Origin: a virus
IMG/VR virus record: IMGVR_UViG_3300033141_003854
Span: 1-64,000 of that record
Strand: one strand, 5' to 3'
Length of the DNA stretch: 64,000 nt
Position 1 is the first letter of the stretch, and every line of letters starts with the position of its first letter. Below the pieces are notes generated by a model that saw only the letters and a program-made list of their open reading frames with translations, was not told where the DNA came from and did not search any database. This document shows, piece by piece, positions 1 through 64,000 of the stretch. Both the position numbers and the translations under genes were made by a program.

Positions 1-63
1 GGTAAGAACCGAGTTAAATATTCCGGCAATTGTAGGCTTCTTTGGCCTTTTTCTCTACTTTGA
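1..63. repeat. Left copy of the 63-bp end repeat
   Basis: These 63 bases are identical to 63938-64000. They lie inside the 5' part of the portal gene, not at a plausible packaging end, so they most likely show that the sequence closes into a circle. The unit length would be 63,937 bp. A longer overlap outside the window cannot be excluded. Confidence 0.9.
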
Positions 64-92
64 GATGGGGGAGTTGTTTTTACTTTAGGCAT
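1..92 (-). CDS. Portal protein, N-terminal part (gene continues at 64000)
   Basis: When the ends are joined, the portal frame that enters from 62554-64000 continues here to an ATG at 92-90. The extra residues begin MPKVKTTPPSQSREKGQRSL and run straight into the frame at the right end. An AGG-containing ribosome site (GCAGGTAAAT) precedes the ATG, and the start lies 35 bp after the terminase stop. The full protein would be 491 residues. A TTG inside the repeat is a weaker alternative start. Confidence 0.85.
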   Translation of the reverse strand, partial: MPKVKTTPPSQSREKGQRSLQLPEYLTRFL

Positions 93-127
93 ATTTACCT
101 GCTCAGCAATTTATTATGCATATTATA

Positions 128-1579
128 CTATAAGTGCAGAAAGCTAATATGCCTCCACTGCTTAAAAGGCGCAATTATTTGCCTTGCGCCACTTACACTA
201 TCTATTTTATCATCATGTCGGCCTTCTGGGAAACCCGAAAGTTGATCTAAAAAGGCTTCATTCCAGTTTCCCTGTACCAGGTAAAACTGACCATTGGCAG
301 CCTCAGCAAACCAAGCATTAGCCCTCATAATTTTATCACCTTCTGGACGATGCCCTTCCACTTTCCATGATTTGCCAAGCTGTTCCTGAATATATATTTT
401 CAGTTCTTCTACCTGATTTTTGCCTCCCGCGCCAGGCTCTTGCTCAACAAAAACCCGTACATACGGCCCATCTCTTTCAGCAGTAGCTACAATCTGATCT
501 TTAATATCTTTCCACTTCCAATAGCCACTTCTTTGATCTTCAATGTAAAATTCGTTTGGATCACCAGGAACCCAGGATAGGCGAGTTCCTACTGTTTCAT
601 CAGGATCGTTGCGCTTTCTACCCGAAATCTTTTTCTCTGACGCCGCCAAATCCCAATACCGGATGCGAGATTTTACTTGTTCAGGCCTTGACGGGACAAC
701 TTTACCTCTGAACCAGGCAGGATCACCAAGTACACCACCTTCTTCAACAAATTTACCTTCAACTTCCTGTAGGCGCAACCAGCCGGCGGGATAAGCTGCT
801 AGCAGGGAAGCATAAAATCCTGGGTCAAGGTTTTCTTTGTTATCGAAAATAGAACCGTAAAAGATTTCAACCAGACTGCGATCTTTTTCCTGTTCAGCAA
901 ATGCTTTGAATACTTCTTCTGGTATATCTTGCTTTTCAAAAAACTCGTATATCCAATGCTGTTTACCACGAGGCGTGGTTGTAATCCAGGCTTGCGGTTC
1001 TTCCCCAACACGTACTGATGCTATTGCGTATTTCCAAGATAATCCGTCACGATCCCTACCAGCTTCGTCATACCAGAGCCAATTGATATTCGGCCCTCTG
1101 GCACTATCAGGGTCTTTCAAACCTTTACAAATTACTCTTACGCCGTTTACAAATGTGATGACAAAAGGCTGGTTTGGAAACCAATCCGGATTTGCCATGT
1201 ATTTATAGCGCGGCACAACCATTTCCCAAGGTATCCACTCCCGAAACTCCGGCCAGGTGGATACTCGAAAATTGGAAAAATCGGGATTTAGCACCGCCCC
1301 GTTTTTACCTTCCGAGATTTTCTTTAGAGCTTTTTGCGCGCCGGCCGCAGTTTTCCCTGAACCTCTCGCCCCAATAAATGCAACAAATCTTGCATTTGAG
1401 CTGTAAAAATCTAGATGTGCATCTGTCGGATTATACTGATTGCCATCGTTTTTCGTAAAAAATCCCTGGCTGTCAGTAGGAAAAACGTGTTCAGATGGCA
1501 GCTTTATTTTTTGAGCCGGGTCTATGCCTCGCCTGCGCAGTTCATCGAGAAGTAATGCTAGTCGTTTTTGTTCATCCAT
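128..1579 (-). CDS. terL: Terminase large subunit (packaging ATPase and nuclease)
   Basis: This 483-residue protein is the motor that pumps DNA into the procapsid and cuts it. Walker A (GARGSGKT) is at residues 70-77, Walker B (NWLWYDEA) at 166-173, and the coupling motif ITTTPRG follows at about 199. The C-terminal RNase H-like nuclease shows Asp310 (RYWDLA), the VEQEPGAGG motif near 380 and HDDKID near 456. The order and length fit HK97/Mu-type large terminases. It overlaps the upstream small subunit gene by 8 bp and is followed by portal, the usual packaging order. Confidence 0.95.
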   Translation of the reverse strand: MDEQKRLALLLDELRRRGIDPAQKIKLPSEHVFPTDSQGFFTKNDGNQYNPTDAHLDFYSSNARFVAFIGARGSGKTAAGAQKALKKISEGKNGAVLNPDFSNFRVSTWPEFREWIPWEMVVPRYKYMANPDWFPNQPFVITFVNGVRVICKGLKDPDSARGPNINWLWYDEAGRDRDGLSWKYAIASVRVGEEPQAWITTTPRGKQHWIYEFFEKQDIPEEVFKAFAEQEKDRSLVEIFYGSIFDNKENLDPGFYASLLAAYPAGWLRLQEVEGKFVEEGGVLGDPAWFRGKVVPSRPEQVKSRIRYWDLAASEKKISGRKRNDPDETVGTRLSWVPGDPNEFYIEDQRSGYWKWKDIKDQIVATAERDGPYVRVFVEQEPGAGGKNQVEELKIYIQEQLGKSWKVEGHRPEGDKIMRANAWFAEAANGQFYLVQGNWNEAFLDQLSGFPEGRHDDKIDSVSGARQIIAPFKQWRHISFLHL

Positions 1580-2099
1580 CTGTCACAGGCTCGATAGAAA
1601 GTGGTGATCTTGACACAAGCCGCTGGACTTCTTCCAACAAATCTTCATCTGTCATTTTCATCATTTTTTCGAGAGCCTGAGGTAGGCCACGGCTTTCTTT
1701 CTCAATTCTGACGCCTTCAACCAGCAAACGAATCGCAGAACTAACTGTCAACCTATCAGCATTGTCTCTAAGCCATTCCAAAGCACTATGCTGCATAAAA
1801 TTGCCGATTTCAGCATGACGCTGAAACATCTCAACTTTTTCAGCAATTGAGCGCTCCTCAAGTTCTTGAATTATCTGCTCATCAAGAACCCTAGCACGCT
1901 CTTCAAAATCTTCTTTTATCCAAGAGCCGAGTGTAGATTTTGCTGGCAGTTTATTACCAATTTCGTCTGTTTTTCCGCATAAAATATTATATAACCGGGT
2001 AGGTTCGGGTTTACCAGCATTGAACCAGATAAAAAATATCTGGGTTTTGAGATGATCGTTATATCTGCCCTTGTTGTTAGGCTTTATTTTGATACTCAT
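1572..2099 (-). CDS. Probable terminase small subunit
   Basis: A 175-residue, helix-rich protein that sits directly before the large terminase and overlaps it. The N-terminal 65 residues look like a DNA-binding helix-turn-helix region (RLYNILCGKTDEIGNKLPAK then STLGSWIKEDFEE). The middle and C-terminus are amphipathic helices suited to oligomer formation. The role, recognition of phage DNA for packaging, is inferred from position and fold type. I do not recognise a specific family. A strong AGGAGG ribosome site precedes ATG 2099. Confidence 0.7.
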   Translation of the reverse strand: MSIKIKPNNKGRYNDHLKTQIFFIWFNAGKPEPTRLYNILCGKTDEIGNKLPAKSTLGSWIKEDFEERARVLDEQIIQELEERSIAEKVEMFQRHAEIGNFMQHSALEWLRDNADRLTVSSAIRLLVEGVRIEKESRGLPQALEKMMKMTDEDLLEEVQRLVSRSPLSIEPVTDG

Positions 2100-2334
2100 T
2101 CAGCCTCCTGGCACGAATACTCTTCAGGATTGGAGATGTAACTTTTGTGCTTAAATTGTGCGCCCAGGAATGATGTTCTCTGCATAATAACACCGTGTTA
2201 TCTTCCGTCTGCCAGTTCAGATTTAGAGATTTTGGGTCTAATTCATGCACATCCTTGGCGGGTTTTCTGCATACAATGCATTTCCCACGAAATTTGTCTC
2301 TAATCAAGGTTCGGAAATCGGTGTCCGTAGACAT
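2077..2334 (-). CDS. HNH endonuclease
   Basis: An 85-residue protein with a CxxC pair (CIVC), the first HNH histidine in VHELDP, an Asn in NTVLLC and CREHHSWAH at the end. These are the zinc and catalytic parts of an HNH nuclease. Small HNH proteins beside terminases take part in genome cutting in many cos-type phages (family knowledge), so a packaging role is likely. I chose the ATG at 2334. A longer reading would run antisense-like through the upstream gene. It overlaps neighbours on both sides, and a 15-bp operator-like palindrome lies within it. Confidence 0.8.
   Translation of the reverse strand: MSTDTDFRTLIRDKFRGKCIVCRKPAKDVHELDPKSLNLNWQTEDNTVLLCREHHSWAHNLSTKVTSPILKSIRARRLNEYQNKA
2187..2201. 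promoter_or_regulatory. Operator-like palindrome, site 1
   Basis: ATAACACCGTGTTAT, a perfect 15-bp palindrome around a central C, lies within the HNH gene. Seven other exact or near copies are spread over the genome. Confidence 0.6.
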
Positions 2335-2683
2335 AAGAATATTTCTGGAAATTATTTTTGCGAATCCAGGCACGGTATGCATTATAGCCTGTCCAGACAC
2401 GCATGGCCTTTTGTACCAAGAATTCATGCCAGCGAGTATCGTCTTCAGCAAATTCATCACCCATCTCGATAAAAACTTTTCTGGCCTTCTCAGGGTGTTC
2501 ACAAATCCAGCGAAGGGCTGCGGTCTGCACTCCCGGCTCGCTGAAAGGCTTACCAGAGACGGGATTGATAATGCCTTCCTGCTCCATGCGCATAACAACT
2601 TTTCTCAGGCTACCCAATTCAACCCAGAGACGAAAACAAAGTTCATCGTCAATTAATCGTTTCTTTCTGCCCATAATAGTCAT
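2300..2683 (-). CDS. Putative DNA-binding protein, first gene of the leftward set
   Basis: A 127-residue protein of unknown function. It has a basic start (MGRKKRLIDDE), a likely helix-turn-helix (GSLRKVVMRMEQEGI then SEPGVQTAALRWICEHPEKA) and a C-terminal basic, aromatic tail. I chose ATG 2683, 12 bases after AAGGAG; ATG 2674 is also possible. As first gene from the divergent control region and neighbour of HNH and terminase, it may be a regulator or a second packaging DNA-binding protein. Neither is shown. Confidence 0.6.
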   Translation of the reverse strand: MTIMGRKKRLIDDELCFRLWVELGSLRKVVMRMEQEGIINPVSGKPFSEPGVQTAALRWICEHPEKARKVFIEMGDEFAEDDTRWHEFLVQKAMRVWTGYNAYRAWIRKNNFQKYSYVYGHRFPNLD

Positions 2684-2817
2684 GTTTTTATTTTCTCCTT
2701 GCAAGTAATTAATTAATATTCTAGGATCATAGTTATTAATTAAGACTGAGTTATTTTTTTTTAGAAAGAGTCTATTAATTAATAATATATTAAGATTAAT
2801 AGATTCTATATTTTCTT

Positions 2818-2857
2818 TTTCTAGATAGAATTTTTTTAAAAAAATTCTATCTAGAAA
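2818..2857. repeat. Perfect 40-bp palindrome
   Basis: Two 20-base arms meet without a spacer at 2837/2838. The left arm reads TTTCTAGATAGAATTTTTTT and the right arm is its exact reverse complement. It can form a cruciform or bind a dimeric protein. With no GC clamp it is unlikely to be a terminator for either operon, and it lies upstream of both. Confidence 0.85.
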
Positions 2858-3001
2858 GTATATATATTAATATATTAATTAACAGATTCTTTGTATTTTT
2901 CCTTTCAAAAATCAAATTTTCAATCTCTCTGGTTGAATTATACGCATCTTCTGACATTTGTCAAGGGCATATTAGAATTTGATTAATATTCTGATTAGGC
3001 A

Positions 3002-3030
3002 TTGACAAACTAGAAAATTGCTAGTAAAAT
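3002..3030 (+). promoter_or_regulatory. Sigma-70-type promoter for the rightward set
   Basis: TTGACA at 3002-3007 and TAAAAT at 3025-3030 are separated by exactly 17 bp, the best promoter match seen in the window. Transcription would begin near 3037, within the tandem 17-bp repeat. Confidence 0.75.
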
Positions 3031-3035
3031 GCCTG

Positions 3036-3070
3036 CATGGGTCATAGTTATTACATGGGTCATAGTTATT
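3036..3070. repeat. Tandem 17-bp direct repeat at the promoter start site
   Basis: CATGGGTCATAGTTATT occurs at 3036-3052 and again at 3054-3070, a period of 18 bp. The core TCATAGTTATT is also present at 2727-2737. Its place over the expected transcription start suggests a regulator site, though it could also encode a repeated MGHSY peptide. Confidence 0.7.
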
Positions 3071-3081
3071 CTACCACGAGT

Positions 3082-3312
3082 ATGCTCTGGTATGATGGCA
3101 GTAAAGCATCCCTTGATGATAAAATCAAGGCTGCGATGACTTATTACCAGAGAAAACTCAACAAGTTACCGAGGTATTGCATCCTGAATAGCAAAATGCG
3201 GGAGGAAGGAGAGGTAAATATAGACAAAATAACTATTATTTATAGCAAATATCCGCCGTATAAAGACTATTTTTTATTGGACTTTAGAAAGGATTTTACC
3301 AAATCTAAATAG
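3082..3312 (+). CDS. Small conserved-looking protein of unknown function
   Basis: 76 residues beginning MLWYDGSKASLDDKIKAA, with the pattern of a short helical region, then KLPRYCILNSK and a beta-like C-terminus. It resembles small proteins of unknown role with a WYD...KI.AA.YY..K..P..C motif that I recall from many bacteria. The frame is open back to ATG 3037, but that start would leave almost no leader and would include the operator-like repeats. ATG 3082 is preferred, though its ribosome site is poor. Confidence 0.6.
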   Translation: MLWYDGSKASLDDKIKAAMTYYQRKLNKLPRYCILNSKMREEGEVNIDKITIIYSKYPPYKDYFLLDFRKDFTKSK

Positions 3313-3346
3313 CGATCACATGCAAACAGGTTGATAGAACATTTTA

Positions 3347-3421
3347 GGGGTGGCGGGGCGTATATCGTCCTGGTAGGTGATGCTGTGCATCTGGAAAGCA
3401 GTGGTAACGGCCTGCCCACCC
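3347..3421 (+). other. GC-rich structured leader, possible RNA element
   Basis: Between two AT-rich genes lies a GC-rich stretch with no frame. GGGTGG at 3348-3353 can pair with CCACCC at 3416-3421, and the inner bases continue the pairing with one or two bulges, closing a loop of about 50 bases. It sits 39 bp before the next gene. Function unknown. Confidence 0.35.
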
Positions 3422-3459
3422 TTACTACACCACCCTATGCAGACAGCTAGGTGATACCA

Positions 3460-3687
3460 ATGGCGAATAAATATTTAGATGCTATTCAAAGAATACGTAA
3501 ATGGTTGCCGCGCGATCCGCATTTGGTAGCTTATGAAGTGCGCGAATGGCCGGCGACAAAGGAATCCGGACTGGACGATCTTGCATGGTCAATGTGTCGC
3601 GATGGCTCGGTATCAATCAATGATACCAAGTATCTTTTAGATAAACTAGAAGCATACTTGTTGAGGGAAGATGTAGAAGATGAGTAA
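3460..3687 (+). CDS. Small acidic protein of unknown function
   Basis: 75 residues starting MANKYLDAIQRIRKWLPRDP. It is largely helical, with a C-terminal KLEAYLLREDVEDE. The ATG at 3460 follows AGGTGA by six bases, so it is preferred over GTG 3451. The stop overlaps the next start by 8 bp. No family recognised. Confidence 0.6.
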   Translation: MANKYLDAIQRIRKWLPRDPHLVAYEVREWPATKESGLDDLAWSMCRDGSVSINDTKYLLDKLEAYLLREDVEDE

Positions 3688-3844
3688 ATATTTTGATTTT
3701 ACGTTTATGATTAGTGACATCAACAAAGATCAAGCAGCAGCCATTTTGGAAGTTGTAGTAAATATGGTTGAGGCTTTAGGGGGAACGTTAGGAGGCGGCT
3801 TTTTTGTTGAAAAGGATGAAGAAGATGGGGAAGAAACGTCTTGA
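3680..3844 (+). CDS. 54-residue protein, possible partner of the HicA-like toxin
   Basis: The reading MSKYFDFTFMISDINKDQAA leads into a small alpha/beta unit with GGTLGGGFF and an acidic tail (EKDEEDGEE). It starts inside the previous gene and runs 29 bp into the HicA-like gene, so it is probably translationally coupled to it. It is not a recognisable HicB antitoxin. That it could neutralise the toxin is inference from position and acidity only. Confidence 0.55.
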   Translation: MSKYFDFTFMISDINKDQAAAILEVVVNMVEALGGTLGGGFFVEKDEEDGEETS

Positions 3845-4061
3845 AAAGTGTCGAAGGGGAACTGATTTTGTCAATTATGCAGCCCGAAAGGGTGCTGAAA
3901 TCAGGAATGGTAAAGGTTCTCACCATATCATCAAAACCGAGCTTGGCATGTGTGTAGTCCCTGTGCATAACAAGGATTTAGGCAAAGGCTTACGAACTAA
4001 GATTTTCAAGACTTTCGTCGCGATTGGCTTATCGATCTGGTTGTATATTTGGATATTTTGA
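3816..4061 (+). CDS. HicA-like mRNA interferase
   Basis: About 81 residues with the HicA (YcfA-like) core: GKGSHHIIK, where the SHH histidine is the catalytic residue in the family, and VVPVHNKDLGKGLR followed by KTFVAIGL. HicA proteins fold as a double-stranded RNA-binding-like domain and cut mRNA. The C-terminus (SIWLYIWIF) is hydrophobic and longer than usual. ATG 3816 and 3825 are both possible, and TTG 3804 has the better AGGAGG. No HicB follows; the next gene encodes a membrane protein. Confidence 0.7.
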   Translation: MKKMGKKRLEKCRRGTDFVNYAARKGAEIRNGKGSHHIIKTELGMCVVPVHNKDLGKGLRTKIFKTFVAIGLSIWLYIWIF

Positions 4062-4080
4062 ATATGTATAAGAGGATGAA

Positions 4081-4263
4081 ATGTTGACAACAGGCAAAAC
4101 CTTTAGAAAAATTTTGGGGACAATTCTATTTTTATCGCCAGTTTGGGTTGTGATTGCGGCATTTGCTAAAGTCGGACTTTTGATTGAGCTAATTATAGTC
4201 TTTGGCATGGCTTTTTTAGTATTTCTGTGTATTCGTGTTGGCATGGATTTGTTGGAAATGTAG
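4081..4263 (+). CDS. Small membrane protein, two segments
   Basis: 60 residues with two hydrophobic stretches (ILFLSPVWVVIAAFA and LLIELIIVFGMAFLVFLCI) and a basic N-terminus. GAGG lies six bases before the ATG. Function unknown. Confidence 0.6.
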   Translation: MLTTGKTFRKILGTILFLSPVWVVIAAFAKVGLLIELIIVFGMAFLVFLCIRVGMDLLEM

Positions 4264-4369
4264 AATTTAGGATTAGAAAATGGGTGAGGCCTTATCCAAC
4301 TACCTTTTTCAACCAAAAAACGCTTAGAATCGCTGTTTGATGCCGTAGAAAGGAAACTAGAGTGATTTT

Positions 4370-4543
4370 GTGGGTGACAGAACGATAGAATACGAACCGG
4401 ATGCCATTTGTGACCAGTGCGGTCATAAAGGCGCATACGATTTTATGGGGGATTATTTTTGCGCGAAGTGTGCCAGCAAACTTATGAAAGCGCACGAGCC
4501 GGATGTTATAAGAAAGGGTGTGAAAGATGACCGAAATGAATGA
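4370..4543 (+). CDS. Small zinc-ribbon protein
   Basis: A 57-residue frame from GTG 4370 shows CDQCG near residue 14 and CAKC near residue 31, spaced like a zinc ribbon, followed by a charged tail. GAGTGA precedes the start. The frame overlaps the next gene by 17 bp. Function unknown. Confidence 0.5.
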   Translation: MGDRTIEYEPDAICDQCGHKGAYDFMGDYFCAKCASKLMKAHEPDVIRKGVKDDRNE

Positions 4544-4700
4544 TTATCAATTGTGGCAGGAATACATAGAAGCACAAAAACGAGTGGATGAATTATACGA
4601 AGAGATAAAGAGGCGCGAGTTGCATAAAAAGCCAATTGTACAGTGGAGCAAATTTGCATCCCGATCTGTGCGCGATAAAGAGGAACATCATGACCGATAA
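4527..4700 (+). CDS. Small charged helical protein
   Basis: 57 residues, MTEMNDYQLWQEYIEAQKRV and onward, a likely single long helix or coiled coil with a basic end. It overlaps both neighbours, the last 11 bp with the next gene. No family recognised. Confidence 0.5.
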   Translation: MTEMNDYQLWQEYIEAQKRVDELYEEIKRRELHKKPIVQWSKFASRSVRDKEEHHDR

Positions 4701-4872
4701 ATTATACGTTCGCGACGACAATGGAATATTGTGGACGTTCGACGGCTACCGCGTTTTTGTGGTTGGCACTGAGGATGTCCCTGGTAGTGGTTATTCCGCC
4801 GAAGATTGGGCTGAAGCCATAAAAAAGCTGAATGAATATGACTACATAACTGGCCCGAAAGAGAGTGAGTGA
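4690..4872 (+). CDS. Small protein of unknown function
   Basis: 60 residues beginning MTDKLYVRDDNGILWTFDGY, beta-rich at first, then a helix (SAEDWAEAIKKLNEYD). GAGG sits before the ATG, and the stop overlaps the next ATG. No family recognised. Confidence 0.55.
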   Translation: MTDKLYVRDDNGILWTFDGYRVFVVGTEDVPGSGYSAEDWAEAIKKLNEYDYITGPKESE

Positions 4873-5072
4873 TGAGTAGTAAAGATTATCCACTACTGTA
4901 TAAACTAACAACGAATTTAGTAAGCCAAATTAATGGATTGCCTGCTGACGAGTTGATGAAGCTCAAGGATGAATGTGATAAGGTCACGCAATCAAATTGC
5001 TGGTGGATATTATATCGTCTTGGGTCTGTTGTCCATGATATTGTAGATAATTCATTAATAGACTGCGAATAA
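4872..5072 (+). CDS. Small protein of unknown function
   Basis: 66 residues, MSSKDYPLLYKLTTNLVSQI and on, mostly helical. ATG 4872 overlaps the previous stop. It is the last gene before a 203-bp gap with an operator-like site and a possible promoter. Confidence 0.55.
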   Translation: MSSKDYPLLYKLTTNLVSQINGLPADELMKLKDECDKVTQSNCWWILYRLGSVVHDIVDNSLIDCE

Positions 5073-5122
5073 GCAGGATGGCATGTATATGTGTTTACTA
5101 ATCATAAGGGGAATATGTGACA

Positions 5123-5137
5123 ATAACACCGTGTTAT
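5123..5137. promoter_or_regulatory. Operator-like palindrome, site 2
   Basis: ATAACACCGTGTTAT, identical to site 1, in the gap 5073-5275. A TATAAT box lies 58 bp downstream at 5196-5201, without a convincing -35 element. The site is well placed to control the gene at 5276. Confidence 0.65.
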
Positions 5138-5275
5138 CTTATTTGCATTTTCAATAAAAGTGCAGTAGTTTTATATCAAAACTGGTACTTTCCTGATATA
5201 ATTTGTCATGGTAGAATATTACAAATTCAGATGAAAATGACACGAAGACCACTTCAAATATCTGGATGGTAATCA

Positions 5276-5533
5276 ATGGAACATGACATTCAAAACGCTA
5301 TCTTCAAAGAAATTCAAGATGTTCTAAAAAACAATGGTTCAGTATCTCAATCAACCAAGGATCGGCTTATATTGGCGTCCATCGCAGAATTGTACAGAAT
5401 TGTGATGCCACTTAATGCTTATCTTCCCTGGCTCAAGGCCGCTAGAGGGCTTACAGTTACCCTGGCGGCTTTATTTATTGCCCTCATATTTTCAATCTTA
5501 ACAGGACAGGTTCAGCTAGTATTTGGCAATTAA
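5276..5533 (+). CDS. Membrane-anchored small protein
   Basis: 85 residues: a soluble helical part, then one hydrophobic segment (GLTVTLAALFIALIFSILTG) and a short tail. A holin-like role is conceivable but unsupported. Its frame ends inside the start region of the metallophosphatase. Confidence 0.6.
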   Translation: MEHDIQNAIFKEIQDVLKNNGSVSQSTKDRLILASIAELYRIVMPLNAYLPWLKAARGLTVTLAALFIALIFSILTGQVQLVFGN

Positions 5534-5534
5534 A

Positions 5535-6926
5535 ATGCAAAAAAGACTATCTGGGAATGAACTTTTAGACTCTTGGGAGGAAGCTAAGAGTCAAGGTCTT
5601 TCCGCAAGAAATTTTGCGAAAATGCATGGCTTTCCGACAGTAAAGTCTTTGGAAAGCGCGTTATACAGAGCTAGAGAAAAGAAAAAATCTTCTCCAGAAG
5701 AGCCGAAAATAATAGACGAAGTAGTAGATAATCACAGGTTTGTTACCTATTTGTCGCCAGAAATCCGGTCTTTAGAACAGCTTATTGATGTTTGTAAAAT
5801 TGATACGAAGGTCTGGAATATTTACAAACACGTAATCAATAAATATCCTGGTTATGCTAAACTGAAACAGCAAGAAGTCTATTATGAAGATGGGCGCATT
5901 GTAAGCGGTTTTGTAAAGTCTGACGGAAAACTTACTGTTGTGCCGATGTTTCAAGTTAAGGCTTGGATGGTTTTGAGAGAACCAGAGCCGATCAAGCCCG
6001 TTATCAGGCCGATCAGTATTAAAGCCAAAATACCAAAAAGCAGACAAAAGAAGACTAAACCAAGAGGTAAAGCATTATTCTTACCAGATTTACATTTCGG
6101 CTTTCGTAGAGATGTTACCAGCGGCAAACTAATGCCTTTTCACGAACGCTCTGCATTAGACATTGTTTTACAAATAATGCAGAGCGATAGTTTTGATTAT
6201 GTGATTTACTTGGGTGATGTGCTTGATTGGTCTTCATGGTCAGATAAGTTTGTAAGGAAGCCAGAGTTTGCCTTTACTACTCAGCCTGCTCTAAACGAAT
6301 TTGGCTGGTGGATGCAGATATTCAGGCAATTACAGCCTAATGCAAAGCATGTTTTATTAGATTCAAACCACGAGCAAAGATTAGAACGGATGCTTATGGT
6401 TCATTTACAAGAGGCTTATGGACTGAAACCGGCATTGGGCTATAAAATTCATCCCGTTATGAGCATACCAAACTTATTAGCTTTGGATCAATTAAGCATA
6501 AAATGGGTTCCTGGCTACGAAGATGGAAATGCACAGTATTGGATAAATGATAATCTATACTCAGAGCATGGAAAAATTGCGAGGCAAAACCCTGGGGATA
6601 CAGTACGCGAGATTGCCAAGTATGCGCCTGCAAATGTTGTGTTTGGGCATATTCATAGAAACGAAAGTGCCACGTATACCAGAGACATGAGAGATGGATA
6701 TAAAACTGTTTCAGCCGTTTGTCCTGGTTGTTTGTGTCGAGTAGATTATGTTGTACCAGGACATAGAAAAGGCCAGAACTGGCAACAGGGCTTTGCCGTG
6801 GCTGAGTATGATGGAGAATATGTAAACATTCAGACGTATGAGATTTTACATGGGAAAACGATATATAATGGGAAAATTTATGTGGGAAAAGATCGAACCA
6901 AAGAGATTGAAAAGGCCGTTCTCTAA
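5535..6926 (+). CDS. Calcineurin-like metallophosphatase with N-terminal helix-turn-helix
   Basis: A 463-residue protein. The first 60 residues look like a DNA-binding region (SGNELLDSWEEAKSQGLSAR then a second helix). From about residue 180 it has the two-metal phosphoesterase motifs in order: PDLHFG (DxH), YLGDVLDW (GDxxD), SNHE where most relatives have GNHE, YSEHG, and VFGHIHR (GHxH). Phage relatives act on DNA ends, RNA or nucleotides; the substrate here is unknown. TTG 5523 would add four residues. Confidence 0.85.
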   Translation: MQKRLSGNELLDSWEEAKSQGLSARNFAKMHGFPTVKSLESALYRAREKKKSSPEEPKIIDEVVDNHRFVTYLSPEIRSLEQLIDVCKIDTKVWNIYKHVINKYPGYAKLKQQEVYYEDGRIVSGFVKSDGKLTVVPMFQVKAWMVLREPEPIKPVIRPISIKAKIPKSRQKKTKPRGKALFLPDLHFGFRRDVTSGKLMPFHERSALDIVLQIMQSDSFDYVIYLGDVLDWSSWSDKFVRKPEFAFTTQPALNEFGWWMQIFRQLQPNAKHVLLDSNHEQRLERMLMVHLQEAYGLKPALGYKIHPVMSIPNLLALDQLSIKWVPGYEDGNAQYWINDNLYSEHGKIARQNPGDTVREIAKYAPANVVFGHIHRNESATYTRDMRDGYKTVSAVCPGCLCRVDYVVPGHRKGQNWQQGFAVAEYDGEYVNIQTYEILHGKTIYNGKIYVGKDRTKEIEKAVL

Positions 6927-6985
6927 TAAAGCTTTAATCTTTTTCATTCTAAAATATGCTAAAATATAGATAATTAATAGCTTAT

Positions 6986-7052
6986 GGAGCTAGTGGTGTA
7001 ATTGGAAGCATAGGCGGCGGCCAGGAGTCAGTTCGAATCCGATCTAGCTCCA
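6986..7052 (+). tRNA. tRNA-like element with a shortened anticodon arm
   Basis: An 8-bp acceptor (6986-6993 with 7044-7051) encloses a normal D arm (U8, A14, G18G19, A21 equivalents, stem GTGT/GCAT) and a T arm with GTTCGAATC. Between position 26 and the T stem there are only 14 bases (7013-7026) instead of about 22. They form GGC-ggcg-GCC, so there is no 7-base anticodon loop and no readable anticodon. No CCA is encoded. It is either a degenerate tRNA, a tRNA mimic, or a sequence deletion of about 8 bases. Confidence 0.6.
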
Positions 7053-7142
7053 ACATGAACACAATAATAATCACTTAATGGAACTATAAAAGAAACCAGA
7101 GATGACCTATACTCCAATCAATGAGGAAGAAAAAATATAAAT

Positions 7143-7328
7143 ATGTTCATTGTCGTTGTTTTAGACCTAAATACTGAATCTTTTGATTACATTCTGACGG
7201 GGAGTTATTTCACGAATTATGCCGATGCCGTTCGTGCAGTTGAAACAGCTAAAAAGGAAGATGAACAGTGGGGGTGGAAACATAAATACAAAATTATACC
7301 TTTGATTGATCGGAGTAAGGAAAGGTGA
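7143..7328 (+). CDS. Small protein of unknown function
   Basis: 61 residues, MFIVVVLDLNTESFDYILTG at the start, a beta-strand then a helix (YADAVRAVETAKKEDEQW). It follows the tRNA-like element. GAGG is 17 bases upstream, so the start is uncertain. Confidence 0.55.
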   Translation: MFIVVVLDLNTESFDYILTGSYFTNYADAVRAVETAKKEDEQWGWKHKYKIIPLIDRSKER

Positions 7329-7349
7329 AGATAAAGGAGATCAATAAAA

Positions 7350-7604
7350 ATGGGCAGAAATTTGAAACATCAAGATAAAAACATTACAAACTATCACAAC
7401 GATCATATTGCGTCTTGCCTTTGTTGTAAATATTTTTATGGCTCTCTAGGTGAACCCGGTTATTCAGAATGGACGCCTCCGTATCCGAGCTACATTGAGT
7501 GTAAAAAGGGTGAATTTGATTTTGGGCCGGGGGACGGGTTTTTTACGATGATAAGTACCATTCATAATACTGCATTGCATTGTACTTTATATAGTCCCAA
7601 GTAG
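7350..7604 (+). CDS. Cysteine-rich small protein
   Basis: 84 residues with CLCC, IECK and a late HC, together with several His, so metal binding is likely. AAGGAG lies nine bases before the ATG. No family recognised. Confidence 0.6.
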   Translation: MGRNLKHQDKNITNYHNDHIASCLCCKYFYGSLGEPGYSEWTPPYPSYIECKKGEFDFGPGDGFFTMISTIHNTALHCTLYSPK

Positions 7605-7625
7605 GACAGGAGGTAAATTATAGAG

Positions 7626-7781
7626 ATGGTGAAGACGCTATTACAATTTTTATTGCCTCCTTTACTTGCTTTTTTCTTGTTGATGTCGGGTTATTTTAGT
7701 TCAAAGAAGGATTATGAAAAAGCCATTTTTTATGTGGTCTGGGCAACCTTTATATTGATTCTTTTACGAGTCTATTTATAA
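7626..7781 (+). CDS. Two-segment membrane protein, paralogue A
   Basis: 51 residues: a hydrophobic N-terminal helix, then SSKKDYEKAIFYVVWATFIL and a short end. The motif DYEKAxFYxxWATF is shared with the protein at 10607-10768, so the two are duplicates. The gene is too short for standard calling but has AGGAGG at 7609-7614 upstream. Function unknown. Confidence 0.6.
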   Translation: MVKTLLQFLLPPLLAFFLLMSGYFSSKKDYEKAIFYVVWATFILILLRVYL

Positions 7782-7802
7782 TGGAAAATATAGTTGTTTG
7801 AA

Positions 7803-8009
7803 ATGAAGAAGATAAAAATGGACACAAAAAAAGTTGAAATTCGGTGTATTTATTGTAAAAAGACTTCTAAGGAAAGCGGAAGAGCGATGTTTATGGTATA
7901 CGCACCTGGACAATATTATCAATGTTATCCAGAACTTTGTGATGAGAATAAAGAAAAGTATCTGCCGTGGGGAGATAAGTTAGAGAAGGGGCCACAAAAT
8001 GAACAATAA
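7803..8009 (+). CDS. Small cysteine-containing protein
   Basis: About 68 residues with CIYCKKTSKESG and later QCYPELC, a possible zinc-binding unit similar to CxxC small phage proteins. ATG 7803 or 7818 may be the start. It overlaps the next gene by 11 bp. Confidence 0.55.
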   Translation: MKKIKMDTKKVEIRCIYCKKTSKESGRAMFMVYAPGQYYQCYPELCDENKEKYLPWGDKLEKGPQNEQ

Positions 8010-8169
8010 TGATATGGATTTTCTAAATTTTATGAATGTCTTGGGGCGAATTGAAAACGCTCTATATAGGCTAATTAAACAGCAAGATCAAATAATTGAA
8101 TTGTTGAAGAATCAAGTATCTGCTGGACACATTGATAAATTAGATTATTCCCAAGAAGATGAAAAATAA
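7999..8169 (+). CDS. Small coiled-coil-like protein
   Basis: 56 residues, with a heptad-like central part (VLGRIENALYRLIKQQDQII then ELLKNQ). It probably forms an oligomer. It is coupled to the gene before by overlap. Function unknown. Confidence 0.55.
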   Translation: MNNNDMDFLNFMNVLGRIENALYRLIKQQDQIIELLKNQVSAGHIDKLDYSQEDEK

Positions 8170-8226
8170 ATGAAAATCATTTCCAATTTAGCTTGAAAGC
8201 ATAAAAATAAACTTGAAATTTGCGAG

Positions 8227-8241
8227 ATAGCACGGTGTTAT
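8227..8241. promoter_or_regulatory. Operator-like palindrome, site 3
   Basis: ATAGCACGGTGTTAT, one base off the perfect palindrome, lies 22 bp before the ATG of the next gene and just upstream of its AAGGAG ribosome site. Confidence 0.6.
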
Positions 8242-8263
8242 TGAAAAATAAGGAGAAATTTAC

Positions 8264-8470
8264 ATGAAAATTTCAGATCGGACAGAAAATAAGGCAGAAG
8301 CCTATTATAATCAAGATACCGGCGAATGGACATTTGCTAGTCCGCCAACGTCTTGTAAGGAAGAATTTGAAATGCATGGCGGGACAATATTTTGGCTGAT
8401 AGTTGGTTGGTTTATTATGCTCGTAGCAATTATTGGCGTAATTTCCTATCTGTGTGTGGGAGGATATTGA
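8264..8470 (+). CDS. Single-pass membrane protein
   Basis: 68 residues: a polar first half, then a membrane helix (TIFWLIVGWFIMLVAIIGVI). A strong AAGGAG is present, and the gene follows operator-like site 3 directly, so it may be one of the genes controlled by it. Function unknown. Confidence 0.65.
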   Translation: MKISDRTENKAEAYYNQDTGEWTFASPPTSCKEEFEMHGGTIFWLIVGWFIMLVAIIGVISYLCVGGY

Positions 8471-8471
8471 T

Positions 8472-8615
8472 ATGTTTCTAATTCGGCCATATTTACAATA
8501 TATTTGGAATATTTTACAACAGGAGGACGATGAAGAAGAATTAGCAATCCTGCATGACATGGCGGATGCGGATTGTCGAGATGAAGGTGAACACGATGTG
8601 GCAGATGAAGAATAA
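8472..8615 (+). CDS. Very small acidic protein
   Basis: 47 residues with an aromatic start (MFLIRPYLQYIWNILQQ) and a strongly acidic remainder (EDDEEELAILHDMADADC then DEGEHDVADEE). The start nearly touches the previous stop. It could mimic DNA or bind a basic partner, but nothing shows this. Confidence 0.45.
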   Translation: MFLIRPYLQYIWNILQQEDDEEELAILHDMADADCRDEGEHDVADEE

Positions 8616-8691
8616 ATGTTTAGCGCAAGTGCATTTTGTACTGCGATAATTACTGATTTTGGGATTATTATAGTATAAGAAAGGATGGACG

Positions 8692-8991
8692 ATGGCGTAT
8701 AAAACGAAAGAACAATGCCAAGAATCTGTCGGCCCAGGTTGGGCTGAGCTTGTTGCCTGTTGCTGGCATCTATGTCAGAGCGTGCAACCACCCATAGAGG
8801 TGATGGACGCGAAAGAGAAATTTGGTCGCCTGCGCGTCTGTGTGGGGTCTGCGCCTGTGCCCATCCTCAATATCCTGGATCAGATTGAGATTCTTTCAAG
8901 CGAAATCTGCGAACTTTGCGGAGCGCCGGGCAAAAAGCGCGCCGGCGGATGGATAAAAACACTGTGTGATGATTGCGCAGAAAGTCGATGA
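8692..8991 (+). CDS. Zinc-finger protein of unknown function
   Basis: 99 residues. The N-terminus is Cys-rich (VACCWHLC) and the C-terminus has CELCGAPGKKRAGGWIKTLC followed by DDC, a four-Cys zinc ribbon. I recall similar C-terminal ribbons in bacterial proteins of unknown role. An AAGGATGG site precedes the ATG. It is richer in GC than its neighbours. Confidence 0.65.
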   Translation: MAYKTKEQCQESVGPGWAELVACCWHLCQSVQPPIEVMDAKEKFGRLRVCVGSAPVPILNILDQIEILSSEICELCGAPGKKRAGGWIKTLCDDCAESR

Positions 8992-8994
8992 GAG

Positions 8995-9237
8995 ATGATG
9001 ATTAGGAAAAAGCTAACACACTGGAATTATCGAATTGTAAAGCGTGCTTATGATGGGTATGACACTTATGGTATTCACGAGGTTTACTATGAAGGAAATA
9101 ATATCGTGCTGGTAAGCCCAGAGCCACTGCCTTTATTTGACATTACTCTGGAAGGGCTTAAGAAAGAAATGGAACTTTATCAAAAAGCATTTGAAAAGCC
9201 GATCCTAAATTATAGTGATGTAGTAGGCAAATTATAA
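8995..9237 (+). CDS. Small conserved hypothetical protein
   Basis: About 80 residues with WNYRIVKR, YGIHEVYYEGN and LEGLKKEMELYQKAFEKPIL. This fits a small family of unknown function seen in many bacteria and phages that has a WNYR...YGIHEVYY...L..AL.KPVL pattern. The start may be ATG 8995 or 8998. Confidence 0.65.
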   Translation: MMIRKKLTHWNYRIVKRAYDGYDTYGIHEVYYEGNNIVLVSPEPLPLFDITLEGLKKEMELYQKAFEKPILNYSDVVGKL

Positions 9238-9368
9238 TGAAAACAAAAAGATCATTTGTGAAAGAATATTTTTATATAATTTTCTTTTCGATATTAATTA
9301 GCAGCCCCATTAGTATTATTATTTCCATGATAATAATGCATTTATTTTATTTGATGTATTACAAATAA
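9237..9368 (+). CDS. Tiny membrane protein
   Basis: 43 residues: a basic start (MKTKRSFVKEY) and one long hydrophobic helix rich in Ile, Ser and Met. Its ATG overlaps the previous TAA. It lies just before the methyltransferase gene. Function unknown. Confidence 0.5.
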   Translation: MKTKRSFVKEYFYIIFFSILISSPISIIISMIIMHLFYLMYYK

Positions 9369-9372
9369 TTAA

Positions 9373-10587
9373 ATGGGCAATATGATAATTAGTGATTGGC
9401 ATGGCCTTTACCGCGAAGGCTGGAGAGGTGAGATTGTCCCCGAAGCGTTCTCTCATCCAGCGAAATTTGCTCGCGGCCTGATACGTCACATTTATGAGCA
9501 CGTTATTGGCGAAGATTGGCTAAAACCAGGGGATACTGTGGTTGATCCGTTTGGGGGAGTTGCGCTCGGCAGCTTAGATGCCATGCGGCATGGGCTAAAC
9601 TGGCTTGGCTGCGAACTGGAGGAACGGTTCGTTGACCTGGGCAACCAGAATATTGAGCTATGGCTGAAACGCTATGCTCCCCATTTCCCCAATTGGGGCA
9701 CGGCGCGGCTGATCCGGGGTGATAGTCGGGAATTGGCAAATATGTTGGGTGAGGCGTCTGCGTGTATATCCAGTCCACCTTACGCAGAAGCGCGCATCGG
9801 CCAGGAAAGCGGACAAGAGCAGTGCGGCCATAATGACGCCTATGGTGCTACACCCGGCCAGCTTGGATCAATGAAAGCTGGTAAGTTTGATGCGGCGATA
9901 AGTAGCCCGCCGTTTGAGGCAACTGTCTTACACAATGGTGGTAAAGCCGATTATCTTGAAGCCAAGCGATTATTTAGTGAATACGGAACCAGCAAAAATA
10001 ATATTGGCAACTCAACCGGCGATGACTTCTGGATCGCAGCCCGCACTATCGTTGAACAGGTATATCAGGTGCTGAGACCAGGCGGACATGCTATCTGGGT
10101 TGTCAAGGCGTTCGTGAAGAACAAAAAACGGGTTGACTTCCCTGGCCAGTGGCAGCAATTATGTGAGGCGGTCGGCTTTGAGACACTTCACTATCATCGA
10201 GCATGGTTGGTAGAGCATAAAGGCATACAATTTGATTTAAGTGGCAAGAGAATGGAGCGCGTTATAGAACGAAAAAGTTTCTTCCGGCGGTTGGCTGAGA
10301 AGAAGGCGCAGGCTGCGGCGTTTTGGATTAGAGTATCACGCCAGGATAAAGCCCGCCACCTGTGGAAAGCGCATAATGATTTATGGCGATACTACCATGA
10401 ACAGATAGCCGAGAAGCATGAAGATGAAGACCCACCCATGGAAGTAACTAAATATCGCATTACAGGCGCGGCGCAAATGTCAGCCTGGAATGAAGCGGGG
10501 AATCCAACAATGGAAATCGATACCCGCATTGACTTTGAGGTCGTGCTATGTATGCGGAAGCCTGATGTCTCGCCGCGTAGAGACTGA
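9373..10587 (+). CDS. DNA methyltransferase (N4/N6 amino type)
   Basis: A 404-residue SAM-dependent methylase. Motif I appears as VVDPFGG near residue 57. The catalytic motif IV is ISSPPY near 130, and a second SSPPF occurs near 177. LRPGGHAIWVV and the FETLHYHRAWL region complete the fold. SPPY is typical for N4-cytosine enzymes, but adenine methylation cannot be excluded. No restriction partner is nearby, so it probably protects phage DNA. Codon use is GC-richer than in the flanking tiny genes, which suggests separate acquisition. Confidence 0.88.
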   Translation: MGNMIISDWHGLYREGWRGEIVPEAFSHPAKFARGLIRHIYEHVIGEDWLKPGDTVVDPFGGVALGSLDAMRHGLNWLGCELEERFVDLGNQNIELWLKRYAPHFPNWGTARLIRGDSRELANMLGEASACISSPPYAEARIGQESGQEQCGHNDAYGATPGQLGSMKAGKFDAAISSPPFEATVLHNGGKADYLEAKRLFSEYGTSKNNIGNSTGDDFWIAARTIVEQVYQVLRPGGHAIWVVKAFVKNKKRVDFPGQWQQLCEAVGFETLHYHRAWLVEHKGIQFDLSGKRMERVIERKSFFRRLAEKKAQAAAFWIRVSRQDKARHLWKAHNDLWRYYHEQIAEKHEDEDPPMEVTKYRITGAAQMSAWNEAGNPTMEIDTRIDFEVVLCMRKPDVSPRRD

Positions 10588-10606
10588 TAAAGAGATGGAG
10601 TTTTAG

Positions 10607-10768
10607 ATGAAAACATTTATGTTAATTTTATTGGAAATTGTTATTGCGCTTATGGTAGGAATGGCTACTGCCTATACTTCCAACAGGGATTATGAAAAGG
10701 CAACCTTTTATATATCATGGGCGACTTTTTTATTGATGTTTTTAATGCTCCTAGTTATAACACAATAG
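10607..10768 (+). CDS. Two-segment membrane protein, paralogue B
   Basis: 53 residues with two hydrophobic helices around TSNRDYEKATFYISWATFLL. It matches the protein at 7626-7781 through DYEKAxFYxxWATF. The ATG follows GGAG by eight bases. It lies at the 3' side of the methyltransferase and faces the endolysin tail to tail. A lysis role is possible but not shown. Confidence 0.6.
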   Translation: MKTFMLILLEIVIALMVGMATAYTSNRDYEKATFYISWATFLLMFLMLLVITQ

Positions 10769-10776
10769 GGTACATA

Positions 10777-10797
10777 ATAGTCAGTTAAAGTGACTAT
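10777..10797. terminator. Possible bidirectional terminator
   Basis: ATAGTCA and TGACTAT form a 7-bp stem with a 7-base loop between two converging genes. There is no strong U tract on either side, so termination is only likely by position. Confidence 0.4.
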
Positions 10798-10804
10798 ATT
10801 AGCA

Positions 10805-11782
10805 CTAGTCTACTTGTTTTAGGTAGTACCCATGTGCCCAAACGGGAATGTCGTTAATTAGCACCTGCCGCCAGTTACCAGAAATTTTGCCAGTTGCTTC
10901 TAGCACAAAGCCGGTACTGGCTCTCAGGGAAGCATGTACAATACTACCGTTAGGTGCATTTCTAAAATTCAGAGCATAGCAGTTAGTAATTACATATTTA
11001 TTTGTTTTAGGTGGCTCGGTAATTGTAATTGGTTTACCGGCAATGGTTTCCAGATATTCATATTTCTCATTCCGCATAATCCAGTCAAACGAATAGAAAC
11101 CATAAGCGGGAAAACCGCTGGTTTTACATGCCAGCATAAACTCTTTTACATCGTCCTGGGTTGGCAGCCAATCGCCCCAATTATAGATTGAGCCAATAGG
11201 CAAAAATGGTTTATCAGTAATGTCTTGGTACTGGGCATAAGAAACTTTTAGCTGTAATGCGGGGCTGTGTGTACCAACCCAATAAACCTGCGGCTGATTA
11301 AAGGTAACCGCAGGCCGATTAAGAAACTGGGTATAAGGAAATTCAGGATGAAGCTTTGGATAGCGATATGTCGTCAGCCCAACGGGAAAATTCTTTTTAG
11401 CACCCAGATTATCTAAATACATTTCAACCTTCCGTTTTGCGCCAGTTACATTTTTCCATTCCTTCTCAGCATTAATTACCAAATGCTCCAAGCCAAGTTT
11501 TTCAATGCGTTCAGCAGCCCTAGCCCCCTGAGGCCCAGGATTTTCGGGATAGACATAATGCCACCCACCAACTTCAATATCCTGATCCTTAATTGCATTA
11601 ACATATTCCCTCAAAATCTTATCATTGCCCCCAATCTGATTATACGCCCCATCTCTATCAGCAACCTTAATTGATACCCACTTCGCGCCCACGTCCTTCA
11701 AAATCCGCGCAGTAACAGGCGGCGCAGGTAATTGTCCCCCCTTCCATTTCAGCATATAAATATAAAACCCAAGACCCTTCAT
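10805..11782 (-). CDS. Endolysin candidate: glycosyl-hydrolase-like domain plus SH3
   Basis: A 325-residue protein. Residues 1-250 look like a GH25 or related TIM-barrel lysozyme (start GLGFYIYMLKWKGGQLPAPP, WVSIKVAD, GGWHYVYPENPG, LVINAEKEW with a candidate catalytic Glu, and a final AYGFYSFDWI strand). Residues 265-325 form a bacterial SH3 cell-wall-binding domain (CYALNFRNAPNGS then WRQVLIND). No signal peptide is present. GAGGAG precedes the ATG. It is the only clear leftward gene in the rightward arm, so it needs its own promoter in 11783-12120. Confidence 0.8.
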   Translation of the reverse strand: MKGLGFYIYMLKWKGGQLPAPPVTARILKDVGAKWVSIKVADRDGAYNQIGGNDKILREYVNAIKDQDIEVGGWHYVYPENPGPQGARAAERIEKLGLEHLVINAEKEWKNVTGAKRKVEMYLDNLGAKKNFPVGLTTYRYPKLHPEFPYTQFLNRPAVTFNQPQVYWVGTHSPALQLKVSYAQYQDITDKPFLPIGSIYNWGDWLPTQDDVKEFMLACKTSGFPAYGFYSFDWIMRNEKYEYLETIAGKPITITEPPKTNKYVITNCYALNFRNAPNGSIVHASLRASTGFVLEATGKISGNWRQVLINDIPVWAHGYYLKQVD

Positions 11783-12570
11783 GGTTGCTCCTCGTAGAGT
11801 TATTCCTCGCAGAAAGATAAGAAATTTCTCATCTCATTCTCATCTTCTATTAATCTTCCCTTCCCGGACGCCATAAAGCAGAATTCCCAATAAGACAATT
11901 ATACCAATAAAATAGCGCCCAGAGTGCAATAAACTTTTAAAATTTCCGCAAAATCACTTTTTCAATCCGCAGCTCATAACCAATCTTCGCAATTGAAGTA
12001 ATTGTATCATATTTCAAAAAATAAAATGCTGATACCGCATATTATAGGAAATCGAGAATCTTGAAATAACTATCTGCCATAGAAAATTTATACAAGATAA
12101 TGCTAAGAAAAATTAGTGTCGGTTATCTATGCCAGAAAAAATCGAAATTTTTAAAAATTATAAATGTAGCCATTGGCGCGGTAATAAACGAGTCCCACTG
12201 CGTTCCCTAAATTCGACTAGTCTTATCGGAATGGTAGACGTTCGCAGGCTGGCGCGCCCTTGGAGTTGGTCCACTTGGTGCATGATAACTTGAACTGGTT
12301 GACTGGCGGGGCAATTGGAATTTCTAATCTGGCTTTAATCTTGGATTAATGTAACAGCCTGGCTGGTCGTGTATACTGGGGGTGTGGGGGTGGGCAACTT
12401 AGTGTAAATGGGCATTCAAGGGCTCTCCTCGCGTGGGTGGTACCCGCCACCCGCACAAGCGAACACGCGAGTCAGGCGGTCTAATCCCCGCCCGTGATCT
12501 GGGCACCGTGCCACCACTAGGCTGATATATTGTCAACAACCAAGTCTATCTGTTTAAAGGAGAGTGGACT
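11783..12570. other. Long intergenic region with composition shift
   Basis: The left 350 bp are AT-rich and must hold the endolysin promoter; no clear -35/-10 pair was found. At 12129 an ATG opens a frame that reads MPEKIEIFKNYKCSHWRGNK and then turns into unlikely Ser/Arg/Trp-rich sequence, like a gene start cut off. From about 12180 the DNA becomes clearly GC-richer and holds several hairpins but no convincing gene until 12571. An AAAGGAG site at 12555 begins the mini-gene island. Confidence 0.5.
12428..12471 (+). ncRNA. Three-way-junction RNA candidate
   Basis: An 8-bp perfect outer stem (CTCGCGTG 12428-12435 with CACGCGAG 12464-12471) encloses two hairpins: GGTGG/CCACC with loop TACCCG, and CGC/GCG with loop ACAA. 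The compact GC-rich fold lies 100 bp before the mini-gene island and could be a leader element or small RNA. Folding only; no family recognised. Confidence 0.35.
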
Positions 12571-12747
12571 ATGAAGGCGCAACTATACCAAGACACGTTG
12601 GGGCGATGGTATTGGATGTATGTGGAGGATACCGTGATATATGAGAGTGGGCGGTATCTCACCAGGGAGCAGGCGATTGACGCACTGGTCTGGGAAAAGA
12701 CGGCGTGGTTTACGCCGTCTGAGGAATTAAGTAAGATAGGAGAGTGA
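12571..12747 (+). CDS. Island mini-gene 1
   Basis: 58 residues, MKAQLYQDTLGRWYWMYVED and on, a beta-rich start then ESGRYLTREQAIDALVWE. AAAGGAGAG precedes it. It is the first of six consecutive small genes with similar ribosome sites and higher GC. No family recognised. Confidence 0.55.
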   Translation: MKAQLYQDTLGRWYWMYVEDTVIYESGRYLTREQAIDALVWEKTAWFTPSEELSKIGE

Positions 12748-12750
12748 ATC

Positions 12751-12891
12751 ATGAAAGTGGTAGTTATCTATGATGAGGATGGTCTGATCATTGCTGAGGT
12801 ATCTATCACTGGCGATCAGGTGACTGTTGAGACAGATGATCGGTATGGTCATACCGTAATTGACTATCAAGACAAGGAGAATGAATCATGA
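12751..12891 (+). CDS. Island mini-gene 2
   Basis: 46 residues, MKVVVIYDEDGLIIAEVSIT and on, strongly beta-like, acidic. The site AGGAGAGTGAATC comes just before the ATG. The stop overlaps the next ATG (ATGA). Confidence 0.5.
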   Translation: MKVVVIYDEDGLIIAEVSITGDQVTVETDDRYGHTVIDYQDKENES

Positions 12892-13013
12892 AACAGATTA
12901 GAATCGTAGACCAGGACACTGGCGAGGTTGTGGTAGAACTGATTGTACCAGTTGCGGGTACTGAAGTTCATTACGTTCATCCCTATTTCGTCATTCAGAT
13001 TCATGATTATTAA
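12888..13013 (+). CDS. Island mini-gene 3
   Basis: 41 residues, MKQIRIVDQDTGEVVVELIV and on, beta-like. The leader AAGGAGAATGAATC is repeated almost exactly before mini-gene 5, so the translation signals were duplicated or copied together. Confidence 0.45.
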   Translation: MKQIRIVDQDTGEVVVELIVPVAGTEVHYVHPYFVIQIHDY

Positions 13014-13027
13014 GAGGAGCGCGAATC

Positions 13028-13174
13028 ATGAGATTCTTACTCATGCTTATACTGGCGGGGTACGCACTGGTCGCAGAGCAGAACTTACCAGTTGCGTTGT
13101 TAATCGTTGTAATCGCCTTGAGCCTGGACTTTGTGGATGTCCTCCAGGCGTGGCGCGAGAATAACCGCTATTAG
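13028..13174 (+). CDS. Island mini-gene 4, membrane protein
   Basis: 48 residues with two short hydrophobic segments (FLLMLILAGYALVA and LPVALLIVVIALSLDFV) and a charged end. GAGGAGCGCGAATC precedes the ATG, again ending in GAATC as before genes 2, 3 and 5. Confidence 0.5.
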   Translation: MRFLLMLILAGYALVAEQNLPVALLIVVIALSLDFVDVLQAWRENNRY

Positions 13175-13190
13175 ACAAGGAGAATGAATC

Positions 13191-13403
13191 ATGAAGGCAA
13201 TACTGCGCAATCTGTTGGTTGAGGCGGGCATTACGCCCGTCTCGATTGAAACAGAGTACTGCGACATGGCGTCCTGTGAGGGACATCATGTCGTCACAGT
13301 CAAGCCGAAGGACCTTGAAACGGCCTGGGAGGTCGCATGGGCGTATGCGGAACAGACCCGCAATTTCGGGTCTGCTGATATTCGGGAGGTCGAACAATCA
13401 TGA
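13191..13403 (+). CDS. Island mini-gene 5
   Basis: 70 residues, MKAILRNLLVEAGITPVSIE then EYCDMASCEGHHVVTVKPKD and a helix ending near residue 60. The leader ACAAGGAGAATGAATC is a near-perfect copy of the one before gene 3. Function unknown. Confidence 0.55.
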   Translation: MKAILRNLLVEAGITPVSIETEYCDMASCEGHHVVTVKPKDLETAWEVAWAYAEQTRNFGSADIREVEQS

Positions 13404-13573
13404 CCGATATTACAACTACCGATATAGTGTATTACTGCCAGGCCGGCGGCCATTATTGGACATGGTACTATTCCTCCGAGCACGGCGGGATATGGTATCC
13501 TGCCCATCTTGATGATACCGATGTGACTGAGGATGATGTCGTCATCCACAAGTATTGTGGATGTAATGACTAG
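13400..13573 (+). CDS. Island mini-gene 6
   Basis: 57 residues, rich in Tyr, Trp and Asp (VYYCQAGGHYWTWYYSSEHG) and ending KYCGCND. It overlaps gene 5 by 4 bp (ATGA). Aromatic and acidic; may bind metal through its final Cys and His. No family recognised. Confidence 0.5.
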   Translation: MTDITTTDIVYYCQAGGHYWTWYYSSEHGGIWYPAHLDDTDVTEDDVVIHKYCGCND

Positions 13574-13595
13574 CTAACCGACAATTACATATCAG

Positions 13596-13645
13596 GCGCA
13601 TGAGCCGCACGATCACAAGTGTAGCTTATGCGCTCTTTATTTAAG
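13596..13645 (+). terminator. Probable terminator of the mini-gene island
   Basis: GCGCATGAGC (13596-13605) pairs with GCTTATGCGC (13624-13633) over 10 bp with one G-T pair. An 18-base loop lies between and TCTTTATTTAAG follows. The U tract is imperfect. Confidence 0.45.
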
Positions 13646-14107
13646 CCCTAATCGGACAAAGTGGATGATACTTGACACATACACTATTCTTATACTGCGC
13701 AAACATAAACCACACGCCAGTATGAGACAATATAACCATGACTGTTACACCTCAGACCTGCTCAGTGTTTCAGTGTCCACTTGTTAGATCGAGAGGACAG
13801 TATTCCAGGTGGTCAGGTTATGGTCAGGCCAATATCAGACCATTGTCGATCCGCATTCATTCCGACAATTCAGAGAAGGTTAGTATTATTACTAAAAGGG
13901 TCGGAATTGGGCGGATTACCTCCGGCCGGGGGTTTCGTCGGTCGGTCACCACAACAGGCATATTAAATGTCTGGCGTGCAATGTGCAATAAGATTTTTAA
14001 ATTTTGTGCGATGGGGAATTTTCTAATAAATTTCTTACACTAGATTCATCTTCCCTTAATGATCCTTTCATCTTGGTATGTAATAATAGTAGTAACAGAA
14101 TACCAAT

Positions 14108-14132
14108 CTTATTGCAAATGATTTGCAATAAG
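14108..14132. promoter_or_regulatory. 25-bp operator-like palindrome
   Basis: CTTATTGCAAA, then TGA, then TTTGCAATAAG form perfect 11-bp arms 38 bp before the next gene. A half site (GTGCAATAAG) occurs about 125 bp upstream. The central 19 bp recur at 53888-53906. Likely the binding site of a dimeric regulator of the replication gene set. Confidence 0.6.
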
Positions 14133-14170
14133 GTGAGGATTTTTACCGATGAAAATTGGAGAGTGAAATT

Positions 14171-14878
14171 ATGAAGACAGCCAAAATAAATTATAAAAAA
14201 CTTTTTAGTGCCTATACCAAATATTCAGAATATGCCATTGATTGGCACTCCATTGATGATAAGTTAGCTGCTGAGATATTGGCTGAATATGCACGGGCGT
14301 CTGGTAAAAGAACTAAAAACATTGCTAAAGCAGCGAAGTTTTTAGGTGATAATCGGGTTGAAGAAATAAAGAAGCCATACCAAGAGTTAATTAGTCACAA
14401 AATTGAACAACGACGCGCTATCAAAGAGAATATGAAAAGAATGTTATTAGAGTATGCCGAAAATTATGAGATTAAGCGCGCCGGTAAAATGATTTTATTG
14501 CGAAAATCGAGGGGAGGCGATCATCATACTCAAGGGTTTGGCGCGAATAAATATGCAAAATCGGAATTGCAGGCTGATAAGTTATTATTGGAATTATCTG
14601 GCTTTAATGTTGAGATTAAGGAAATTGTAGGTGATTATGTGAATCGGATGCGCTACAATACTTATGAATTATGGGCGGATATAACAGAATTTGATTTCTG
14701 GATGCTAAAGGCTAAAGGCAAATTTATTTCTATGCTCGATTGGGCAGTTTTGTGCTGGCGCCACGGCACTAATCCTAAAGTATATTTTCCGTTTATATCA
14801 GATATTGATTATACCGAATCATTAAAACTTTCAAGAGATTCAAACTATGTTATCAAATTAAAGGAGAAGTACCCATGA
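14171..14878 (+). CDS. Protein of unknown function, head of the replication set
   Basis: 235 residues, Lys- and Glu-rich, mostly helical, with a basic middle (IKRAGKMILLRKSRGGDHHT) and an aromatic C-terminal part (YELWADITEFDFWMLKAKGK). ATG 14171 follows GGAGAGTG. The stop overlaps the next start by 4 bp. No family recognised; DNA or RNA binding is possible given its charge. Confidence 0.65.
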   Translation: MKTAKINYKKLFSAYTKYSEYAIDWHSIDDKLAAEILAEYARASGKRTKNIAKAAKFLGDNRVEEIKKPYQELISHKIEQRRAIKENMKRMLLEYAENYEIKRAGKMILLRKSRGGDHHTQGFGANKYAKSELQADKLLLELSGFNVEIKEIVGDYVNRMRYNTYELWADITEFDFWMLKAKGKFISMLDWAVLCWRHGTNPKVYFPFISDIDYTESLKLSRDSNYVIKLKEKYP

Positions 14879-15366
14879 AATATCCGCATTTTGTAAAATC
14901 AAAAAGTAGAATCAAGGATTATCCATTCACTAGCTTCTATATGCCCGATGCAGATATAGAACGTATCAGGCGCGAATTCCCTAATGGCTGCGCTAGCCGG
15001 TTTAGTCTGCATACAATAACCATTGAAGGCAAATCACTAATGGACTGGATGGCGGAGCTAACTCCACCTAAATCGCCTGCAAGACGCGAAATTTTAGATG
15101 CATTTGAACGACTAAGAAAAGAAAACCAAATGTTATTATGGGATTGGAGCGAGTTAGTTCATTATGGTTATTGGCCATTATGGGATGAAAATTTTACTTT
15201 GCTATGTGGTAAGGGGAAAATCAAGCCAAATGAGCATACCGTTATCAAATTGCTAAAACGCAATCCCAAATGGGTGCAATCTCTATTTAATGAGATTATT
15301 GAAAATTATGTTTTGCCTTTGAGGCAAGTCATTAAGAAAAGGAGAGATGATAATGAACGCAAATGA
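14875..15366 (+). CDS. Protein of unknown function
   Basis: 163 residues, MKYPHFVKSKSRIKDYPFTS and on, with ELTPPKSPARREILDAFERL and a basic end. It overlaps both neighbours. No family recognised. Confidence 0.6.
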   Translation: MKYPHFVKSKSRIKDYPFTSFYMPDADIERIRREFPNGCASRFSLHTITIEGKSLMDWMAELTPPKSPARREILDAFERLRKENQMLLWDWSELVHYGYWPLWDENFTLLCGKGKIKPNEHTVIKLLKRNPKWVQSLFNEIIENYVLPLRQVIKKRRDDNERK

Positions 15367-15697
15367 TATTTTTAAGCTGTTAGACAAGGAAGCTGAAGAA
15401 TTGTATCAATATATTCAAAGTGATACAATTCCAGAATCAGACAATGAATTATACCAATACTTTGAAGATGGGCAATTTGATCCTATTGCCTGGGTTAATA
15501 ATAATTGCCTTGAAGCTGATAGCCATAATTTGCTATTAGCGACCGGCGGCCCAGCTTATGGCGTCTCATTAGTACATGGCTCACCTTGCTATTGGTTTCA
15601 AGATTGGTTTCAGCCTAAAACTTTGAGGCAAGCTAATGATGGTTATGCATTTTATTTATATATATTTGAAAATTTGAAAGAACTGGAGGAAGTATGA
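15353..15697 (+). CDS. Acidic protein of unknown function
   Basis: 114 residues, MNANDIFKLLDKEAEELYQY at the start, acidic and Tyr-rich, ending with YAFYLYIFENLKELEEV. ATG 15353 is eight bases after AAGGAGAG, better than ATG 15347. It lies in a chain of overlapping genes. No family recognised. Confidence 0.6.
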   Translation: MNANDIFKLLDKEAEELYQYIQSDTIPESDNELYQYFEDGQFDPIAWVNNNCLEADSHNLLLATGGPAYGVSLVHGSPCYWFQDWFQPKTLRQANDGYAFYLYIFENLKELEEV

Positions 15698-15828
15698 TTG
15701 TCATGGCCCTTTTCGGATTGTTAATTATTTCCATAAGCCTGGCTTATGCTCACTTCTGGCGTAAGTTAGACTTATGGAAAATTGAAGATCAAATTTTAGA
15801 TTATCTGAAGAAGGAGAGTTCAGAATGA
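15694..15828 (+). CDS. Tiny membrane protein
   Basis: 44 residues: one membrane helix (MIVMALFGLLIISISLAYAH) then a charged cytoplasmic helix. CTGGAGGAAGT precedes the ATG. The last bases overlap the clamp-like gene. Function unknown. Confidence 0.5.
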   Translation: MIVMALFGLLIISISLAYAHFWRKLDLWKIEDQILDYLKKESSE

Positions 15829-16337
15829 ATACCGTAAAGCTGACTAGATTTCAATCGAAACTTGCCAAGTGGCTGCAATCCGCCGCCAGTGACGATCCCG
15901 CCCGCGGCATTTTGCGGGGTATTAATGTCCAGGATACTTATAGCGTTACCGCTGATGGGTATCGTATGCATGCTATTAATCAGCCCATCCTTGAGGATGA
16001 GCGGGGCACATTTGAGTTAGGCAAAGTTCGGGCAGGCGAAAACATTGTCGAGCCGCAAGAAGTAAAAGGTGAGTATCCAGACTTCAGTTTTATACTGCCT
16101 ACTAAGACGCCAGTTTTTGAGATTGCGGTCGATCCTGCTTTGCTTATTGACGCACTAAAAGGGATGCCAAAAGGTAAACCAGTTCATCTACGATTTTTTG
16201 GTGATCTTGAGCCAATGGAAATTATGGGCAAAGTTGAACCATCCCGTAACGATACAGAAGATGATCCTGTATATGTATACGCCCTAATTATGCCTATGAA
16301 GTTAGAATATGCGCCCGATCCCTGGAAACCTGAATAG
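15825..16337 (+). CDS. Sliding-clamp-like protein (DNA polymerase III beta family resemblance)
   Basis: 170 residues. The first part has SVTADGYRMHAIN, matching the ATDGHRLA-type strand of beta clamps. The second has FEIAVDPALLIDALKGMPKG and a terminal YALIMPMKL, like the PKYLLDAL...YLIMPMRL end of the beta family. At less than half the usual 365 residues it would carry only about one and a half domains. It could be a processivity factor for the phage polymerase; the match is by motif only. A terminator follows it. Confidence 0.55.
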   Translation: MNTVKLTRFQSKLAKWLQSAASDDPARGILRGINVQDTYSVTADGYRMHAINQPILEDERGTFELGKVRAGENIVEPQEVKGEYPDFSFILPTKTPVFEIAVDPALLIDALKGMPKGKPVHLRFFGDLEPMEIMGKVEPSRNDTEDDPVYVYALIMPMKLEYAPDPWKPE

Positions 16338-16359
16338 CTAATAATACTCACCCAATCCT

Positions 16360-16390
16360 AAGCCTGCATTAAGCAGGCTTTTATTTTTTA
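16360..16390 (+). terminator. Factor-independent terminator
   Basis: AAGCCTGC (16360-16367) pairs with GCAGGCTT (16373-16380) around a 5-base loop, followed by a T-rich run (TTATTTTTTA). This is the clearest terminator in the window and splits the gene set. A TATAAT at 16395-16400 may restart transcription, although no -35 is visible. Confidence 0.85.
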
Positions 16391-16435
16391 AGTTTATAAT
16401 GGGGTTATGGCCGACAAATGATAGGAGAGTAAAAT

Positions 16436-17107
16436 ATGAAAAAAGCGATTTTTATAAAGGATGTAAGTGATAAATATTGTTGGCATAAATCTGATTTGTA
16501 TTATTTATTTGAGCCGATTACATACAGATGTGAGAATACACATTATGTAGTAGTATGTACAGAAACGCCGACAAAAACCGCCGAGATGCCAGAAATATTT
16601 ATATTTCCTGCCAATTCAAATGGGGATATTTTGGATTGGGAGAAACCAATTTTACGGCGAGGTATATATGATAGTGAAGTCGCCGTAGAAACTGCATTAT
16701 TTGCTGCTGGTTACGTAATAGAGAAAAACATCAAAACGAACCCAAATGATCTTTTTGAAGTTAGATATGATGGATTAAAATTAACCGATAAAGGACAGGA
16801 AATTTTTTATGGAAATATTTCTAGGCAATATGCAATAATTCTTTCTATTAAAAAATGGGTGTTTATTAGAAAATATATAAAAGAAACATCAAATATTCCT
16901 CGTGATGGAGGGCTGGTTACATGCGCCTTATGTAAATTATATACAGTAAGTGATTGTATAGATTGCCCAGTATTTCAACATACTAAAAATACGAATTGTA
17001 AGGGTTCTCCCTATGATCAATATCTTCTAGCATTACGAGGTGCCAATGTTCAAGCCGCAATAAATGCGGCAACAGATGAAATTGTCTTTTTGGCAAGTCT
17101 TTTATAG
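16436..17107 (+). CDS. Protein of unknown function with C-terminal cysteine cluster
   Basis: 223 residues. The N-terminal 140 residues are mixed alpha/beta. The C-terminus has CALCKLYTVSDCIDC then NTNCKGSPYDQY, a CxxC...CxxC...C pattern that I recall from small phage and bacterial proteins of unknown role. It may have arisen as a fusion of two small genes. GGAGAG lies before the ATG. Confidence 0.6.
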   Translation: MKKAIFIKDVSDKYCWHKSDLYYLFEPITYRCENTHYVVVCTETPTKTAEMPEIFIFPANSNGDILDWEKPILRRGIYDSEVAVETALFAAGYVIEKNIKTNPNDLFEVRYDGLKLTDKGQEIFYGNISRQYAIILSIKKWVFIRKYIKETSNIPRDGGLVTCALCKLYTVSDCIDCPVFQHTKNTNCKGSPYDQYLLALRGANVQAAINAATDEIVFLASLL

Positions 17108-17119
17108 GGAGAATGGAAA

Positions 17120-18604
17120 ATGAAATATAGCAAATATCAAGAAGCAATTTTCGATTTTATCGCCAGCAAAGATTCTAATCTTGTAGTAGACGCCAAAGCC
17201 GGTTCAGGCAAAACCACTACAACAGTTGCAGGGCTGAGCCATATAAACCCAAACAAAAAGGTGGCGTTCGTTGCTTTTAATCGAGAAATTGCTCAAATCC
17301 TTCAGGCCAAGGCTCCCGATTATGTGCAATGCAGTACAATTCACAGCCTTAATTTTCGCAATTTGCGCAATTCTGTTAGAGGCAAAGTTGAAGTGAATCG
17401 TTGGAAGGTAGGTGATATTATTGATACGTTTATCAAGCCTCCAGAGCGATACGCAAAATATGAAGAAAAAGAACGACATCGTACATTGAAAAATCAGTTG
17501 CGTAGTGCAATAAGCATGATAAAGAACACACTTACTGATTACAACGATCCTAAAGCTGTTATCAACACACTAGATGAATATGGTGTTGATATTGATCCTA
17601 CACTTGAGAGTCGGATTTTAGGATTAATCCCTCGAATTATGGATAAGGGGCTTGAAATAGATTATGAAGTTGATTTTGACGATATGATCTATATGCCACT
17701 AGTTCTGAATATGCCCTTAGAACAATTTGATTTTCTGGCGGTTGATGAAGCTCAAGACCTTAATCCTGCCCAGATTGAATTTGTGCTGCGTTCCATTAAT
17801 GGGACAGGGAGGATTATGGCTGTAGGCGATCCTCAACAGTCCATTTATCACTGGAGAGGTGCGGATGCCTTTGCTATACCTAAAATTATTACTGCTACAA
17901 AGTCTGAAGTTTTGCCTCTATCTATTTGTTATCGTTGTGGGAAAGATATTATTACATTGGCTCAAACCATCGTACCGGAAATTGAGGCTTGGGAACAATC
18001 CCCGCCAGGATTAGTGAAAGACATCAAAGAATATGAACTTATATCCATGCTGAAAGATCAGGATATGATTTTATGTCGTACAAATGCGCCACTTATTTCT
18101 TTGGCATTTTCTTTGTTGTCCAAAGGAATGAAGGCAGTTGTTAGAGGACGAGATATTGGAAAACGGCTGGCAGAAAAGGCTAGAAAAGCTACAAAGGGTG
18201 CAATGGATTTACATGATGTTTCTGCTCGACTATACTTAATGCGGCGGAAAGAACTTGAGAAAGCCGAATTAATCCGTAGAGATCGAGCCAGAAAAAATAA
18301 GATTTCCCGTATCAAAGATGAATATAATTGCCTTTTTGCAATCTTACAAGGCATCTCACCTTTGAGTACACCAGACCGGTTTATTTCTGCTTGCGAAGAA
18401 ATCTTTAGCGATGATACTCATAGCGGCATCATTCTATCAAGTGTACATAGAGCTAAGGGCTTGGAAGCTGAGAGAGTATTTATTCTCAAGCCTGAACTAA
18501 TGCCTCATCCTTTGGCTAATTCTGAGCAAGAATTACAGCAGGAGATGAACATTAAATATGTGGCTATAACTAGAGCCAAAAAGGAGTTGTATATTGTACG
18601 ATAA
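17120..18604 (+). CDS. UvrD/PcrA-like superfamily 1 DNA helicase
   Basis: 494 residues. Motifs run in order: Q-motif YSKYQEAI, Walker A AGSGKTTT at about 27-34, VAFVAFNREIA, Walker B VDEAQDLNPAQ near 209, motif III GDPQQSIYHWRGAD, motif IV region with FSLLSKG, motif V SSVHRAKGLE and motif VI YVAITRAKK. It unwinds DNA in 3'-5' direction in family members and may act in replication restart or recombination. It is shorter than cellular UvrD (about 720), as in many phages. Confidence 0.92.
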   Translation: MKYSKYQEAIFDFIASKDSNLVVDAKAGSGKTTTTVAGLSHINPNKKVAFVAFNREIAQILQAKAPDYVQCSTIHSLNFRNLRNSVRGKVEVNRWKVGDIIDTFIKPPERYAKYEEKERHRTLKNQLRSAISMIKNTLTDYNDPKAVINTLDEYGVDIDPTLESRILGLIPRIMDKGLEIDYEVDFDDMIYMPLVLNMPLEQFDFLAVDEAQDLNPAQIEFVLRSINGTGRIMAVGDPQQSIYHWRGADAFAIPKIITATKSEVLPLSICYRCGKDIITLAQTIVPEIEAWEQSPPGLVKDIKEYELISMLKDQDMILCRTNAPLISLAFSLLSKGMKAVVRGRDIGKRLAEKARKATKGAMDLHDVSARLYLMRRKELEKAELIRRDRARKNKISRIKDEYNCLFAILQGISPLSTPDRFISACEEIFSDDTHSGIILSSVHRAKGLEAERVFILKPELMPHPLANSEQELQQEMNIKYVAITRAKKELYIVR

Positions 18605-18685
18605 TTTCTAATCATACTCTAATTTTATAATAATGTTTTCGTGCTAGAATATTAGGAGAAAGGAAAATAAGATGAAGAAAAAGCA

Positions 18686-18973
18686 TTGAATGAACTGGCA
18701 ATGAAATATTATCGTATACACGGCGCAGTAAATGACTTAACTAATGATGATGATGATTTCAAATACTTAGCAAAATTATTGGCTATAGAAGCCCTTACCC
18801 ATAATTTTACCGAAAAAGACCTTGGCAGAAATTTGGTGGTAATTTTGATGTCAATGATGGCAATGGGCTTTACAATGGCATATCAGGCTGCAATTGAAGC
18901 AGGAGTGAACGAAACAGAAATCAACCGAATTTTGAATGAATATGATGGAGGCAATAATGAGCAAACAATTTAA
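18686..18973 (+). CDS. Protein of unknown function, probable 5' frameshift
   Basis: 95 residues from TTG 18686, with a hydrophobic helix (LVVILMSMMAMGFTMAYQAA) and acidic ends. A good ribosome site (AGGAAAATAAG) stands before ATG 18671, whose frame stops after five codons. Adding one A to the five-A run there would join it smoothly (MKKKALNELAMKYY). So a homopolymer sequence error or a real disruption is likely. ATG 18701 is another start. Confidence 0.5.
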   Translation: MNELAMKYYRIHGAVNDLTNDDDDFKYLAKLLAIEALTHNFTEKDLGRNLVVILMSMMAMGFTMAYQAAIEAGVNETEINRILNEYDGGNNEQTI

Positions 18974-19277
18974 ATCTCGTAAGACTTGTGGAATGTTATA
19001 TGCAGGAGGAAGGGAGTATATTTTACTTCACCCTTACCCTGTCTCAGCAGATAGCTGGCAACGGGATACTGATACCAGATTTTTCGTAGTTCCCAATGAC
19101 CGAAAATTCCTTCTGTCTGATGACCGAAAATTAATTCCTTATTATCCAAACCCACGTCACATTATAGTGCGAGGCGACTGGATTATTGACTATGATGGAC
19201 TGAACCAAGACATTCAAGTTGAAATTGTAAATTGGGAAGGTGATTATGATCATACGGATGAAATGGAAGATATTTAG
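18957..19277 (+). CDS. Protein of unknown function
   Basis: 106 residues, MSKQFKSRKTCGMLYAGGRE and on, beta-rich with many aromatic residues, ending in an acidic tail. GGAGG lies before ATG 18957. It overlaps the genes on both sides. No family recognised. Confidence 0.6.
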   Translation: MSKQFKSRKTCGMLYAGGREYILLHPYPVSADSWQRDTDTRFFVVPNDRKFLLSDDRKLIPYYPNPRHIIVRGDWIIDYDGLNQDIQVEIVNWEGDYDHTDEMEDI

Positions 19278-19566
19278 GCCAGACAAGAGGCAATACCGGC
19301 AACAGTCTGTTGAGCTTGAGCCGGTAAATGTTTATGTTGAAGCCAAACTGGATGATGATGATATTGTGGATGTAACTACAGAAGAAGTAATCATCACGCC
19401 AACAGGTTTCCGCAAAGTTCACCAATTGTTAGAAGATTTGTTTGTTGATGATACATCAGAAACAGAATCTGATGACGATTGGGATGAAGATGATGATTGG
19501 AACACTGAGGAAACCGAAACTGTTGATGAAGAAGAGTTGGACTGGGACGAAGAAGATTTTGAATAG
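19246..19566 (+). CDS. Protein with very acidic C-terminal tail
   Basis: 106 residues. A basic N-terminus (MIIRMKWKIFRPDKRQYRQQ) is followed by a short beta region and then about 40 residues almost all Asp, Glu, Thr or Trp, ending in a DEEDFE-type tip. Such tails recall those with which SSB proteins bind partners, and the next gene is an SSB candidate. GGGAAGG lies six bases before ATG 19246. Confidence 0.55.
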   Translation: MIIRMKWKIFRPDKRQYRQQSVELEPVNVYVEAKLDDDDIVDVTTEEVIITPTGFRKVHQLLEDLFVDDTSETESDDDWDEDDDWNTEETETVDEEELDWDEEDFE

Positions 19567-19577
19567 GAGAGAATGAT

Positions 19578-20282
19578 ATGGGCTATAAAATGAAGCGAGT
19601 AAAGGGAAGTGGCGGCTTTGGTAGCTGGACTACAGCCAAAGTAGCAGTCAGCAAGGGCAAGGGCAAGGCCAAAGTCTCGCCCAAAGATGGTGAACCATTC
19701 ATTGTAAACCTGAGTGATCTACCAGAAGGTCTGAAGGCGGGTGAGTGGTTGCTGAGGATTGACCAGAAAGAAGTTGTGGATTGGCGACCTCTTAATGGCT
19801 TATTTACCGGCAAGGTAGTTGAATTTGTCAGCAAAGAAGGCGAACCTCCATCTCCACAAACTCAACATGTAGAATTTACCCGCGATGGCAAGACCCAATC
19901 CTATGATTACCAGTATTTCACAGTATTGATTGAAATCGTGGATGGGGAATTTGCAGGCCGAAAGATTCCCATGCGCCTACGATATAAATTCACGGCGGTT
20001 GAAGAGGAAGTCAAGGATAAGACGGTTGAAGTCGCTGCCCTGGCTGGTTACGGTAAATATACTGACCAGCTAGAGGATTTTCTTCAGGTTACAGGTTTGC
20101 TTGTAAACGATGAGCTTGTGGGAGGGCCGATTAAATGGTCTGGTAATATTCTGCCCACATTAGCTAAACGCATCTTGCGCTTAGAAAAGCCATTCAATTT
20201 TGTGCTGAAGAATGGTTGGGTAGAAACCCTTTTTACTAAGGCAAACGTTCCAGACGAAGAAGATATTGACGAATTAGACTGA
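19578..20282 (+). CDS. Probable single-stranded DNA-binding protein
   Basis: 234 residues: a basic start with GKGKGKAKVSPKDG, a beta-rich core with oligosaccharide-binding-fold character (LFTGKVVEFVSKEG, YFTVLIEIVDGEFAGRKIP, MRLRYKF) and an acidic end (DEEDIDELD). Placed between helicase and primase genes, an SSB role is likely. No diagnostic motif proves it. A GC-rich hairpin follows. Confidence 0.55.
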   Translation: MGYKMKRVKGSGGFGSWTTAKVAVSKGKGKAKVSPKDGEPFIVNLSDLPEGLKAGEWLLRIDQKEVVDWRPLNGLFTGKVVEFVSKEGEPPSPQTQHVEFTRDGKTQSYDYQYFTVLIEIVDGEFAGRKIPMRLRYKFTAVEEEVKDKTVEVAALAGYGKYTDQLEDFLQVTGLLVNDELVGGPIKWSGNILPTLAKRILRLEKPFNFVLKNGWVETLFTKANVPDEEDIDELD

Positions 20283-20302
20283 TCCATTTCCCTTCTTTAT
20301 GT

Positions 20303-20340
20303 GGGGCAGGGTTGCCTAGGGGTGTTGCCCTGCCCCTTTC
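20303..20340 (+). terminator. GC-rich hairpin, possible terminator
   Basis: GGGGCAGGG (20303-20311) pairs perfectly with CCCTGCCCC (20328-20336) around a 16-base loop, followed only by TTTC. It may slow or attenuate transcription rather than stop it. Confidence 0.5.
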
Positions 20341-20350
20341 ATGGTGCTTT

Positions 20351-20740
20351 ATGGATGACAGAATAGTTACCTTCAATGATAAATCAACAAACCTGAACCG
20401 ACAAAGAAGAGGAATACAGATCGGAGGTCTTATTCTAGCTTCTTTAGATGGGGGAGATATTGGAATTTTCCGTAAAGATGGCAAGCTGGCCATAGATTCA
20501 TCTTTTGCGGATTTAGAAACCGCAAAATCCTTGGCTAAACACATAAATAAAATCTATGGTGAATATATGCCCATTTGGGATGATTATCCCCACTTAGATA
20601 TATTTGCTATCACCAGGCTGACCGTACCTGGCGGGGAACGGTTTTACGCCTTTGTAGAGCGTATTACTGGAAAATACAATCTTACCGATAAAGATTTATT
20701 ACTAGCATGGAAATCCATAAAAGATGAGCATCTTAGATGA
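20351..20740 (+). CDS. Protein of unknown function
   Basis: 129 residues from ATG 20351 (MDDRIVTFNDKSTNLNRQRR and on), with GGDIGIFRKDGKLAIDSS and a C-terminal helix. The start has no good ribosome site and sits 14 bases after a strong hairpin, which may control it. It overlaps the primase by 17 bp, suggesting a replication accessory. Confidence 0.55.
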   Translation: MDDRIVTFNDKSTNLNRQRRGIQIGGLILASLDGGDIGIFRKDGKLAIDSSFADLETAKSLAKHINKIYGEYMPIWDDYPHLDIFAITRLTVPGGERFYAFVERITGKYNLTDKDLLLAWKSIKDEHLR

Positions 20741-21563
20741 CATTGTTTTATATCTAGATCAGCCAACCCGTTACGAAAATTATATAGCCAGTAGATGTCC
20801 TTTTCATGACGATAGCCGACCATCTTTTTTTGTTTACGAAGATGGGTTCTTTTGTAAATCCTGCGGCAAACGGGGCAGTATAAAAGCCCTCCAAGGGCAT
20901 TTCAAAAAAGGTCTAGTTCGGTATAAGGAAGATGAGCCAAAATGGAGAAATCCCTGGACGAAGTGGCTCAAACAGCAATCACTAGGCCAAATTCTAAAAT
21001 CCAGTTGGGAGACATTAAAGAATAACCCATCTATGGGCAAATATTTGACTGACCGGTCAATTCCTATTGAAGATCAGATCAGACTTGGTATTGGGTATCG
21101 AGATGGGTATTTTACATTTCCAATCAGGAATGAACGTGGTAAAATAGTAGGAGCAGTAGCAAGAGCAGAATCAAACAAAATTAAATCAAAATATGTAATT
21201 CCGGCGAGACAAAATCCAAACCTCTTATATGTTCCTGACTGGAAATTACTAGCTAATAGATTTATTTTTCTGACTTTTGGAATACTAGACGCAATGTCTT
21301 TAGCCATTCTGGGATCGCCAGCAATGTCAACAACCTCTGGCAAAAATTTAGATTACACTACTCTTAATCAATTTAGAAAACGAATATATATTATTCCTGA
21401 CTTGGGAGAAGAACGGGAAGCATCGGCTTTGGCATCTTCTCTTGGATGGCGAGGTGTGGTGTTAGACATTCATTATCCGAATGGCTGTAAAGATATAAAC
21501 GACATTTTGATTCACCATAAAGAAACATTAGTTGAAACATTGAGGGAATTCAATAATGGCTAA
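20724..21563 (+). CDS. DNA primase with CHC2 zinc finger and divergent TOPRIM
   Basis: 279 residues. The N-terminal zinc finger (CPFHDD near 25, FFCKSCG near 43) is the CHC2 type that finds priming sites. The linker region leads to GYFTFPIRNERGKIVGAVAR and a TOPRIM core. There the usual catalytic Glu (EG.xDA) is Phe (TFGILDAMS) and the DxD motif is reduced to PDLGEE; the later KDINDIL is kept. It would make primers for the polymerase if active. It overlaps the helicase by 8 bp. Confidence 0.82.
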   Translation: MSILDDIVLYLDQPTRYENYIASRCPFHDDSRPSFFVYEDGFFCKSCGKRGSIKALQGHFKKGLVRYKEDEPKWRNPWTKWLKQQSLGQILKSSWETLKNNPSMGKYLTDRSIPIEDQIRLGIGYRDGYFTFPIRNERGKIVGAVARAESNKIKSKYVIPARQNPNLLYVPDWKLLANRFIFLTFGILDAMSLAILGSPAMSTTSGKNLDYTTLNQFRKRIYIIPDLGEEREASALASSLGWRGVVLDIHYPNGCKDINDILIHHKETLVETLREFNNG

Positions 21564-22722
21564 CTCTTGGCTTGATGTAAGTGAAATTGTTGCCGGTCTC
21601 ATCCTTTCAGGACGAATCAGCCCTCATGCTGTCCGTCCTGATTTGTTTGTACCACCCTATGACAATATGATAAAAGCGATACGGAAAGGGGAAAATGAGC
21701 CAGAAAGATTGATTGAGATCATTGGCCTATCCCCCGTGCAATCAGCTCATGAAGCAGTAAAAAACATGAACGGTCTGGGAGATTGCAATTGGGTTTCAAT
21801 CTTAGAAAATTCTGCATTGAATTATGACGCTGGCACAAAACTTGAAAAATTCAGCCGAAAGCTCAAACAGGGGGAAGATGTAAACTGGACAGATTTAGCC
21901 TATTTATCTAAACGAGCATTACAAGAGAAGGCGAAAGACTTAGTTCCTCTTTCATCCATTGAAAGCGGTCAAGTGCCGTTTGTAGAGACGGGGTGGAATA
22001 TATTCGATAAACACACCGGCGGCATCCCCGAAATCGGTCTAATTGTTATTGGCGGCATCCCTGGTGTAGGTAAGACATCATTCTCATGCAAAATGTCATC
22101 TAAATTTATACAGAAACACAAAGAAAAAACAGTGGTATTCTTCTCCCTTGAGATGGTCTTACCAGAAATTGCAGCGCGCTTTAGAGAGATTGAAACAATG
22201 ACCAAAGACGAAGAAGAAAGATTATTGCTATGCGAAGTACCAGTTTCGCCTGAAGAATTATTAAACATGGCGGCTACAGTCGATGATATTGGCCTAATTG
22301 TCATTGACTTCGCGGACTATATGATAAAAGGGGAAACGTCTGAAAGCTCAATGAGCCATATTTATCGAACCTTAGCAGTTGGTTCTAAAGAACTTAGAGT
22401 TCCCATCATTCTGCTATCTCAGCTTAACCGTAGTCCTGGCCTACCAAAACCTAATCATTTACGTTGGACAGGGCTAGCTGAGGCATTAGCTTGGATGATT
22501 ATTATGTTGTATGATCCAGCAAGGGATTGGAAATCAGATGACGTAGAAGAAGAATACGGCCTTCAACCTGTCAAAAATACGGCCTATGCTATTATTTGGA
22601 AAGTAAGGGGAGGATTTAGAAAGCATATTGATGAAAGCCCCGGCGCAATTCTGATGCCTTTTAGAGGTGATAAAGGATGGGGTGATAAAAGATCAAAGTG
22701 GTTTTCTCTAATGAAAGATTAA
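21556..22722 (+). CDS. DnaB-like replicative helicase
   Basis: 388 residues with a short helical N-terminal domain and a RecA-like C-terminal domain: Walker A GGIPGVGKTS (166-175), FFSLEM (H1a), Walker B LIVIDFADYM, LLSQLNRSP (H3) and KVRGG (H4 region). It is shorter than DnaB (about 470). It is coupled to the primase, the usual phage arrangement in which the helicase loads or stimulates the primase. Confidence 0.9.
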   Translation: MANSWLDVSEIVAGLILSGRISPHAVRPDLFVPPYDNMIKAIRKGENEPERLIEIIGLSPVQSAHEAVKNMNGLGDCNWVSILENSALNYDAGTKLEKFSRKLKQGEDVNWTDLAYLSKRALQEKAKDLVPLSSIESGQVPFVETGWNIFDKHTGGIPEIGLIVIGGIPGVGKTSFSCKMSSKFIQKHKEKTVVFFSLEMVLPEIAARFREIETMTKDEEERLLLCEVPVSPEELLNMAATVDDIGLIVIDFADYMIKGETSESSMSHIYRTLAVGSKELRVPIILLSQLNRSPGLPKPNHLRWTGLAEALAWMIIMLYDPARDWKSDDVEEEYGLQPVKNTAYAIIWKVRGGFRKHIDESPGAILMPFRGDKGWGDKRSKWFSLMKD

Positions 22723-22751
22723 TCTAATGTTTCAATTTTTGTAGTATACTA

Positions 22752-22766
22752 ATAACACGGTGTTAT
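22752..22766. promoter_or_regulatory. Operator-like palindrome, site 4
   Basis: ATAACACGGTGTTAT, the exact reverse complement of sites 1 and 2, in the gap after the helicase and 23 bp before the start of a small membrane protein gene. Confidence 0.65.
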
Positions 22767-22789
22767 TAAAAATGAGAGGAAAACAAAAA

Positions 22790-22933
22790 ATGAGAATATC
22801 AAAAACTGAACTGGTTGTAATATTTTATTTTAGTATTATTACCTTTTTGTTATATTCTATATGGAAGAATACAAAACAAAAAAGCTTAAAACTTATTCCA
22901 TCTGTATTTCCACCGAAACCATTTGGATTTTAA
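22790..22933 (+). CDS. Tiny membrane protein
   Basis: 47 residues, one membrane helix (TELVVIFYFSIITFLLYSIW) then a basic, Pro-rich tail. AGGA lies nine bases before ATG 22790; ATG 22772 would add six residues. It lies directly after operator-like site 4. Confidence 0.5.
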   Translation: MRISKTELVVIFYFSIITFLLYSIWKNTKQKSLKLIPSVFPPKPFGF

Positions 22934-22946
22934 ATTTGAAAAATAA

Positions 22947-23020
22947 GCTCCAGTAGCTCAAATAGATAGAGCATTGTCCATCTAAGCAACTTGTTGCTGG
23001 TTCAAATCCTGCCTGGGATA
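22947..23020 (+). tRNA. Second tRNA-like element, abnormal anticodon arm
   Basis: 74 bases with canonical spacing. The acceptor GCTCCAG pairs with CTGGGAT (two wobbles, one mismatch), the D stem is GCTC/GAGC, and the T arm has GGTTCAAATCC with one mismatch. The anticodon stem TTGTC/GCAAC fails as a 5-bp stem; a shifted 4-bp stem (TTGT with GCAA) leaves an 8-base loop CCATCTAA. TCT or CTA could be read as anticodon, but position 33 and the stem disagree. No CCA. It ends 13 bp before the next ATG. Confidence 0.5.
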
Positions 23021-23033
23021 CAAGGAGAATAAA

Positions 23034-23432
23034 ATGAAAAAGAAACGAGAATGGAAACAGATTGAAATTGATGAATCAACTTTTATTCCCTTTGATTGGA
23101 AAGATTCAACGCCAGGGGGAGAGAATTTAGGGCGGGCCGAGTTTCAAGTCTGCATTAAATTTAATGATAATCGCGTTTCAGAATTTTGGGTCTATCCAGT
23201 TCAAACTCATCTAAATACTTGTTGGCATTATTCTGGTGATGTCCCCGATTTTGGCATCTTTGCTCTTGAAGGATTAGAACAGCCTTGGGTATGGTTAGTT
23301 GGGCATTGTGATATACACAATACTCCATTTATTAGAATTTATTCCCCAACTAATGCAAGATACATTGAAATAAGTCAAGGAGGCTTAAATTTTTGGCGTA
23401 ATACATATCACAATAGGAAATCAAATGAATGA
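23034..23432 (+). CDS. Protein of unknown function
   Basis: 132 residues, a basic start (MKKKREWKQIEIDESTFIPF) and then a beta-rich, Trp- and His-rich body (HLNTCWHYSGDVPDFGIF, WVWLVGHCDIHN). AAGGAG precedes it. Possibly an enzyme with metal-binding His/Cys, but no family recognised. Confidence 0.6.
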   Translation: MKKKREWKQIEIDESTFIPFDWKDSTPGGENLGRAEFQVCIKFNDNRVSEFWVYPVQTHLNTCWHYSGDVPDFGIFALEGLEQPWVWLVGHCDIHNTPFIRIYSPTNARYIEISQGGLNFWRNTYHNRKSNE

Positions 23433-23538
23433 ATTAGATTTGATTACAATCTCCACTACTAAGTTATATCTATGGATAATCATGGTCAGTCTTGCTGGCT
23501 ACTTTGCTGGTTATTTGATGGGAAAACATTATGATTAA
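23425..23538 (+). CDS. Tiny membrane protein
   Basis: 37 residues with one hydrophobic helix (LYLWIIMVSLAGYFAGYLMG). It starts in the end of the previous gene and overlaps the next by 8 bp. Function unknown. Confidence 0.45.
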   Translation: MNELDLITISTTKLYLWIIMVSLAGYFAGYLMGKHYD

Positions 23539-23659
23539 TGAATTTGGAACAGTTGGAACGTACATAGCTCGGATAATCGCTGGATTTAGTTTTTTATTAT
23601 TTATCGTCATGCTCATAGATATGATCGTGGATGAGATTAACAAGATGAAAAATAAATAA
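23531..23659 (+). CDS. Tiny membrane protein
   Basis: 42 residues, one helix (IARIIAGFSFLLFIVMLIDM) and a charged end. It overlaps both neighbours (TAATG with the next). Function unknown. Confidence 0.45.
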   Translation: MINEFGTVGTYIARIIAGFSFLLFIVMLIDMIVDEINKMKNK

Positions 23660-23799
23660 TGTCAGACGATTATCTGCTTTTCGATCTTATTTTAGAAGTC
23701 TTTGGTTGTGAAAATGTAGAGATTACTGATACATTTGAATATGAAGATTATCAAAGCGATACCCCCAAAGATCAAACCAAAGCAACCAGTAGCGATTGA
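23659..23799 (+). CDS. Small acidic protein overlapping the polymerase start
   Basis: 46 residues, acidic (MSDDYLLFDLILEVFGCENV and on). The last 59 bp lie inside the polymerase gene in another frame. It might couple translation to the polymerase, whose own ribosome site is weak. Confidence 0.45.
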   Translation: MSDDYLLFDLILEVFGCENVEITDTFEYEDYQSDTPKDQTKATSSD

Positions 23800-25420
23800 C
23801 ACAGAATGGTTTGGTATTGAGCAAAATAAAATTCACCGGCCAGGGGGAAAATTCGCTTGTTTGACTGTTTGCTTTGAGCCTGGAATTGTTTATTTAATTC
23901 AAGACCCAAACGATGTTGCACCTACCCTGCAACAAATAAATGATGGTCTTTGGATTATTCATAATGCCAAGTTTGATATTACACACCTAAGAGCAATAGT
24001 AGACATCCCGCCCAGAGCATTGATTGTAGATACAATGCTCATGGAGCAAATTCTATTTAGTGGTTATTACAATTTCTTCGGGTTAGAACATCTAGCTCGA
24101 AGATACTTGCATATTGAACTGGATAAAAGTACACAGGAAGAATTCATTACTGCAACAACAATGTCGCCAGAAATGCTGGAATATTCTGCTAGAGACGCAG
24201 ATGTCTTGCTGAGAATATGGTTTGAGCAAAGAAAGATAATCAAAAAATCAGACTTGAATGTGTGGAAAAAAGCAGATCGCCCGGCTTTGTGGGCCATATT
24301 AGATTTTATGGGATTTCGTTTAGATGTAGATGCCTGGCGAAACCTTGCTGAAAATAATAAACAAAGACAATTAGAAATTGATGCTGAACTTCCTATCAAT
24401 CCTCGTAGCCATACACAAGTAAAGAAATATCTCAGAAAAAATGGCTTTAAACGACTTCCTGATACTGGGGAGAAGCGGCTCAAAAAATATATCCGAAAAT
24501 ATCCTGATACACCGGCGGCAGAAATTGCAAAGAAAATTTTAGCGAGCCGCACCTACGGCAAGCGAGCCAGTACCTACGGCATGAATTTTATTGAGAAATT
24601 TTTAGAAAAAGAAGATGATGGAATTTATGTTATTCATGCTGATTATAGAATTATTGGTGCTGAAACTGGTCGAATATCCTGTCGTCGGCCAAATATGCAG
24701 AATATACCGGCGAGAGACACTAAAGAGTTTAGAAAATGCCTTATCGCTCGGCCAGGTAATAAATTAATTATCGCCGATTACAGTCAACAAGAAGTAGGAA
24801 TTGGAGCTTATATTTCTGGTGATGAAAAGCTGATCGAAGCATTTAATTCTGGCAAAGATGTTTATATTCAAACAGCTAAAATTGTATTTGGAAAAGAAAT
24901 TATAAAAAGTGATCCACTAAGAAAGGGGATGAAGGCAATAATGTTAGGCATTGTATATGGTTTAACTCCATACGGCTTAGCAGAAAATGAAGATATGTCA
25001 ATTGATGATGCCGAACGTTCCATTCATAAAATACTAAAAACTTTCTCCGGATTGGACAGATGGCAAATTGAACAGCGAAAGACCAAAACCTATACAAAAA
25101 CCGTTTTAGGAAGGAAAAGCTGGTTGAATCCTTATTCAAATCAGTGTGAAAGAAATGCCCTCAATAATCCAGTGCAAGGAACGGGTGTAGATATGCTAAA
25201 AGCTGCAATGGGAAAAATTCATCAAGAATGGTCTTTCGATTATCCTTATGCACAAGTTGCTACTATTCATGATGAATTAGTTTTTGACGTTCCAGCAGAG
25301 ATTACTAATGATGCGGCAAACCTGATAAAATCTAGCATGGAGTCTGTTGCAAATGAACTTTGCCCAGGCATGAAATTTAGAGTTGGCGTGGATATTGGAA
25401 ACACATGGGCAGAAAAATAA
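23741..25420 (+). CDS. Family A DNA polymerase with 3'-5' exonuclease
   Basis: 559 residues, without the 5' nuclease of Pol I. Exonuclease motifs are AIDTEW (18-23), IHNAKFD (72-78) and YSARDAD (147-153), all with the acidic residues. Polymerase motif A is DYSQQEVGIGAYISGD (345-360); the catalytic Asp and Glu are kept, but the Arg of the usual DYSQIELR is Gly. Motif B is RKGMKAIMLGIVYG (393-406), keeping Arg, Lys and Tyr, and motif C is IHDE (508-511). It should copy the phage genome. TTG 23735 is an alternative start. Confidence 0.93.
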   Translation: MKIIKAIPPKIKPKQPVAIDTEWFGIEQNKIHRPGGKFACLTVCFEPGIVYLIQDPNDVAPTLQQINDGLWIIHNAKFDITHLRAIVDIPPRALIVDTMLMEQILFSGYYNFFGLEHLARRYLHIELDKSTQEEFITATTMSPEMLEYSARDADVLLRIWFEQRKIIKKSDLNVWKKADRPALWAILDFMGFRLDVDAWRNLAENNKQRQLEIDAELPINPRSHTQVKKYLRKNGFKRLPDTGEKRLKKYIRKYPDTPAAEIAKKILASRTYGKRASTYGMNFIEKFLEKEDDGIYVIHADYRIIGAETGRISCRRPNMQNIPARDTKEFRKCLIARPGNKLIIADYSQQEVGIGAYISGDEKLIEAFNSGKDVYIQTAKIVFGKEIIKSDPLRKGMKAIMLGIVYGLTPYGLAENEDMSIDDAERSIHKILKTFSGLDRWQIEQRKTKTYTKTVLGRKSWLNPYSNQCERNALNNPVQGTGVDMLKAAMGKIHQEWSFDYPYAQVATIHDELVFDVPAEITNDAANLIKSSMESVANELCPGMKFRVGVDIGNTWAEK

Positions 25421-25430
25421 GGAGGCAGAG

Positions 25431-25625
25431 ATGGAAATTACTAGGGATTACAGTACTAGAGATCAGAAGTTTGTCTGGAAAATTTCTGTGCCTTGGGAAG
25501 AAATGAATGATATTTATGTATCTGCACAGAATGAATTTGCGTCAAAAGATATTCCCGTATCTAAGATTCTTTCCAGATTAGCGCATTTGGCTCAAACTAT
25601 AGAAGAAAGACATAGAGAAAAATGA
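25431..25625 (+). CDS. Small protein of unknown function
   Basis: 64 residues, MEITRDYSTRDQKFVWKISV and on, a beta hairpin then a helix. GGAGG is placed six bases before the ATG. It overlaps the next start by 4 bp. No family recognised. Confidence 0.6.
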   Translation: MEITRDYSTRDQKFVWKISVPWEEMNDIYVSAQNEFASKDIPVSKILSRLAHLAQTIEERHREK

Positions 25626-26140
25626 CTTGGGAAGATGAAATAGATTTTTCTTTTGCCTGCCCTCATTGTGGTACAGATGATTGTGTACCTCCTGCCGGCC
25701 CTAAGAAATCTCCAATCCTGCTCATAGGAGAAGCTCCTGGGAATGCTGAGATCATAAAAGGAAAACCTTTTGTAGGGCCAACAGGAGGAATTTTGAGAGA
25801 GGAATTGCGAATGCTTAGCATTGATATTAAAATGCTGAGACTTGCAAACTTGTGGATACATAAACCAAATGGCAGGGAAGGTTGTAGAAACTATAGCATA
25901 GAAACCGTTATAAAAGAAGCAAAAGGCAAAAAAGCAGTCTTATTAATTGGCAGTGAAACTGTTTTATATTTTACGAATAAGCAGGTAATGTCAGTGAATG
26001 GGCTAAAAGTAAAATCACCACTATTATCACCCAAAATACTGATGGCTTGCGTACAGCCTGCAACAGTATTTCATCAATCAATTGGTGAACTGAGATTTGC
26101 CTTATCACAATTTGCAAAGGAGATAGATAATTTACTATGA
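25622..26140 (+). CDS. Uracil-DNA glycosylase, family 4/5 type
   Basis: 172 residues. Motif 1 is IGEAPGNAE and GKPFVGPTGGIL, typical for Fe-S cluster uracil glycosylases. CPHCGTDDC at the N-terminus could give cluster cysteines. The second motif, normally HPS, appears changed to VQPATVF. The enzyme removes uracil from DNA. Its place beside polymerase and RecA suggests repair during replication. Confidence 0.82.
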   Translation: MTWEDEIDFSFACPHCGTDDCVPPAGPKKSPILLIGEAPGNAEIIKGKPFVGPTGGILREELRMLSIDIKMLRLANLWIHKPNGREGCRNYSIETVIKEAKGKKAVLLIGSETVLYFTNKQVMSVNGLKVKSPLLSPKILMACVQPATVFHQSIGELRFALSQFAKEIDNLL

Positions 26141-26814
26141 GCAAAGACGATGAACTATCATTGGTTTTAGGATCGCTAGATCAGTCTATTTTAATCCGAA
26201 GTCAAGATACACTATATGCAATTGAAAAAATTGTTGAAAATTCAATTGAAAATGGTGATGCTTTTATCGCCTTAAATGCCTGCAAGAGCTTAATTAAACT
26301 CTCGAAAATTTCAGGCATTACGCTTGCAAAAGGTTTATATCTGATCAAAGAAAATTGGGAACATTACAATATGGATGAACCATTTGAAAGAATCGCTTAC
26401 GTTGCTATTGGGGTTCATCCAGATACAGTAAATCGTTATGTAGAAGTTTGGGAATTGTTTGCAAAAAATAAAATCCCAAAGCCTTATGTGGATAAACTGA
26501 AATCTCAAAACATTAAGAGCCTAATCCCTATTGCTAAGGCAGTGAAGCAGGGATATGAACTTGATGATAAAGACTGGAAAGCATTAGCAAATGCGCCAGA
26601 CTTCTATACAATTCAAAACGAAATTCGGGAAATCAAAGGCCAAGAACCTCGAAAATCTACGCTTCAATTGCGCCTTGATGAATATGGCTCAATCTGGGCA
26701 TGGAAAAGAAATGAGAGATATTTTGTAGGCTCTTTAGAAATAGATGATGAAGAAGAAGTTGTCCAACAAGCAATTAGCAAAATAACCAGAAACTCGGGGA
26801 TTTTACAGCAATGA
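26137..26814 (+). CDS. Helix-turn-helix-like protein of unknown function
   Basis: 225 helical residues. YVAIGVHPDTVNRYVEVWEL resembles a helix-turn-helix, followed by KIPKPYVDKLKSQNIKSLIP, similar in style to ParB-like DNA-binding proteins. The C-terminus is a beta part (YGSIWAWKRNERYFVGSLEI). It overlaps the glycosylase gene by 4 bp. A regulator or partition protein is possible, and it is one candidate to bind the dispersed palindromes; this is inference. Confidence 0.5.
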   Translation: MSKDDELSLVLGSLDQSILIRSQDTLYAIEKIVENSIENGDAFIALNACKSLIKLSKISGITLAKGLYLIKENWEHYNMDEPFERIAYVAIGVHPDTVNRYVEVWELFAKNKIPKPYVDKLKSQNIKSLIPIAKAVKQGYELDDKDWKALANAPDFYTIQNEIREIKGQEPRKSTLQLRLDEYGSIWAWKRNERYFVGSLEIDDEEEVVQQAISKITRNSGILQQ

Positions 26815-26972
26815 ATGAAAGACAAAAACAGGCTATTGATAATCTACTAAATGCAGTTAGCCGCTGTTTGCAAGAAGGAATTAGTATGGTAATGATTGTT
26901 TCAATAATAACAAGTCTTTCAGAGGAAAAGGAAAATGAGCATAAAGATTGTGGGCGACCCACCACCGATTAA
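26811..26972 (+). CDS. Small helical protein overlapping recA
   Basis: 53 residues, MNERQKQAIDNLLNAVSRCL and on. Its start overlaps the previous stop and its last 38 bp overlap the RecA gene in a different frame. Function unknown. Confidence 0.45.
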   Translation: MNERQKQAIDNLLNAVSRCLQEGISMVMIVSIITSLSEEKENEHKDCGRPTTD

Positions 26973-27888
26973 AAGACTAATAACAAATTGTTATAGCCTA
27001 GACCGGGCATTTAAAAATAAAAATGGAGACTTGGGGTTTCCTTATGGAGTGGCCATTGAAATATTCGGCCCTCCTGGTTGCGGCAAGAGTACATTATCTT
27101 ATTCATTATCTGGGATATTGGCCGCTCATCATAATAAAAACATTGTATTGGCTGACTTTGAAGGGCTTGACCCTGATTTTATGATTACAGTATTATCAAA
27201 GACTAACTTTGATGGTACAGTTTATTATGTTGCCAAACAAAAAGATGAAGATACCCTAGATGAAATGATTGATCGCCTAGCTGAAGATGAAAATGCTATT
27301 GCTATTATTGATAGTGTTGGGGCAATTAGTCCCGTCTCAGAACTTGATGGCAAACCAGGGGAAATGTCGATGGGACGCAGGGCTAAATTAGTTGCACAAG
27401 TTTCCAGAAAATCAATTCATCTGTTGAGAGATGACGCAAATAAAACATTATTTGTTATCAATCATGTACATCCTAACCTTGGCTTTGCTGGTACTACCAC
27501 CCCAGGAGGTCAAACACTAAAATATCTTGTCTCAGTCAGGATAAGACTAAAACAAAAAGAAAAATTTCCTGATGGTTCTTATGTCTTAGAAGGAACTATC
27601 AAAAAGAACCGTTGGGGGTATAATGATAATGTATTCTATGTATTCATGCTGGCAGGTTATGGGCTTCATCGTGGCCTTACCGCTATGTATGATGGAATGT
27701 TACTTGGCAAAGTAAAACGGAGTAAAGTAGTAAAGATTGGAGATAAATCTTTTGGTTATCTGAAAAACATTGTAGCAGAAGCCCATGCTGGTAATGATGA
27801 TTTCTTTACTCCCTTTTTTGAGGTTCTAAATGCGGAAACTGAAGATACTGGAACAGACCAAAATTCAGAAAGAAAACCTGACGATTAA
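26935..27888 (+). CDS. RecA-family recombinase
   Basis: 317 residues with Walker A GPPGCGKST (45-53), the Walker B-like AIAIIDSVGAI, then MGRRAKLVAQVSRKSIHLL, FVINHV and TTPGGQTLKYLVSVRI, all in the RecA order. It would form filaments on single-stranded DNA for strand exchange. It lacks the full C-terminal domain of host RecA (about 350). GAGGAAAAGG precedes the ATG. Its 3' end overlaps the resolvase gene by 59 bp. Confidence 0.92.
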   Translation: MSIKIVGDPPPIKRLITNCYSLDRAFKNKNGDLGFPYGVAIEIFGPPGCGKSTLSYSLSGILAAHHNKNIVLADFEGLDPDFMITVLSKTNFDGTVYYVAKQKDEDTLDEMIDRLAEDENAIAIIDSVGAISPVSELDGKPGEMSMGRRAKLVAQVSRKSIHLLRDDANKTLFVINHVHPNLGFAGTTTPGGQTLKYLVSVRIRLKQKEKFPDGSYVLEGTIKKNRWGYNDNVFYVFMLAGYGLHRGLTAMYDGMLLGKVKRSKVVKIGDKSFGYLKNIVAEAHAGNDDFFTPFFEVLNAETEDTGTDQNSERKPDD

Positions 27889-28360
27889 TAAAGCTAGAAT
27901 TGAACTTAGTCTTCCATTTCTATCAAAAAAGATGTGCCTGGGTATTGATCCGGGCACAGTTAATTTAGGCATAGCCGCCGTTTATCCGCGAGAAGGAAAC
28001 GGCAAAATTGCCTATCTCTATCAGGTTAAACTAAAACGCAATCCCGACCCTGTTCAGCGAATGTTAGATACTCAGATGGTTTTATCTGAATGTATCAGGT
28101 ACTTCTATTATGAAGGGGTTGCTGTAATAGAAGGTTCTAGCTTTAGAGGATACCGCCAAACAGAATTGGCGGAGGTCAGAGCCGCATCTGTATTTTGGTG
28201 TATAGAAAAGAATGTTTCACCTGCAATTGTGCCATTAGCTGCCATCAGAAAGAAGGTCTTTGGGGCAGGCAAAATGCGGGCAAATGATTTTTGGGATTTG
28301 CCTAAATTTGATGATGCCATAGCCGCATTATCCTGTGCATATTATGCTAGTTCGCTTTAA
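27830..28360 (+). CDS. RuvC-like Holliday-junction resolvase
   Basis: 176 residues. CLGIDPGTVNLG holds the first acidic residue, VAVIEGSSFRGYRQTE the second, and KFDDAIAALSCAYYA the final Asp pair of the RNase H-like RuvC fold. The product would cut four-way junctions to free branched DNA before packaging. The start is ATG 27830 after GAGG; an N-terminal extension of about 35 residues is unusual. It overlaps the last leftward gene by 14 bp. Confidence 0.82.
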   Translation: MRKLKILEQTKIQKENLTINKARIELSLPFLSKKMCLGIDPGTVNLGIAAVYPREGNGKIAYLYQVKLKRNPDPVQRMLDTQMVLSECIRYFYYEGVAVIEGSSFRGYRQTELAEVRAASVFWCIEKNVSPAIVPLAAIRKKVFGAGKMRANDFWDLPKFDDAIAALSCAYYASSL

Positions 28361-28532
28361 TCGTCATTCTGGGCAGTATCTTACCATCTGAGGTAAGCAT
28401 AATCTGATAAGATATTTCGCAGTTATGCTTTTTGAGTGCATTTGCAATTTCTTCAGCACACTTCATGGCTCGCTCATTGCGCTCGCGCTCTAGTATTTCA
28501 GCGGCCTGTTGAGGATTTATTTCTTTTTCCAT
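28347..28532 (-). CDS. Small charged protein, end of the leftward set
   Basis: 61 residues, MEKEINPQQAAEILERERNE and on, a long helix then a beta hairpin (SYQIMLTSDGKILPRMTIKA). AAAGGA is before ATG 28532. It converges with the resolvase gene and overlaps it by 14 bp. Function unknown. Confidence 0.6.
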   Translation of the reverse strand: MEKEINPQQAAEILERERNERAMKCAEEIANALKKHNCEISYQIMLTSDGKILPRMTIKAN

Positions 28533-28542
28533 TTTTGTCCTT

Positions 28543-28776
28543 TCATAGAAATTTATTAATGATCGCTTGTTTAGCATCATCATGTAATTGAACTAAAGTT
28601 GGTAAATAATTCTCTGGGAGTTGAAACCAATTTTCTTGTATCTCAGTTGGGGGAATATCTTTCCAATTCGCTTCACTCCACGTCAGGCGGAATAAAATTA
28701 TTGTCCGCCTCCTGCTCTGCCGTTGTTCTGACCGCATCTCTGGCCGCCTTGATGTAGTAGTGTCGCGCCAAATCAC
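28543..28776 (-). CDS. Small protein, start uncertain
   Basis: The 77-residue frame overlaps the upstream gene by 104 bp. Only the last 48 residues (TWSEANWKDIPPTEIQENWF and on) look like a designed protein; the earlier part is the shadow of the neighbour. No ATG lies at the natural border, so a rare start codon or coupling to the upstream stop is needed. Position among tail genes suggests a structural or assembly protein. Confidence 0.4.
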   Translation of the reverse strand: MIWRDTTTSRRPEMRSEQRQSRRRTIILFRLTWSEANWKDIPPTEIQENWFQLPENYLPTLVQLHDDAKQAIINKFL

Positions 28777-29023
28777 GCATGACGCGCAGGATATAGCGAT
28801 CCAAAATGCGTAGCTTCTGTTGATTAGTCAACTCGTCATACGTGACTGGGATAGGCTTTCCATCTGGATCGTCTGGGTTGGGTTTTGTGTGCTCTCCTAG
28901 GCCGCGATCCCACAACTCATGTACCGCTGCATCTAGCGTTTGATTCACCCGTGTGGTCTCCGCCGTGTACTCAAGTTTTAACGCGAACGTTCCATCACCA
29001 TTATTTATAATTGTTGCTGACAT
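28673..29023 (-). CDS. Small protein downstream of the tail fibre
   Basis: 116 residues with MSATIINNGDGTFALKLEYT at the start, a helical, charged middle and an acidic end. GGAGACACAATG gives a good start. Its place after the fibre gene suggests a tail or fibre accessory. No family recognised. Confidence 0.6.
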   Translation of the reverse strand: MSATIINNGDGTFALKLEYTAETTRVNQTLDAAVHELWDRGLGEHTKPNPDDPDGKPIPVTYDELTNQQKLRILDRYILRVMRDLARHYYIKAARDAVRTTAEQEADNNFIPPDVE

Positions 29024-29032
29024 TGTGTCTCC

Positions 29033-30919
29033 TTATGCCACTGCCAGAAGTCCGTATGCTTCTAGCTTAGCGAGTAGATCATTAAATTTTGTGGTTATGT
29101 CCGCAAGTGTGCCATCAGCGTCAGCAATGCCTGACGCCTGCACAACCGGCGTAGCGTTGTAAAAGCCAAGTTTCTGATTAGTTGCCGTGCCGATCTTTGT
29201 ACCCGTGGTGGTGTCCAGCACAAAATCGCGTCCGTTGGCCGCAATCGCTAATTGCACTGTCCCGCCGCTATTCTGGAATTCAACCAGGTTTACCGTCTGC
29301 GTGGCGTTGGCCTGAACAATGAATTGCTGGTCGTCGGCTGTGCCTACAACGTGGAGTTTGCCGTTTGCCGATGTTCCTCCGATGACGACGTTGCCAGTGC
29401 TTGTTATCCTCATCGCTTCTGTTCGTGCGGGGCTAAAAATTATTGGTTTATTTTCACCTATTCCACCTGAACCGCTCGTGCTAAATAAAAGACCTGCTGC
29501 TCGGTATGCTTCAATCGTAAAATAACCATCATTGCTATATACAGTCCCCTGGAAAAATTGGTCATTAGTACCGAATACACTCGCAACTTGCAGAGTAAAA
29601 TCTTGTCCTGACATAACAAAATTAAATCTAGCACCATCTCTATCACTGCTGGGATGGGTTAAATCAATTGTCGTATAATATCCATTGGCAATAGCAGTTG
29701 CATTAGAACCACCAGCAATTAGTCCTCTAACATCTAGCTTTTCCCTAGCCGATGCCGTCCCAATGGCGACGTTGCCGGTGCTTTGTATAACCATGTGCTG
29801 AGCGGCTGTATATGCATCTGTCATCGTTCCAAATGCTATACCTCCTGGAGAACCCGCAACTCCTATATATATAACCTTTTCATCAACACCAGCATCTGTG
29901 TCTTCAACCAATATCTTTGGGTTAGTGCTTGCTAAATGTAGAAGCCGTTGTGGACTTGTAGTACCGATGCCTACTTTACATCCCGTGATTTCAAGATAAT
30001 TATTAGTATCATCAAATGTTAACAACGGCCCGGCAGCTTGCCCTATTGTTCCTCCATCTGCCATAACGATATTTCCCCCATCCATTGTTAAATCACCAGT
30101 CATTGTATCGCCATCTCTATTTACAAAGATATTTGTAAATGCGGAGCTTTCAACTCTCAGGGCGATACGACTATCATATTCGCCTTCCATTGATATTGTT
30201 ACTGTTGGGTCGCTTCCCCCGCTGGTTACATTGGCATAGATTTTCAGCACTACACGGTCAGTTGGATCAAATATAATATCCGTAGCCTGGCTTGAAGATA
30301 AAACATACTGCAAGCGAGAAAGAGTAAGATCGTCACTTAGCTCACTTGTCATTAGCTCAGTTTCCACGCCTCCAGTAGTTCGCTTAAATAATTTCCAGTA
30401 TATATTAACTGTCTTAGTACCAGTTTTATACATGAAAATTGTGCCGACATATACACCAAGAGTAAGCTGATCTACTCCGGGAAATCCACTCTCAGTAACA
30501 AATGACCAAAGCAGTTGATCATTTCCTGCTGATAACGATGGTGTAGTTAATTCTGTAGTCGGATCGCTTGTTTCATCATCATACATATAATAACTACCGG
30601 TAACGTCAGATATATCGTCCGATAAAAAGAAATTCCATGTTGATGCGGCGACTGCCATATCTACATATTGTTTCGTTGCAGCATGAAGTTTGGCCGTTGG
30701 ATCACTTTCTAATAATACAGCAGCAAAAGATGGACTTGATCCTGTGCCAACATCTTGATCAAACCAAATCCAATTAGTGCCATCATGAAACCCAAAAGCA
30801 TTATGTACAGTATCAAATGCTATTTCACCAGAAACTAGGTCTCCTAAAGCCTCTATATTTGTCTTTGTATCTTTAAAGACTGTGGTTGGAAACCCTAACT
30901 GTTTATCGTCTTTTCTCAT
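29033..30919 (-). CDS. Tail fibre protein
   Basis: 628 residues with the signs of a trimeric fibre: a start motif seen in many fibres (AFDTVHNAFGFHDGTNWIW), KLHAATKQYVD, NRDGDTMTGDLTMDGG near 270, and three KVGIGTTSPQ/GNVAIGTAS/GNVVIGGTS type repeats each followed by LHLAS, LDVRG or LHVVG. The C-terminal 60 residues (KLGFYNATPVVQASGIADAD and then a helix) match ends I know from phage fibres. It likely contacts the host. GC is higher in its C-terminal third, suggesting exchange of tip parts. Confidence 0.8.
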   Translation of the reverse strand: MRKDDKQLGFPTTVFKDTKTNIEALGDLVSGEIAFDTVHNAFGFHDGTNWIWFDQDVGTGSSPSFAAVLLESDPTAKLHAATKQYVDMAVAASTWNFFLSDDISDVTGSYYMYDDETSDPTTELTTPSLSAGNDQLLWSFVTESGFPGVDQLTLGVYVGTIFMYKTGTKTVNIYWKLFKRTTGGVETELMTSELSDDLTLSRLQYVLSSSQATDIIFDPTDRVVLKIYANVTSGGSDPTVTISMEGEYDSRIALRVESSAFTNIFVNRDGDTMTGDLTMDGGNIVMADGGTIGQAAGPLLTFDDTNNYLEITGCKVGIGTTSPQRLLHLASTNPKILVEDTDAGVDEKVIYIGVAGSPGGIAFGTMTDAYTAAQHMVIQSTGNVAIGTASAREKLDVRGLIAGGSNATAIANGYYTTIDLTHPSSDRDGARFNFVMSGQDFTLQVASVFGTNDQFFQGTVYSNDGYFTIEAYRAAGLLFSTSGSGGIGENKPIIFSPARTEAMRITSTGNVVIGGTSANGKLHVVGTADDQQFIVQANATQTVNLVEFQNSGGTVQLAIAANGRDFVLDTTTGTKIGTATNQKLGFYNATPVVQASGIADADGTLADITTKFNDLLAKLEAYGLLAVA

Positions 30920-30923
30920 AATA

Positions 30924-33704
30924 CTATTCCTCTAACCAATGTAATAAAGTAGTAGATGCACCCCAAGATGCACTAGATTCAACAAAAAATCCCACTTCAT
31001 CTGCGCTTATAAAATCTGTACTTAATTCAGTATAAATTATTTCCCAATTTTGACCATCCACTGACCAATAATATTCTCGGTTTGTTCCATCATCTTTTAT
31101 TTTCATCCATAATCCATGAATAACCAGTTCTGGAATTACAGATTGCATAGTAGAATTAAAAGATGTGGGACTATCATATCTTTGAATTTTTATTTCACTC
31201 GCACTATCCCCAAAAGTAAATAAAGCCAGCTTTCCAGAAGAACTTTCTCTCCATATCATTCCTACTTTTTGGTAATTTTCTTTAAACATTCTTGGGAGCA
31301 TGAAAGATATTATGGAATAGGGAGTAGATGGAGCAGATTTTTTTAGAATTCTAAGATTACCTCCCCCGCCTGAAGGACTGTTTAAATATATTCCTCCTCC
31401 AGTTTCAACCGCAGTTCCGCTGCCTTGATTAATCCAAGTAAAGTCATTAAGACTTGGAGAACTAAATGGGAAGATTGGCCCCCAAGGTATCCAATTATTT
31501 CCATCATCTCTTTCTATAACAAATCCATCATGCGGAAAAAATACATCTCCATTATTGCTAGATATTGGTCTATTTGCATAGTCATCAGAATATGTTTTAT
31601 TTCCATTCCCCCCACTCCCAACCGCAATTCCTTCAACAGAAGTGGCGATAACCACTCTCAAATCTTTTGCATCTGTAGCTACAGAGTCTATATCCACCGT
31701 AATTACATCGTTTTCAGCCAAGTCTGTTATATCAGGAGTTCCAGACTTGGCTACCCCATCTGCGTCATCATAAGCCAGTTGAGGTCGGTTAGCTTGTGTA
31801 GTAAATATTGTAGTTCCATTTTTGTTTATATCTACTATGGTAGTTCCAGTAACTCCAGGATCATCACAATAGATATACACTGATTCAATAGTAGCAGTTC
31901 CAATACTTACAAAATGGGCGACTTCAGATGCCACTACCAATGTCCCATCGATTTCTATTTGGTAGCTTGGTGTAAGTAAAGATGCCGCAGACGTAAATTC
32001 AATTCCAGTTTCATCAGATTTTACTGCTAAAAATTGACCACTAGCCCCAGAATAAGTTGTAGGAGTATCATCTAAATCAAGAAAAGCAAGCCCAGAAATG
32101 GGCGCAAGATCAAATTCAGTATCATCATCAGATTTAAATTTTAATGTTTGAGTGCCGCCAATATCAACCAGATATAAAGCGCCTTTATTAGTGGACGGAG
32201 TTCCTACTGAGCCGGTAGGAACTTCATCAAGTGTCATCACGCCATTAAGTTCAAATTCCGTTTCTGGAGTGACAACCCCCAACCCAAGGTCACTAGCTGT
32301 AATTGTACCTGTTGCATGAAAATCACCAGATACTGCTGCTTTATCTGTATCCCAATAAGCTACAACAGGTGTTGCTGTTGAACCTGTATGGGTAGCATAT
32401 AGTTCCCAATATGTGCCTCTAGCAGAAGGCGACCAGGCTTCTCTGGCTTTAGCTCTTAGCCATGCCTCGCCAACAAAATTTGAACCGTCATAACCTACTG
32501 CGGATAACCACACAATATCCTGGTCTTTAGTTAAAGCCGTGGGGCTGGCTTCAGTACCTCCGGCGGCGTAGCCAGCTAAACTAACCAGGCCACCATAAGA
32601 AACAAAAGTAAGACCAGACGAACCACCATCTTTTATACCGACAAATTTTGCGGCTGTTGCAAATGGTAGAGAATTACCTCCAACAAATAAAATATCGTTA
32701 GTATCATCATAAAAGAAATTAGCATTATCCTCATCAATAGACCCATCAGCATTTCCAAATAAAACACTACCAGTAATATATGTCCCCACTGCCCCGCCTG
32801 CTGCTGTGCCAGATACAATTGTTGCATTACCACTATTATATACTTCAAAGCCATCACCGACAAAATTCAAATACGGCTGGTTAGGCAGACCTGAACCATC
32901 ATCCTGAATAATATGTCCAAACGTTCCTGTTGGAATAAAACCATCACCAATTATCCAGGGACGTAAATCATACAAATTACTCCAGGTAACTATTGACGTA
33001 CCAGAAACCAGCATTACGCCAGCAAGGGGAATACCAGAAGTTTCCGGCAATCCTGGCACATAGTTAATTACCTGACTTATGCCCGTCATAGACGGATCAA
33101 AATAATCATCGCCAGGCGTTAGCTGAGGATTACCATCATCATCTAACCAGACCAATACCATTCTAGCATTGCTACCAGTAGGTTTGTAATCTACAATGCT
33201 TGAAGTACCAGTACCACCTGCATAATACCAAACAGAATTCCGATAATAAACAGAAGGCTCAATAATTACATTTCCTGCGCCACTTGAACCTGATGGAATA
33301 GCAGCCAGAGGCATCATCTGTCTACCCCATACCCACACAGGATCACCACCAGGGGCATCAGGATCAAAAGAGTGTTGTGCGCCATGCCTAGGCAAATAAG
33401 AAGATGTACCCCAATTTTGATACCGCCCTAAATCTCTCCCTTTAATTACATATCTATTATTTTCCCTATATACTAATACAGGCAATCCATAAACGGGAGA
33501 AACTTGCTCATTATAGGCTTGAATTAGCTCACTAAGATCGTCCCTGAGACGTACATAAACATAACCTTCTCTATTAGGAACTTCTACTAATTTCTGCCCT
33601 CCAAGTTTAATGCCAAGTATCCCAGGAACAAGTAAAATCTCGTCCTGTTTAGTCAGATTTATTTTTTGAATTGATTTTCTAAATTTATGCTGTCCAATTG
33701 GCAT
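30924..33704 (-). CDS. Large tail fibre or baseplate-fibre protein
   Basis: 926 residues. The N-terminal 330 residues look like a virion-attachment region; the middle has GIKDGGSSGLTFVSYGG, LGLGVVTPETEFELNGVMTL and SGASGQFLAVKSDETGIEFT, common in fibres. The C-terminal 230 residues (NDFTWINQGSGTAVETGGGI, IISFMLPRMF, YYWSVDGQNWEIIYTE) look like a jelly-roll sugar-binding domain. ATG 33704 is chosen, five bases from the upstream stop. With the neighbour gene it probably forms the host-recognition complex. Confidence 0.75.
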   Translation of the reverse strand: MPIGQHKFRKSIQKINLTKQDEILLVPGILGIKLGGQKLVEVPNREGYVYVRLRDDLSELIQAYNEQVSPVYGLPVLVYRENNRYVIKGRDLGRYQNWGTSSYLPRHGAQHSFDPDAPGGDPVWVWGRQMMPLAAIPSGSSGAGNVIIEPSVYYRNSVWYYAGGTGTSSIVDYKPTGSNARMVLVWLDDDGNPQLTPGDDYFDPSMTGISQVINYVPGLPETSGIPLAGVMLVSGTSIVTWSNLYDLRPWIIGDGFIPTGTFGHIIQDDGSGLPNQPYLNFVGDGFEVYNSGNATIVSGTAAGGAVGTYITGSVLFGNADGSIDEDNANFFYDDTNDILFVGGNSLPFATAAKFVGIKDGGSSGLTFVSYGGLVSLAGYAAGGTEASPTALTKDQDIVWLSAVGYDGSNFVGEAWLRAKAREAWSPSARGTYWELYATHTGSTATPVVAYWDTDKAAVSGDFHATGTITASDLGLGVVTPETEFELNGVMTLDEVPTGSVGTPSTNKGALYLVDIGGTQTLKFKSDDDTEFDLAPISGLAFLDLDDTPTTYSGASGQFLAVKSDETGIEFTSAASLLTPSYQIEIDGTLVVASEVAHFVSIGTATIESVYIYCDDPGVTGTTIVDINKNGTTIFTTQANRPQLAYDDADGVAKSGTPDITDLAENDVITVDIDSVATDAKDLRVVIATSVEGIAVGSGGNGNKTYSDDYANRPISSNNGDVFFPHDGFVIERDDGNNWIPWGPIFPFSSPSLNDFTWINQGSGTAVETGGGIYLNSPSGGGGNLRILKKSAPSTPYSIISFMLPRMFKENYQKVGMIWRESSSGKLALFTFGDSASEIKIQRYDSPTSFNSTMQSVIPELVIHGLWMKIKDDGTNREYYWSVDGQNWEIIYTELSTDFISADEVGFFVESSASWGASTTLLHWLEE

Positions 33705-33708
33705 AATG

Positions 33709-35283
33709 CTAATCTCCACAATCACTTGGAGGTGTTAATAAATAAAAATCTGTTTGATACGCGCCAGAATCGTTTTCGGACATTACATGCATAATGGCCT
33801 TCCCACAAATGATGGACGTTCCCACATAACGAGTAAACCAATAAGAAAATGGAATATTTCCGCCCGGCCAGTTTATAGGAATAGATACTGATTCTTCGTT
33901 TCCTTCTTCTAAAGACACTCCTAACAAAGAAGATGCCTGTGCAACCCAAAATCTTGAATTGACCTCATCAATCGAACCCCAAAATACTGGAGTAGCTGAT
34001 CCAGTATGTAGAGATTTTGGAAAGCCCAAGCCAAGAGGAACCCAATCTGGAAGACGGTATAGTTGATAATAATCAACACCTGCTTCGGTTCTAAGTTTCC
34101 AAATAAACGCATAAGCCTTTTGATCTCCCTGACGCACTCTTGGGAGATAAAAAGATGAAACTGCGGTGCTATACATAATCCCATCTGATAATGTAACATA
34201 TTTCAAATAAAATGGGCCAGTGGTATTTTCATCTGCATGAAAGAAATATGCTATATCTGTTGTTCTATCAATAACTGGCTGAGTATTATACATTCCGGGC
34301 GTAGAACCATCTACGGTTTCCACAATATTATCTGATATTAAAACCGTTTTGTCAGCACTATTTATGACTGCCATTGGATAAGGACAAACATTTACAGACG
34401 AAGTCAAACTACCAAAATTGGAGACAAAATTTGTTACTATCCAATCTTTAGAAATATTTACATTGGAAGAATACCAAAGAATTGGGCTGCTGGTTACTTC
34501 TGCATACTGAACATCTGAAACAGTACCAGTATCTAGATCATACCAAGTTACTTGAATTAGTGTTTCATAGCTGGCAGTATAAAACATTACCCCAAAAACA
34601 ATGTAGTTATAGTCGTTATAAGAATGATGAACAGCAAATAAATGTGACAAACGACTATATGATTTTCCATTGTATATAATATCCCCACTCTCGCTGACAA
34701 CCGCCTCATAGGTTTCATCGCAAAAATTTAATTTTATAAGTATTGAATCATCAAACGCCCCCGGCTCGTGTCCAAACGCATAGACGGTTTCATTACTTAG
34801 TATAACCGCAAAATCTAAAGCAAAATTAGATGCTATTATAGATGCATCTTCTTGCCCATCTATAAAGGATATTCTGGAAAAACGTGTGTTTCCATCTCCA
34901 AATGTTTGATACCAACAAAAAAATAGATGATCATACGTTATTCCAAAATCAGTATCAAGACCCGACCAAGAAGTATTAAATGAATGAATTAATGTTGGGG
35001 TAAGATAAGATGGAAAAGGATCACGGAAAGTAACGGGAGATTCAGATGGAAATTGATTTACTAAAACTCTAAGAAAACTACTTTCATCTCCAGTTGTCGA
35101 ACTGCGAACCAGCGGCATAAGCTGAATGTTTCCTCTTCCTGACACATCAAACTTATACCCCTTTACCATAATATCTGCCCGCCTAACACTTTTAGTAGAC
35201 TGTTTTACTGACAACATTGTATTTTTAGCGGTTATATGAACTTTGTTACCGTCAGCGTCATAATTAAATTCTAGCAAGCTCAT
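33709..35283 (-). CDS. Tail protein with repeated beta-blade pattern
   Basis: 524 residues, strongly beta, with repeated aromatic strands (DYYQLYRLPDWVPLGLGFP, FWGSIDEVNSRFWVAQASSL) that suggest a beta-propeller. The start overlaps the upstream stop (ATGA) at 35283. It lies between tail-tip and fibre genes, so a tail-tip or receptor-binding role is likely; no family recognised. Confidence 0.65.
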   Translation of the reverse strand: MSLLEFNYDADGNKVHITAKNTMLSVKQSTKSVRRADIMVKGYKFDVSGRGNIQLMPLVRSSTTGDESSFLRVLVNQFPSESPVTFRDPFPSYLTPTLIHSFNTSWSGLDTDFGITYDHLFFCWYQTFGDGNTRFSRISFIDGQEDASIIASNFALDFAVILSNETVYAFGHEPGAFDDSILIKLNFCDETYEAVVSESGDIIYNGKSYSRLSHLFAVHHSYNDYNYIVFGVMFYTASYETLIQVTWYDLDTGTVSDVQYAEVTSSPILWYSSNVNISKDWIVTNFVSNFGSLTSSVNVCPYPMAVINSADKTVLISDNIVETVDGSTPGMYNTQPVIDRTTDIAYFFHADENTTGPFYLKYVTLSDGIMYSTAVSSFYLPRVRQGDQKAYAFIWKLRTEAGVDYYQLYRLPDWVPLGLGFPKSLHTGSATPVFWGSIDEVNSRFWVAQASSLLGVSLEEGNEESVSIPINWPGGNIPFSYWFTRYVGTSIICGKAIMHVMSENDSGAYQTDFYLLTPPSDCGD

Positions 35284-37313
35284 ACTGTTCCCGTACACCC
35301 ATCATCAATAAAGTTCAGACTTTGCGCCCGACAGACAAAAAGTCCATTATGGTAAATATCAATTCCAAGGCCAAAAGTCGGAATTGGCGGAATTGTGATT
35401 GGTGGAATGCCAAAACTTCCACCACCATCATCTTCTGTACTGTCTGGAGGCACATCAGGAATGACAATTGTAGCACCAGCAAATCCCTGAGTAACCTCAT
35501 GCAAGGTAACTCTGGGCAAAAGAGCCTGAGCAATTGAATTGTATGTCCAATCAATACTTTGAATAACAAAAGCCTTGTCAGTAAAAACAATACCACGAGC
35601 AGTATCTTCGGAAGTGGTTGTAATCTTTATAATCTCTTGAGGCGCAATATCTAAGTTACCAAAATTTGCCCGCAATCTCATTTCTACGTTTGGAAATCTC
35701 GCATTCTCCCAAGCCAACAAGTTCCCAACCATAGTATTCAATTCATCTTGATCTTCTAAAGCAATGCCTTGTATGCGCTCTACTGTACCTCTATATTTAG
35801 GTGCAACACTTGGTGCGGACGCCAAAAACGCGCCAAAAGTATTTAAGCCTGGATCATAAGATATGCCCCCCATCTCAATAAAAGATGTTTCATCAATAAA
35901 TTTTTCATCTATAACAGGTTCGTCAATCCAATCTCTTTTGGTAACGCTAAGAGTAGTAGATAAAGCTGTACTAGCATTATCTATTACAGACGCATCTTGT
36001 TCAGCCCAAAGTTTACCTTGTTTATCTGAAACAATTTTGCCAAATCTCGCCCCAGACATCAATTCATTTATTGCGTCATATATAGAAGTTCTGTCGGCAT
36101 CAAAATACTGTATGTTTCTATCATCATCGGTATATTCAAAATCACAACACAATAACACTGTGCTATGCCAGGCCAGATAATGATAAATGGCTCGACTGAT
36201 TGTCATGTCTTTTAGTTCAAACCAAGTGGAAGGACTGTTCTTGCTTTCAACCGACACAGAAAAACATTCAGATTCTTGCATTATTCCAGTAGGAGAAATA
36301 ACATCAAATTCTACTGAATTATCTCGGTAGTTGTGCCGAATTGTGCCGCCAGAAATATATCCAACAAATTTAATGGATTGTCTGTTAATAGCGTTTCCGC
36401 CAATTGATTGTTTTGTGTCTCCATACCAATCTTCGCCAAAAATAACTACCAATGCGCCATCTATAATAGCGGTTTTGTCTACGTTTTCTCTTACTCTAAT
36501 GCTTACAGCATAACCACCACTATCCCTTGATCCCGACCACTGTAATATTTCCCAATTCAATATCGGTACATTACTTCCCTGCCCCGGCCGGTCATAAATT
36601 GAAACATATCTAATAGATTTATCTTCTCTATTAGACGCAGAAGTTACAGTAAGAAATGTTCTGTAATGGCCGGGAGTGTCATAAGTTACAAACCCAGGAG
36701 TATGGGACGTTGAACCTGTCGGAGTTCCGCCTTCAAATATCCAGCTATATGTAAGATTATCTCCAAGCACATTTGATGTGCCTGAAGCCGTCCAATATAC
36801 TTGAGCTTGACCAGTAGCGGGATCAAGAAAACCGGCATAGTTTGAACCCATACAGATAAATGTGCCCAGAATAGAGTTCTGATCTGTATAGGGAATATCG
36901 TACATCTTATAAAAAATTACATTTTCTTCGTCTGCGGGGTCTTGAATAATCCTTGGAAATACGGGGATTATCTCAGTAAAGCCCAATACCGTAACATAAT
37001 CATCTTGTTCCCAATTTATGTGGTCACTTTCTACAAAACGAAGGGCTGTACCTGTTGCGCTTCTTGCCCAAGTTCTTCCTTTGCTATCATCGCCAATCGC
37101 AGAACCAACAAGCGTAACTAAAAATAAATCATTACCAATATCACTTGCCGTACCGGAAGCATCATAGTATGAAATGGTTTGTTGGTCGGCATTGTAACTT
37201 CCGGTAACACGACATGAAAACAAAGTCTCAGGCTGAAATATTGACAAATACAGCTTAGTTCTTTGGGGATAGGTATTTAGAAGTGTAGTCTCTGCACTAG
37301 TCGGTACTGTCAT
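35280..37313 (-). CDS. Tail tip protein with PKD-like domain
   Basis: 677 residues. Near residue 185 a PKD-type beta domain is visible (TYSWIFEGGTPTGSTSHTPG, VTYDTPGHYRTFLTVTSA). Residues 350-600 resemble the central tail hub region (DADRTSIYDAINELMSGARF, EIIKITTTSEDTARGIVF, VIQSIDWTY). The end is Gly/Pro-rich. PKD domains often bind sugars or proteins on surfaces. An operator-like site lies inside. Confidence 0.7.
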   Translation of the reverse strand: MTVPTSAETTLLNTYPQRTKLYLSIFQPETLFSCRVTGSYNADQQTISYYDASGTASDIGNDLFLVTLVGSAIGDDSKGRTWARSATGTALRFVESDHINWEQDDYVTVLGFTEIIPVFPRIIQDPADEENVIFYKMYDIPYTDQNSILGTFICMGSNYAGFLDPATGQAQVYWTASGTSNVLGDNLTYSWIFEGGTPTGSTSHTPGFVTYDTPGHYRTFLTVTSASNREDKSIRYVSIYDRPGQGSNVPILNWEILQWSGSRDSGGYAVSIRVRENVDKTAIIDGALVVIFGEDWYGDTKQSIGGNAINRQSIKFVGYISGGTIRHNYRDNSVEFDVISPTGIMQESECFSVSVESKNSPSTWFELKDMTISRAIYHYLAWHSTVLLCCDFEYTDDDRNIQYFDADRTSIYDAINELMSGARFGKIVSDKQGKLWAEQDASVIDNASTALSTTLSVTKRDWIDEPVIDEKFIDETSFIEMGGISYDPGLNTFGAFLASAPSVAPKYRGTVERIQGIALEDQDELNTMVGNLLAWENARFPNVEMRLRANFGNLDIAPQEIIKITTTSEDTARGIVFTDKAFVIQSIDWTYNSIAQALLPRVTLHEVTQGFAGATIVIPDVPPDSTEDDGGGSFGIPPITIPPIPTFGLGIDIYHNGLFVCRAQSLNFIDDGCTGTV
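36152..36166. promoter_or_regulatory. Operator-like palindrome, site 5 (diverged)
   Basis: ATAACACTGTGCTAT differs at two positions from the consensus and lies within the tail tip gene. It may be a weak site or chance. Confidence 0.35.
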
Positions 37314-37660
37314 GTCTTTATATTAGAAACAACTAAAATAACATCCTGAACGTACTGAGTAAAATATTCGCCTACTTCCGGCCTTTGAAGGGTACAACCA
37401 GAATAATCATAAAAAGTATAACTAGATGCATCCAATTTAGGCAAAGATGCCACAACTGTTCCCGTAATTCCTTGTTGTTCATAGAAATTAAAAATTTGAT
37501 TGAATTCATCTATATCCATAGCGCCCCAGCGCATTTCGAATTGATTTATTGCTGGGTATATAAAATGACCATCTCCTGTAACTCCTAAAGGAGAGGATAA
37601 TGACCATCGTCCAGAAGCAGGTTGTAATGTTAGTTCTATATCATTAATTTTGTATGTCAT
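37310..37660 (-). CDS. Distal-tail-like small protein
   Basis: 116 residues, beta-rich (NDIELTLQPASGRWSLSSPL, VVASLPKLDASSYTFYDYSG). Between the tape measure and tail tip genes, where distal tail proteins are found. It overlaps both genes by 4 bp. Confidence 0.6.
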   Translation of the reverse strand: MTYKINDIELTLQPASGRWSLSSPLGVTGDGHFIYPAINQFEMRWGAMDIDEFNQIFNFYEQQGITGTVVASLPKLDASSYTFYDYSGCTLQRPEVGEYFTQYVQDVILVVSNIKT

Positions 37661-40620
37661 CGCAATCCCATCGCTTTTTCAACTATTACCGCAGCCTGAC
37701 TTAGTGTATTATCAATAATGTTTGCCTCTAGCCCAGAAGATAGCAAGATTTCTAATCTAATTTTACCATCCCTACGGGCAGAAGCGGGTAACGTACCACC
37801 AAATACTTTCCCTTCATTTGTGCCAATTCGATTGATAGGAGTAAAAGTCACAACTTCTGGCACTTCGCCAAACATAGCCATAGTAGGCTTGGTTGCTACC
37901 AGCGTGCCGCCTTCTTGGAAAGATGTGTCTCCAGTATATTTCACCACAGGCGTGGTAGTACCTTCTAAACCCGGCGCACCTGTATATTTTACCGTAGGAA
38001 TACTGCGATAAGCTTGACTTATTCTAGCGATTGATTCTGCAATTGCTGCGGTTGCAGTTTGAATAATGCCAATAAGATAACCATACATCTGCTCAGCAGT
38101 TCCACCAGGCCCATATTCCTTCATCAACAAATCACGAATCTTTCCCGCCATTTCTTCTGTAATATCATATTCTTCTGAAAGAGCTTTAGCTAATTTTTCA
38201 AGTCGTTCATTATAACGAGCCTCAGCCTCAGCCATTTGCTCTTTGTGTCTGATCTCTCGTTCTTCTTTTCTAATTCTATAATCTTCAGCTTCATCAGCCA
38301 ATGCCCGTTCTCTAGCAAGTTTTGCATCTTCTCTTTCACGCGCCCTGGCCAATGCAATTGATCGAATACGTTCTTCCAATTCTCGCTTCAATTGAGCCAT
38401 GCGCTCGGCCTGCTGGCGAGCCAATTCTCGCATTTCAGCAGTACCTTGCTCTTTCAATTCCTTCATTCGATTATCGCGTTCGCGCTTTGCCCGATCTTTT
38501 TCTAACTTAAATCTGCGAACAAGCTGTAAGACCTCCCTAGCATCGCGTTCACGAATAGCATCTTCCAGACTGAATAAGAAATCTTCCCGAAGCCTACGCA
38601 GACGTTCTTGATAATCTCTTTCGATTTTCAGCAAACGTTCTCGCTGTTTTTCTTGAATTTGTTCTCGTCTCAGCGCAAATTTACGTTGTTCATCTTCAAC
38701 CTGGCGTTCATATTTACTTTGAGCGTCAGCAATTCTTTGCTGGTATCTTGTTTGAATGTCCTCCATACGGCGGAAGAATTTTGACCAAATATCCTGTATA
38801 TTTCTGGTATTATCCCTGGACATTCGCTCCATGTCTCTAGCTAAATCTCTAGCTAAAGCATCTTGGCGGCTCTTCAAGTCTTCCATTGCCTTATCAATTT
38901 CATCTACCATATCCATAAATATTTGTTTTACTTGTTCTGCTTGCTTCTCTGCATTACCTGTATCACCAAGAGGTTCTTTATCATCAAAAACTTTCAGGTC
39001 TTCAAGTCTAAATTTGTCAAAAATCATTGCTTTTTCTAGTTCTTCATCTACTATATTGAAAGCATCAGTAATTGCTTTTTGTATATCATCCATATCTTTT
39101 ATTATTCCCTCTTTCCATCTACCAAAAACCAAAGTAGCTGCTGCTATTGGTTTGATAACCCCCTTCCATAAGGAAATACTAAATCGTTCAAGACCAGAAA
39201 TGACATCAGAAAAAACACTAACAAGGGCAACTAACGCTTTTTTCCATAATATATTGAATGGTAATAATTTAGTTCCCAAAATATCTTGTTGGTTTTGAAT
39301 TTCAGCATTCGCAGCTCGAATTTTGCCTGCCAATGTGTCTTGAAAGTCCACAGCATCTTCTGTAAGAGGATTAACTTGCTCCAAAATAACTTGCAAAGCA
39401 GCATACGCTCGCTCTTGTTCGGTTAGTTCAAGATACGACTTTCTAATACCTAGGGCATGTGCTTTTTCTTCTACCACCCTACGGTTTACTGCTAAACCTG
39501 CTCTCTGCATTGATTCAGCATAACCAGATGACATGAATAAGGCCATCTTTCTTGCAGCTTCATTTAGATCATCGCCTAGAAGAACGGCCAAAGTGGCAGA
39601 TGCTTCTGCTACTTGCCCCATTTGTTTTTCAGTAAAACCAAAGTTTCTAGTCAAAAGCTGAATATTAGATATGCCACCAATTAATTCTTTTTGAGTAAAT
39701 ACCCCAAACTTTTTACCTAATTCTTCTGCCTGTTTGGCGGCGCTCTTGAAAGTTACATCTATGCCAGCACGCCGTAATGCTCTTGTACTTACTTCCAATC
39801 TGAATACGGATTGTGAAAATTCTATTGCACCTTGAGTGGATTGTGTTATCCATTGCACAACCCGCTGTAAAACCTGAATTGCGCCGACACCTAAAATTGT
39901 GCCGAAGACAAGATTAGCAATATCCCCAACTCCCTTTATAGTGCGCCCAAAAATCTTAAGGCCTTCATCAGTTGTTTTTACTTGACTATTCAATTCCCCT
40001 AAAGCTACATTTATATCTTGAACATTAAATCCCTTCAAGCTCTGAGCAGCCTCATTGAATGAAACCCCTTGCGCCTTTGCCACGGCAACAATTTTTTGTT
40101 TAATCTGATCTATTTCCATGCCATAAGTCTTAGCGGCCTGTGACATTACGCCATAGCCTTGACGGGTTATGCGCACATATTCACGCATGGCATCATTTCG
40201 TAGTTTAGCTTTTCCTTTTTCTGTCTGCTCAATTTCCTTAGCCGCTTGCTTTTCTGCTGTGACGATTTCTCTAATTGCTGTCCTAGTAGCCTCAACAGTC
40301 ATGCGCCATTCCTTTCTAACTTCAGCGATTTGTTCCTTCATTTCTTCTTGGGCGGCAGAAATGGCTTTTGGATCAATTGTTGTTTTCTTGAATTCTTGGA
40401 AAGATGCTTTTATAGCATCCACTTCTTTCCTGTACTCCACTCCTGCCTGAACTGCCAATTTCATCGCCGCAGCAATGTCAGCAAAAGATGATTTACCCTC
40501 CTGCTTTGCGGCTATAAGCTCTTTTTTTACTTCTTCAGTTATCTGGCGCAAGCGAATAGAATCTTCTAATGCTTCATCACCTTCTACTATGTATCTGGTT
40601 ACAATTGTCTCGTCAGCCAT
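37657..40620 (-). CDS. Tail tape measure protein
   Basis: 987 residues, the longest gene, as expected for the protein that sets tail length. Residues 1-230 are coiled coil. Around 230-260 there is a hydrophobic segment (VGDIANLVFGTILGVGAIQV). Residues 560-830 are a very long, highly charged coiled coil with repeated Arg/Glu blocks (RERLLKIERDYQERLRRLRE). A Gly-rich end follows. A 987-residue tape predicts a tail of roughly 150 nm by the usual 0.15 nm per residue rule. Confidence 0.9.
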   Translation of the reverse strand: MADETIVTRYIVEGDEALEDSIRLRQITEEVKKELIAAKQEGKSSFADIAAAMKLAVQAGVEYRKEVDAIKASFQEFKKTTIDPKAISAAQEEMKEQIAEVRKEWRMTVEATRTAIREIVTAEKQAAKEIEQTEKGKAKLRNDAMREYVRITRQGYGVMSQAAKTYGMEIDQIKQKIVAVAKAQGVSFNEAAQSLKGFNVQDINVALGELNSQVKTTDEGLKIFGRTIKGVGDIANLVFGTILGVGAIQVLQRVVQWITQSTQGAIEFSQSVFRLEVSTRALRRAGIDVTFKSAAKQAEELGKKFGVFTQKELIGGISNIQLLTRNFGFTEKQMGQVAEASATLAVLLGDDLNEAARKMALFMSSGYAESMQRAGLAVNRRVVEEKAHALGIRKSYLELTEQERAYAALQVILEQVNPLTEDAVDFQDTLAGKIRAANAEIQNQQDILGTKLLPFNILWKKALVALVSVFSDVISGLERFSISLWKGVIKPIAAATLVFGRWKEGIIKDMDDIQKAITDAFNIVDEELEKAMIFDKFRLEDLKVFDDKEPLGDTGNAEKQAEQVKQIFMDMVDEIDKAMEDLKSRQDALARDLARDMERMSRDNTRNIQDIWSKFFRRMEDIQTRYQQRIADAQSKYERQVEDEQRKFALRREQIQEKQRERLLKIERDYQERLRRLREDFLFSLEDAIRERDAREVLQLVRRFKLEKDRAKRERDNRMKELKEQGTAEMRELARQQAERMAQLKRELEERIRSIALARAREREDAKLARERALADEAEDYRIRKEEREIRHKEQMAEAEARYNERLEKLAKALSEEYDITEEMAGKIRDLLMKEYGPGGTAEQMYGYLIGIIQTATAAIAESIARISQAYRSIPTVKYTGAPGLEGTTTPVVKYTGDTSFQEGGTLVATKPTMAMFGEVPEVVTFTPINRIGTNEGKVFGGTLPASARRDGKIRLEILLSSGLEANIIDNTLSQAAVIVEKAMGLR

Positions 40621-40622
40621 AG

Positions 40623-40922
40623 CTATAAACCCATTTCTTCACAAAATGCTTTTACCAGCAGTATTTTATTTTGAAATAACCCATCAGTAAATATCTCAAT
40701 TACATCTAATGGGTCATTTTCCTCTGCGATTTCTTCAAAAGATTTTTCCGTCATAATTTCTAATGCATTTGCATAATCGCTATACCCTTCGCTATCCTTT
40801 ATGTTCCGGATAATCTGATGAACAAAATCAAATGAATCATCTTCTATTTTATCAGGAAAATATGGCTTTAGGGTCTTATATAGAAGGATTGCTCTCCTTA
40901 GAGGTAATATTTTTATTTTCAT
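40623..40922 (-). CDS. Tail assembly chaperone, downstream frame
   Basis: 99 residues, acidic and helical, directly before the tape measure gene and overlapping the upstream chaperone by 47 bp in another frame. No ribosome site stands before its ATG (AATAAAGACGC), so it may be made as a fusion by frameshifting, as is known for tail chaperones. The frame relation needs +1 or -2; CCT-T near the upstream stop is a candidate site. Confidence 0.6.
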   Translation of the reverse strand: MKIKILPLRRAILLYKTLKPYFPDKIEDDSFDFVHQIIRNIKDSEGYSDYANALEIMTEKSFEEIAEENDPLDVIEIFTDGLFQNKILLVKAFCEEMGL

Positions 40923-41556
40923 GCGTCTTTATTATTCCTGCTGGCATCATAGATTTATGAATTTTAACTTTTCTCAGGGCTTGCCTTGTCTTTTTCTCAT
41001 CGTATGACATCCAATCTGGGCGAGGCAATGCCTTAAATTCTGTCTTTTTGGTTTGCGCATTGTATGGATAAGCAATCTCCGATAAACTCCAGTTCCATTC
41101 TCGATCCAATTGATCTTCTACTATGATTTCTTGCATCAAGGCTAACGCATCATCAACATCCATCTCCGCAATATAATCTAATGTCCAGCCATAATTAGAT
41201 GCAAATTTATGTGACCATAGATACCAGGAACGGTGTTCATAGTCCCAAGGAGTTTCTTTGGATTTCTCTGCGCTTTTTAATAATGGCAGTTCAATTTTAG
41301 GAGAATTTACATCTACTGAAATCAGATATGCTTCAATTACTTCATACCCAGGCGCATCTAAAACATCATCAAGAGAAATACCAATAACAGCGGAAACATA
41401 GGAACAGACATTTTCAGAGAATTTGTCTATATCCTGCGCCTCCGCTGTTTTGTATATGTTTGTACGAATGTCCTCTAGCGAAAACCAATCTTTCAGTTTT
41501 GGACGCGAAAGATGAAAATCTTTGCCCAAAAATTCAATCTGAATTTCATTGTTCAC
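40876..41556 (-). CDS. Tail assembly chaperone, upstream frame
   Basis: 226 residues, between tail tube and tape measure genes. It has a beta start (NNEIQIEFLGKDFHLSRPKL), helical acidic middle (ENVCSYVSAVIGISLDDVLD) and a basic end. Position and overlap fit the first of the two chaperone frames that hold the tape measure before tube assembly. Confidence 0.65.
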   Translation of the reverse strand: MNNEIQIEFLGKDFHLSRPKLKDWFSLEDIRTNIYKTAEAQDIDKFSENVCSYVSAVIGISLDDVLDAPGYEVIEAYLISVDVNSPKIELPLLKSAEKSKETPWDYEHRSWYLWSHKFASNYGWTLDYIAEMDVDDALALMQEIIVEDQLDREWNWSLSEIAYPYNAQTKKTEFKALPRPDWMSYDEKKTRQALRKVKIHKSMMPAGIIKTHENKNITSKESNPSI

Positions 41557-41562
41557 TTGGCA

Positions 41563-42192
41563 TTAGGTAATTACACTAGCATCGGCTCGAATGAAAACTC
41601 CGAATTGTTGGGCCGCTGGTTTGGCGCTATCAACAAAGGCTCTGAGCCGCAATCCCGTGGCGTTCCAAGGAGTACCAAAGCTCATGTTGATCGTCCAGGC
41701 ATCAACAAATTTAGCCTTGTGCAGTTGAATGGCAAAGTAATCACCAGCTTCAGTATCATATACAGTCGGAGCATAAACATGCCAGAATTGCGCATTATTG
41801 ATCTTGCCCATGCCAAATTTTTGTGTGGGCGGCGTTTCAGTGACCGCTCCGCCGCCAAGCATGTGTCGCAAAACGTCTAGCGGGAAGAAAGATTGAATTG
41901 TAAAAGTAAATTCAAGATAGTTTCTCTGCTGAATGGTATCTTTCACGCCCACATTATCACAGAGAACGTCATTCATAGTTAAATTCTCTGTCAGGCTTAC
42001 ATCGGATACACACCCAATCTCATAAACCGGATAGGTTGCAGTGCCAGAAAGTTGCCAATAGAACCCATCAGCATCAGGTGCATACCATTCTGGCGCATCT
42101 GCATCTTGGAAAAAGATGGTAGGCGCACCCTCAAGAAACAAATCTTCTTGAGAAGTCATTGTACCAACAGCAGAACCAGTAACAAGAGCCAT
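41563..42192 (-). CDS. Major tail tube protein
   Basis: 209 residues (ALVTGSAVGTMTSQEDLFLE and on), beta-rich with one tail-tube-like run (NYLEFTFTIQSFFPLDVLRH, YFAIQLHKAKFVDAWTINMS). ATG 42192 follows GAGG; the longer frame overlaps the neighbour only. Gene order (connectors, tube, chaperones, tape) supports it. Confidence 0.75.
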   Translation of the reverse strand: MALVTGSAVGTMTSQEDLFLEGAPTIFFQDADAPEWYAPDADGFYWQLSGTATYPVYEIGCVSDVSLTENLTMNDVLCDNVGVKDTIQQRNYLEFTFTIQSFFPLDVLRHMLGGGAVTETPPTQKFGMGKINNAQFWHVYAPTVYDTEAGDYFAIQLHKAKFVDAWTINMSFGTPWNATGLRLRAFVDSAKPAAQQFGVFIRADASVIT

Positions 42193-42193
42193 T

Positions 42194-42460
42194 TTATACC
42201 TCACTCACAATATTGAAGTAATGCGAAGCCTGACCACCACAACATGATCTATAACCTCGCCTCTTTAGCATTATCTCAGCATCTTCTTTATCTACATCCT
42301 GCTGATGGCCAGCACCATTAAATGTATATAACTTCCTAGTTACTGGCCCCCAAATGTTAAGTTTCATGTCCCGCACCAAAACTAAGCGGACAGTCTGTTT
42401 TTGTTTTGTCGTAACTTTTACCCGCTTACGAGGCCGGTCATTATTAACTCTGCTCTCCAT
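42194..42460 (-). CDS. Small basic protein near the tail tube
   Basis: 88 residues: a basic N-terminus (ESRVNNDRPRKRVKVTTKQK) and NIWGPVTRKLYTFNGAGHQQ. Similar small proteins before the tube gene often carry a WGPVT...Y.F..G motif. The role is unknown. It overlaps the tail terminator gene by 43 bp. Confidence 0.55.
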   Translation of the reverse strand: MESRVNNDRPRKRVKVTTKQKQTVRLVLVRDMKLNIWGPVTRKLYTFNGAGHQQDVDKEDAEIMLKRRGYRSCCGGQASHYFNIVSEV

Positions 42461-42828
42461 ACATTGTCTCCGGCAGAAATCGCTGGTACAAGATTTCTGG
42501 TTGTTAGACTGATTGCAAGATTATTTTCTGAGAATGTTTTACTATGCAATTCATTGTTTATTATACCAGCAATTGTGTCTGCTTCAAGGCTTGAGTACAA
42601 TTCGCTAAAAACAATAATTGTCACTTCAAAGTTTTGATAACAACTATCAAATTGCATTGGTTCATTAGAGATCATTCTAACACGAATATTCGGATAAGAA
42701 AACTCTGTTCCCATCCATTGATCTTCTCTAATCTCATTGGCATCATTCAACTGAGAAGTTACGGCTGTTAGGGATTTCAATTTAGAAACTATTGCCGCTT
42801 GTATCTCATTGTTACTGATGAAGCTCAT
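42418..42828 (-). CDS. Probable tail terminator or completion protein
   Basis: 136 residues, alpha/beta (FISNNEIQAAIVSKLKSLTA, YPNIRVRMISNEPMQFDSCY, FEVTIIVFSELYSSLEADTI). This pattern and the position after the gp10-like gene fit the protein that ends the tail tube. No strong motif. Confidence 0.6.
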   Translation of the reverse strand: MSFISNNEIQAAIVSKLKSLTAVTSQLNDANEIREDQWMGTEFSYPNIRVRMISNEPMQFDSCYQNFEVTIIVFSELYSSLEADTIAGIINNELHSKTFSENNLAISLTTRNLVPAISAGDNVWRAELIMTGLVSG

Positions 42829-43352
42829 ATTACAGTTACCTTTTTTACGCCAACTAAAATAGATGCCTTGAACTCTCTTGCCAGAATTTCTCTTACTTCG
42901 TCTCGTGTTTCTGTGATTGTTGGTTTGATAAATGGATTAGGCGCAATACCAGGATGCTCAACATATTTAAATCGATAAATACCAGCAGTTCCTTGACCAG
43001 TTCTTGCTACAGAAATAAACTTTTCACTCGTCCAAGGAATAAATGCTGGTTCCCATTGAAAAGCTAGTGCAGGAGTTCCCTCTTTGGGCGCAATTCGATA
43101 TTTGCCTTTTCCTCCTAAAGTAGCATGTTCACCAGAACCAAATTCAAAAGCGGCGGCCATTGGAGCTTTTTTCAAACTAACTATAATGTCAATATAAGCT
43201 GAACCTTTGCCCATATTTACTGGCCGGTCAACGCTAATAGCATCTTTTATTTCGCTAGCATATTCACCTGAGCTAACCTTTTTTATCATGTGGTCAGCTA
43301 CCAGTTTACCTACTTTCAAAAGTCCATCGTATAGAATTCTACTGGTTGGCAT
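42825..43352 (-). CDS. HK97 gp10-like head-tail joining protein
   Basis: 175 residues with a helical start, AAFEFGSGEHATLGGKGKYR and GIAPNPFIKPTITETRDEVR, which match the FGT...HPG..P.PFLRPA pattern of the HK97 gp10 family. It joins head and tail. It overlaps both neighbours. Confidence 0.75.
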   Translation of the reverse strand: MPTSRILYDGLLKVGKLVADHMIKKVSSGEYASEIKDAISVDRPVNMGKGSAYIDIIVSLKKAPMAAAFEFGSGEHATLGGKGKYRIAPKEGTPALAFQWEPAFIPWTSEKFISVARTGQGTAGIYRFKYVEHPGIAPNPFIKPTITETRDEVREILAREFKASILVGVKKVTVI

Positions 43353-43716
43353 GTGCTTCTACGCTTCTAATTAAATTCAAGATCAAATAATTTCTGCGGT
43401 CTGATGGGTTCATGCTAGAATATCTTATTCCAACAACTCGAAATCTATCATTTAAAAATTGGTGATTATAAGGAGCAGTTATTTCAATTTCATCTCTTTC
43501 TTTGATTGCCAATGTCCCAGGCATTATTGTCATGCCAAATGTCCTCAATGTCTGATAACCTTGCTGAAGTAATACCTGCTCAGGTTCTTCTGCTTCCATT
43601 CTAGCAGCTACATTGGAATAGATTACACTCCCAGAGATGGATGCACCACCAACTACATCATCATCCTGAGTAGACATTCGCCAAACGTTTACCTTTAAAT
43701 TCATACCAGCAGTCAT
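43339..43716 (-). CDS. Head closure / head-tail adaptor protein
   Basis: 125 residues, beta-barrel-like (YSNVAARMEAEEPEQVLLQQ, IKERDEIEITAPYNHQFLND, RFRVVGIRYSSMNPSDRRNY). The size, fold and place match head closure proteins (SPP1 gp16-like). An AAAGGACAG site precedes ATG 43716. Confidence 0.65.
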   Translation of the reverse strand: MTAGMNLKVNVWRMSTQDDDVVGGASISGSVIYSNVAARMEAEEPEQVLLQQGYQTLRTFGMTIMPGTLAIKERDEIEITAPYNHQFLNDRFRVVGIRYSSMNPSDRRNYLILNLIRSVEAHANQ

Positions 43717-43994
43717 GTAAGACTGTCCTTTTCACGTTGTACTGCCTTTTTGTACTGTTCCCAACGGTAGGCTTCTTCGTCATTCCAAGTCCAGTCGCCA
43801 CCTACGATGGTTGGAACATTGCCATTGAATAATTTATTGCCATAAGCCTCTTTCCATCTTTCCCAAGCCTTTTCAACTTCTTCAGATGGGTTGGAATTAG
43901 GCCATAACATTCTAAGCCGAGCCTCTTCTTCCTCCTGATCTCTAAAAGCAGTTTCGATTGTTTGCTCCAATGTCATCCACTTTTTCCAAATCAT
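43713..43994 (-). CDS. Small protein in the connector set
   Basis: 93 residues from ATG 43994 (MIWKKWMTLEQTIETAFRDQ and on), helical, charged and Trp-rich. GAGGTTATA gives the ribosome site, and the start overlaps the previous stop. Function unknown. Confidence 0.6.
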   Translation of the reverse strand: MIWKKWMTLEQTIETAFRDQEEEEARLRMLWPNSNPSEEVEKAWERWKEAYGNKLFNGNVPTIVGGDWTWNDEEAYRWEQYKKAVQREKDSLT

Positions 43995-44674
43995 TATAAC
44001 CTCACAAGTCTGCGCCTTTTGTATTTTCTTACTAATCTCGCAACAAAATTTGCTCTGGCAGACGTACCAAAAGTGGTTCTCATCAGTTTTACACGATTTT
44101 CCCTGTATTCCTGGTTCGACCATTGCTGAATTCCAATGTCTCCTGGCGATTCATTACCATAGCCGATAATTTCATTCAGCATAAGATCGGAATATGTAGT
44201 AAGAGCTAACAGGAAATCGGGTTGTGTAGCAGTACCAGTAGGCAAGCCTGAGGTATAAGCAATTTCAATTTGATAGGGATAAGCTCTACCATGAGAACTA
44301 CATTTACAATAGCCAATTAGATACTGAATATCAATAATGCCTCGCTCGTTGTCTCTTATTGCAGCATAAATATTATCCGTACCCGTGATAGTGTAGTAAA
44401 CATCTCCATCAAAATCTATGAATTTTATATGGCCGATACTGTGAATATAGGCATAGTCGGTAATGAAATACCTATGGGTCGGGTTATAAAAATACGTTCC
44501 AGTAATTGTTGTCGGAAGTAAAAAGGTAGATAAATCTTCCGTTAAGGCCATTTCCGCCATCAAATAAGCAGCGGTACGTTGCGCCGCCGCTCCCGTGCCG
44601 GTATTTCCCCCATAATTTTGAAAAGTCGCATCGTCCATAATAATAGGACTGGTATACGGATAAGTCGTATTCAT
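43994..44674 (-). CDS. Head-tail connector, adaptor-like
   Basis: 226 residues. The N-terminal region (AQRTAAYLMAEMALTEDLST) is helical, the middle is beta (YTITGTDNIYAAIRDNERGI) and the C-terminus basic. It is the first gene after the glycan cluster and begins the connector set. A gp6/gp15-like adaptor is likely by position only. Operator-like site 6 lies 17 bp upstream. Confidence 0.6.
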   Translation of the reverse strand: MNTTYPYTSPIIMDDATFQNYGGNTGTGAAAQRTAAYLMAEMALTEDLSTFLLPTTITGTYFYNPTHRYFITDYAYIHSIGHIKFIDFDGDVYYTITGTDNIYAAIRDNERGIIDIQYLIGYCKCSSHGRAYPYQIEIAYTSGLPTGTATQPDFLLALTTYSDLMLNEIIGYGNESPGDIGIQQWSNQEYRENRVKLMRTTFGTSARANFVARLVRKYKRRRLVRL

Positions 44675-44690
44675 TAAGCTGAATCCTTTA

Positions 44691-44705
44691 ATAACACCGT
44701 GTTAT
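44691..44705. promoter_or_regulatory. Operator-like palindrome, site 6
   Basis: ATAACACCGTGTTAT, identical to sites 1 and 2, in the 27-bp gap between the glycan cluster and the connector genes. It covers the stop codon of the gene before it. Ideal for switching late gene sets on or off. Confidence 0.65.
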
Positions 44706-44941
44706 TTATTAGTCAGATTTACATTCATTTTGGGCACAATGATCTGTTGTTCTTTTTGTTGTTGTGCCCTCATAATCTCCTCTCTGATTACTGCTTGCTC
44801 ACCATGTATTCTCATATATTCGGCCAAAGCCAGAATTTGCATCGGGGTTACATTGATAAACTGTGCATTAAAAACAACCGAACCCGGCTCGGCAAATTTT
44901 ATTACAATTATACTATCATTTTGTTGTTTTTCATCTACCAT
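44702..44941 (-). CDS. Small protein, last gene of the glycan cluster
   Basis: 79 residues from ATG 44941 (MVDEKQQNDSIIVIKFAEPG and on), beta start, then helical with QQ-rich part. Its start overlaps the glycosyltransferase stop. I recall similar short proteins in connector regions, but name no family. Confidence 0.55.
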   Translation of the reverse strand: MVDEKQQNDSIIVIKFAEPGSVVFNAQFINVTPMQILALAEYMRIHGEQAVIREEIMRAQQQKEQQIIVPKMNVNLTNK

Positions 44942-45786
44942 GATTTCCACTCTGTATATTGGAGCTTGTTGCCCCATTTTGACATAAATAACATTCTGTT
45001 TTGATTTAATGGATAGGGAATTTTATATTTCTCAGCGGTTGCGCCTACCACATGAGTTCCAACCGCTTTTGGGTTTACTACTATATTATAGCCTAATTCT
45101 CTAACTTTCAAGCAAAAATCCACATCTTCATAAGTTCCCATGCCATAATCCAAGGAAAAGCCTCCGACTTTCTTCCAAATTGTTCGTCTAGTGAGTAATG
45201 CCGCGCCAGTAACAGCATACATTTCCCATACAGCATTTACTTTTGGATGATCTGCCGACCAGCCAATATAGGCATGTGCAATTTCTCCCCTGATTGTTGT
45301 GTGTAATCCAATATGCTGAACTTTATTTGCAGGTCTAATGGCAGGATTTATGCCATCAGCCAATTCTTTTGGAAACAATAGCTTCATTCCAGCAACGCCT
45401 ATGCTTGGTTCATCTAATGCCTTTACTAATTCTACAAGGCTATTAGGTTGAAGAACTACATCCGAATTTAGAAAAAACATAAGTGGAGCTTTGGTAATTT
45501 TTGCGCCTTTATTACATGCCAGAGGAAAGCCTAAAGGATTAGGAAATTCCACTACTGTAATATGTGGATCACTTACAATGTCTCGGTAATATACTTTTTC
45601 TTCTTTAGGAGTGCCATTATCCACAATTGTTACATGATATGAAAGCTCCCCAACTGCTTCAGGTATTGATTCTACACATTGTTGTAACAGATCAATATTT
45701 CGATGTACCGGAATAATGATGTCCAGTAAAACACTCGGTCTTACTACTCGTTGCATCTTTCGATTTTTTCGTTTTCTTCTGCCCAT
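44935..45786 (-). CDS. Family 2 glycosyltransferase
   Basis: 283 residues with a basic head (GRRKRKNRKMQRVV) and a GT-A fold: DIIIPVHRN, VTIVDNGTP, GFPLACNKGAK, FLNSDVVL in place of DxD, and GTYEDVDFCLKVRELGYNIV with the acidic pair. No membrane segment, so cytoplasmic. Donor and acceptor are unknown. One of seven glycosyltransferases here. Confidence 0.88.
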   Translation of the reverse strand: MGRRKRKNRKMQRVVRPSVLLDIIIPVHRNIDLLQQCVESIPEAVGELSYHVTIVDNGTPKEEKVYYRDIVSDPHITVVEFPNPLGFPLACNKGAKITKAPLMFFLNSDVVLQPNSLVELVKALDEPSIGVAGMKLLFPKELADGINPAIRPANKVQHIGLHTTIRGEIAHAYIGWSADHPKVNAVWEMYAVTGAALLTRRTIWKKVGGFSLDYGMGTYEDVDFCLKVRELGYNIVVNPKAVGTHVVGATAEKYKIPYPLNQNRMLFMSKWGNKLQYTEWKSW

Positions 45787-46458
45787 TTAATCATTCCTCT
45801 CATATCCAAAGGCATACATTGTATCTTCAAAATATTCCCAGAATCGTTTCAGATGGTGAGGCTTAAAATACTTCGTCCAATCATTAATTCTCCCCGCCCT
45901 GAATGTATGAGACTTTGTACTTCTGAATTGTCTTAGCATAACATTCCATTTTGCACCTAAAATGTTTGCTAATCGCTTTGTTTCTCTTTCAGTATGTAGT
46001 ACAAAATCCTCATATTTGAATTTATGAATCCAGTCGCATTTCAGCCAGCCTACATACCTCGGAAATACATCTTTCCATTTTTCAATCTGTTCCATCAATT
46101 TAATATCTATCTGTTCATCGCTCAGTACAACATCCCTAACAGATAAACATGATGGTGTTCTGCTATCCCAGAACATGGATGAAACTAGACAATCTCTCAA
46201 ATCCCGCCTTATGAAAAGACAGTGGCGGTATCTTTTCAAGACTTTTTCATAATCCTCATGATAAAAAAGATGTCCCCTGACAAATGAATTTGATGGAGAA
46301 CCTACATCTCTTAGAATATCATCATCTGGATGGATAACATTTTTGACGAGTGCTTTAGCATTAACAACATGCGCTCCCCCATCTCTAGTTACTGCTATCA
46401 TCAAATCAATCATATTAGTTCCAGATTTAGGAACAGAAATAAGAAAAATATCAGTCAT
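45787..46458 (-). CDS. PAPS-dependent sulfotransferase
   Basis: 223 residues. ISVPKSGTNMIDLMI is the 5'-phosphosulfate loop, LFIRRDLRDCLVSSMFWDSR the 3'-phosphate site with Arg and Ser, and FRAGRINDWTKYFKP matches the FR.G..G.W binding end. It lacks signal peptide and membrane anchor, so it acts in the cytoplasm, presumably on a sugar made by the neighbouring enzymes. A sulfotransferase of this kind in a phage is unusual. It depends on host PAPS, as no PAPS genes are in the window. Confidence 0.85.
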   Translation of the reverse strand: MTDIFLISVPKSGTNMIDLMIAVTRDGGAHVVNAKALVKNVIHPDDDILRDVGSPSNSFVRGHLFYHEDYEKVLKRYRHCLFIRRDLRDCLVSSMFWDSRTPSCLSVRDVVLSDEQIDIKLMEQIEKWKDVFPRYVGWLKCDWIHKFKYEDFVLHTERETKRLANILGAKWNVMLRQFRSTKSHTFRAGRINDWTKYFKPHHLKRFWEYFEDTMYAFGYERND

Positions 46459-47184
46459 CTAATAATCCTCTCTTGCCCAAACCGGCAAAGTTTCTGGAAT
46501 ACCCCCAAAATATTTGCTTAGAGGATGCAACATGCCTGCCTCTTTAGTTTTATTATAAAAATCTCTTTTCCTTGATAATATTTTATCTGTCGGCCAGGGA
46601 TCGTGTAATAAGCAATATGGAGGCAACAATTCAAACTTCATTACTTCAGCTAAATCCATCGTAAAGGCATGTATCCAGGGATCGCTTTCATCTGCTTTGA
46701 AATCTAATAAATCGGCTTGCCATGCCCACAAAGAAGGTGTCCACACTTTAGGCGATTCATTATTTACTATAGATAATTTGGGAAAATATGTGCCTTTTCT
46801 CCACAAATACAGCCTCACGGCAAATATAAAATCTACTGGACAACTACCCAAAATTTCTCTAGCATTTTGTTTCAGTAAATAATTCGGCACACAATCCACA
46901 TCATCAAAAATTATCCAATCAGCCTTTTCATCTCTAGCCCAATCAATGAGAAAATTAATGTGTTTTCCGTGCGGGTTCCTCCAAACTCGGCCTTTCCAAA
47001 CGCGTTCAGTAAAAGTCCTGACAGACACATTTGGAAATTTCTTGGCTAATGACACCGTGTTATCTTCACTACCACCATCAGCGATTAATATTTTATCTGC
47101 CCATTGGTAAGATCGACAAAATCGTTCAATGTTGTATTCTTCATCACGAGTTCTGGCAATGACAATAATGTTATTTAATGACAT
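46459..47184 (-). CDS. Family 2 glycosyltransferase (short)
   Basis: 241 residues: NIIVIARTRDEEYNIERFCR, ILIADGGSEDNTVSLAKKFP and WIIFDDVDCVPN, the DxD-type site. Similar to enzymes that add sugars to lipid A cores or similar acceptors. The C-terminal part contains HDPWPTDK. It holds one operator-like palindrome. It overlaps the next upstream gene by 14 bp. Confidence 0.82.
   Translation of the reverse strand: MSLNNIIVIARTRDEEYNIERFCRSYQWADKILIADGGSEDNTVSLAKKFPNVSVRTFTERVWKGRVWRNPHGKHINFLIDWARDEKADWIIFDDVDCVPNYLLKQNAREILGSCPVDFIFAVRLYLWRKGTYFPKLSIVNNESPKVWTPSLWAWQADLLDFKADESDPWIHAFTMDLAEVMKFELLPPYCLLHDPWPTDKILSRKRDFYNKTKEAGMLHPLSKYFGGIPETLPVWAREDY
47049..47063. promoter_or_regulatory. Operator-like palindrome, site 7
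   Basis: ATGACACCGTGTTAT, one base off, inside a glycosyltransferase gene. The flank TATCTTC matches that of sites 1 and 2. Confidence 0.5.
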
Positions 47185-48307
47185 CTTTAATCCCTGCTTC
47201 TAATATATCAGTAGCCACTTCCCATTTTCGATTCTCTACGTATTCTCTAGGCTTCTGAGCCTGAAGACATTTATCACGATTATTGTAAACATAGTTCAAT
47301 AATTCTACACCATGCGCTCTATCGGCAAAATACCGTCTAGCATTTCCGAACGGATCGCGGTGAGTACAAATTGTATCCACGTCAATTAGAAATCCTCGTC
47401 CATCTGCCAATACTTCAGCCATGGCTGTACAATTTGTAGCAAGACAAGGAAGGCCTACTGCCATTGCTTCTAACAACGGCAGTCCCAAGCCCTCATTCTT
47501 GCTAGTCAACAAAAAAGCATCGCTACCAGCATATATCGACCATAAGGTTTTGAAATCAAGCCCACGCTCAAAGATCATTAGATTTCCTGAAATACCAAGC
47601 TCCTGAGCGTAATCCCGCAACTTCCAACCAAACCGCAACTTTTCTCTTGTAACCAACACATATAGAAATTTTTGTTTGTCTTCTTTGTCAGAAATAAAAT
47701 CGGCAAAAATCTCCATTGACCGTGATAACAATTTTCTTTCCTGATTATCAGCAACAGTCAAAACAACAAAATTTTCATCATTCGCATTAAAAAGAGAATT
47801 ACGTACTGTTTTACGTTCTTCATCTGTCGGCATCCTCCAAGCTCCAGTATCAATCCCAATCGGAATGTATTCAGCATTTGCAACACCTGCCTTCTTAGCT
47901 TCTTCTGTACCAAACTCGGAAATAATAAATGCCTTATCCATCGCTGAAATGCCTACTGCCCAACTAACACATAAAGGATCGCCTTCAACTGGCATAATCC
48001 CAATATAAGGGCAAGGCTTTTGCTGAAATCTGCTCAAAATTTCTATTTGTAATGGTATGTCCAGAGCAGTAACCATTACATCATAATCCCATACTATTTT
48101 CAAATTTTGGGTTATTGCCAATGCCTCTTGTAAATTTCGTGCTGGAATAATAGAACAAGGATAATAATGCTCTTGGCCTTTGTAACCCAACCCAGGACAT
48201 ATAATCTCATATCCTCTTTTCACTAATTCTGTAATAAGAGGAATTGAAATGTTGAGATAACCAGAGCCAATTAAATTGAAATCGCTAATCCATAATATTT
48301 TTTTCAT
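47171..48307 (-). CDS. Family 4 glycosyltransferase
   Basis: 378 residues, GT-B fold: start KKILWISDFNLIGSGYLNIS, VVLTVADNQERKLLSRSMEI in the middle, and SKNEGLGLPLLEAMAVGLPC with the E-x7-E signature near residue 275. It transfers a sugar from a nucleotide donor. Cytoplasmic. Overlaps its neighbours. Confidence 0.88.
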   Translation of the reverse strand: MKKILWISDFNLIGSGYLNISIPLITELVKRGYEIICPGLGYKGQEHYYPCSIIPARNLQEALAITQNLKIVWDYDVMVTALDIPLQIEILSRFQQKPCPYIGIMPVEGDPLCVSWAVGISAMDKAFIISEFGTEEAKKAGVANAEYIPIGIDTGAWRMPTDEERKTVRNSLFNANDENFVVLTVADNQERKLLSRSMEIFADFISDKEDKQKFLYVLVTREKLRFGWKLRDYAQELGISGNLMIFERGLDFKTLWSIYAGSDAFLLTSKNEGLGLPLLEAMAVGLPCLATNCTAMAEVLADGRGFLIDVDTICTHRDPFGNARRYFADRAHGVELLNYVYNNRDKCLQAQKPREYVENRKWEVATDILEAGIKDVIK

Positions 48308-49329
48308 CTAAATACCTTTTCATCCCATTGTTTTAGAATTCTCTTTGGACTAAATCTTTCTATTGCTTTCCGCTGAACTTCGGCCATATCTACGCCCCGA
48401 CCAATTGTATCAACAACATTATTAATAAATGCTCGATGATTGTGGGAATTATTCATATCGACTGCGATTAACGTTCCCATATTGGTTGTGGATAATGCGC
48501 CGTTAGCCGTTGTGATAGGATATGCACCAGTTACCTGCGCCTCAGCACAAGAAATGCAAAAGAGTTCATCGTATATGCAGGGATAGATAAACCACTCGGC
48601 TTCAAGTTCTTTTTCAATGAATTCTGCTCTAGAAATTGCGCCCATAAACTCTACATCATCATACTTCATCCAACTAAGGACATGACGCTCGTTCAGCCTG
48701 GATGAACCCCAAAGGCGATAATCAGATGTAATGGTGAGAGATAAATCAGGGATTTTCCGCTTCAATGCAAACCACATAGCGTGCAAATATTGAAGCCCTC
48801 TATCTGGAACTGACGAAAACAGCACCCGATTTTTAATTTTGCTGATCTTTTTGTCTTTGTAATCATCAACTCTCACGGGAAGATCAATAACAATTACATT
48901 ATCAATTTTATATGTCTGTTTAAAATAATTGCGATGAAATTCTGAAATACAAACTATTTTGTCAACATAAGAACTGAATTTAGCAAAATCTCCAATAGTA
49001 TATTGATCGGTAGACCACCATACTTTCAATCCCTTAGCCACAATTGCTTTTGAATTGGGGGAGCGGAATACAATTAAAACATCTCTTTTATCTTTAGGAT
49101 CAAATTGGCTGATTAGTCTTTGTTCAAAAGGACTGACATCTGAGGGAACTGGAGACAGAAGATTATATAAAATAACTTCATGTCCTGCCAAATGCCATTG
49201 TTCACACATAGTCAGCAGAGCCAATTCAGCACCGCCAACCCCAATTCTATTGGCATCTCCCCAAATTGTCTTAGATGTAACCCCAATCGGACTACCATCA
49301 TTACAGAGAATATGAATATTTAATCCCAT
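48304..49329 (-). CDS. Family 4-like glycosyltransferase
   Basis: 341 residues from ATG 49329 after GAGG. GGAELALLTMCEQWHLAGHE is the N-terminal donor-side pattern and YDELFCISCAEAQVTGAYPI has E-x7-E. LFSSVPDRGLQYLHAMWFAL matches GT4 C-terminal domains. Overlaps the next gene by 4 bp. Confidence 0.82.
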   Translation of the reverse strand: MGLNIHILCNDGSPIGVTSKTIWGDANRIGVGGAELALLTMCEQWHLAGHEVILYNLLSPVPSDVSPFEQRLISQFDPKDKRDVLIVFRSPNSKAIVAKGLKVWWSTDQYTIGDFAKFSSYVDKIVCISEFHRNYFKQTYKIDNVIVIDLPVRVDDYKDKKISKIKNRVLFSSVPDRGLQYLHAMWFALKRKIPDLSLTITSDYRLWGSSRLNERHVLSWMKYDDVEFMGAISRAEFIEKELEAEWFIYPCIYDELFCISCAEAQVTGAYPITTANGALSTTNMGTLIAVDMNNSHNHRAFINNVVDTIGRGVDMAEVQRKAIERFSPKRILKQWDEKVFR

Positions 49330-49351
49330 AATCATCCTCAACTTTCTATCT

Positions 49352-49564
49352 TCATTTGAAATTTCCAATCATCAGCCTGCCATCAATAATAACCGTATCA
49401 GGCGTCTCTGGTTTCTGAATTGGATATGTCCAGATTACTAGTTCGTCTTTATATTCTGGAAACTTGGTTCTCATGTCTGCCAATGCGTCGGCTTCAGTCT
49501 TTCCCGTTCCAACTATTGCTTTATTTCTAAAGCGGTCAAATTTACAAATTCTGAAGAATTTCAT
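49352..49564 (-). CDS. Small protein of unknown function
   Basis: 70 residues from ATG 49564 (MKFFRICKFDRFRNKAIVGT and on), basic start, ending with VIIDGRLMIGNFK. AAGGAAG precedes it. It overlaps the methyltransferase by 23 bp. No family recognised. Confidence 0.55.
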   Translation of the reverse strand: MKFFRICKFDRFRNKAIVGTGKTEADALADMRTKFPEYKDELVIWTYPIQKPETPDTVIIDGRLMIGNFK

Positions 49565-50234
49565 CACTTTCTTCCTTTTCACATAAAATCCAATATTCGA
49601 TAGGAAATGTATCCTTTGGAATGTACGGTTTACCATGAACTTTCATATTCTGTTCAATGTAAACATCCAAAAATATATCATCTGTACTTAGAAGTTCGCT
49701 CTCCTTTATAACTTTCCAGCCCGCTATTTCCAATAACCAAAGTAATTGTTCTTTTGCCATTACAGAATAATGATTTCTGCCTCTATATGTCCAATAATCA
49801 GGCGCAGGCGCAATTATTGCAAGATATTTTGCTGACACTCTATGCCATTCCATCAACGTTATTACAGGCATAGGTGAATGTTCTAACGCATGACGAGCAA
49901 AAACCAAATCGAATTCGCCAGATCGAATTCCATGCATGAAAGTGAAATCACCATAAAAGACATCTCCATAATTCATAGATGCTTCTTCACAATCCTCCCA
50001 ACTCATGGAGATTCCTCGCCATTTTATCCCTAACTTTTTGAACATAGGAGCGCAAAATCCGCTTCCACAACCTACATCAAGAACATTCCAAATGTCAGGT
50101 ATTTTCTTTAATAGAAAATTTATGGCATTAGAAGCCCATATAACATGACCTTCATCTGCTGGTTGGCTATACACATCATCTTCTAGCCTACACAGGTACT
50201 CATCTATCCAACTATAGTCTCTGTACATTTTCAT
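49542..50234 (-). CDS. SAM-dependent methyltransferase (class I)
   Basis: 230 residues: motif I NVLDVGCGSGF at about 50-60, DCEEASMNYGDVFYGDFTFM, motif IV FDLVFARHALEHSPMPV, and APAPDYWTYRGRNHYSV. Of the Methyltransf_11 type. In a sugar cluster it most likely methylates a hydroxyl or carboxyl group of the glycan; a small-molecule or protein substrate remains possible. Confidence 0.82.
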   Translation of the reverse strand: MKMYRDYSWIDEYLCRLEDDVYSQPADEGHVIWASNAINFLLKKIPDIWNVLDVGCGSGFCAPMFKKLGIKWRGISMSWEDCEEASMNYGDVFYGDFTFMHGIRSGEFDLVFARHALEHSPMPVITLMEWHRVSAKYLAIIAPAPDYWTYRGRNHYSVMAKEQLLWLLEIAGWKVIKESELLSTDDIFLDVYIEQNMKVHGKPYIPKDTFPIEYWILCEKEESDEILQNL

Positions 50235-50391
50235 TCAGCCCATCTACTTTTTTCTTAATCTCTTCTTCATTTTCTGATGCAATACCAACCTGCTCAATGC
50301 TGATCAGTTTGGGCTGTTCAATTCTGCGAAATACCGTATATTTTCCATCTAAAGTTTTTAGATAATAATATGTAATTGTCTCTTTCGCCAT
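50212..50391 (-). CDS. Small protein of unknown function
   Basis: 59 residues from ATG 50391 (MAKETITYYYLKTLDGKYTV and on), beta hairpin then helix. Upstream residues in the same frame overlap the neighbour. No family recognised. Confidence 0.55.
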   Translation of the reverse strand: MAKETITYYYLKTLDGKYTVFRRIEQPKLISIEQVGIASENEEEIKKKVDGLNENVQRL

Positions 50392-50392
50392 C

Positions 50393-50752
50393 TTACTGTA
50401 CTCCGTTAGCGTGCCTCCCAAATTGAGCATGAGACAGACACACAATTAGTTCGCCAGGAACAAACTCGCTGGAAGGAGAAGCATCTTGACGGTATGCGTT
50501 ATAGCCTACAATGCCCGCCGGGCTTCCACACGAACACATTGGCGTCCATCTACCTATCGTTTGTTTCTTTGCTTCTGGATCATCATAAATAAAATGAGTA
50601 TCATAGGGAGCGCATTTGACAAAACGTCCAAGTTCAGTAAAGAAAATCTTATCCTGTCTGGTTACTTTATGCCCATCCATTGTAACTGCTTCATTGGGCG
50701 AGTTATAATGCTTTATGATTGCAAATGTAAAGTTTTTGAAATCTTTAGTCAT
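50393..50752 (-). CDS. Protein of unknown function, source of a duplicated start
   Basis: 119 residues, MTKDFKNFTFAIIKHYNSPN and on, with CSCGSPAGIVGYNAYRQDA and a late CLSHAQFGRH that could bind metal. Its first 13 codons are nearly repeated at 51843-51890. It overlaps the next glycosyltransferase gene by 4 bp. No family recognised. Confidence 0.6.
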   Translation of the reverse strand: MTKDFKNFTFAIIKHYNSPNEAVTMDGHKVTRQDKIFFTELGRFVKCAPYDTHFIYDDPEAKKQTIGRWTPMCSCGSPAGIVGYNAYRQDASPSSEFVPGELIVCLSHAQFGRHANGVQ

Positions 50753-51525
50753 TTTTCTCCTTCATAATTGGCTCGATCAATTAATCTGGCTTGTAATTCA
50801 TTTTCATAAACACGACTTCTACCCACACGAATTTTAGGGCGTTTATGCCATTGATGATAAGTACATACATCCTTCACGGTTGTTGCAGTTCTGTGGAGAA
50901 CCTGCTCGCGCAAATATATATCTTGGTCTGCGGTATATTGGGTATCATCTTCCCTAAATAACCCCAACCATTCCCAATCACATCTACGTTGTCCAGTTAA
51001 GTATGTAGTAATATTTGCTTCCCAGTGAATCTTCAATCCTCGATTGTCAATATCCGGCCAATAACGATATTTCCAAAATCCCGGCAAACTTTCAATTGCT
51101 CTAGGATTAGATTTCCAATCTATAAAATGTAACATCCAAGTATTTAATCGAGATAAAAATAGATTTTGAACACTAACTCTTCGTCCAACATAACTATTAA
51201 TCATGTGTTGTATCATATATTCACTAGACAAAATCAAATCCGCCCCAGTAAATATTACAAACTCTCCCTGAGATTGACAATAGCCAAAATTCCAGGCTGT
51301 TGCAGGAGTACGATCTGACGAACTGGAAATTTTGTGATAATGCAAATTTTTAATTTTTTTATTCCAATTCCAAACTGCGACTCGCAAATCCTCTTCGCTA
51401 TTATCATCAACAATAATTAATTCGTAATCAGGATATATTTGAATTGACCAAGAATACAAGGCTCTATTCAAAAAGGATTTACGATTTTTTACGGCTAAAA
51501 TAACACTAACTGAATAATTTTTCAT
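50749..51525 (-). CDS. Family 2 glycosyltransferase
   Basis: 258 residues: SVSVILAVKNRKSFLNRALY, YELIIVDDNSEED, ATAWNFGYCQSQGEFVIFTG then ADLIL in the DxD place. The second half is Trp-rich (NTWMLHFIDWKSNP) and ends WEWLGLFREDDTQYTADQDI, which supplies the ED pair. Cytoplasmic GT-A fold. Confidence 0.85.
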   Translation of the reverse strand: MKNYSVSVILAVKNRKSFLNRALYSWSIQIYPDYELIIVDDNSEEDLRVAVWNWNKKIKNLHYHKISSSSDRTPATAWNFGYCQSQGEFVIFTGADLILSSEYMIQHMINSYVGRRVSVQNLFLSRLNTWMLHFIDWKSNPRAIESLPGFWKYRYWPDIDNRGLKIHWEANITTYLTGQRRCDWEWLGLFREDDTQYTADQDIYLREQVLHRTATTVKDVCTYHQWHKRPKIRVGRSRVYENELQARLIDRANYEGEK

Positions 51526-51546
51526 CGCTTTTCTTTCTATTATAAA

Positions 51547-51840
51547 CTATGACACTAAATCATATGCCAAATCAAATTCAAACCAGCCACATTCATCACA
51601 ATCTTTTATTACATAAAAATTGCCAGTAGTTCCACAACAAGTATCGCGTTCCCAAAAAGATATTTTGGGATAGTCTTTTAATCTAATGTTGGCCGTAGCT
51701 CCACATTTTCGACAAATCACGGGCAACGAATCTGTCCAAAAATCTTTCTTGTCTAATAAAAACCGAGACAGTTTTCCTAGCCTATTATCAAATCTTTTTT
51801 TATGTTTTAATAATTTATAGAACTCATTTCTTGTAACCAT
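51547..51840 (-). CDS. Zinc-ribbon protein of unknown function
   Basis: 97 residues: a basic helix first (KLLKHKKRFDNRLGKLSRFL), then CRKCG and DCDECG with DTCC between, a zinc ribbon. No family recognised. A 48-bp gene remnant lies just upstream. Confidence 0.6.
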   Translation of the reverse strand: MVTRNEFYKLLKHKKRFDNRLGKLSRFLLDKKDFWTDSLPVICRKCGATANIRLKDYPKISFWERDTCCGTTGNFYVIKDCDECGWFEFDLAYDLVS

Positions 51841-51842
51841 TT

Positions 51843-51890
51843 TTATCTCCCAATGATTGCGAACGTAAAGTTTTTGAAGTCTTTGCTCAT
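51843..51890 (-). pseudogene. Duplicated gene start, 15 codons
   Basis: ATG 51890 reads MSKDFKNFTFAIIGR and stops. The first 13 codons match the start of the gene at 50752 (MTKDFKNFTFAII) at protein level and at nearly all bases. Its ATG overlaps the stop of the glycosyltransferase above (ATGA). It looks like the leftover of a duplication or recombination that placed the genes between the two copies, or a leader peptide. Confidence 0.65.
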
Positions 51891-52801
51891 AGTAGTTTCA
51901 CCGTCTCCAATATCTGCTGGATACGTGCGTTCCATGTATGCGGCTTTACTTTTCTGTAACCAGCGTCCGCCATTTCATTTGCAAACTCTGGGTTATTCAG
52001 TAAAAATTCTACCTGGTTTATTGCTTCCTGTACATTATCAAAGCCCAAATAATGCTCGCCTTCAACAAAGAAAGTAGGCAAATCCGGTACACGATTAGTA
52101 ACCAAGGGCAATCCCATACCAAAGGCTTCCCATACTCTAGCCGGTAAATCTTGCAAGCTAGACCAAGATAAAGCAATTTTTGATTGACCATAAGTTTTTC
52201 GATATTCATCATATACTACACCAAGATCATAGTATACATTCAAGCCCTTCGCTCTCAGGGCACGTATCAACCGATTTCTTTGGTCATATTTTAATCCAAT
52301 CATGCAGGCATCATAAATCTTTTCTCTGTTTTCAGGATAATGATACCGCCGGCTGTAAGCATAAGGCAAATAAAAATCATTTTTCTCCATATATGGAGTT
52401 TGCATTGTAAAAGAATAGTCCACATATTTTCTAAATGGCTTATACCACATACCTAAAACATGAGGATCAGTTTTGACATGCGCTATAATGCGACCAGGAG
52501 GTCTTGAATTGAAATGAAAACCAGCATCTATTACTAAAGATAAATCTGGCGTCCAAGGTATTTGATTTTCAACAATTCCCGGAGGCATCTCTTTATTTAC
52601 CATCTCAGCAGGCAAAGGAAAATCTGGCGTCTTTACATATTTCTGTGGTATTGTCATGCCACCATTCCAAGGTATCCAATTCCCTGTAAACGGCCCACAA
52701 GTCCAAAGCTCAACATCATCTCGGTCTTCTAAGGCTTCCCAAAAATATCTCAGCATTGCCAAGGGATAAAAAATTCCAAAAACAGCAACTTTTATTGCCA
52801 T
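51887..52801 (-). CDS. Glycosyltransferase, GT-B type (CgeB-like)
   Basis: 304 residues: VAVFGIFYPLAMLRYFWEAL, SLVIDAGFHFNSRPPG, VDYSFTMQTPYMEKNDFYLP, and SWSSLQDLPARVWEAFGMGL with VPDLPTFFVEGEHYLGFDN, the C-terminal pattern of CgeB/Glyco_trans_1_2 proteins. A donor-sugar binding role is likely. Overlaps the dehydrase stop by one base. Confidence 0.8.
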   Translation of the reverse strand: MAIKVAVFGIFYPLAMLRYFWEALEDRDDVELWTCGPFTGNWIPWNGGMTIPQKYVKTPDFPLPAEMVNKEMPPGIVENQIPWTPDLSLVIDAGFHFNSRPPGRIIAHVKTDPHVLGMWYKPFRKYVDYSFTMQTPYMEKNDFYLPYAYSRRYHYPENREKIYDACMIGLKYDQRNRLIRALRAKGLNVYYDLGVVYDEYRKTYGQSKIALSWSSLQDLPARVWEAFGMGLPLVTNRVPDLPTFFVEGEHYLGFDNVQEAINQVEFLLNNPEFANEMADAGYRKVKPHTWNARIQQILETVKLL

Positions 52802-54009
52802 TACGTTCCCTTCTGTTTTATAAATTTGTGTATAACATCTAGCATATAAGACAGATCATCCGGAAAAATTCCTGGCCAACAACCAACCCAGAAAGCGTTT
52901 TCCATCAGATAATCACTTCCTTTTGTGTTGCTAAAAATTTCATGATAGAAAGTTGACGCTACTGGCTGGCGTGTAATGTTTCCAGCAAAAATTTCTCTGG
53001 TGGCAATTCCCTTCGCCTCAAGATATGTAACAAATTCCTGCTTTGTAAACTTACTGGACTTGACTATGATGGGAAAGCCAAAGGGATAAACTGCATCATC
53101 ACGTTTAATTATCTGAATGTGATCTGAAAACTGAGATAAACTTTCGTATAAGGCATCATAATTATTTGCTCTGCGATGTAATAAATTATCAATTTTATTC
53201 ATTTGTGCAGAACCAATTGCGGCTTGCATATCAGTCATTTTCAAATTATACCCTAATCGGGTAAATGTATATTTATGATCCCAACCTTTGGGTAAATCAG
53301 GCCACTTCCAATCAAATCTTTTACCACAAGTATTGTCTTGGCCAGGCAAACACCAACAATCCCGCCCCCAATCCCGATAACTATTTATAATCTTTAATAA
53401 TTTTCCATCATTTGTAAGAACTGCCCCACCTTCTCCTGTGGTTATGAAATGTGCAGGAAAGAAGCTGAGAGTAGAAATATGACCAAGTGTGCCTAATTTC
53501 TGCCCGTTTATTTTACTACCAAAGGCATCAGCACAATCCTCAATAAAGAATTTCCCTAAACGGTCACATTCTTCCCTTACTGCTTCAGCATCAAAAGGAA
53601 ATCCTAAAGTATGAGCTTGAATAATTCCGGCCACTTCTTCCTGGCGTAATACAGTAATGATTGTATCAATGTCAGGATTTAGTGTGGACGGATCATTATC
53701 TATAAACAATGGAACATAACCATATTGAACAAGTGGAGCAATGGTGGTTGGAAAGCAGGTTGCAGACGTAACTACCATGTGACCGTTGCGATATTTCTCA
53801 GCTATAGCTGCAATTGCCAATAAATTTGCGGATGAACCAGAATTGCACAAACTTACATGACGAACTCCAAAGAAATTTTTTAGCTTTATTGCAAATGATT
53901 TGCAATATCTGCCTTCCGTGAACCATCTACCATTAGCGACATCTACCAAATTTCTAACTTCGTCACCGTCAATAACTGCGCCAGAGGCAGGAATAAATTT
54001 TCTAACCAT
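52801..54009 (-). CDS. rfbH-like: RfbH/E1-like CDP-6-deoxyhexose 3-dehydrase
   Basis: 402 residues of the DegT/DnrJ/EryC1 fold, but the usual PLP-binding Lys is His187 in SFFPAHFITTGEGGAV, the mark of E1 dehydrases. Cys218, Cys220 and Cys228 in DCWCLPGQDNTCGKRF match the E1 [2Fe-2S] ligands in spacing to each other and to the His (31 residues), as I recall from the Yersinia enzyme. The fourth ligand seems shifted to Cys159. E1 removes the C3 hydroxyl to make 3,6-dideoxysugars. No E3 reductase or CDP-sugar gene is present, so host partners are needed. Confidence 0.88.
   Translation of the reverse strand: MVRKFIPASGAVIDGDEVRNLVDVANGRWFTEGRYCKSFAIKLKNFFGVRHVSLCNSGSSANLLAIAAIAEKYRNGHMVVTSATCFPTTIAPLVQYGYVPLFIDNDPSTLNPDIDTIITVLRQEEVAGIIQAHTLGFPFDAEAVREECDRLGKFFIEDCADAFGSKINGQKLGTLGHISTLSFFPAHFITTGEGGAVLTNDGKLLKIINSYRDWGRDCWCLPGQDNTCGKRFDWKWPDLPKGWDHKYTFTRLGYNLKMTDMQAAIGSAQMNKIDNLLHRRANNYDALYESLSQFSDHIQIIKRDDAVYPFGFPIIVKSSKFTKQEFVTYLEAKGIATREIFAGNITRQPVASTFYHEIFSNTKGSDYLMENAFWVGCWPGIFPDDLSYMLDVIHKFIKQKGT
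53888..53906. repeat. Copy of the 14108 palindrome core
   Basis: ATTGCAAA-TGA-TTTGCAAT, 19 bases identical to the centre of the palindrome at 14108-14132, here inside the dehydrase gene near its start. Confidence 0.55.
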
Positions 54010-54169
54010 TTATCCTCTCAATTTCATTACTGTCAGCAGCAATTTCAAAATAAATAGTTTTGTAATAAGGAAAATACGAACCACATAACGCACAGTAAGG
54101 ATTATACTCCTCGTTCAATAAACCACAGAAACTACATTGCCATACAATAACGGTTGCTTTATTTATCAT
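54002..54169 (-). CDS. Small double-CxxC zinc protein
   Basis: 55 residues with WQCSFCGLLNEEYNPYCALC, a RanBP2-like zinc ribbon, and an acidic end. ATG 54169 after GAAG; overlaps both neighbours by 8-11 bp. It may bind RNA or protein. It is close to the RNA ligase gene, perhaps by function. Confidence 0.6.
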   Translation of the reverse strand: MINKATVIVWQCSFCGLLNEEYNPYCALCGSYFPYYKTIYFEIAADSNEIERING

Positions 54170-55067
54170 CTTCAAATGCCTGCTCAACTAATTTTTGCTT
54201 ATACCATTCTGGTAATCCAGTCTTAATACCTCGCGATATTTGAGGCCAGAAATGCGCAAAGAGTATATCTTTTATTTCATCTTCACATTCTTCACGAGTA
54301 TCCTTTATGACCTCTTTAATAAGATTACCAATATCACGTGGCGATTGTTCTAATTCTCCTCGCTCCCGCAAATGTTGAACTGCTTTTTCCCAACGAGCAT
54401 TAGTTCGATAGCGACTAACTATAGTCTGTAAAACATCTTTCTTAGATGGATTAGATTTTTTCCATTCATTAGCATGAGTTTCCTTAAATTTTTCCGAAAC
54501 ATACTTCCCAATAGCTATCTTCTTATCTCTGGTAAATAGTTTGTAATTTTTAACCACTACTCCTTCAATCATTGAGCCACCAAGTAACGGCTTTGATTTC
54601 TCCAACAATTCATTGAAACTATTAATATTATCTACAATACCACAATAAAGCATGGGCACACATTCAAGCCCAAGTCGTTCAGCTTCAATCTTCTTATCTG
54701 AATAATTCATGTATTCTTCAATGCCAATCATTACGTCAAATAATATCAAATTATGTTTAGGAACACGCTCATACGCCAAAGAGTTATGTTTAGGTTTCCG
54801 AAGATACTCACACCGATAAACATAACCAGGGGTTAACGAGGGCTTCAATTTTTGAGCCGCTTCAACAGCCTCAATAAACATTTTTTCTGGAGCATTAATA
54901 ACAATTTGTTTGCCCTTACTACGACAACATAATTCACCATCAATAATTGCCATACTAAATTGGCTGCCATCTATTTTTTCTTCAACAATTACTTCATCAT
55001 CAAAGATGCCAGCTATTGCTTTATGTCCAATTGCATATACCTTTGGATAGCTATTTATTCTGCTCAT
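54159..55067 (-). CDS. RNA ligase
   Basis: 302 residues of the nucleotidyltransferase ligase fold. Motif I is EKIDGSQF (KxDG with the AMP-accepting Lys) near residue 30, motif III region YRCEYLRK, motif IV MIEGVVVKNY and motif V GKYVSEKFKE. The C-terminal 100 residues are helical and charged. It seals RNA nicks with ATP. Surrounded by sugar genes, it may nevertheless serve RNA repair against host tRNA-cutting defences. The start may be 55067 or 55073. Confidence 0.85.
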   Translation of the reverse strand: MSRINSYPKVYAIGHKAIAGIFDDEVIVEEKIDGSQFSMAIIDGELCCRSKGKQIVINAPEKMFIEAVEAAQKLKPSLTPGYVYRCEYLRKPKHNSLAYERVPKHNLILFDVMIGIEEYMNYSDKKIEAERLGLECVPMLYCGIVDNINSFNELLEKSKPLLGGSMIEGVVVKNYKLFTRDKKIAIGKYVSEKFKETHANEWKKSNPSKKDVLQTIVSRYRTNARWEKAVQHLRERGELEQSPRDIGNLIKEVIKDTREECEDEIKDILFAHFWPQISRGIKTGLPEWYKQKLVEQAFEDDK

Positions 55068-55782
55068 TTTCATCACCAAAAACCTTAGCCCATTTTTTAT
55101 GCCATTTTCTCAGCCATTCTTTTCTGTTTCGTTCTGTGCGTTTACGTCTTTTCTCATCATAAGTATAAGACATTGCGCCCATGTGTTCAACCTTTCTGCC
55201 AGGCAAAGCACGTAGTTTAATGCCAAGATAATGCGCCATTGTAGATAAGTCTACATCTTCATAGTCACTAGGCTCATACAATATATCAAAACCACCCAAA
55301 GTGTTCCAGACTTTGCTGGTACAAGCTAACAGCCAGCCTTCGCAATAAGACACAATAGCTGGTTTACCTTTATAAGTTATTTCATTCCAGCCCGCCTTCC
55401 AGTCTATGATGCATCCACCAATCAGCACATTTTCATTGTCAGAGATTATCTGTTTTATGTCAGATATAAAGTCGCCATAAATAATTACATCATTGGAAAG
55501 AAACACCAAAATATCGGCATTGTATTTCATCGCAATTTTTGCGCCTAAATTCATTGAGCCGATAAAACCTTTATTCTCCTTGTTTCTTTTATACCTGATC
55601 TTGTGATGGTTGATCTGTTTTTGCCAAAAGGCTACGCCAGTTTCACAGTCTGAATCAGGAGATGCATCATTGATTAAGATAATTTCAAGCTCATGATTGC
55701 GGCAATGAGTATATAATTCCCATAACCGTTTATGGGTCAAGTCCCAATGATTATAATAAGGCAGTATTACAGCAGTTTTCAT
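55051..55782 (-). CDS. Family 2 glycosyltransferase
   Basis: 243 residues: TAVILPYYNHWDLTHKRLWE, IILINDASPDSD, GFIGSMNLGAKIAMKYNADI, FLSNDVIIYGD as DxD, and PSDYEDVDLSTMAHYLGIKL. The end is basic (KRRKRTERNRKEWLRKWHKK), perhaps for membrane or acceptor contact. Rhamnosyl-type enzymes look similar, which fits the RmlD-like neighbours. Confidence 0.87.
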   Translation of the reverse strand: MKTAVILPYYNHWDLTHKRLWELYTHCRNHELEIILINDASPDSDCETGVAFWQKQINHHKIRYKRNKENKGFIGSMNLGAKIAMKYNADILVFLSNDVIIYGDFISDIKQIISDNENVLIGGCIIDWKAGWNEITYKGKPAIVSYCEGWLLACTSKVWNTLGGFDILYEPSDYEDVDLSTMAHYLGIKLRALPGRKVEHMGAMSYTYDEKRRKRTERNRKEWLRKWHKKWAKVFGDENEQNK

Positions 55783-55785
55783 TGC

Positions 55786-56637
55786 TTATTCAGGAAGATC
55801 AACACTTGCGTCTACCCTTCGCTTCAAGTCTTTTAAACCATCAAATACAGAATAGACCGGAATACCCAAACTCTGAGCATATTCAGTCCTCAATCCTGCT
55901 CTTAATGGTCTGACTGCTTTGCCAGGAATGGCTATCGTTGGAATTACTAATGTGGGATCAAAGCCAAACATATTTGCAATAGATAAAGCAAACTCGTATC
56001 GAGTAAGAACTCCTTTACCTGCGATGTGAATAATCGGAGTGTAGAACCCATCATCCATCATTTTTGCTAGTTTTAATAATCCATCCACTAAATGTGGAAT
56101 ATAGGTAGGCGTTCCGCTAATTCTCTTGGTTACTTTCACTTCTGTGCCTTCATCAAGCTGGCGAAGTAATTTAGTTACAAAATTGGGTGTTTTCTCATCA
56201 TAAAGAACGGTTGTACGCACAATTATACTCTTGTTATAATCCAAACGATTTTTCTCTAAGTCAATTAGTAAATCTTCCCCCATAGACTTTGATTTTCCAT
56301 AGACGCCTAAAGGATTCTTTGCAGCATTTTCTTTGTACGGCCCGGATACCCCATCAAACACATAATCTGTACTGATATGAATCATTCTCCCAGAAAATTC
56401 ATAATTTAAGAGGGCCAAACCACTAATATTTACTGATGATACCTTACTGATATTGGAATTAATCTCAGCCAAATCTACATCTGTATATGCTGCACAATTA
56501 ATTATAAGATCAAGGTTAAGGCTATCTAATTCATATCCCAGGCCACTACTAAGAATGTTGGATTTAATGGGGATACAGCCTCGTCTGACCAGTTCAGAAC
56601 CTAATCTTCCATTTGGGCCGGTTACACCAATTCTCAT
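55786..56637 (-). CDS. RmlD-like sugar nucleotide reductase A
   Basis: 283 residues of the extended short-chain dehydrogenase fold: GVTGPNGRLGSE for NAD(P), NCAAYTDVDLAE, STDYVFDGVSGPYKE, and YGKSKSMGE with the Tyr-Lys pair. RmlD reduces dTDP-4-keto-rhamnose to dTDP-rhamnose. With no RmlA, B or C here, the substrate would come from the host. A related 4-ketoreductase role is equally possible. Confidence 0.85.
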   Translation of the reverse strand: MRIGVTGPNGRLGSELVRRGCIPIKSNILSSGLGYELDSLNLDLIINCAAYTDVDLAEINSNISKVSSVNISGLALLNYEFSGRMIHISTDYVFDGVSGPYKENAAKNPLGVYGKSKSMGEDLLIDLEKNRLDYNKSIIVRTTVLYDEKTPNFVTKLLRQLDEGTEVKVTKRISGTPTYIPHLVDGLLKLAKMMDDGFYTPIIHIAGKGVLTRYEFALSIANMFGFDPTLVIPTIAIPGKAVRPLRAGLRTEYAQSLGIPVYSVFDGLKDLKRRVDASVDLPE

Positions 56638-56834
56638 GTTTTCCTCATCTCTTTCAATTCATTTAGTAATCCAATAGCATAATTACGATCAATGGTTGCC
56701 ACTAGCTCATAATCACTATGTTTGACTTTGATATGCATATATTCACTGCCAGTCTGTAAAAACCATTCCAATATCTTTTCTGGATTTTTGGGATACCAGG
56801 TTTCAAAAATCTCAGCAGTTATTTCCTGCGTCAT
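56634..56834 (-). CDS. Small protein between the two reductases
   Basis: 66 residues, MTQEITAEIFETWYPKNPEK and on, helix then beta (YMHIKVKHSDYELVATIDRN). It overlaps both reductase genes (4 and 23 bp). Function unknown. Confidence 0.55.
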   Translation of the reverse strand: MTQEITAEIFETWYPKNPEKILEWFLQTGSEYMHIKVKHSDYELVATIDRNYAIGLLNELKEMRKT

Positions 56835-57642
56835 ATTCAGCCTTCAGCAATTCTATTCCATCTTTGTAGGAATACAGAGGAAAACCCATTTTCCTGGCTA
56901 ATTTAGTTACTAGCCCGCCAGAATATGGCCTTGGCGTAAGATCACTAAGTTTATATAGTCTTGGCACAACTTTGGATGCATCAATGTCTAATTCAATGCA
57001 AATATCTTGCCAGAACCGGTAGTGAGAAACTGTTTCAGTACCAGCAATGTTTATAATATCATAAGGAAAGGTGCTTATGATGCTCAGTAAATAAAGTAAT
57101 GCTTCAGAAAAATGCCGGGCGTGCAGATATGATCTTTTGATTACATCACTTATTACCACAACACCTTTACTTTGAATTCTGTTCAAGGTTGGTTTAATAG
57201 TATCCAAAGTAAAAACTTTGCTAGATCGCACAACTACTGTTCTGCCAGGCCACATTGTTGCTATGGTTTCCCCCATATACTTTGAATTGCCATAAGCATT
57301 TATGGGGCGTGCTCTGGATGATTCTTTGTATGGGCCTCTACCCCCGCTGAATACATGATCGCTGGAAACATAAATAAAGAATTTACCATTTTCAGAAAAC
57401 TTTTCAATCAGATTTCCCGTGCCTCGCACATTTATTTGAAACGCGTGTAAAGGGTCATCTTCACAGACATCCACATCGGTTTCAGCGGCTAGGTGTACCA
57501 ACGTATCTATTTTCCCCAACTTAATCGTTTCAGGCTTAGTTATATCAAAATCAAGAGGCACAACATCAAGACCGATCTCCAACGCAAGCTGAAGAAGCTC
57601 TTTTCCAATAGTTCCTCTATGTCCAGTTATTCCAATTTTCAT
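56812..57642 (-). CDS. RmlD-like sugar nucleotide reductase B
   Basis: 276 residues: GITGHRGTIGKE, HLAAETDVDVCEDDPLHAFQ, VSSDHVFSGGRGPYKESSRA, YGNSKYMGE. It differs from reductase A and may act on another keto sugar, or as an epimerase. It is the first gene of the glycan cluster in transcription order. ATG 57642 is placed by GGAG six bases before it. Confidence 0.83.
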   Translation of the reverse strand: MKIGITGHRGTIGKELLQLALEIGLDVVPLDFDITKPETIKLGKIDTLVHLAAETDVDVCEDDPLHAFQINVRGTGNLIEKFSENGKFFIYVSSDHVFSGGRGPYKESSRARPINAYGNSKYMGETIATMWPGRTVVVRSSKVFTLDTIKPTLNRIQSKGVVVISDVIKRSYLHARHFSEALLYLLSIISTFPYDIINIAGTETVSHYRFWQDICIELDIDASKVVPRLYKLSDLTPRPYSGGLVTKLARKMGFPLYSYKDGIELLKAEYDAGNNC

Positions 57643-57706
57643 TTTCATCTCCATAAAAATATTCTACCGCAAAAGGCAAAAACAAACATTAGAATTAGAT
57701 TAATAT

Positions 57707-58033
57707 CTACTTCAATAACCCTCCACGACCTAATTTCCCATCACTGCCCTTGAACCAGGAGTAGTACAGCGAAGCTACACCATATACAGCAAAGAATATT
57801 ACGGGAAAATTCTCTCTAGTAATATCTGCAAAATCTAAACTGCCTGCCAGCCACATCTCTAAGATCGCAACCAGACCGGCTACAATGCCTGTTACCACAA
57901 TGGCTAACCGATCCTCCACGGGTTTACCCAGAAGTGCGCTCAGACCTCGCTTTATTAACTGAGAAATCGGCGAACCGGCGGCAGCTACAACCAGCATAAT
58001 CAACACGTAAAACATATCTTGGTAGGTTTCCAT
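57707..58033 (-). CDS. Holin candidate
   Basis: 108 residues with three hydrophobic segments (YVLIMLVVAAAGSPI, AIVVTGIVAGLVAILEMWLA, FPVIFFAVYGVASLYYSWF) and a charged, Gly-rich C-terminus (KGSDGKLGRGGLLK), the make-up of class I holins. AAGGAG precedes the ATG. It lies in the late region, far from the endolysin gene. A different small membrane role cannot be excluded. Confidence 0.6.
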   Translation of the reverse strand: METYQDMFYVLIMLVVAAAGSPISQLIKRGLSALLGKPVEDRLAIVVTGIVAGLVAILEMWLAGSLDFADITRENFPVIFFAVYGVASLYYSWFKGSDGKLGRGGLLK

Positions 58034-58045
58034 TTTATTTTCTCC

Positions 58046-58285
58046 TTAAGGCAATTGTTTGCCTTGCTCTTTCAAATCATAAATTCGCTGAACTCTTACA
58101 GAACGTTGAATTTCTTGCGGCCTTGAAATACTGGGAACTGCTACACTGGCAATAGCGTCTATAATATCTGCCTTGCTCATACTTCTATTAATTTTGACAT
58201 CATAAAAACCTGCCAGAGTATATAATTCTCGTTTCTTTAGCCTTTTCAATTCTGACATTGACCAAATCTTTAGTCTTTCATCCAC
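58046..58285 (-). CDS. Rho-N/SAP-like small protein
   Basis: 79 residues with MSELKRLKKRELYTLAGFYD then SMSKADIIDAIASV, the two-helix pattern of SAP/HeH/Rho-N domains that contact nucleic acid or protein. In capsid regions such domains occur in connector and Rho-N small proteins. It abuts the next gene upstream. Confidence 0.6.
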   Translation of the reverse strand: MDERLKIWSMSELKRLKKRELYTLAGFYDVKINRSMSKADIIDAIASVAVPSISRPQEIQRSVRVQRIYDLKEQGKQLP

Positions 58286-58534
58286 TTACCTGCCTCCTCC
58301 AACCGTCCACCTTCGGACATCATCTTCATTTGCTAATCGAAATATCCTTCGCTTATTTCCTCCACAACAGGTTTTCGTCATAGATAACACGGTGTCAACA
58401 TACTGTTCAGGTATCCAAGCCATGCAGATATTTGCTCTTACCCCAAAGAAATATTCCACTCCCCCCAATCTGATAATCTTTGGAATTGTTTGATAGTGTT
58501 TTATGGCAACATTGCCATTATCATCTTTTATCAT
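58286..58534 (-). CDS. Small protein downstream of the capsid gene
   Basis: 82 residues, MIKDDNGNVAIKHYQTIPKI and on, beta-rich with TCCGGNKRRIFRL. Likely a structural accessory, by place only. It holds operator-like site 8. Confidence 0.55.
   Translation of the reverse strand: MIKDDNGNVAIKHYQTIPKIIRLGGVEYFFGVRANICMAWIPEQYVDTVLSMTKTCCGGNKRRIFRLANEDDVRRWTVGGGR
58384..58398. promoter_or_regulatory. Operator-like palindrome, site 8 (diverged)
   Basis: ATAACACGGTGTCAA; the left arm is exact and two bases of the right arm differ. It lies within a coding gene. Confidence 0.45.
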
Positions 58535-58812
58535 GCCGAATGAATTACAGATTTTATGCTTCTAATTGAATCAGGATAGGAGGGAGGAAAGATCAATGTC
58601 TTAGAAATAAACCAGGTCTCTACATCGCGAACGTCTGGCGATTCTTTAAAATCAATGTCGCCAGAACGGTTCATTACATAGACGTACGGAATATCATTGC
58701 GAAAGCAAAACCTTTGCCTTCTGATGTCTGTTTTATCAATTTCAACCAATGTTGCGCCATAAGCTAAAAAAGCTGCGGCTAAATACATATCATTGACTTT
58801 TATATCATCCAT
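58531..58812 (-). CDS. Small protein downstream of the capsid gene
   Basis: 93 residues (MDDIKVNDMYLAAAFLAYGA and on), a helical start, then beta (YVYVMNRSGDIDFKESPDVR). DUF5659-like small proteins of similar look exist near head genes, but I do not assign it. Overlaps the next by 4 bp. Confidence 0.55.
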   Translation of the reverse strand: MDDIKVNDMYLAAAFLAYGATLVEIDKTDIRRQRFCFRNDIPYVYVMNRSGDIDFKESPDVRDVETWFISKTLIFPPSYPDSIRSIKSVIHSA

Positions 58813-58887
58813 ATAATTATCCTTAATTTTGGTTTGGGGCAGATAGAAAGGAGTAAAAGATTCTGCCCCAAACCAGTCAGTAAAATA

Positions 58888-60072
58888 TTATCCAATCGCC
58901 GTGCAGGTCGAAGCGATCCTGCCGGTAAACTGGCTAGTATATTTTCCTTGAGCGCAGCACGCCTTTATCACAAGCGCAGTAGCCGCCCAAACCTCAAAGG
59001 AAATGGCAGTACAGCCCGGTACAAGATCGTTCAGGCTCAAAGGAATTTGAGTCAGCCGGTAAACCAGTGGTTCACCATTATGCGTCATGCGTAATGCCCA
59101 CAGATCAGCCTGGAAGTTCCCGCCTCCGATGTTAGTTCGGCGGAAGTTATTGTCAGCTACAACCACCAAGCGACCCACACCAGTATTGACGAAACCAGCG
59201 AAGTTAAAGCCTGGGGTAATGCGGTTGCCATCGGCAAAGTTCACTACCTGAGAACCAGCAAAGCCAAGCTGGAAGTAGCCGCTCAGCATTTCCTGAATTG
59301 CCTGTGGATGCCCAAAAACATGCGTAGGCTTTGCACAACTTTCACTCACGAAGCGGTCAAAGGCAGCCGCAGAGAATGAACCAGATGCGCTATTGTCGTT
59401 GGTGTGCATAGTGCAGGACATATTTGTAGCCCAATTCTCGATACCATCAAATTCAAGAGAATTGGTATTTGAATCACCCTGAACAAGCAGACGATCCCAC
59501 CCGTTCATCACCAAGACCATTGCGGTGCGGACTTCTTTTTCCTTCACGCCCAGTACAACTTCACGTTGGAAAGATGCAAGATCAGAGCCGCCGGGTACGC
59601 CTTCGCCAGTAGGAAAGCCACCAACTAAAGTGTTGATGCCATGCCAGCCTGCGCGGGCAACTGCGGTAGAGTGCATGATGTCACGAATAGATAATGTTTT
59701 CTTTGCGCCGATGTTTTTAATATTGACGGTTGTATTGTCACCATCATGCGTATATTCTTCTGGACATTCACCATCTGCAAATGCAATGTAGCTAGAGCCA
59801 GAAGTAAACTCTAACGAAGTCATTTCCCGCCAGGTGTACGAGTTCAAAGAAGTACCAATTTCGGGAATCGCCTGGAGCAAGGTAACTTCCTCGCACATAG
59901 CGATAACTTCAGTAGGATCAAGCGGGGTTGGATATTGTGCGGTAAAATCCGCAGGTTGAGAATAAGGTTGAGGAAGAATAACCGGATCAGTCGTCTTGGA
60001 AACAAACGCTTTTTCCTTCGCAGCGCCTTCACCAAGATTTAGAACCGGCTCTCCCGTAATAGGATTAGGCAT
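58888..60072 (-). CDS. Major capsid protein (HK97 fold)
   Basis: 394 residues directly after the protease gene. TYTWREMTSLEF-type strand (SYTWREMTSLEFTSGSSYIA), GAKKTLSIRDIMHSTAVARA (spine helix region), FDRFVSESCAKPTHVFGHPQ and the C-terminal strand (ISFEVWAATALVIKACCAQG) fit the HK97 capsid fold. GGAGG precedes the start. GC is higher than in neighbours, as often seen in highly expressed capsid genes. Confidence 0.85.
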   Translation of the reverse strand: MPNPITGEPVLNLGEGAAKEKAFVSKTTDPVILPQPYSQPADFTAQYPTPLDPTEVIAMCEEVTLLQAIPEIGTSLNSYTWREMTSLEFTSGSSYIAFADGECPEEYTHDGDNTTVNIKNIGAKKTLSIRDIMHSTAVARAGWHGINTLVGGFPTGEGVPGGSDLASFQREVVLGVKEKEVRTAMVLVMNGWDRLLVQGDSNTNSLEFDGIENWATNMSCTMHTNDNSASGSFSAAAFDRFVSESCAKPTHVFGHPQAIQEMLSGYFQLGFAGSQVVNFADGNRITPGFNFAGFVNTGVGRLVVVADNNFRRTNIGGGNFQADLWALRMTHNGEPLVYRLTQIPLSLNDLVPGCTAISFEVWAATALVIKACCAQGKYTSQFTGRIASTCTAIG

Positions 60073-60149
60073 TGTCAGACCTCCAAAAATTTTTTATTCG
60101 ATCTGACGCTAAATAGCTTTACCAGAATTGTATCTATTATAGCACAAAA

Positions 60150-61910
60150 TTATACAGTTCGCTCAAGAATTTCACGAAGTTTTGGCGTCGGGCTTTTTAC
60201 GGCCGGTTTTGACTTTTGCAAAAGATCGCTTTGCATATCAAAAGTAGGCCTCAAGCTGCGCCGTTCGGGAATTGCTTTATTCGTTGAAACCTGCTGAGAT
60301 AACTGTGTAGTTAGAAGATTTAGCTGCTCAATTACTGGACGTAATGCCTCCGAAAAGGCAGAAACTACATCATTGGTCGTTGATTCTTCTTTGGGCTTAT
60401 TTTCAGATGTGACGCTCTCTTTAATTGTCTCACCCAATTCATTGAAAACCAACTGAATTTCTTTTAGCTTATCTTCCGGCGTCGCCATTTCAGACGCCAT
60501 TACATTATCGTAAGTGGCTTTCAAATTCATAATAGCATCATCCAGCGGGTGAGGTTGCGGCTTGATAAGAGATTTAATCTCTTTCAATTCAGAAAGAACT
60601 ACATCTTCGGTTTCGGCCTTCCACTCTAAACCTTCGCTCTTGTAAAGAGCTTTCAGCTTTTTAAGAGCAGTAGCTTTACCTGGGCCTTCATATTTCTTGC
60701 CGCGATAGCCTTCAGTCAGGGCCGCTTTAGCCGCTCCCATCAACCGGTGATCGGGATTACCACTACAATCTTTGACAGGCAAATGCCAAGTACTTGGTTT
60801 GTTGGGGTCTTCAACCACTAAAAAGGCAGATGCAGGTTTATTGCAGCCGCCATGCTTTTTAGTTTTAGCACGTTCCTCTACCGGCTTGGTTTCTTCTGCC
60901 GCTTTCACTTCTTTTTCCGTCTCAAGATCAGCGGCCCCTTCAAGAGCAACTTCTTCCGTAATTTTCTTTTCGTCATCAGACTTAATTACCAAAGCCTCAG
61001 ATTTCCCAACAATTTTTGCCTGTTTTTCTTCTAATTCTTCCGCTAGTTCTTCACCAATAATTGTAGCAGCGTCTTCTTTTCGAGTAGCCATAGATTTATC
61101 TACCTCCATAAGAGTTCTTGTGTTTACTGGAACTCTAGTCATTGCTAAATGTATCAATTGTCCACGCAGATACACCTTTCCTTTTTGTTCTCCAGTTATC
61201 ATTTCTCTGAGACATTCAGGACAAAAATCGTCTAGTGTCTCCCGCTCAAAAATAAAACCATTGCTTTTATGTTTATGTTTATAGTCCAGAAATGCTATTG
61301 ATACCCGCACTTTGTTGTCATTATCTTTATTATCACCATACAAATCATCACAGACTGCCTTAAAACATGCTCGGCCTAATTTGGTGTCCCAAAATGTGCC
61401 TTTAGCCTTCAGGAATTTGCCATCAACGTAAATTACCTTCACATCGCCAGGCACACCATCACCATCAAAATCTGGATAATGAGATACCGACAGGTACGGC
61501 ATCCCGCCCTTCCAAAATTCACTTCTAAAGTGTTCAGGCGCAAGTTCATTTTTATTAATGCGATCTAAGAAGTCATTATAAAGCTCTAGGCTCATATTAT
61601 CGCCATAACTATCTTCGTCAATGTCGGAGGTATCCGCACGCCAGCGCATTTCCCCTGTAGCTTTATCAAACGATGCCCGTTTAATTGTTAAACTAAATTC
61701 CTGAACGTCAGCCTTGGGAACCCATTTATCGCCAGCTTTACGGTATTTGCGTTTTACTGCGCTCCACGCAATCCTCGCAGCACAGGCATCACGTTCCTTT
61801 TTGCTACTTTGTGTGCATGTATGCTCATAAGCATTATTAAATGCGGCTACATAAATATCTTTGGCCTGTTGCGGAAGATTTCCAGGGGCTTCCTCAATTG
61901 TAATGGGCAT
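60150..61910 (-). CDS. ChaB-domain prohead protease with scaffold-like tail
   Basis: 586 residues in four parts. Residues 5-65 form a ChaB domain (LPQQAKDIYVAAFNNAYEHT, AARIAWSAVKRKYRKAGDKW). Residues 70-275 look like a prohead protease-type domain (LSVSHYPDFDGDGVPGDVKV, VRVSIAFLDYKHK, LIHLAMTRVPVN). Residues 275-345 are acidic coiled coil. A second small domain at about 365-430 (STWHLPVKDCSGNPDHRLMG) is of a kind often found with ChaB. The helical C-terminus may act as scaffold, which no other gene here provides. It is placed just before the capsid gene. Confidence 0.78.
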   Translation of the reverse strand: MPITIEEAPGNLPQQAKDIYVAAFNNAYEHTCTQSSKKERDACAARIAWSAVKRKYRKAGDKWVPKADVQEFSLTIKRASFDKATGEMRWRADTSDIDEDSYGDNMSLELYNDFLDRINKNELAPEHFRSEFWKGGMPYLSVSHYPDFDGDGVPGDVKVIYVDGKFLKAKGTFWDTKLGRACFKAVCDDLYGDNKDNDNKVRVSIAFLDYKHKHKSNGFIFERETLDDFCPECLREMITGEQKGKVYLRGQLIHLAMTRVPVNTRTLMEVDKSMATRKEDAATIIGEELAEELEEKQAKIVGKSEALVIKSDDEKKITEEVALEGAADLETEKEVKAAEETKPVEERAKTKKHGGCNKPASAFLVVEDPNKPSTWHLPVKDCSGNPDHRLMGAAKAALTEGYRGKKYEGPGKATALKKLKALYKSEGLEWKAETEDVVLSELKEIKSLIKPQPHPLDDAIMNLKATYDNVMASEMATPEDKLKEIQLVFNELGETIKESVTSENKPKEESTTNDVVSAFSEALRPVIEQLNLLTTQLSQQVSTNKAIPERRSLRPTFDMQSDLLQKSKPAVKSPTPKLREILERTV

Positions 61911-61916
61911 AACAAC

Positions 61917-62228
61917 TTACTCCACATACAAAACTGAAAACTTGTCTTTCCAGCCCAAACTGATAAGATGAACTAGAAAGGACGTTATCATTCCCATTAT
62001 AATCTCATTTATCCCATTTACATAAAAATTAAAGATATTTGCGTGCAGAACAACGGCTAAAAATAGGTAAACCCAAAAACCCAGACAAAGATCGCATTTC
62101 CAAAGTTTATTCAGGCATCCTCTAAACCACTTCCCAACCAAAGGCAAATGATCCAGAGGAAAGACCTGAATAAAATAGATTGTTAATTTTCCTACGACAG
62201 CAAAAATTATATATTCTAATACTGTCAT
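61917..62228 (-). CDS. Membrane protein with CxxC-GFW motif
   Basis: 103 residues with three or four hydrophobic segments and CDLCLGFWVYLFLAVVL. A CxxCxGFW pattern is typical for the DUF1360 family of membrane proteins in bacteria and phages (recalled). Role unknown; a second holin-type protein is possible. Confidence 0.6.
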   Translation of the reverse strand: MTVLEYIIFAVVGKLTIYFIQVFPLDHLPLVGKWFRGCLNKLWKCDLCLGFWVYLFLAVVLHANIFNFYVNGINEIIMGMITSFLVHLISLGWKDKFSVLYVE

Positions 62229-62494
62229 TTATCCAAGACCAAAATATACATCATCTCATAGCCTTCTGGCATTGACTGAATGAGATGAGTAGCAAATAAT
62301 TTATAGCCCTGCATATAATATTCTGCCAGCCGTTTTTCTACCTTCTCAGCAGTAGTAAACACGCCGGTTACTGTATCTTCAACGCCCATCCGAGAAATAA
62401 TACGGGTAACGTGTCGAACGGGTAACAATTTTTCTTGCTTTTCAATAAGCTGTTCAACCTTAGTAGCATCTTTTTGTTTACTTGTGATCGCCAT
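62225..62494 (-). CDS. Small protein after the portal gene
   Basis: 89 residues, a charged helix (KQKDATKVEQLIEKQEKLLP), then alpha/beta (VEKRLAEYYMQGYKLFATHL). AAGGAG precedes ATG 62494. It could be a portal or head accessory; no family recognised. Confidence 0.6.
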   Translation of the reverse strand: MAITSKQKDATKVEQLIEKQEKLLPVRHVTRIISRMGVEDTVTGVFTTAEKVEKRLAEYYMQGYKLFATHLIQSMPEGYEMMYILVLDK

Positions 62495-62553
62495 CTTAAA
62501 ATCTCCTTTTGGTAATTATCATTCAATCTTTTTAGCGTGTCAAGTGCTATTGT

Positions 62554-64000
62554 TTAAATAATCTTGCTTAATTCTTCAACAATTAGGGTCTTTACGTCAT
62601 CATCAGCATCTTCATAAATCTCCTCTATCTGTTCAAATGCCTTTTTAAATTCTTCATTCTGTAATGCAATTTCAAGTGCATCAGAACGAGGTATAACTTC
62701 ACCATGACCGCCATCAGAAGGCGCAATGGGTCTACCTAACAATCCTGGCCGTTCGGGTTTTTCTTCTTCTGCTGGAATTCTGTCCTTTAGTTCTTCTGGT
62801 ATTTTTTCAGGAATGGAAATGGAAATCAGTCCGTCAGCAATTATTTGTTGTCTAACCTCCTCAGGCAAGAATACGCCATCTTTGATAAGCTGAGAAAAAG
62901 CGGTAGCATTGGCTAACCTAGCTCTGCCAAGCGCAACGCTCAATTCATCATCCAGATCAATCCATTTAAATTCAAGATAGGGTGGCAACATGCGATCAAA
63001 GAACAGTTTTAATTTTTTCTTTAGAATCGCTACGCCAGTTCGTCTTGTCCTGCGTTCTTGTCGGATTGAGCCTGCCAGGGTTTCTCCACCGCTGGACGTG
63101 GTTTGTATACCAATATCAGACAAAGATATACCATAAGCCGCACAAGCAATAGCGGCATACTTCAAAGTGGCCTTATCAAACATCAATTCTGTTGGTGAAC
63201 GGGTAAACGAAACAAATTTAACTTCGCTTTCATGCTCATATAGAACGGGAATTTTGAATGGGTCTATACCACCTAATAAGTCTCGCCAGGATTTTACCCA
63301 TTCTTTTGCGCTATCCTCTGCCATATTTCCTAAATCAAGAATACCAATTTCAGGAGTATCCAACAGAAGATTGGCATAATATCTATCGCCTCTATTCAGC
63401 AGTTCAAGAGCCAAATAAATCTTTTCAGGAGGGGCCATGCCCCAACCATAACGTTTTATCTCCGTTCTGGGAGACATAAACATTCGGTTGATTGCATGTT
63501 TGGGGAAATAAATTGGCTTATCAGCTAATTCTTTCAACCGCTGACCGACAGGCCAATCTTTGTTCAAAGTAGGAAATAATGTGCCACCATCAAGAGGTTC
63601 GATCCAAACCAGACGATTTTTATTTTCATCCGTGGGCGGAGTATCATTTTCCCATCCAAGTTCAACCGCTGCCCCAAAGGGAATATCTAAACAATCCTTC
63701 AATACCCGCTCTACGAGATCAACATAATCATGCCCAGAACCCTGCTCAAAGAATTTCTCATAATATTCAATATCATCTTTATGTTCATCACGCTTTGTGC
63801 TGTCTCTAGGCTCGATTTTCCACTCTAGCGCAGTAATGTTAGAAATCAGAGTTTCTCTACATACAGTAGCTATGGGTTGGTTAGCTACAACCAAACGCCA
63901 CAATTCAGCATCAAACCATTGAGGCTGTTGCCACATTGGTAAGAACCGAGTTAAATATTCCGGCAATTGTAGGCTTCTTTGGCCTTTTTCTCTACTTTGA
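62554..64000 (-). CDS. Portal protein (main part; 5' end at 1-92)
   Basis: The dodecameric portal forms the DNA gate of the head. The frame runs to the window end and continues at the left end to ATG 92, giving 491 residues. It shows the portal pattern AVCRETLISNITALEWKIEP (as PIATVCRETLISNITALEWK), MFMSPRTEIKRYGWGMAPPE, LNRGDRYYANLLLDTPEIGI and TTSSGGETLAGSIRQERRTR, like DUF935/SPP1-type portals. The C-terminus is acidic. Its place after the large terminase gene is standard. Confidence 0.9.
   Translation of the reverse strand, partial: QSREKGQRSLQLPEYLTRFLPMWQQPQWFDAELWRLVVANQPIATVCRETLISNITALEWKIEPRDSTKRDEHKDDIEYYEKFFEQGSGHDYVDLVERVLKDCLDIPFGAAVELGWENDTPPTDENKNRLVWIEPLDGGTLFPTLNKDWPVGQRLKELADKPIYFPKHAINRMFMSPRTEIKRYGWGMAPPEKIYLALELLNRGDRYYANLLLDTPEIGILDLGNMAEDSAKEWVKSWRDLLGGIDPFKIPVLYEHESEVKFVSFTRSPTELMFDKATLKYAAIACAAYGISLSDIGIQTTSSGGETLAGSIRQERRTRRTGVAILKKKLKLFFDRMLPPYLEFKWIDLDDELSVALGRARLANATAFSQLIKDGVFLPEEVRQQIIADGLISISIPEKIPEELKDRIPAEEEKPERPGLLGRPIAPSDGGHGEVIPRSDALEIALQNEEFKKAFEQIEEIYEDADDDVKTLIVEELSKII
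63938..64000. repeat. Right copy of the 63-bp end repeat
   Basis: Identical to 1-63. It shows that the right and left ends overlap and that the genome closes here. Confidence 0.9.

Follow-up and report, generated by a model that had tools for sequence, protein, structure and literature searches.

A glycosyltransferase-rich gene cluster between the head and neck genes of an uncultured phage lineage and its proposed role in virion glycosylation

To our knowledge, sugar disguise of the virion has so far been shown only in a few simpler phages, and we know of no report of a sulfated phage virion glycan. Virion glycosylation as such is already reported in mycobacteriophages, in the cluster F1 phages Che8 and Rita (Freeman et al. 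2023, as cited in PMC11256854 and PMC12619734). Phage-encoded glycosyltransferases are involved there, glycans are reported on the capsid (and tail tube), and a shielding role was inferred; only a handful of glycosyltransferases are present (two in Maravista), encoded close to the 3′ end of the genome. In contrast, the locus considered here, at positions 44702-57654 of a 64,000-nucleotide stretch of viral DNA (the window; positions 1 to 64,000 of IMGVR_UViG_3300033141_003854), carries five core glycosyltransferases together with sugar-making, methyl, and sulfate enzymes between head and neck. A similar layout occurs in the unrelated podovirus ctKR88 (MW202524, Manatee Spring), in which glycosyltransferases and methyltransferases lie directly between the capsid and connector-side ("stabilization") genes, and one glycosyltransferase is homologous to that at 48304..49368 of the window (24% identity). 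However, the ctKR88 capsid has no homology to that of the present phage at 1e-5, and no E1, sulfotransferase, or orphan protein is annotated in it.

Gene content of the cluster

The record carries a 114-bp terminal repeat, and the ∼63.9-kb genome is therefore essentially complete. ORF calls and Pfam matches place the cluster between the head and neck genes of an uncultured phage, with every feature described below on the minus strand. The leftward orientation with coupled overlaps described in the original prediction was confirmed, as neighboring genes mostly overlap or are separated by gaps of at most 52 nt. Its claim that the cluster lacks an internal terminator proved uninformative, since 13 terminator-like sites were observed versus 11.8 ± 3.4 in shuffled sequences. 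No membrane segments were predicted in any cluster protein, and all look soluble. On the left, the slot is bordered by the major capsid gene (58888..60072; weak match to phrog_212, major head, 0.001), whose product is shared by 52 IMG/VR loci. On the right it is bordered by con43994 (43994..44674), which belongs to no confident family and is assigned to the neck side from its position. Of the 52 loci, 24 records, the window included, reach from the capsid to this neck gene, and it is present in all of them.

Seven glycosyltransferases were recognized by Pfam, the number originally proposed. Four are of the GT2 type: 55051..55782 (PF00535, 2.5e-14; core, 24/24 records), 50749..51525 (PF00535, 1.8e-14; accessory, family in 7/24), the GT2-like 46459..47184 (PF13704, 2.4e-6; accessory but frequent, 16/24), and 44935..45786, which adjoins the neck genes (PF00535, 1e-15; core, 22/24). 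Two GT4-type core enzymes, 47171..48307 (PF00534, 6e-17) and 48304..49368, are each found in 24/24 records, and a CgeB-type core enzyme lies at 51887..52801 (PF13524, 4e-22; 22/24). The 48304..49368 assignment is weak, with matches under the Pfam gathering score, yet the protein is family-conserved among relatives. The expected PAPS sulfotransferase (45787..46458), E1-type dehydrase (52801..54009), class-I SAM methyltransferase (49542..50234; PF08241, 7e-10; accessory), and two RmlD-like NDP-4-keto-sugar reductases of the SDR type (56812..57654, accessory; 55786..56637, accessory but frequent, family in 16/24; PF04321, RmlD_sub_bind, 1e-35 and 9e-48, respectively) are likewise present.

ORF calls also agree on several small proteins. 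These are a 66-residue protein whose ORF overlaps both neighbors and whose family is matched in two related loci (56634..56834), a 97-residue Cys-containing protein with a Shine-Dalgarno sequence and no family match (51547..51840), a 77-residue protein with a relative in one record, G014 (50212..50445), a 94-residue protein for which a start at +72 would shorten the overlap (49352..49636), and a protein ahead of the neck gene (44702..44977; family in 7/24). While the enzymes originally listed all stood, that list was incomplete: it missed an RNA ligase (54159..55079; PF09414, 3e-15), probably an unrelated passenger found only in the window among the 24 records, and a small Zn-ribbon-like ORF (54002..54187; PF00641, weak at 0.004 and below cut-off).

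Conserved core and variable cassettes

Capsid identities among the 24 records range from 50 to 100%. Relatives with a broken cluster, named beforehand as a refuting observation, were not seen: all 24 keep one order, GT2, CgeB-type glycosyltransferase, orphan CxC..C..H protein, GT4, GT4, and GT2, with at most three members absent per record. In eight further phages, reached through the tail tube, the neck end is kept as a GT2, mostly with a GT4, ahead of con43994. About 56 of 59 over-threshold GT2 matches in 23 records fall inside the slot, as read from coordinates. One locus (G013) has the same capsid without the cluster and neck block, and the capsid therefore does not need the cluster. Between the fixed genes lie variable cassettes encoding E1, CDP-glucose-pathway enzymes, methyltransferases, and the sulfotransferase.

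The orphan core protein (50393..50752; 21/24) directly follows the CgeB-type gene in most relatives. Residues C73, C75, C105, and H114 are invariant in a 22-member alignment and resemble a zinc site. The protein had no Pfam, PHROG, NCBIfam, or PDB-fold match (predicted model, pLDDT 75), and its alignment offered no stretch conserved enough for use as a scan query. Divergence of the core glycosyltransferases and the orphan protein tracks that of the capsid (Mantel rho 0.40-0.64, 0/500 permutations), with the exception of the core GT2 at 55051..55782 (rho 0.10), perhaps a consequence of paralogue choice. The methyltransferase and the GT2 proteins at 46459..47184 and 50749..51525 do not track capsid divergence by the Mantel test. 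When cultured phages were searched with the capsid, sulfotransferase, CgeB-type glycosyltransferase, orphan protein, and tail tube, nothing was recovered at the nucleotide or protein level.

Deoxysugar, sulfate, and methyl enzymes

The protein at 52801..54009 scores 470.4 bits against the curated RfbH equivalog model (NCBIfam NF011936, cut-off 423), which identifies an E1/RfbH-type CDP-4-keto-6-deoxyhexose 3-dehydratase, and its closest solved structure is E1 (3bcx, 339 bits). Canonical E1/RfbH enzymes hold their FeS cluster with four Cys in the spacing C-x57-C-x-C-x7-C. Like the E1/RfbH enzymes of the CDP-3,6-dideoxyhexose pathway to abequose, paratose, and ascarylose (3bcx, 3bb8), the phage protein has His in place of the PLP-binding Lys (SFFPAHFITTGEGG) and keeps CxCx7C, and with it three of the four FeS Cys. 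Unlike them, it has Ala at the x57 Cys, with a Cys nearby at x58. Searches of the near-complete genome gave no RfbF, full-length RfbG, or APS kinase, and the donor pathway is therefore host-dependent. No E3 reductase appeared among the matches obtained. In some relatives, RfbF-like, RfbG-like, and epimerase-like genes adjoin E1. Membership of the dehydratase in the RfbH/E1 family, together with the RfbF/RfbG-like enzymes added in relatives, allows the deoxysugar of the original prediction to be sharpened to a 3,6-dideoxyhexose-type sugar. Both reductases fall below the rmlD equivalog cut-off (151 and 114 versus 224 bits) and are therefore RmlD-like SDRs, not proven rhamnose reductases. A full rhamnose RmlABCD set considered in G021, G022, and G036 was rejected: NCBIfam recognized neither of two putative members, and the third proved to be an acetolactate-synthase-like fragment.

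The sulfotransferase matches PF00685 at 50 bits (3.5e-13) against a cut-off of 22. It contains the motifs PKSGT, RDxRD, and TFRxG...DW and the candidate catalytic His63; PKSGT, RDxRD, an invariant H63, and TFRxG are common to four phage homologues. An AF2 model matches SULT1C1 (3bfx) with a Foldseek value of 2.4e-7. Fold and PAPS motifs are those of the cytosolic SULT family (SULT1C1, SULT7A1), although identity in structural alignments is at most about 21% and the gene here is embedded in a phage virion block. Single-protein and two-sequence scans recovered only the known relative. The sulfotransferase is present in 6 of 41 records searched, in four independent lineages, and the methyltransferase family in 11 of the 24 capsid-neck records, so that "sulfated, methylated" describes some members and not the lineage. 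A sulfotransferase AMG has been described in glacier-ice viruses (PMC8290583); the literature searched, mostly non-subscription papers, yielded no phage sulfotransferase tied to virion glycans.

Proposed product and competing explanations

We propose that the cluster is a glycan-assembly module for the virion. The five conserved soluble glycosyltransferases (55051, 51887, 48304, 47171, and 44935) would act in the cytoplasm and assemble an oligosaccharide straight onto one of the structural proteins of the particle, probably one encoded by the adjacent genes for the head, neck, or tail, with the orphan metal-site-like protein possibly assisting them. Exchangeable cassettes would determine the glycan chemistry. 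For the present phage, the host may supply an NDP-4-keto-6-deoxy sugar from which the E1/RfbH dehydratase and the RmlD-like reductases make a 3,6-dideoxyhexose-type donor. The extra GT2 proteins would attach this sugar, the methyltransferase would cap it, and the SULT-fold enzyme would sulfate it using host PAPS. The glycan may shield the virion from the host or environment, or tune adsorption. The acceptor, product structure, timing, and purpose of the glycan are what we infer; a search for an acceptor motif found none.

The same enzymes could instead alter a glycan on the host surface (LPS, capsule, pilus, or flagellum) during infection, as a defense against superinfection or re-adsorption to debris, through the host lipid carrier and export. 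Enzymes of the RfbH, RfbF/RfbG-like, and RmlD-like kinds characteristically serve O-antigen biosynthesis, E1-like genes occur in cyanophages too, and host lipid-linked intermediates could be extended by cytoplasmic glycosyltransferases. We nevertheless consider this unlikely: the cluster has no membrane-bound glycosyltransferase and is locked inside virion genes in every capsid-neck record, and the initiating transferase (PF02397) and Wzx flippase (PF01943) families occur in 0 of 27 records, with positive controls. A capsid scan of sequenced genome contigs found no prophage of the lineage, which leaves lysogenic conversion without support.

Modification of phage DNA by glycans on hypermodified bases would have precedent in the virus-encoded glycosyltransferases cited in PMC12619734, and the genome does encode DNA methylase-like and UDG-like proteins. 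It appears very improbable here, as the ThyA-family/dCMP hydroxymethylase (PF00303) is absent from the window genome and found in 1 of 27 records, and the glycosyltransferase genes lie in the virion block instead of adjoining replication genes; there was also no Tet_JBP match, but the positive control gave none either. Least probable of all is the view that the interval separating the head and neck modules is a hot-spot that tolerates unrelated cargo genes with no joint product. The RNA ligase, HNH endonucleases, TPP enzymes, and an intein found in the slot across records would fit such a hot-spot, while the fixed core order and its co-divergence with the capsid argue against it, as do the accessory genes of known family, which mostly encode nucleotide-sugar or methyl-transfer chemistry.

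Given soluble proteins, no lipid-carrier transferase or flippase, and no base-hydroxymethylating enzyme in the genome, direct cytoplasmic glycosylation of a virion protein, with lineage-specific sulfated 3,6-dideoxy/methyl decoration, is best supported, and we regard it as probable. Virion glycosylation is thus the better of the two readings originally offered. More tentatively, and at a level of confidence that leaves it doubtful, the cluster may be a modular virion glycosylation machine throughout the lineage, in which the orphan metal-site protein targets or carries the acceptor for the five-glycosyltransferase core and each phage swaps cassettes, here giving a methylated, sulfated 3,6-dideoxyhexose glycan. 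Such a machine would be the viral counterpart of serotype variation, and its product the first sulfated phage virion glycan known to us. If virion glycosylation is correct, sulfation and 3,6-dideoxy sugars would be added to phage glycobiology, and a soluble enzyme set would be available for glycan engineering. The lineage would vary the surface chemistry of its particles by cassette swaps around a fixed core, much like bacterial O-antigens, which poses the testable question of how glycosylated virions benefit outside animal hosts.

Predicted sugar-chain genes between the capsid and neck genes

The window covers 64,000 of the 64,051 bases in the IMG/VR virus record, and a 114-base direct repeat is common to both record ends (window 1-114 and the end of the record), closing the genome into a circle of ∼63.9 kb. 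The portal ORF crosses the junction of this circle. The terminase, portal, capsid, neck, tail tube, and tape measure genes run leftward, the last being putatively assigned from its size and position, and the replication genes run rightward. The phage lineage is uncultured. No match to the capsid, the tail tube, or any of several cluster proteins searched turned up in 50,697 phage records, and the terminase finds only ∼25% matches among phage records.

The cluster occupies window 44702-57654 as a leftward, tightly packed set of genes, flanked by the capsid gene (58888-60072) on one side and by con43994 (43994-44674), whose role as a neck gene is assigned from its position, on the other. The original prediction had listed seven glycosyltransferases (GTs), a sulfotransferase, an E1-type dehydratase, two RmlD-like SDRs, and a methyltransferase, all of which were found together with small ORFs, but it had overlooked an RNA ligase (window 54159-55079, minus strand, PF09414). 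Of the 24 compared records, only the window has this ligase, and it is missing from the 23 relatives. An orphan protein (50393-50752) has no fold match and carries a CxC...C...H pattern that is invariant across its family. In most relatives, the gene of this family sits directly 3' of the gene for the CgeB GT (51887-52801 in the window).

Conservation and divergence across relatives

A capsid-alignment scan of IMG/VR yielded 52 loci. The cluster region was extended in ∼30 records, with genes labeled by family profiles, and conservation was counted in the 24 records, the window included, in which both cluster borders were visible. Pairwise capsid identity among these 24 ranges from 50 to 100% with a median of 60%, two of the records (G026 and G028) having identical capsids. 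Three GTs, named here by type and window start (GT2_55051, GT4_48304, and GT4_47171), are each present in 24 of 24 records, followed by the CgeB GT (22/24), GT2_44935 (22/24), and the orphan 50393 family (21/24). Those core genes that are present follow one identical order in all 24 records. An independent tail-tube scan added 11 further loci, nine of which reach upstream of con43994, and the GT cluster lies there in eight of the nine. One capsid-positive record, G013 (locus L018; capsid ∼65%), has neither the glycan cluster nor the block from con43994 to the tail tube, and its neck/tail block differs. This single case hints that the cluster moves together with the neck/tail block, suggesting a module swap in G013.

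Divergence in the core families, with the exception of GT2_55051, parallels capsid divergence (Mantel rho 0.40-0.64, 0/500 permutations). The rho of 0.10 between GT2_55051 and the capsid possibly stems from paralogue confusion. Of the accessory families, E1 also tracks the capsid and one RmlD family does so weakly, and no such correspondence is seen for GT2_46459, the methyltransferase, or GT2_50749.

Some relatives' loci (L013:11296-16014, L015:11296-15766, and L012:13591-16659) encode very large orphan proteins of 1000-1572 aa immediately behind the capsid gene or a short distance further on, with the L015 ORF in two pieces. These are possibly head decorations.

Sulfotransferase and deoxysugar enzymes

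The window sulfotransferase adopts a SULT fold in its AlphaFold2 model (pLDDT 76), with a Foldseek match to SULT1C1 at 2e-7. The SGT and RDxRD motifs, the conserved His, and TFRxG are kept in this protein and in three phage homologues. Sulfotransferase genes occur in 6 of 41 searched records, each time within the cluster; since three of the six share one sequence, they amount to four independent ones.

The window E1 protein passes the RfbH equivalog cut-off, and its closest solved structure is the E1 dehydratase 3bcx (339 bits), as compared to 147 bits for the best ColD-type entry. The Lys-to-His change, which tells dehydratases from aminotransferases, is kept, as are three of the four iron-sulfur cysteines. 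Beside E1 in relatives lie epimerase-like proteins as well as glucose-1-phosphate cytidylyltransferase-like and CDP-glucose 4,6-dehydratase-like proteins, the latter two labels being best matches with scores under the equivalog cut-offs. The E1 gene of one relative (L017:17266-19707) is interrupted by a LAGLIDADG intein exactly before an iron-sulfur-ligand cysteine. Accessory genes of relatives also include thiamine-diphosphate (acetolactate-synthase-like) proteins, with three Pfam TPP-enzyme matches (e.g., L093:5774-6298), perhaps for branched sugars.

Probable glycan assembly and known phage systems

Hydropathy indicates no membrane segments in the cluster proteins, and the families tested for an initiating phosphoglycosyltransferase or flippase were found in 0 of 27 records, with control genomes positive. 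A base hydroxymethylase of the thymidylate synthase family was likewise absent from the near-complete window genome. Because all of these are missing, the simplest reading of the gene content is that the glycan would be built straight onto a protein within the cytoplasm, and the fixed position of the cluster argues for a virion protein as the probable acceptor. Since no RfbF, full-length RfbG, or APS kinase was found in the near-complete window genome, the host would have to supply part of the sugar donor and PAPS.

Capsid glycans made by phage GTs have been reported for mycobacteriophages Che8 and Rita (as cited in PMC11256854 and PMC12619734), and podovirus ctKR88 has GTs at the place corresponding to the window cluster; this kind of system is therefore already known. 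What is new is how large, conserved, and modular the system is in the window lineage, together with its predicted sulfation.
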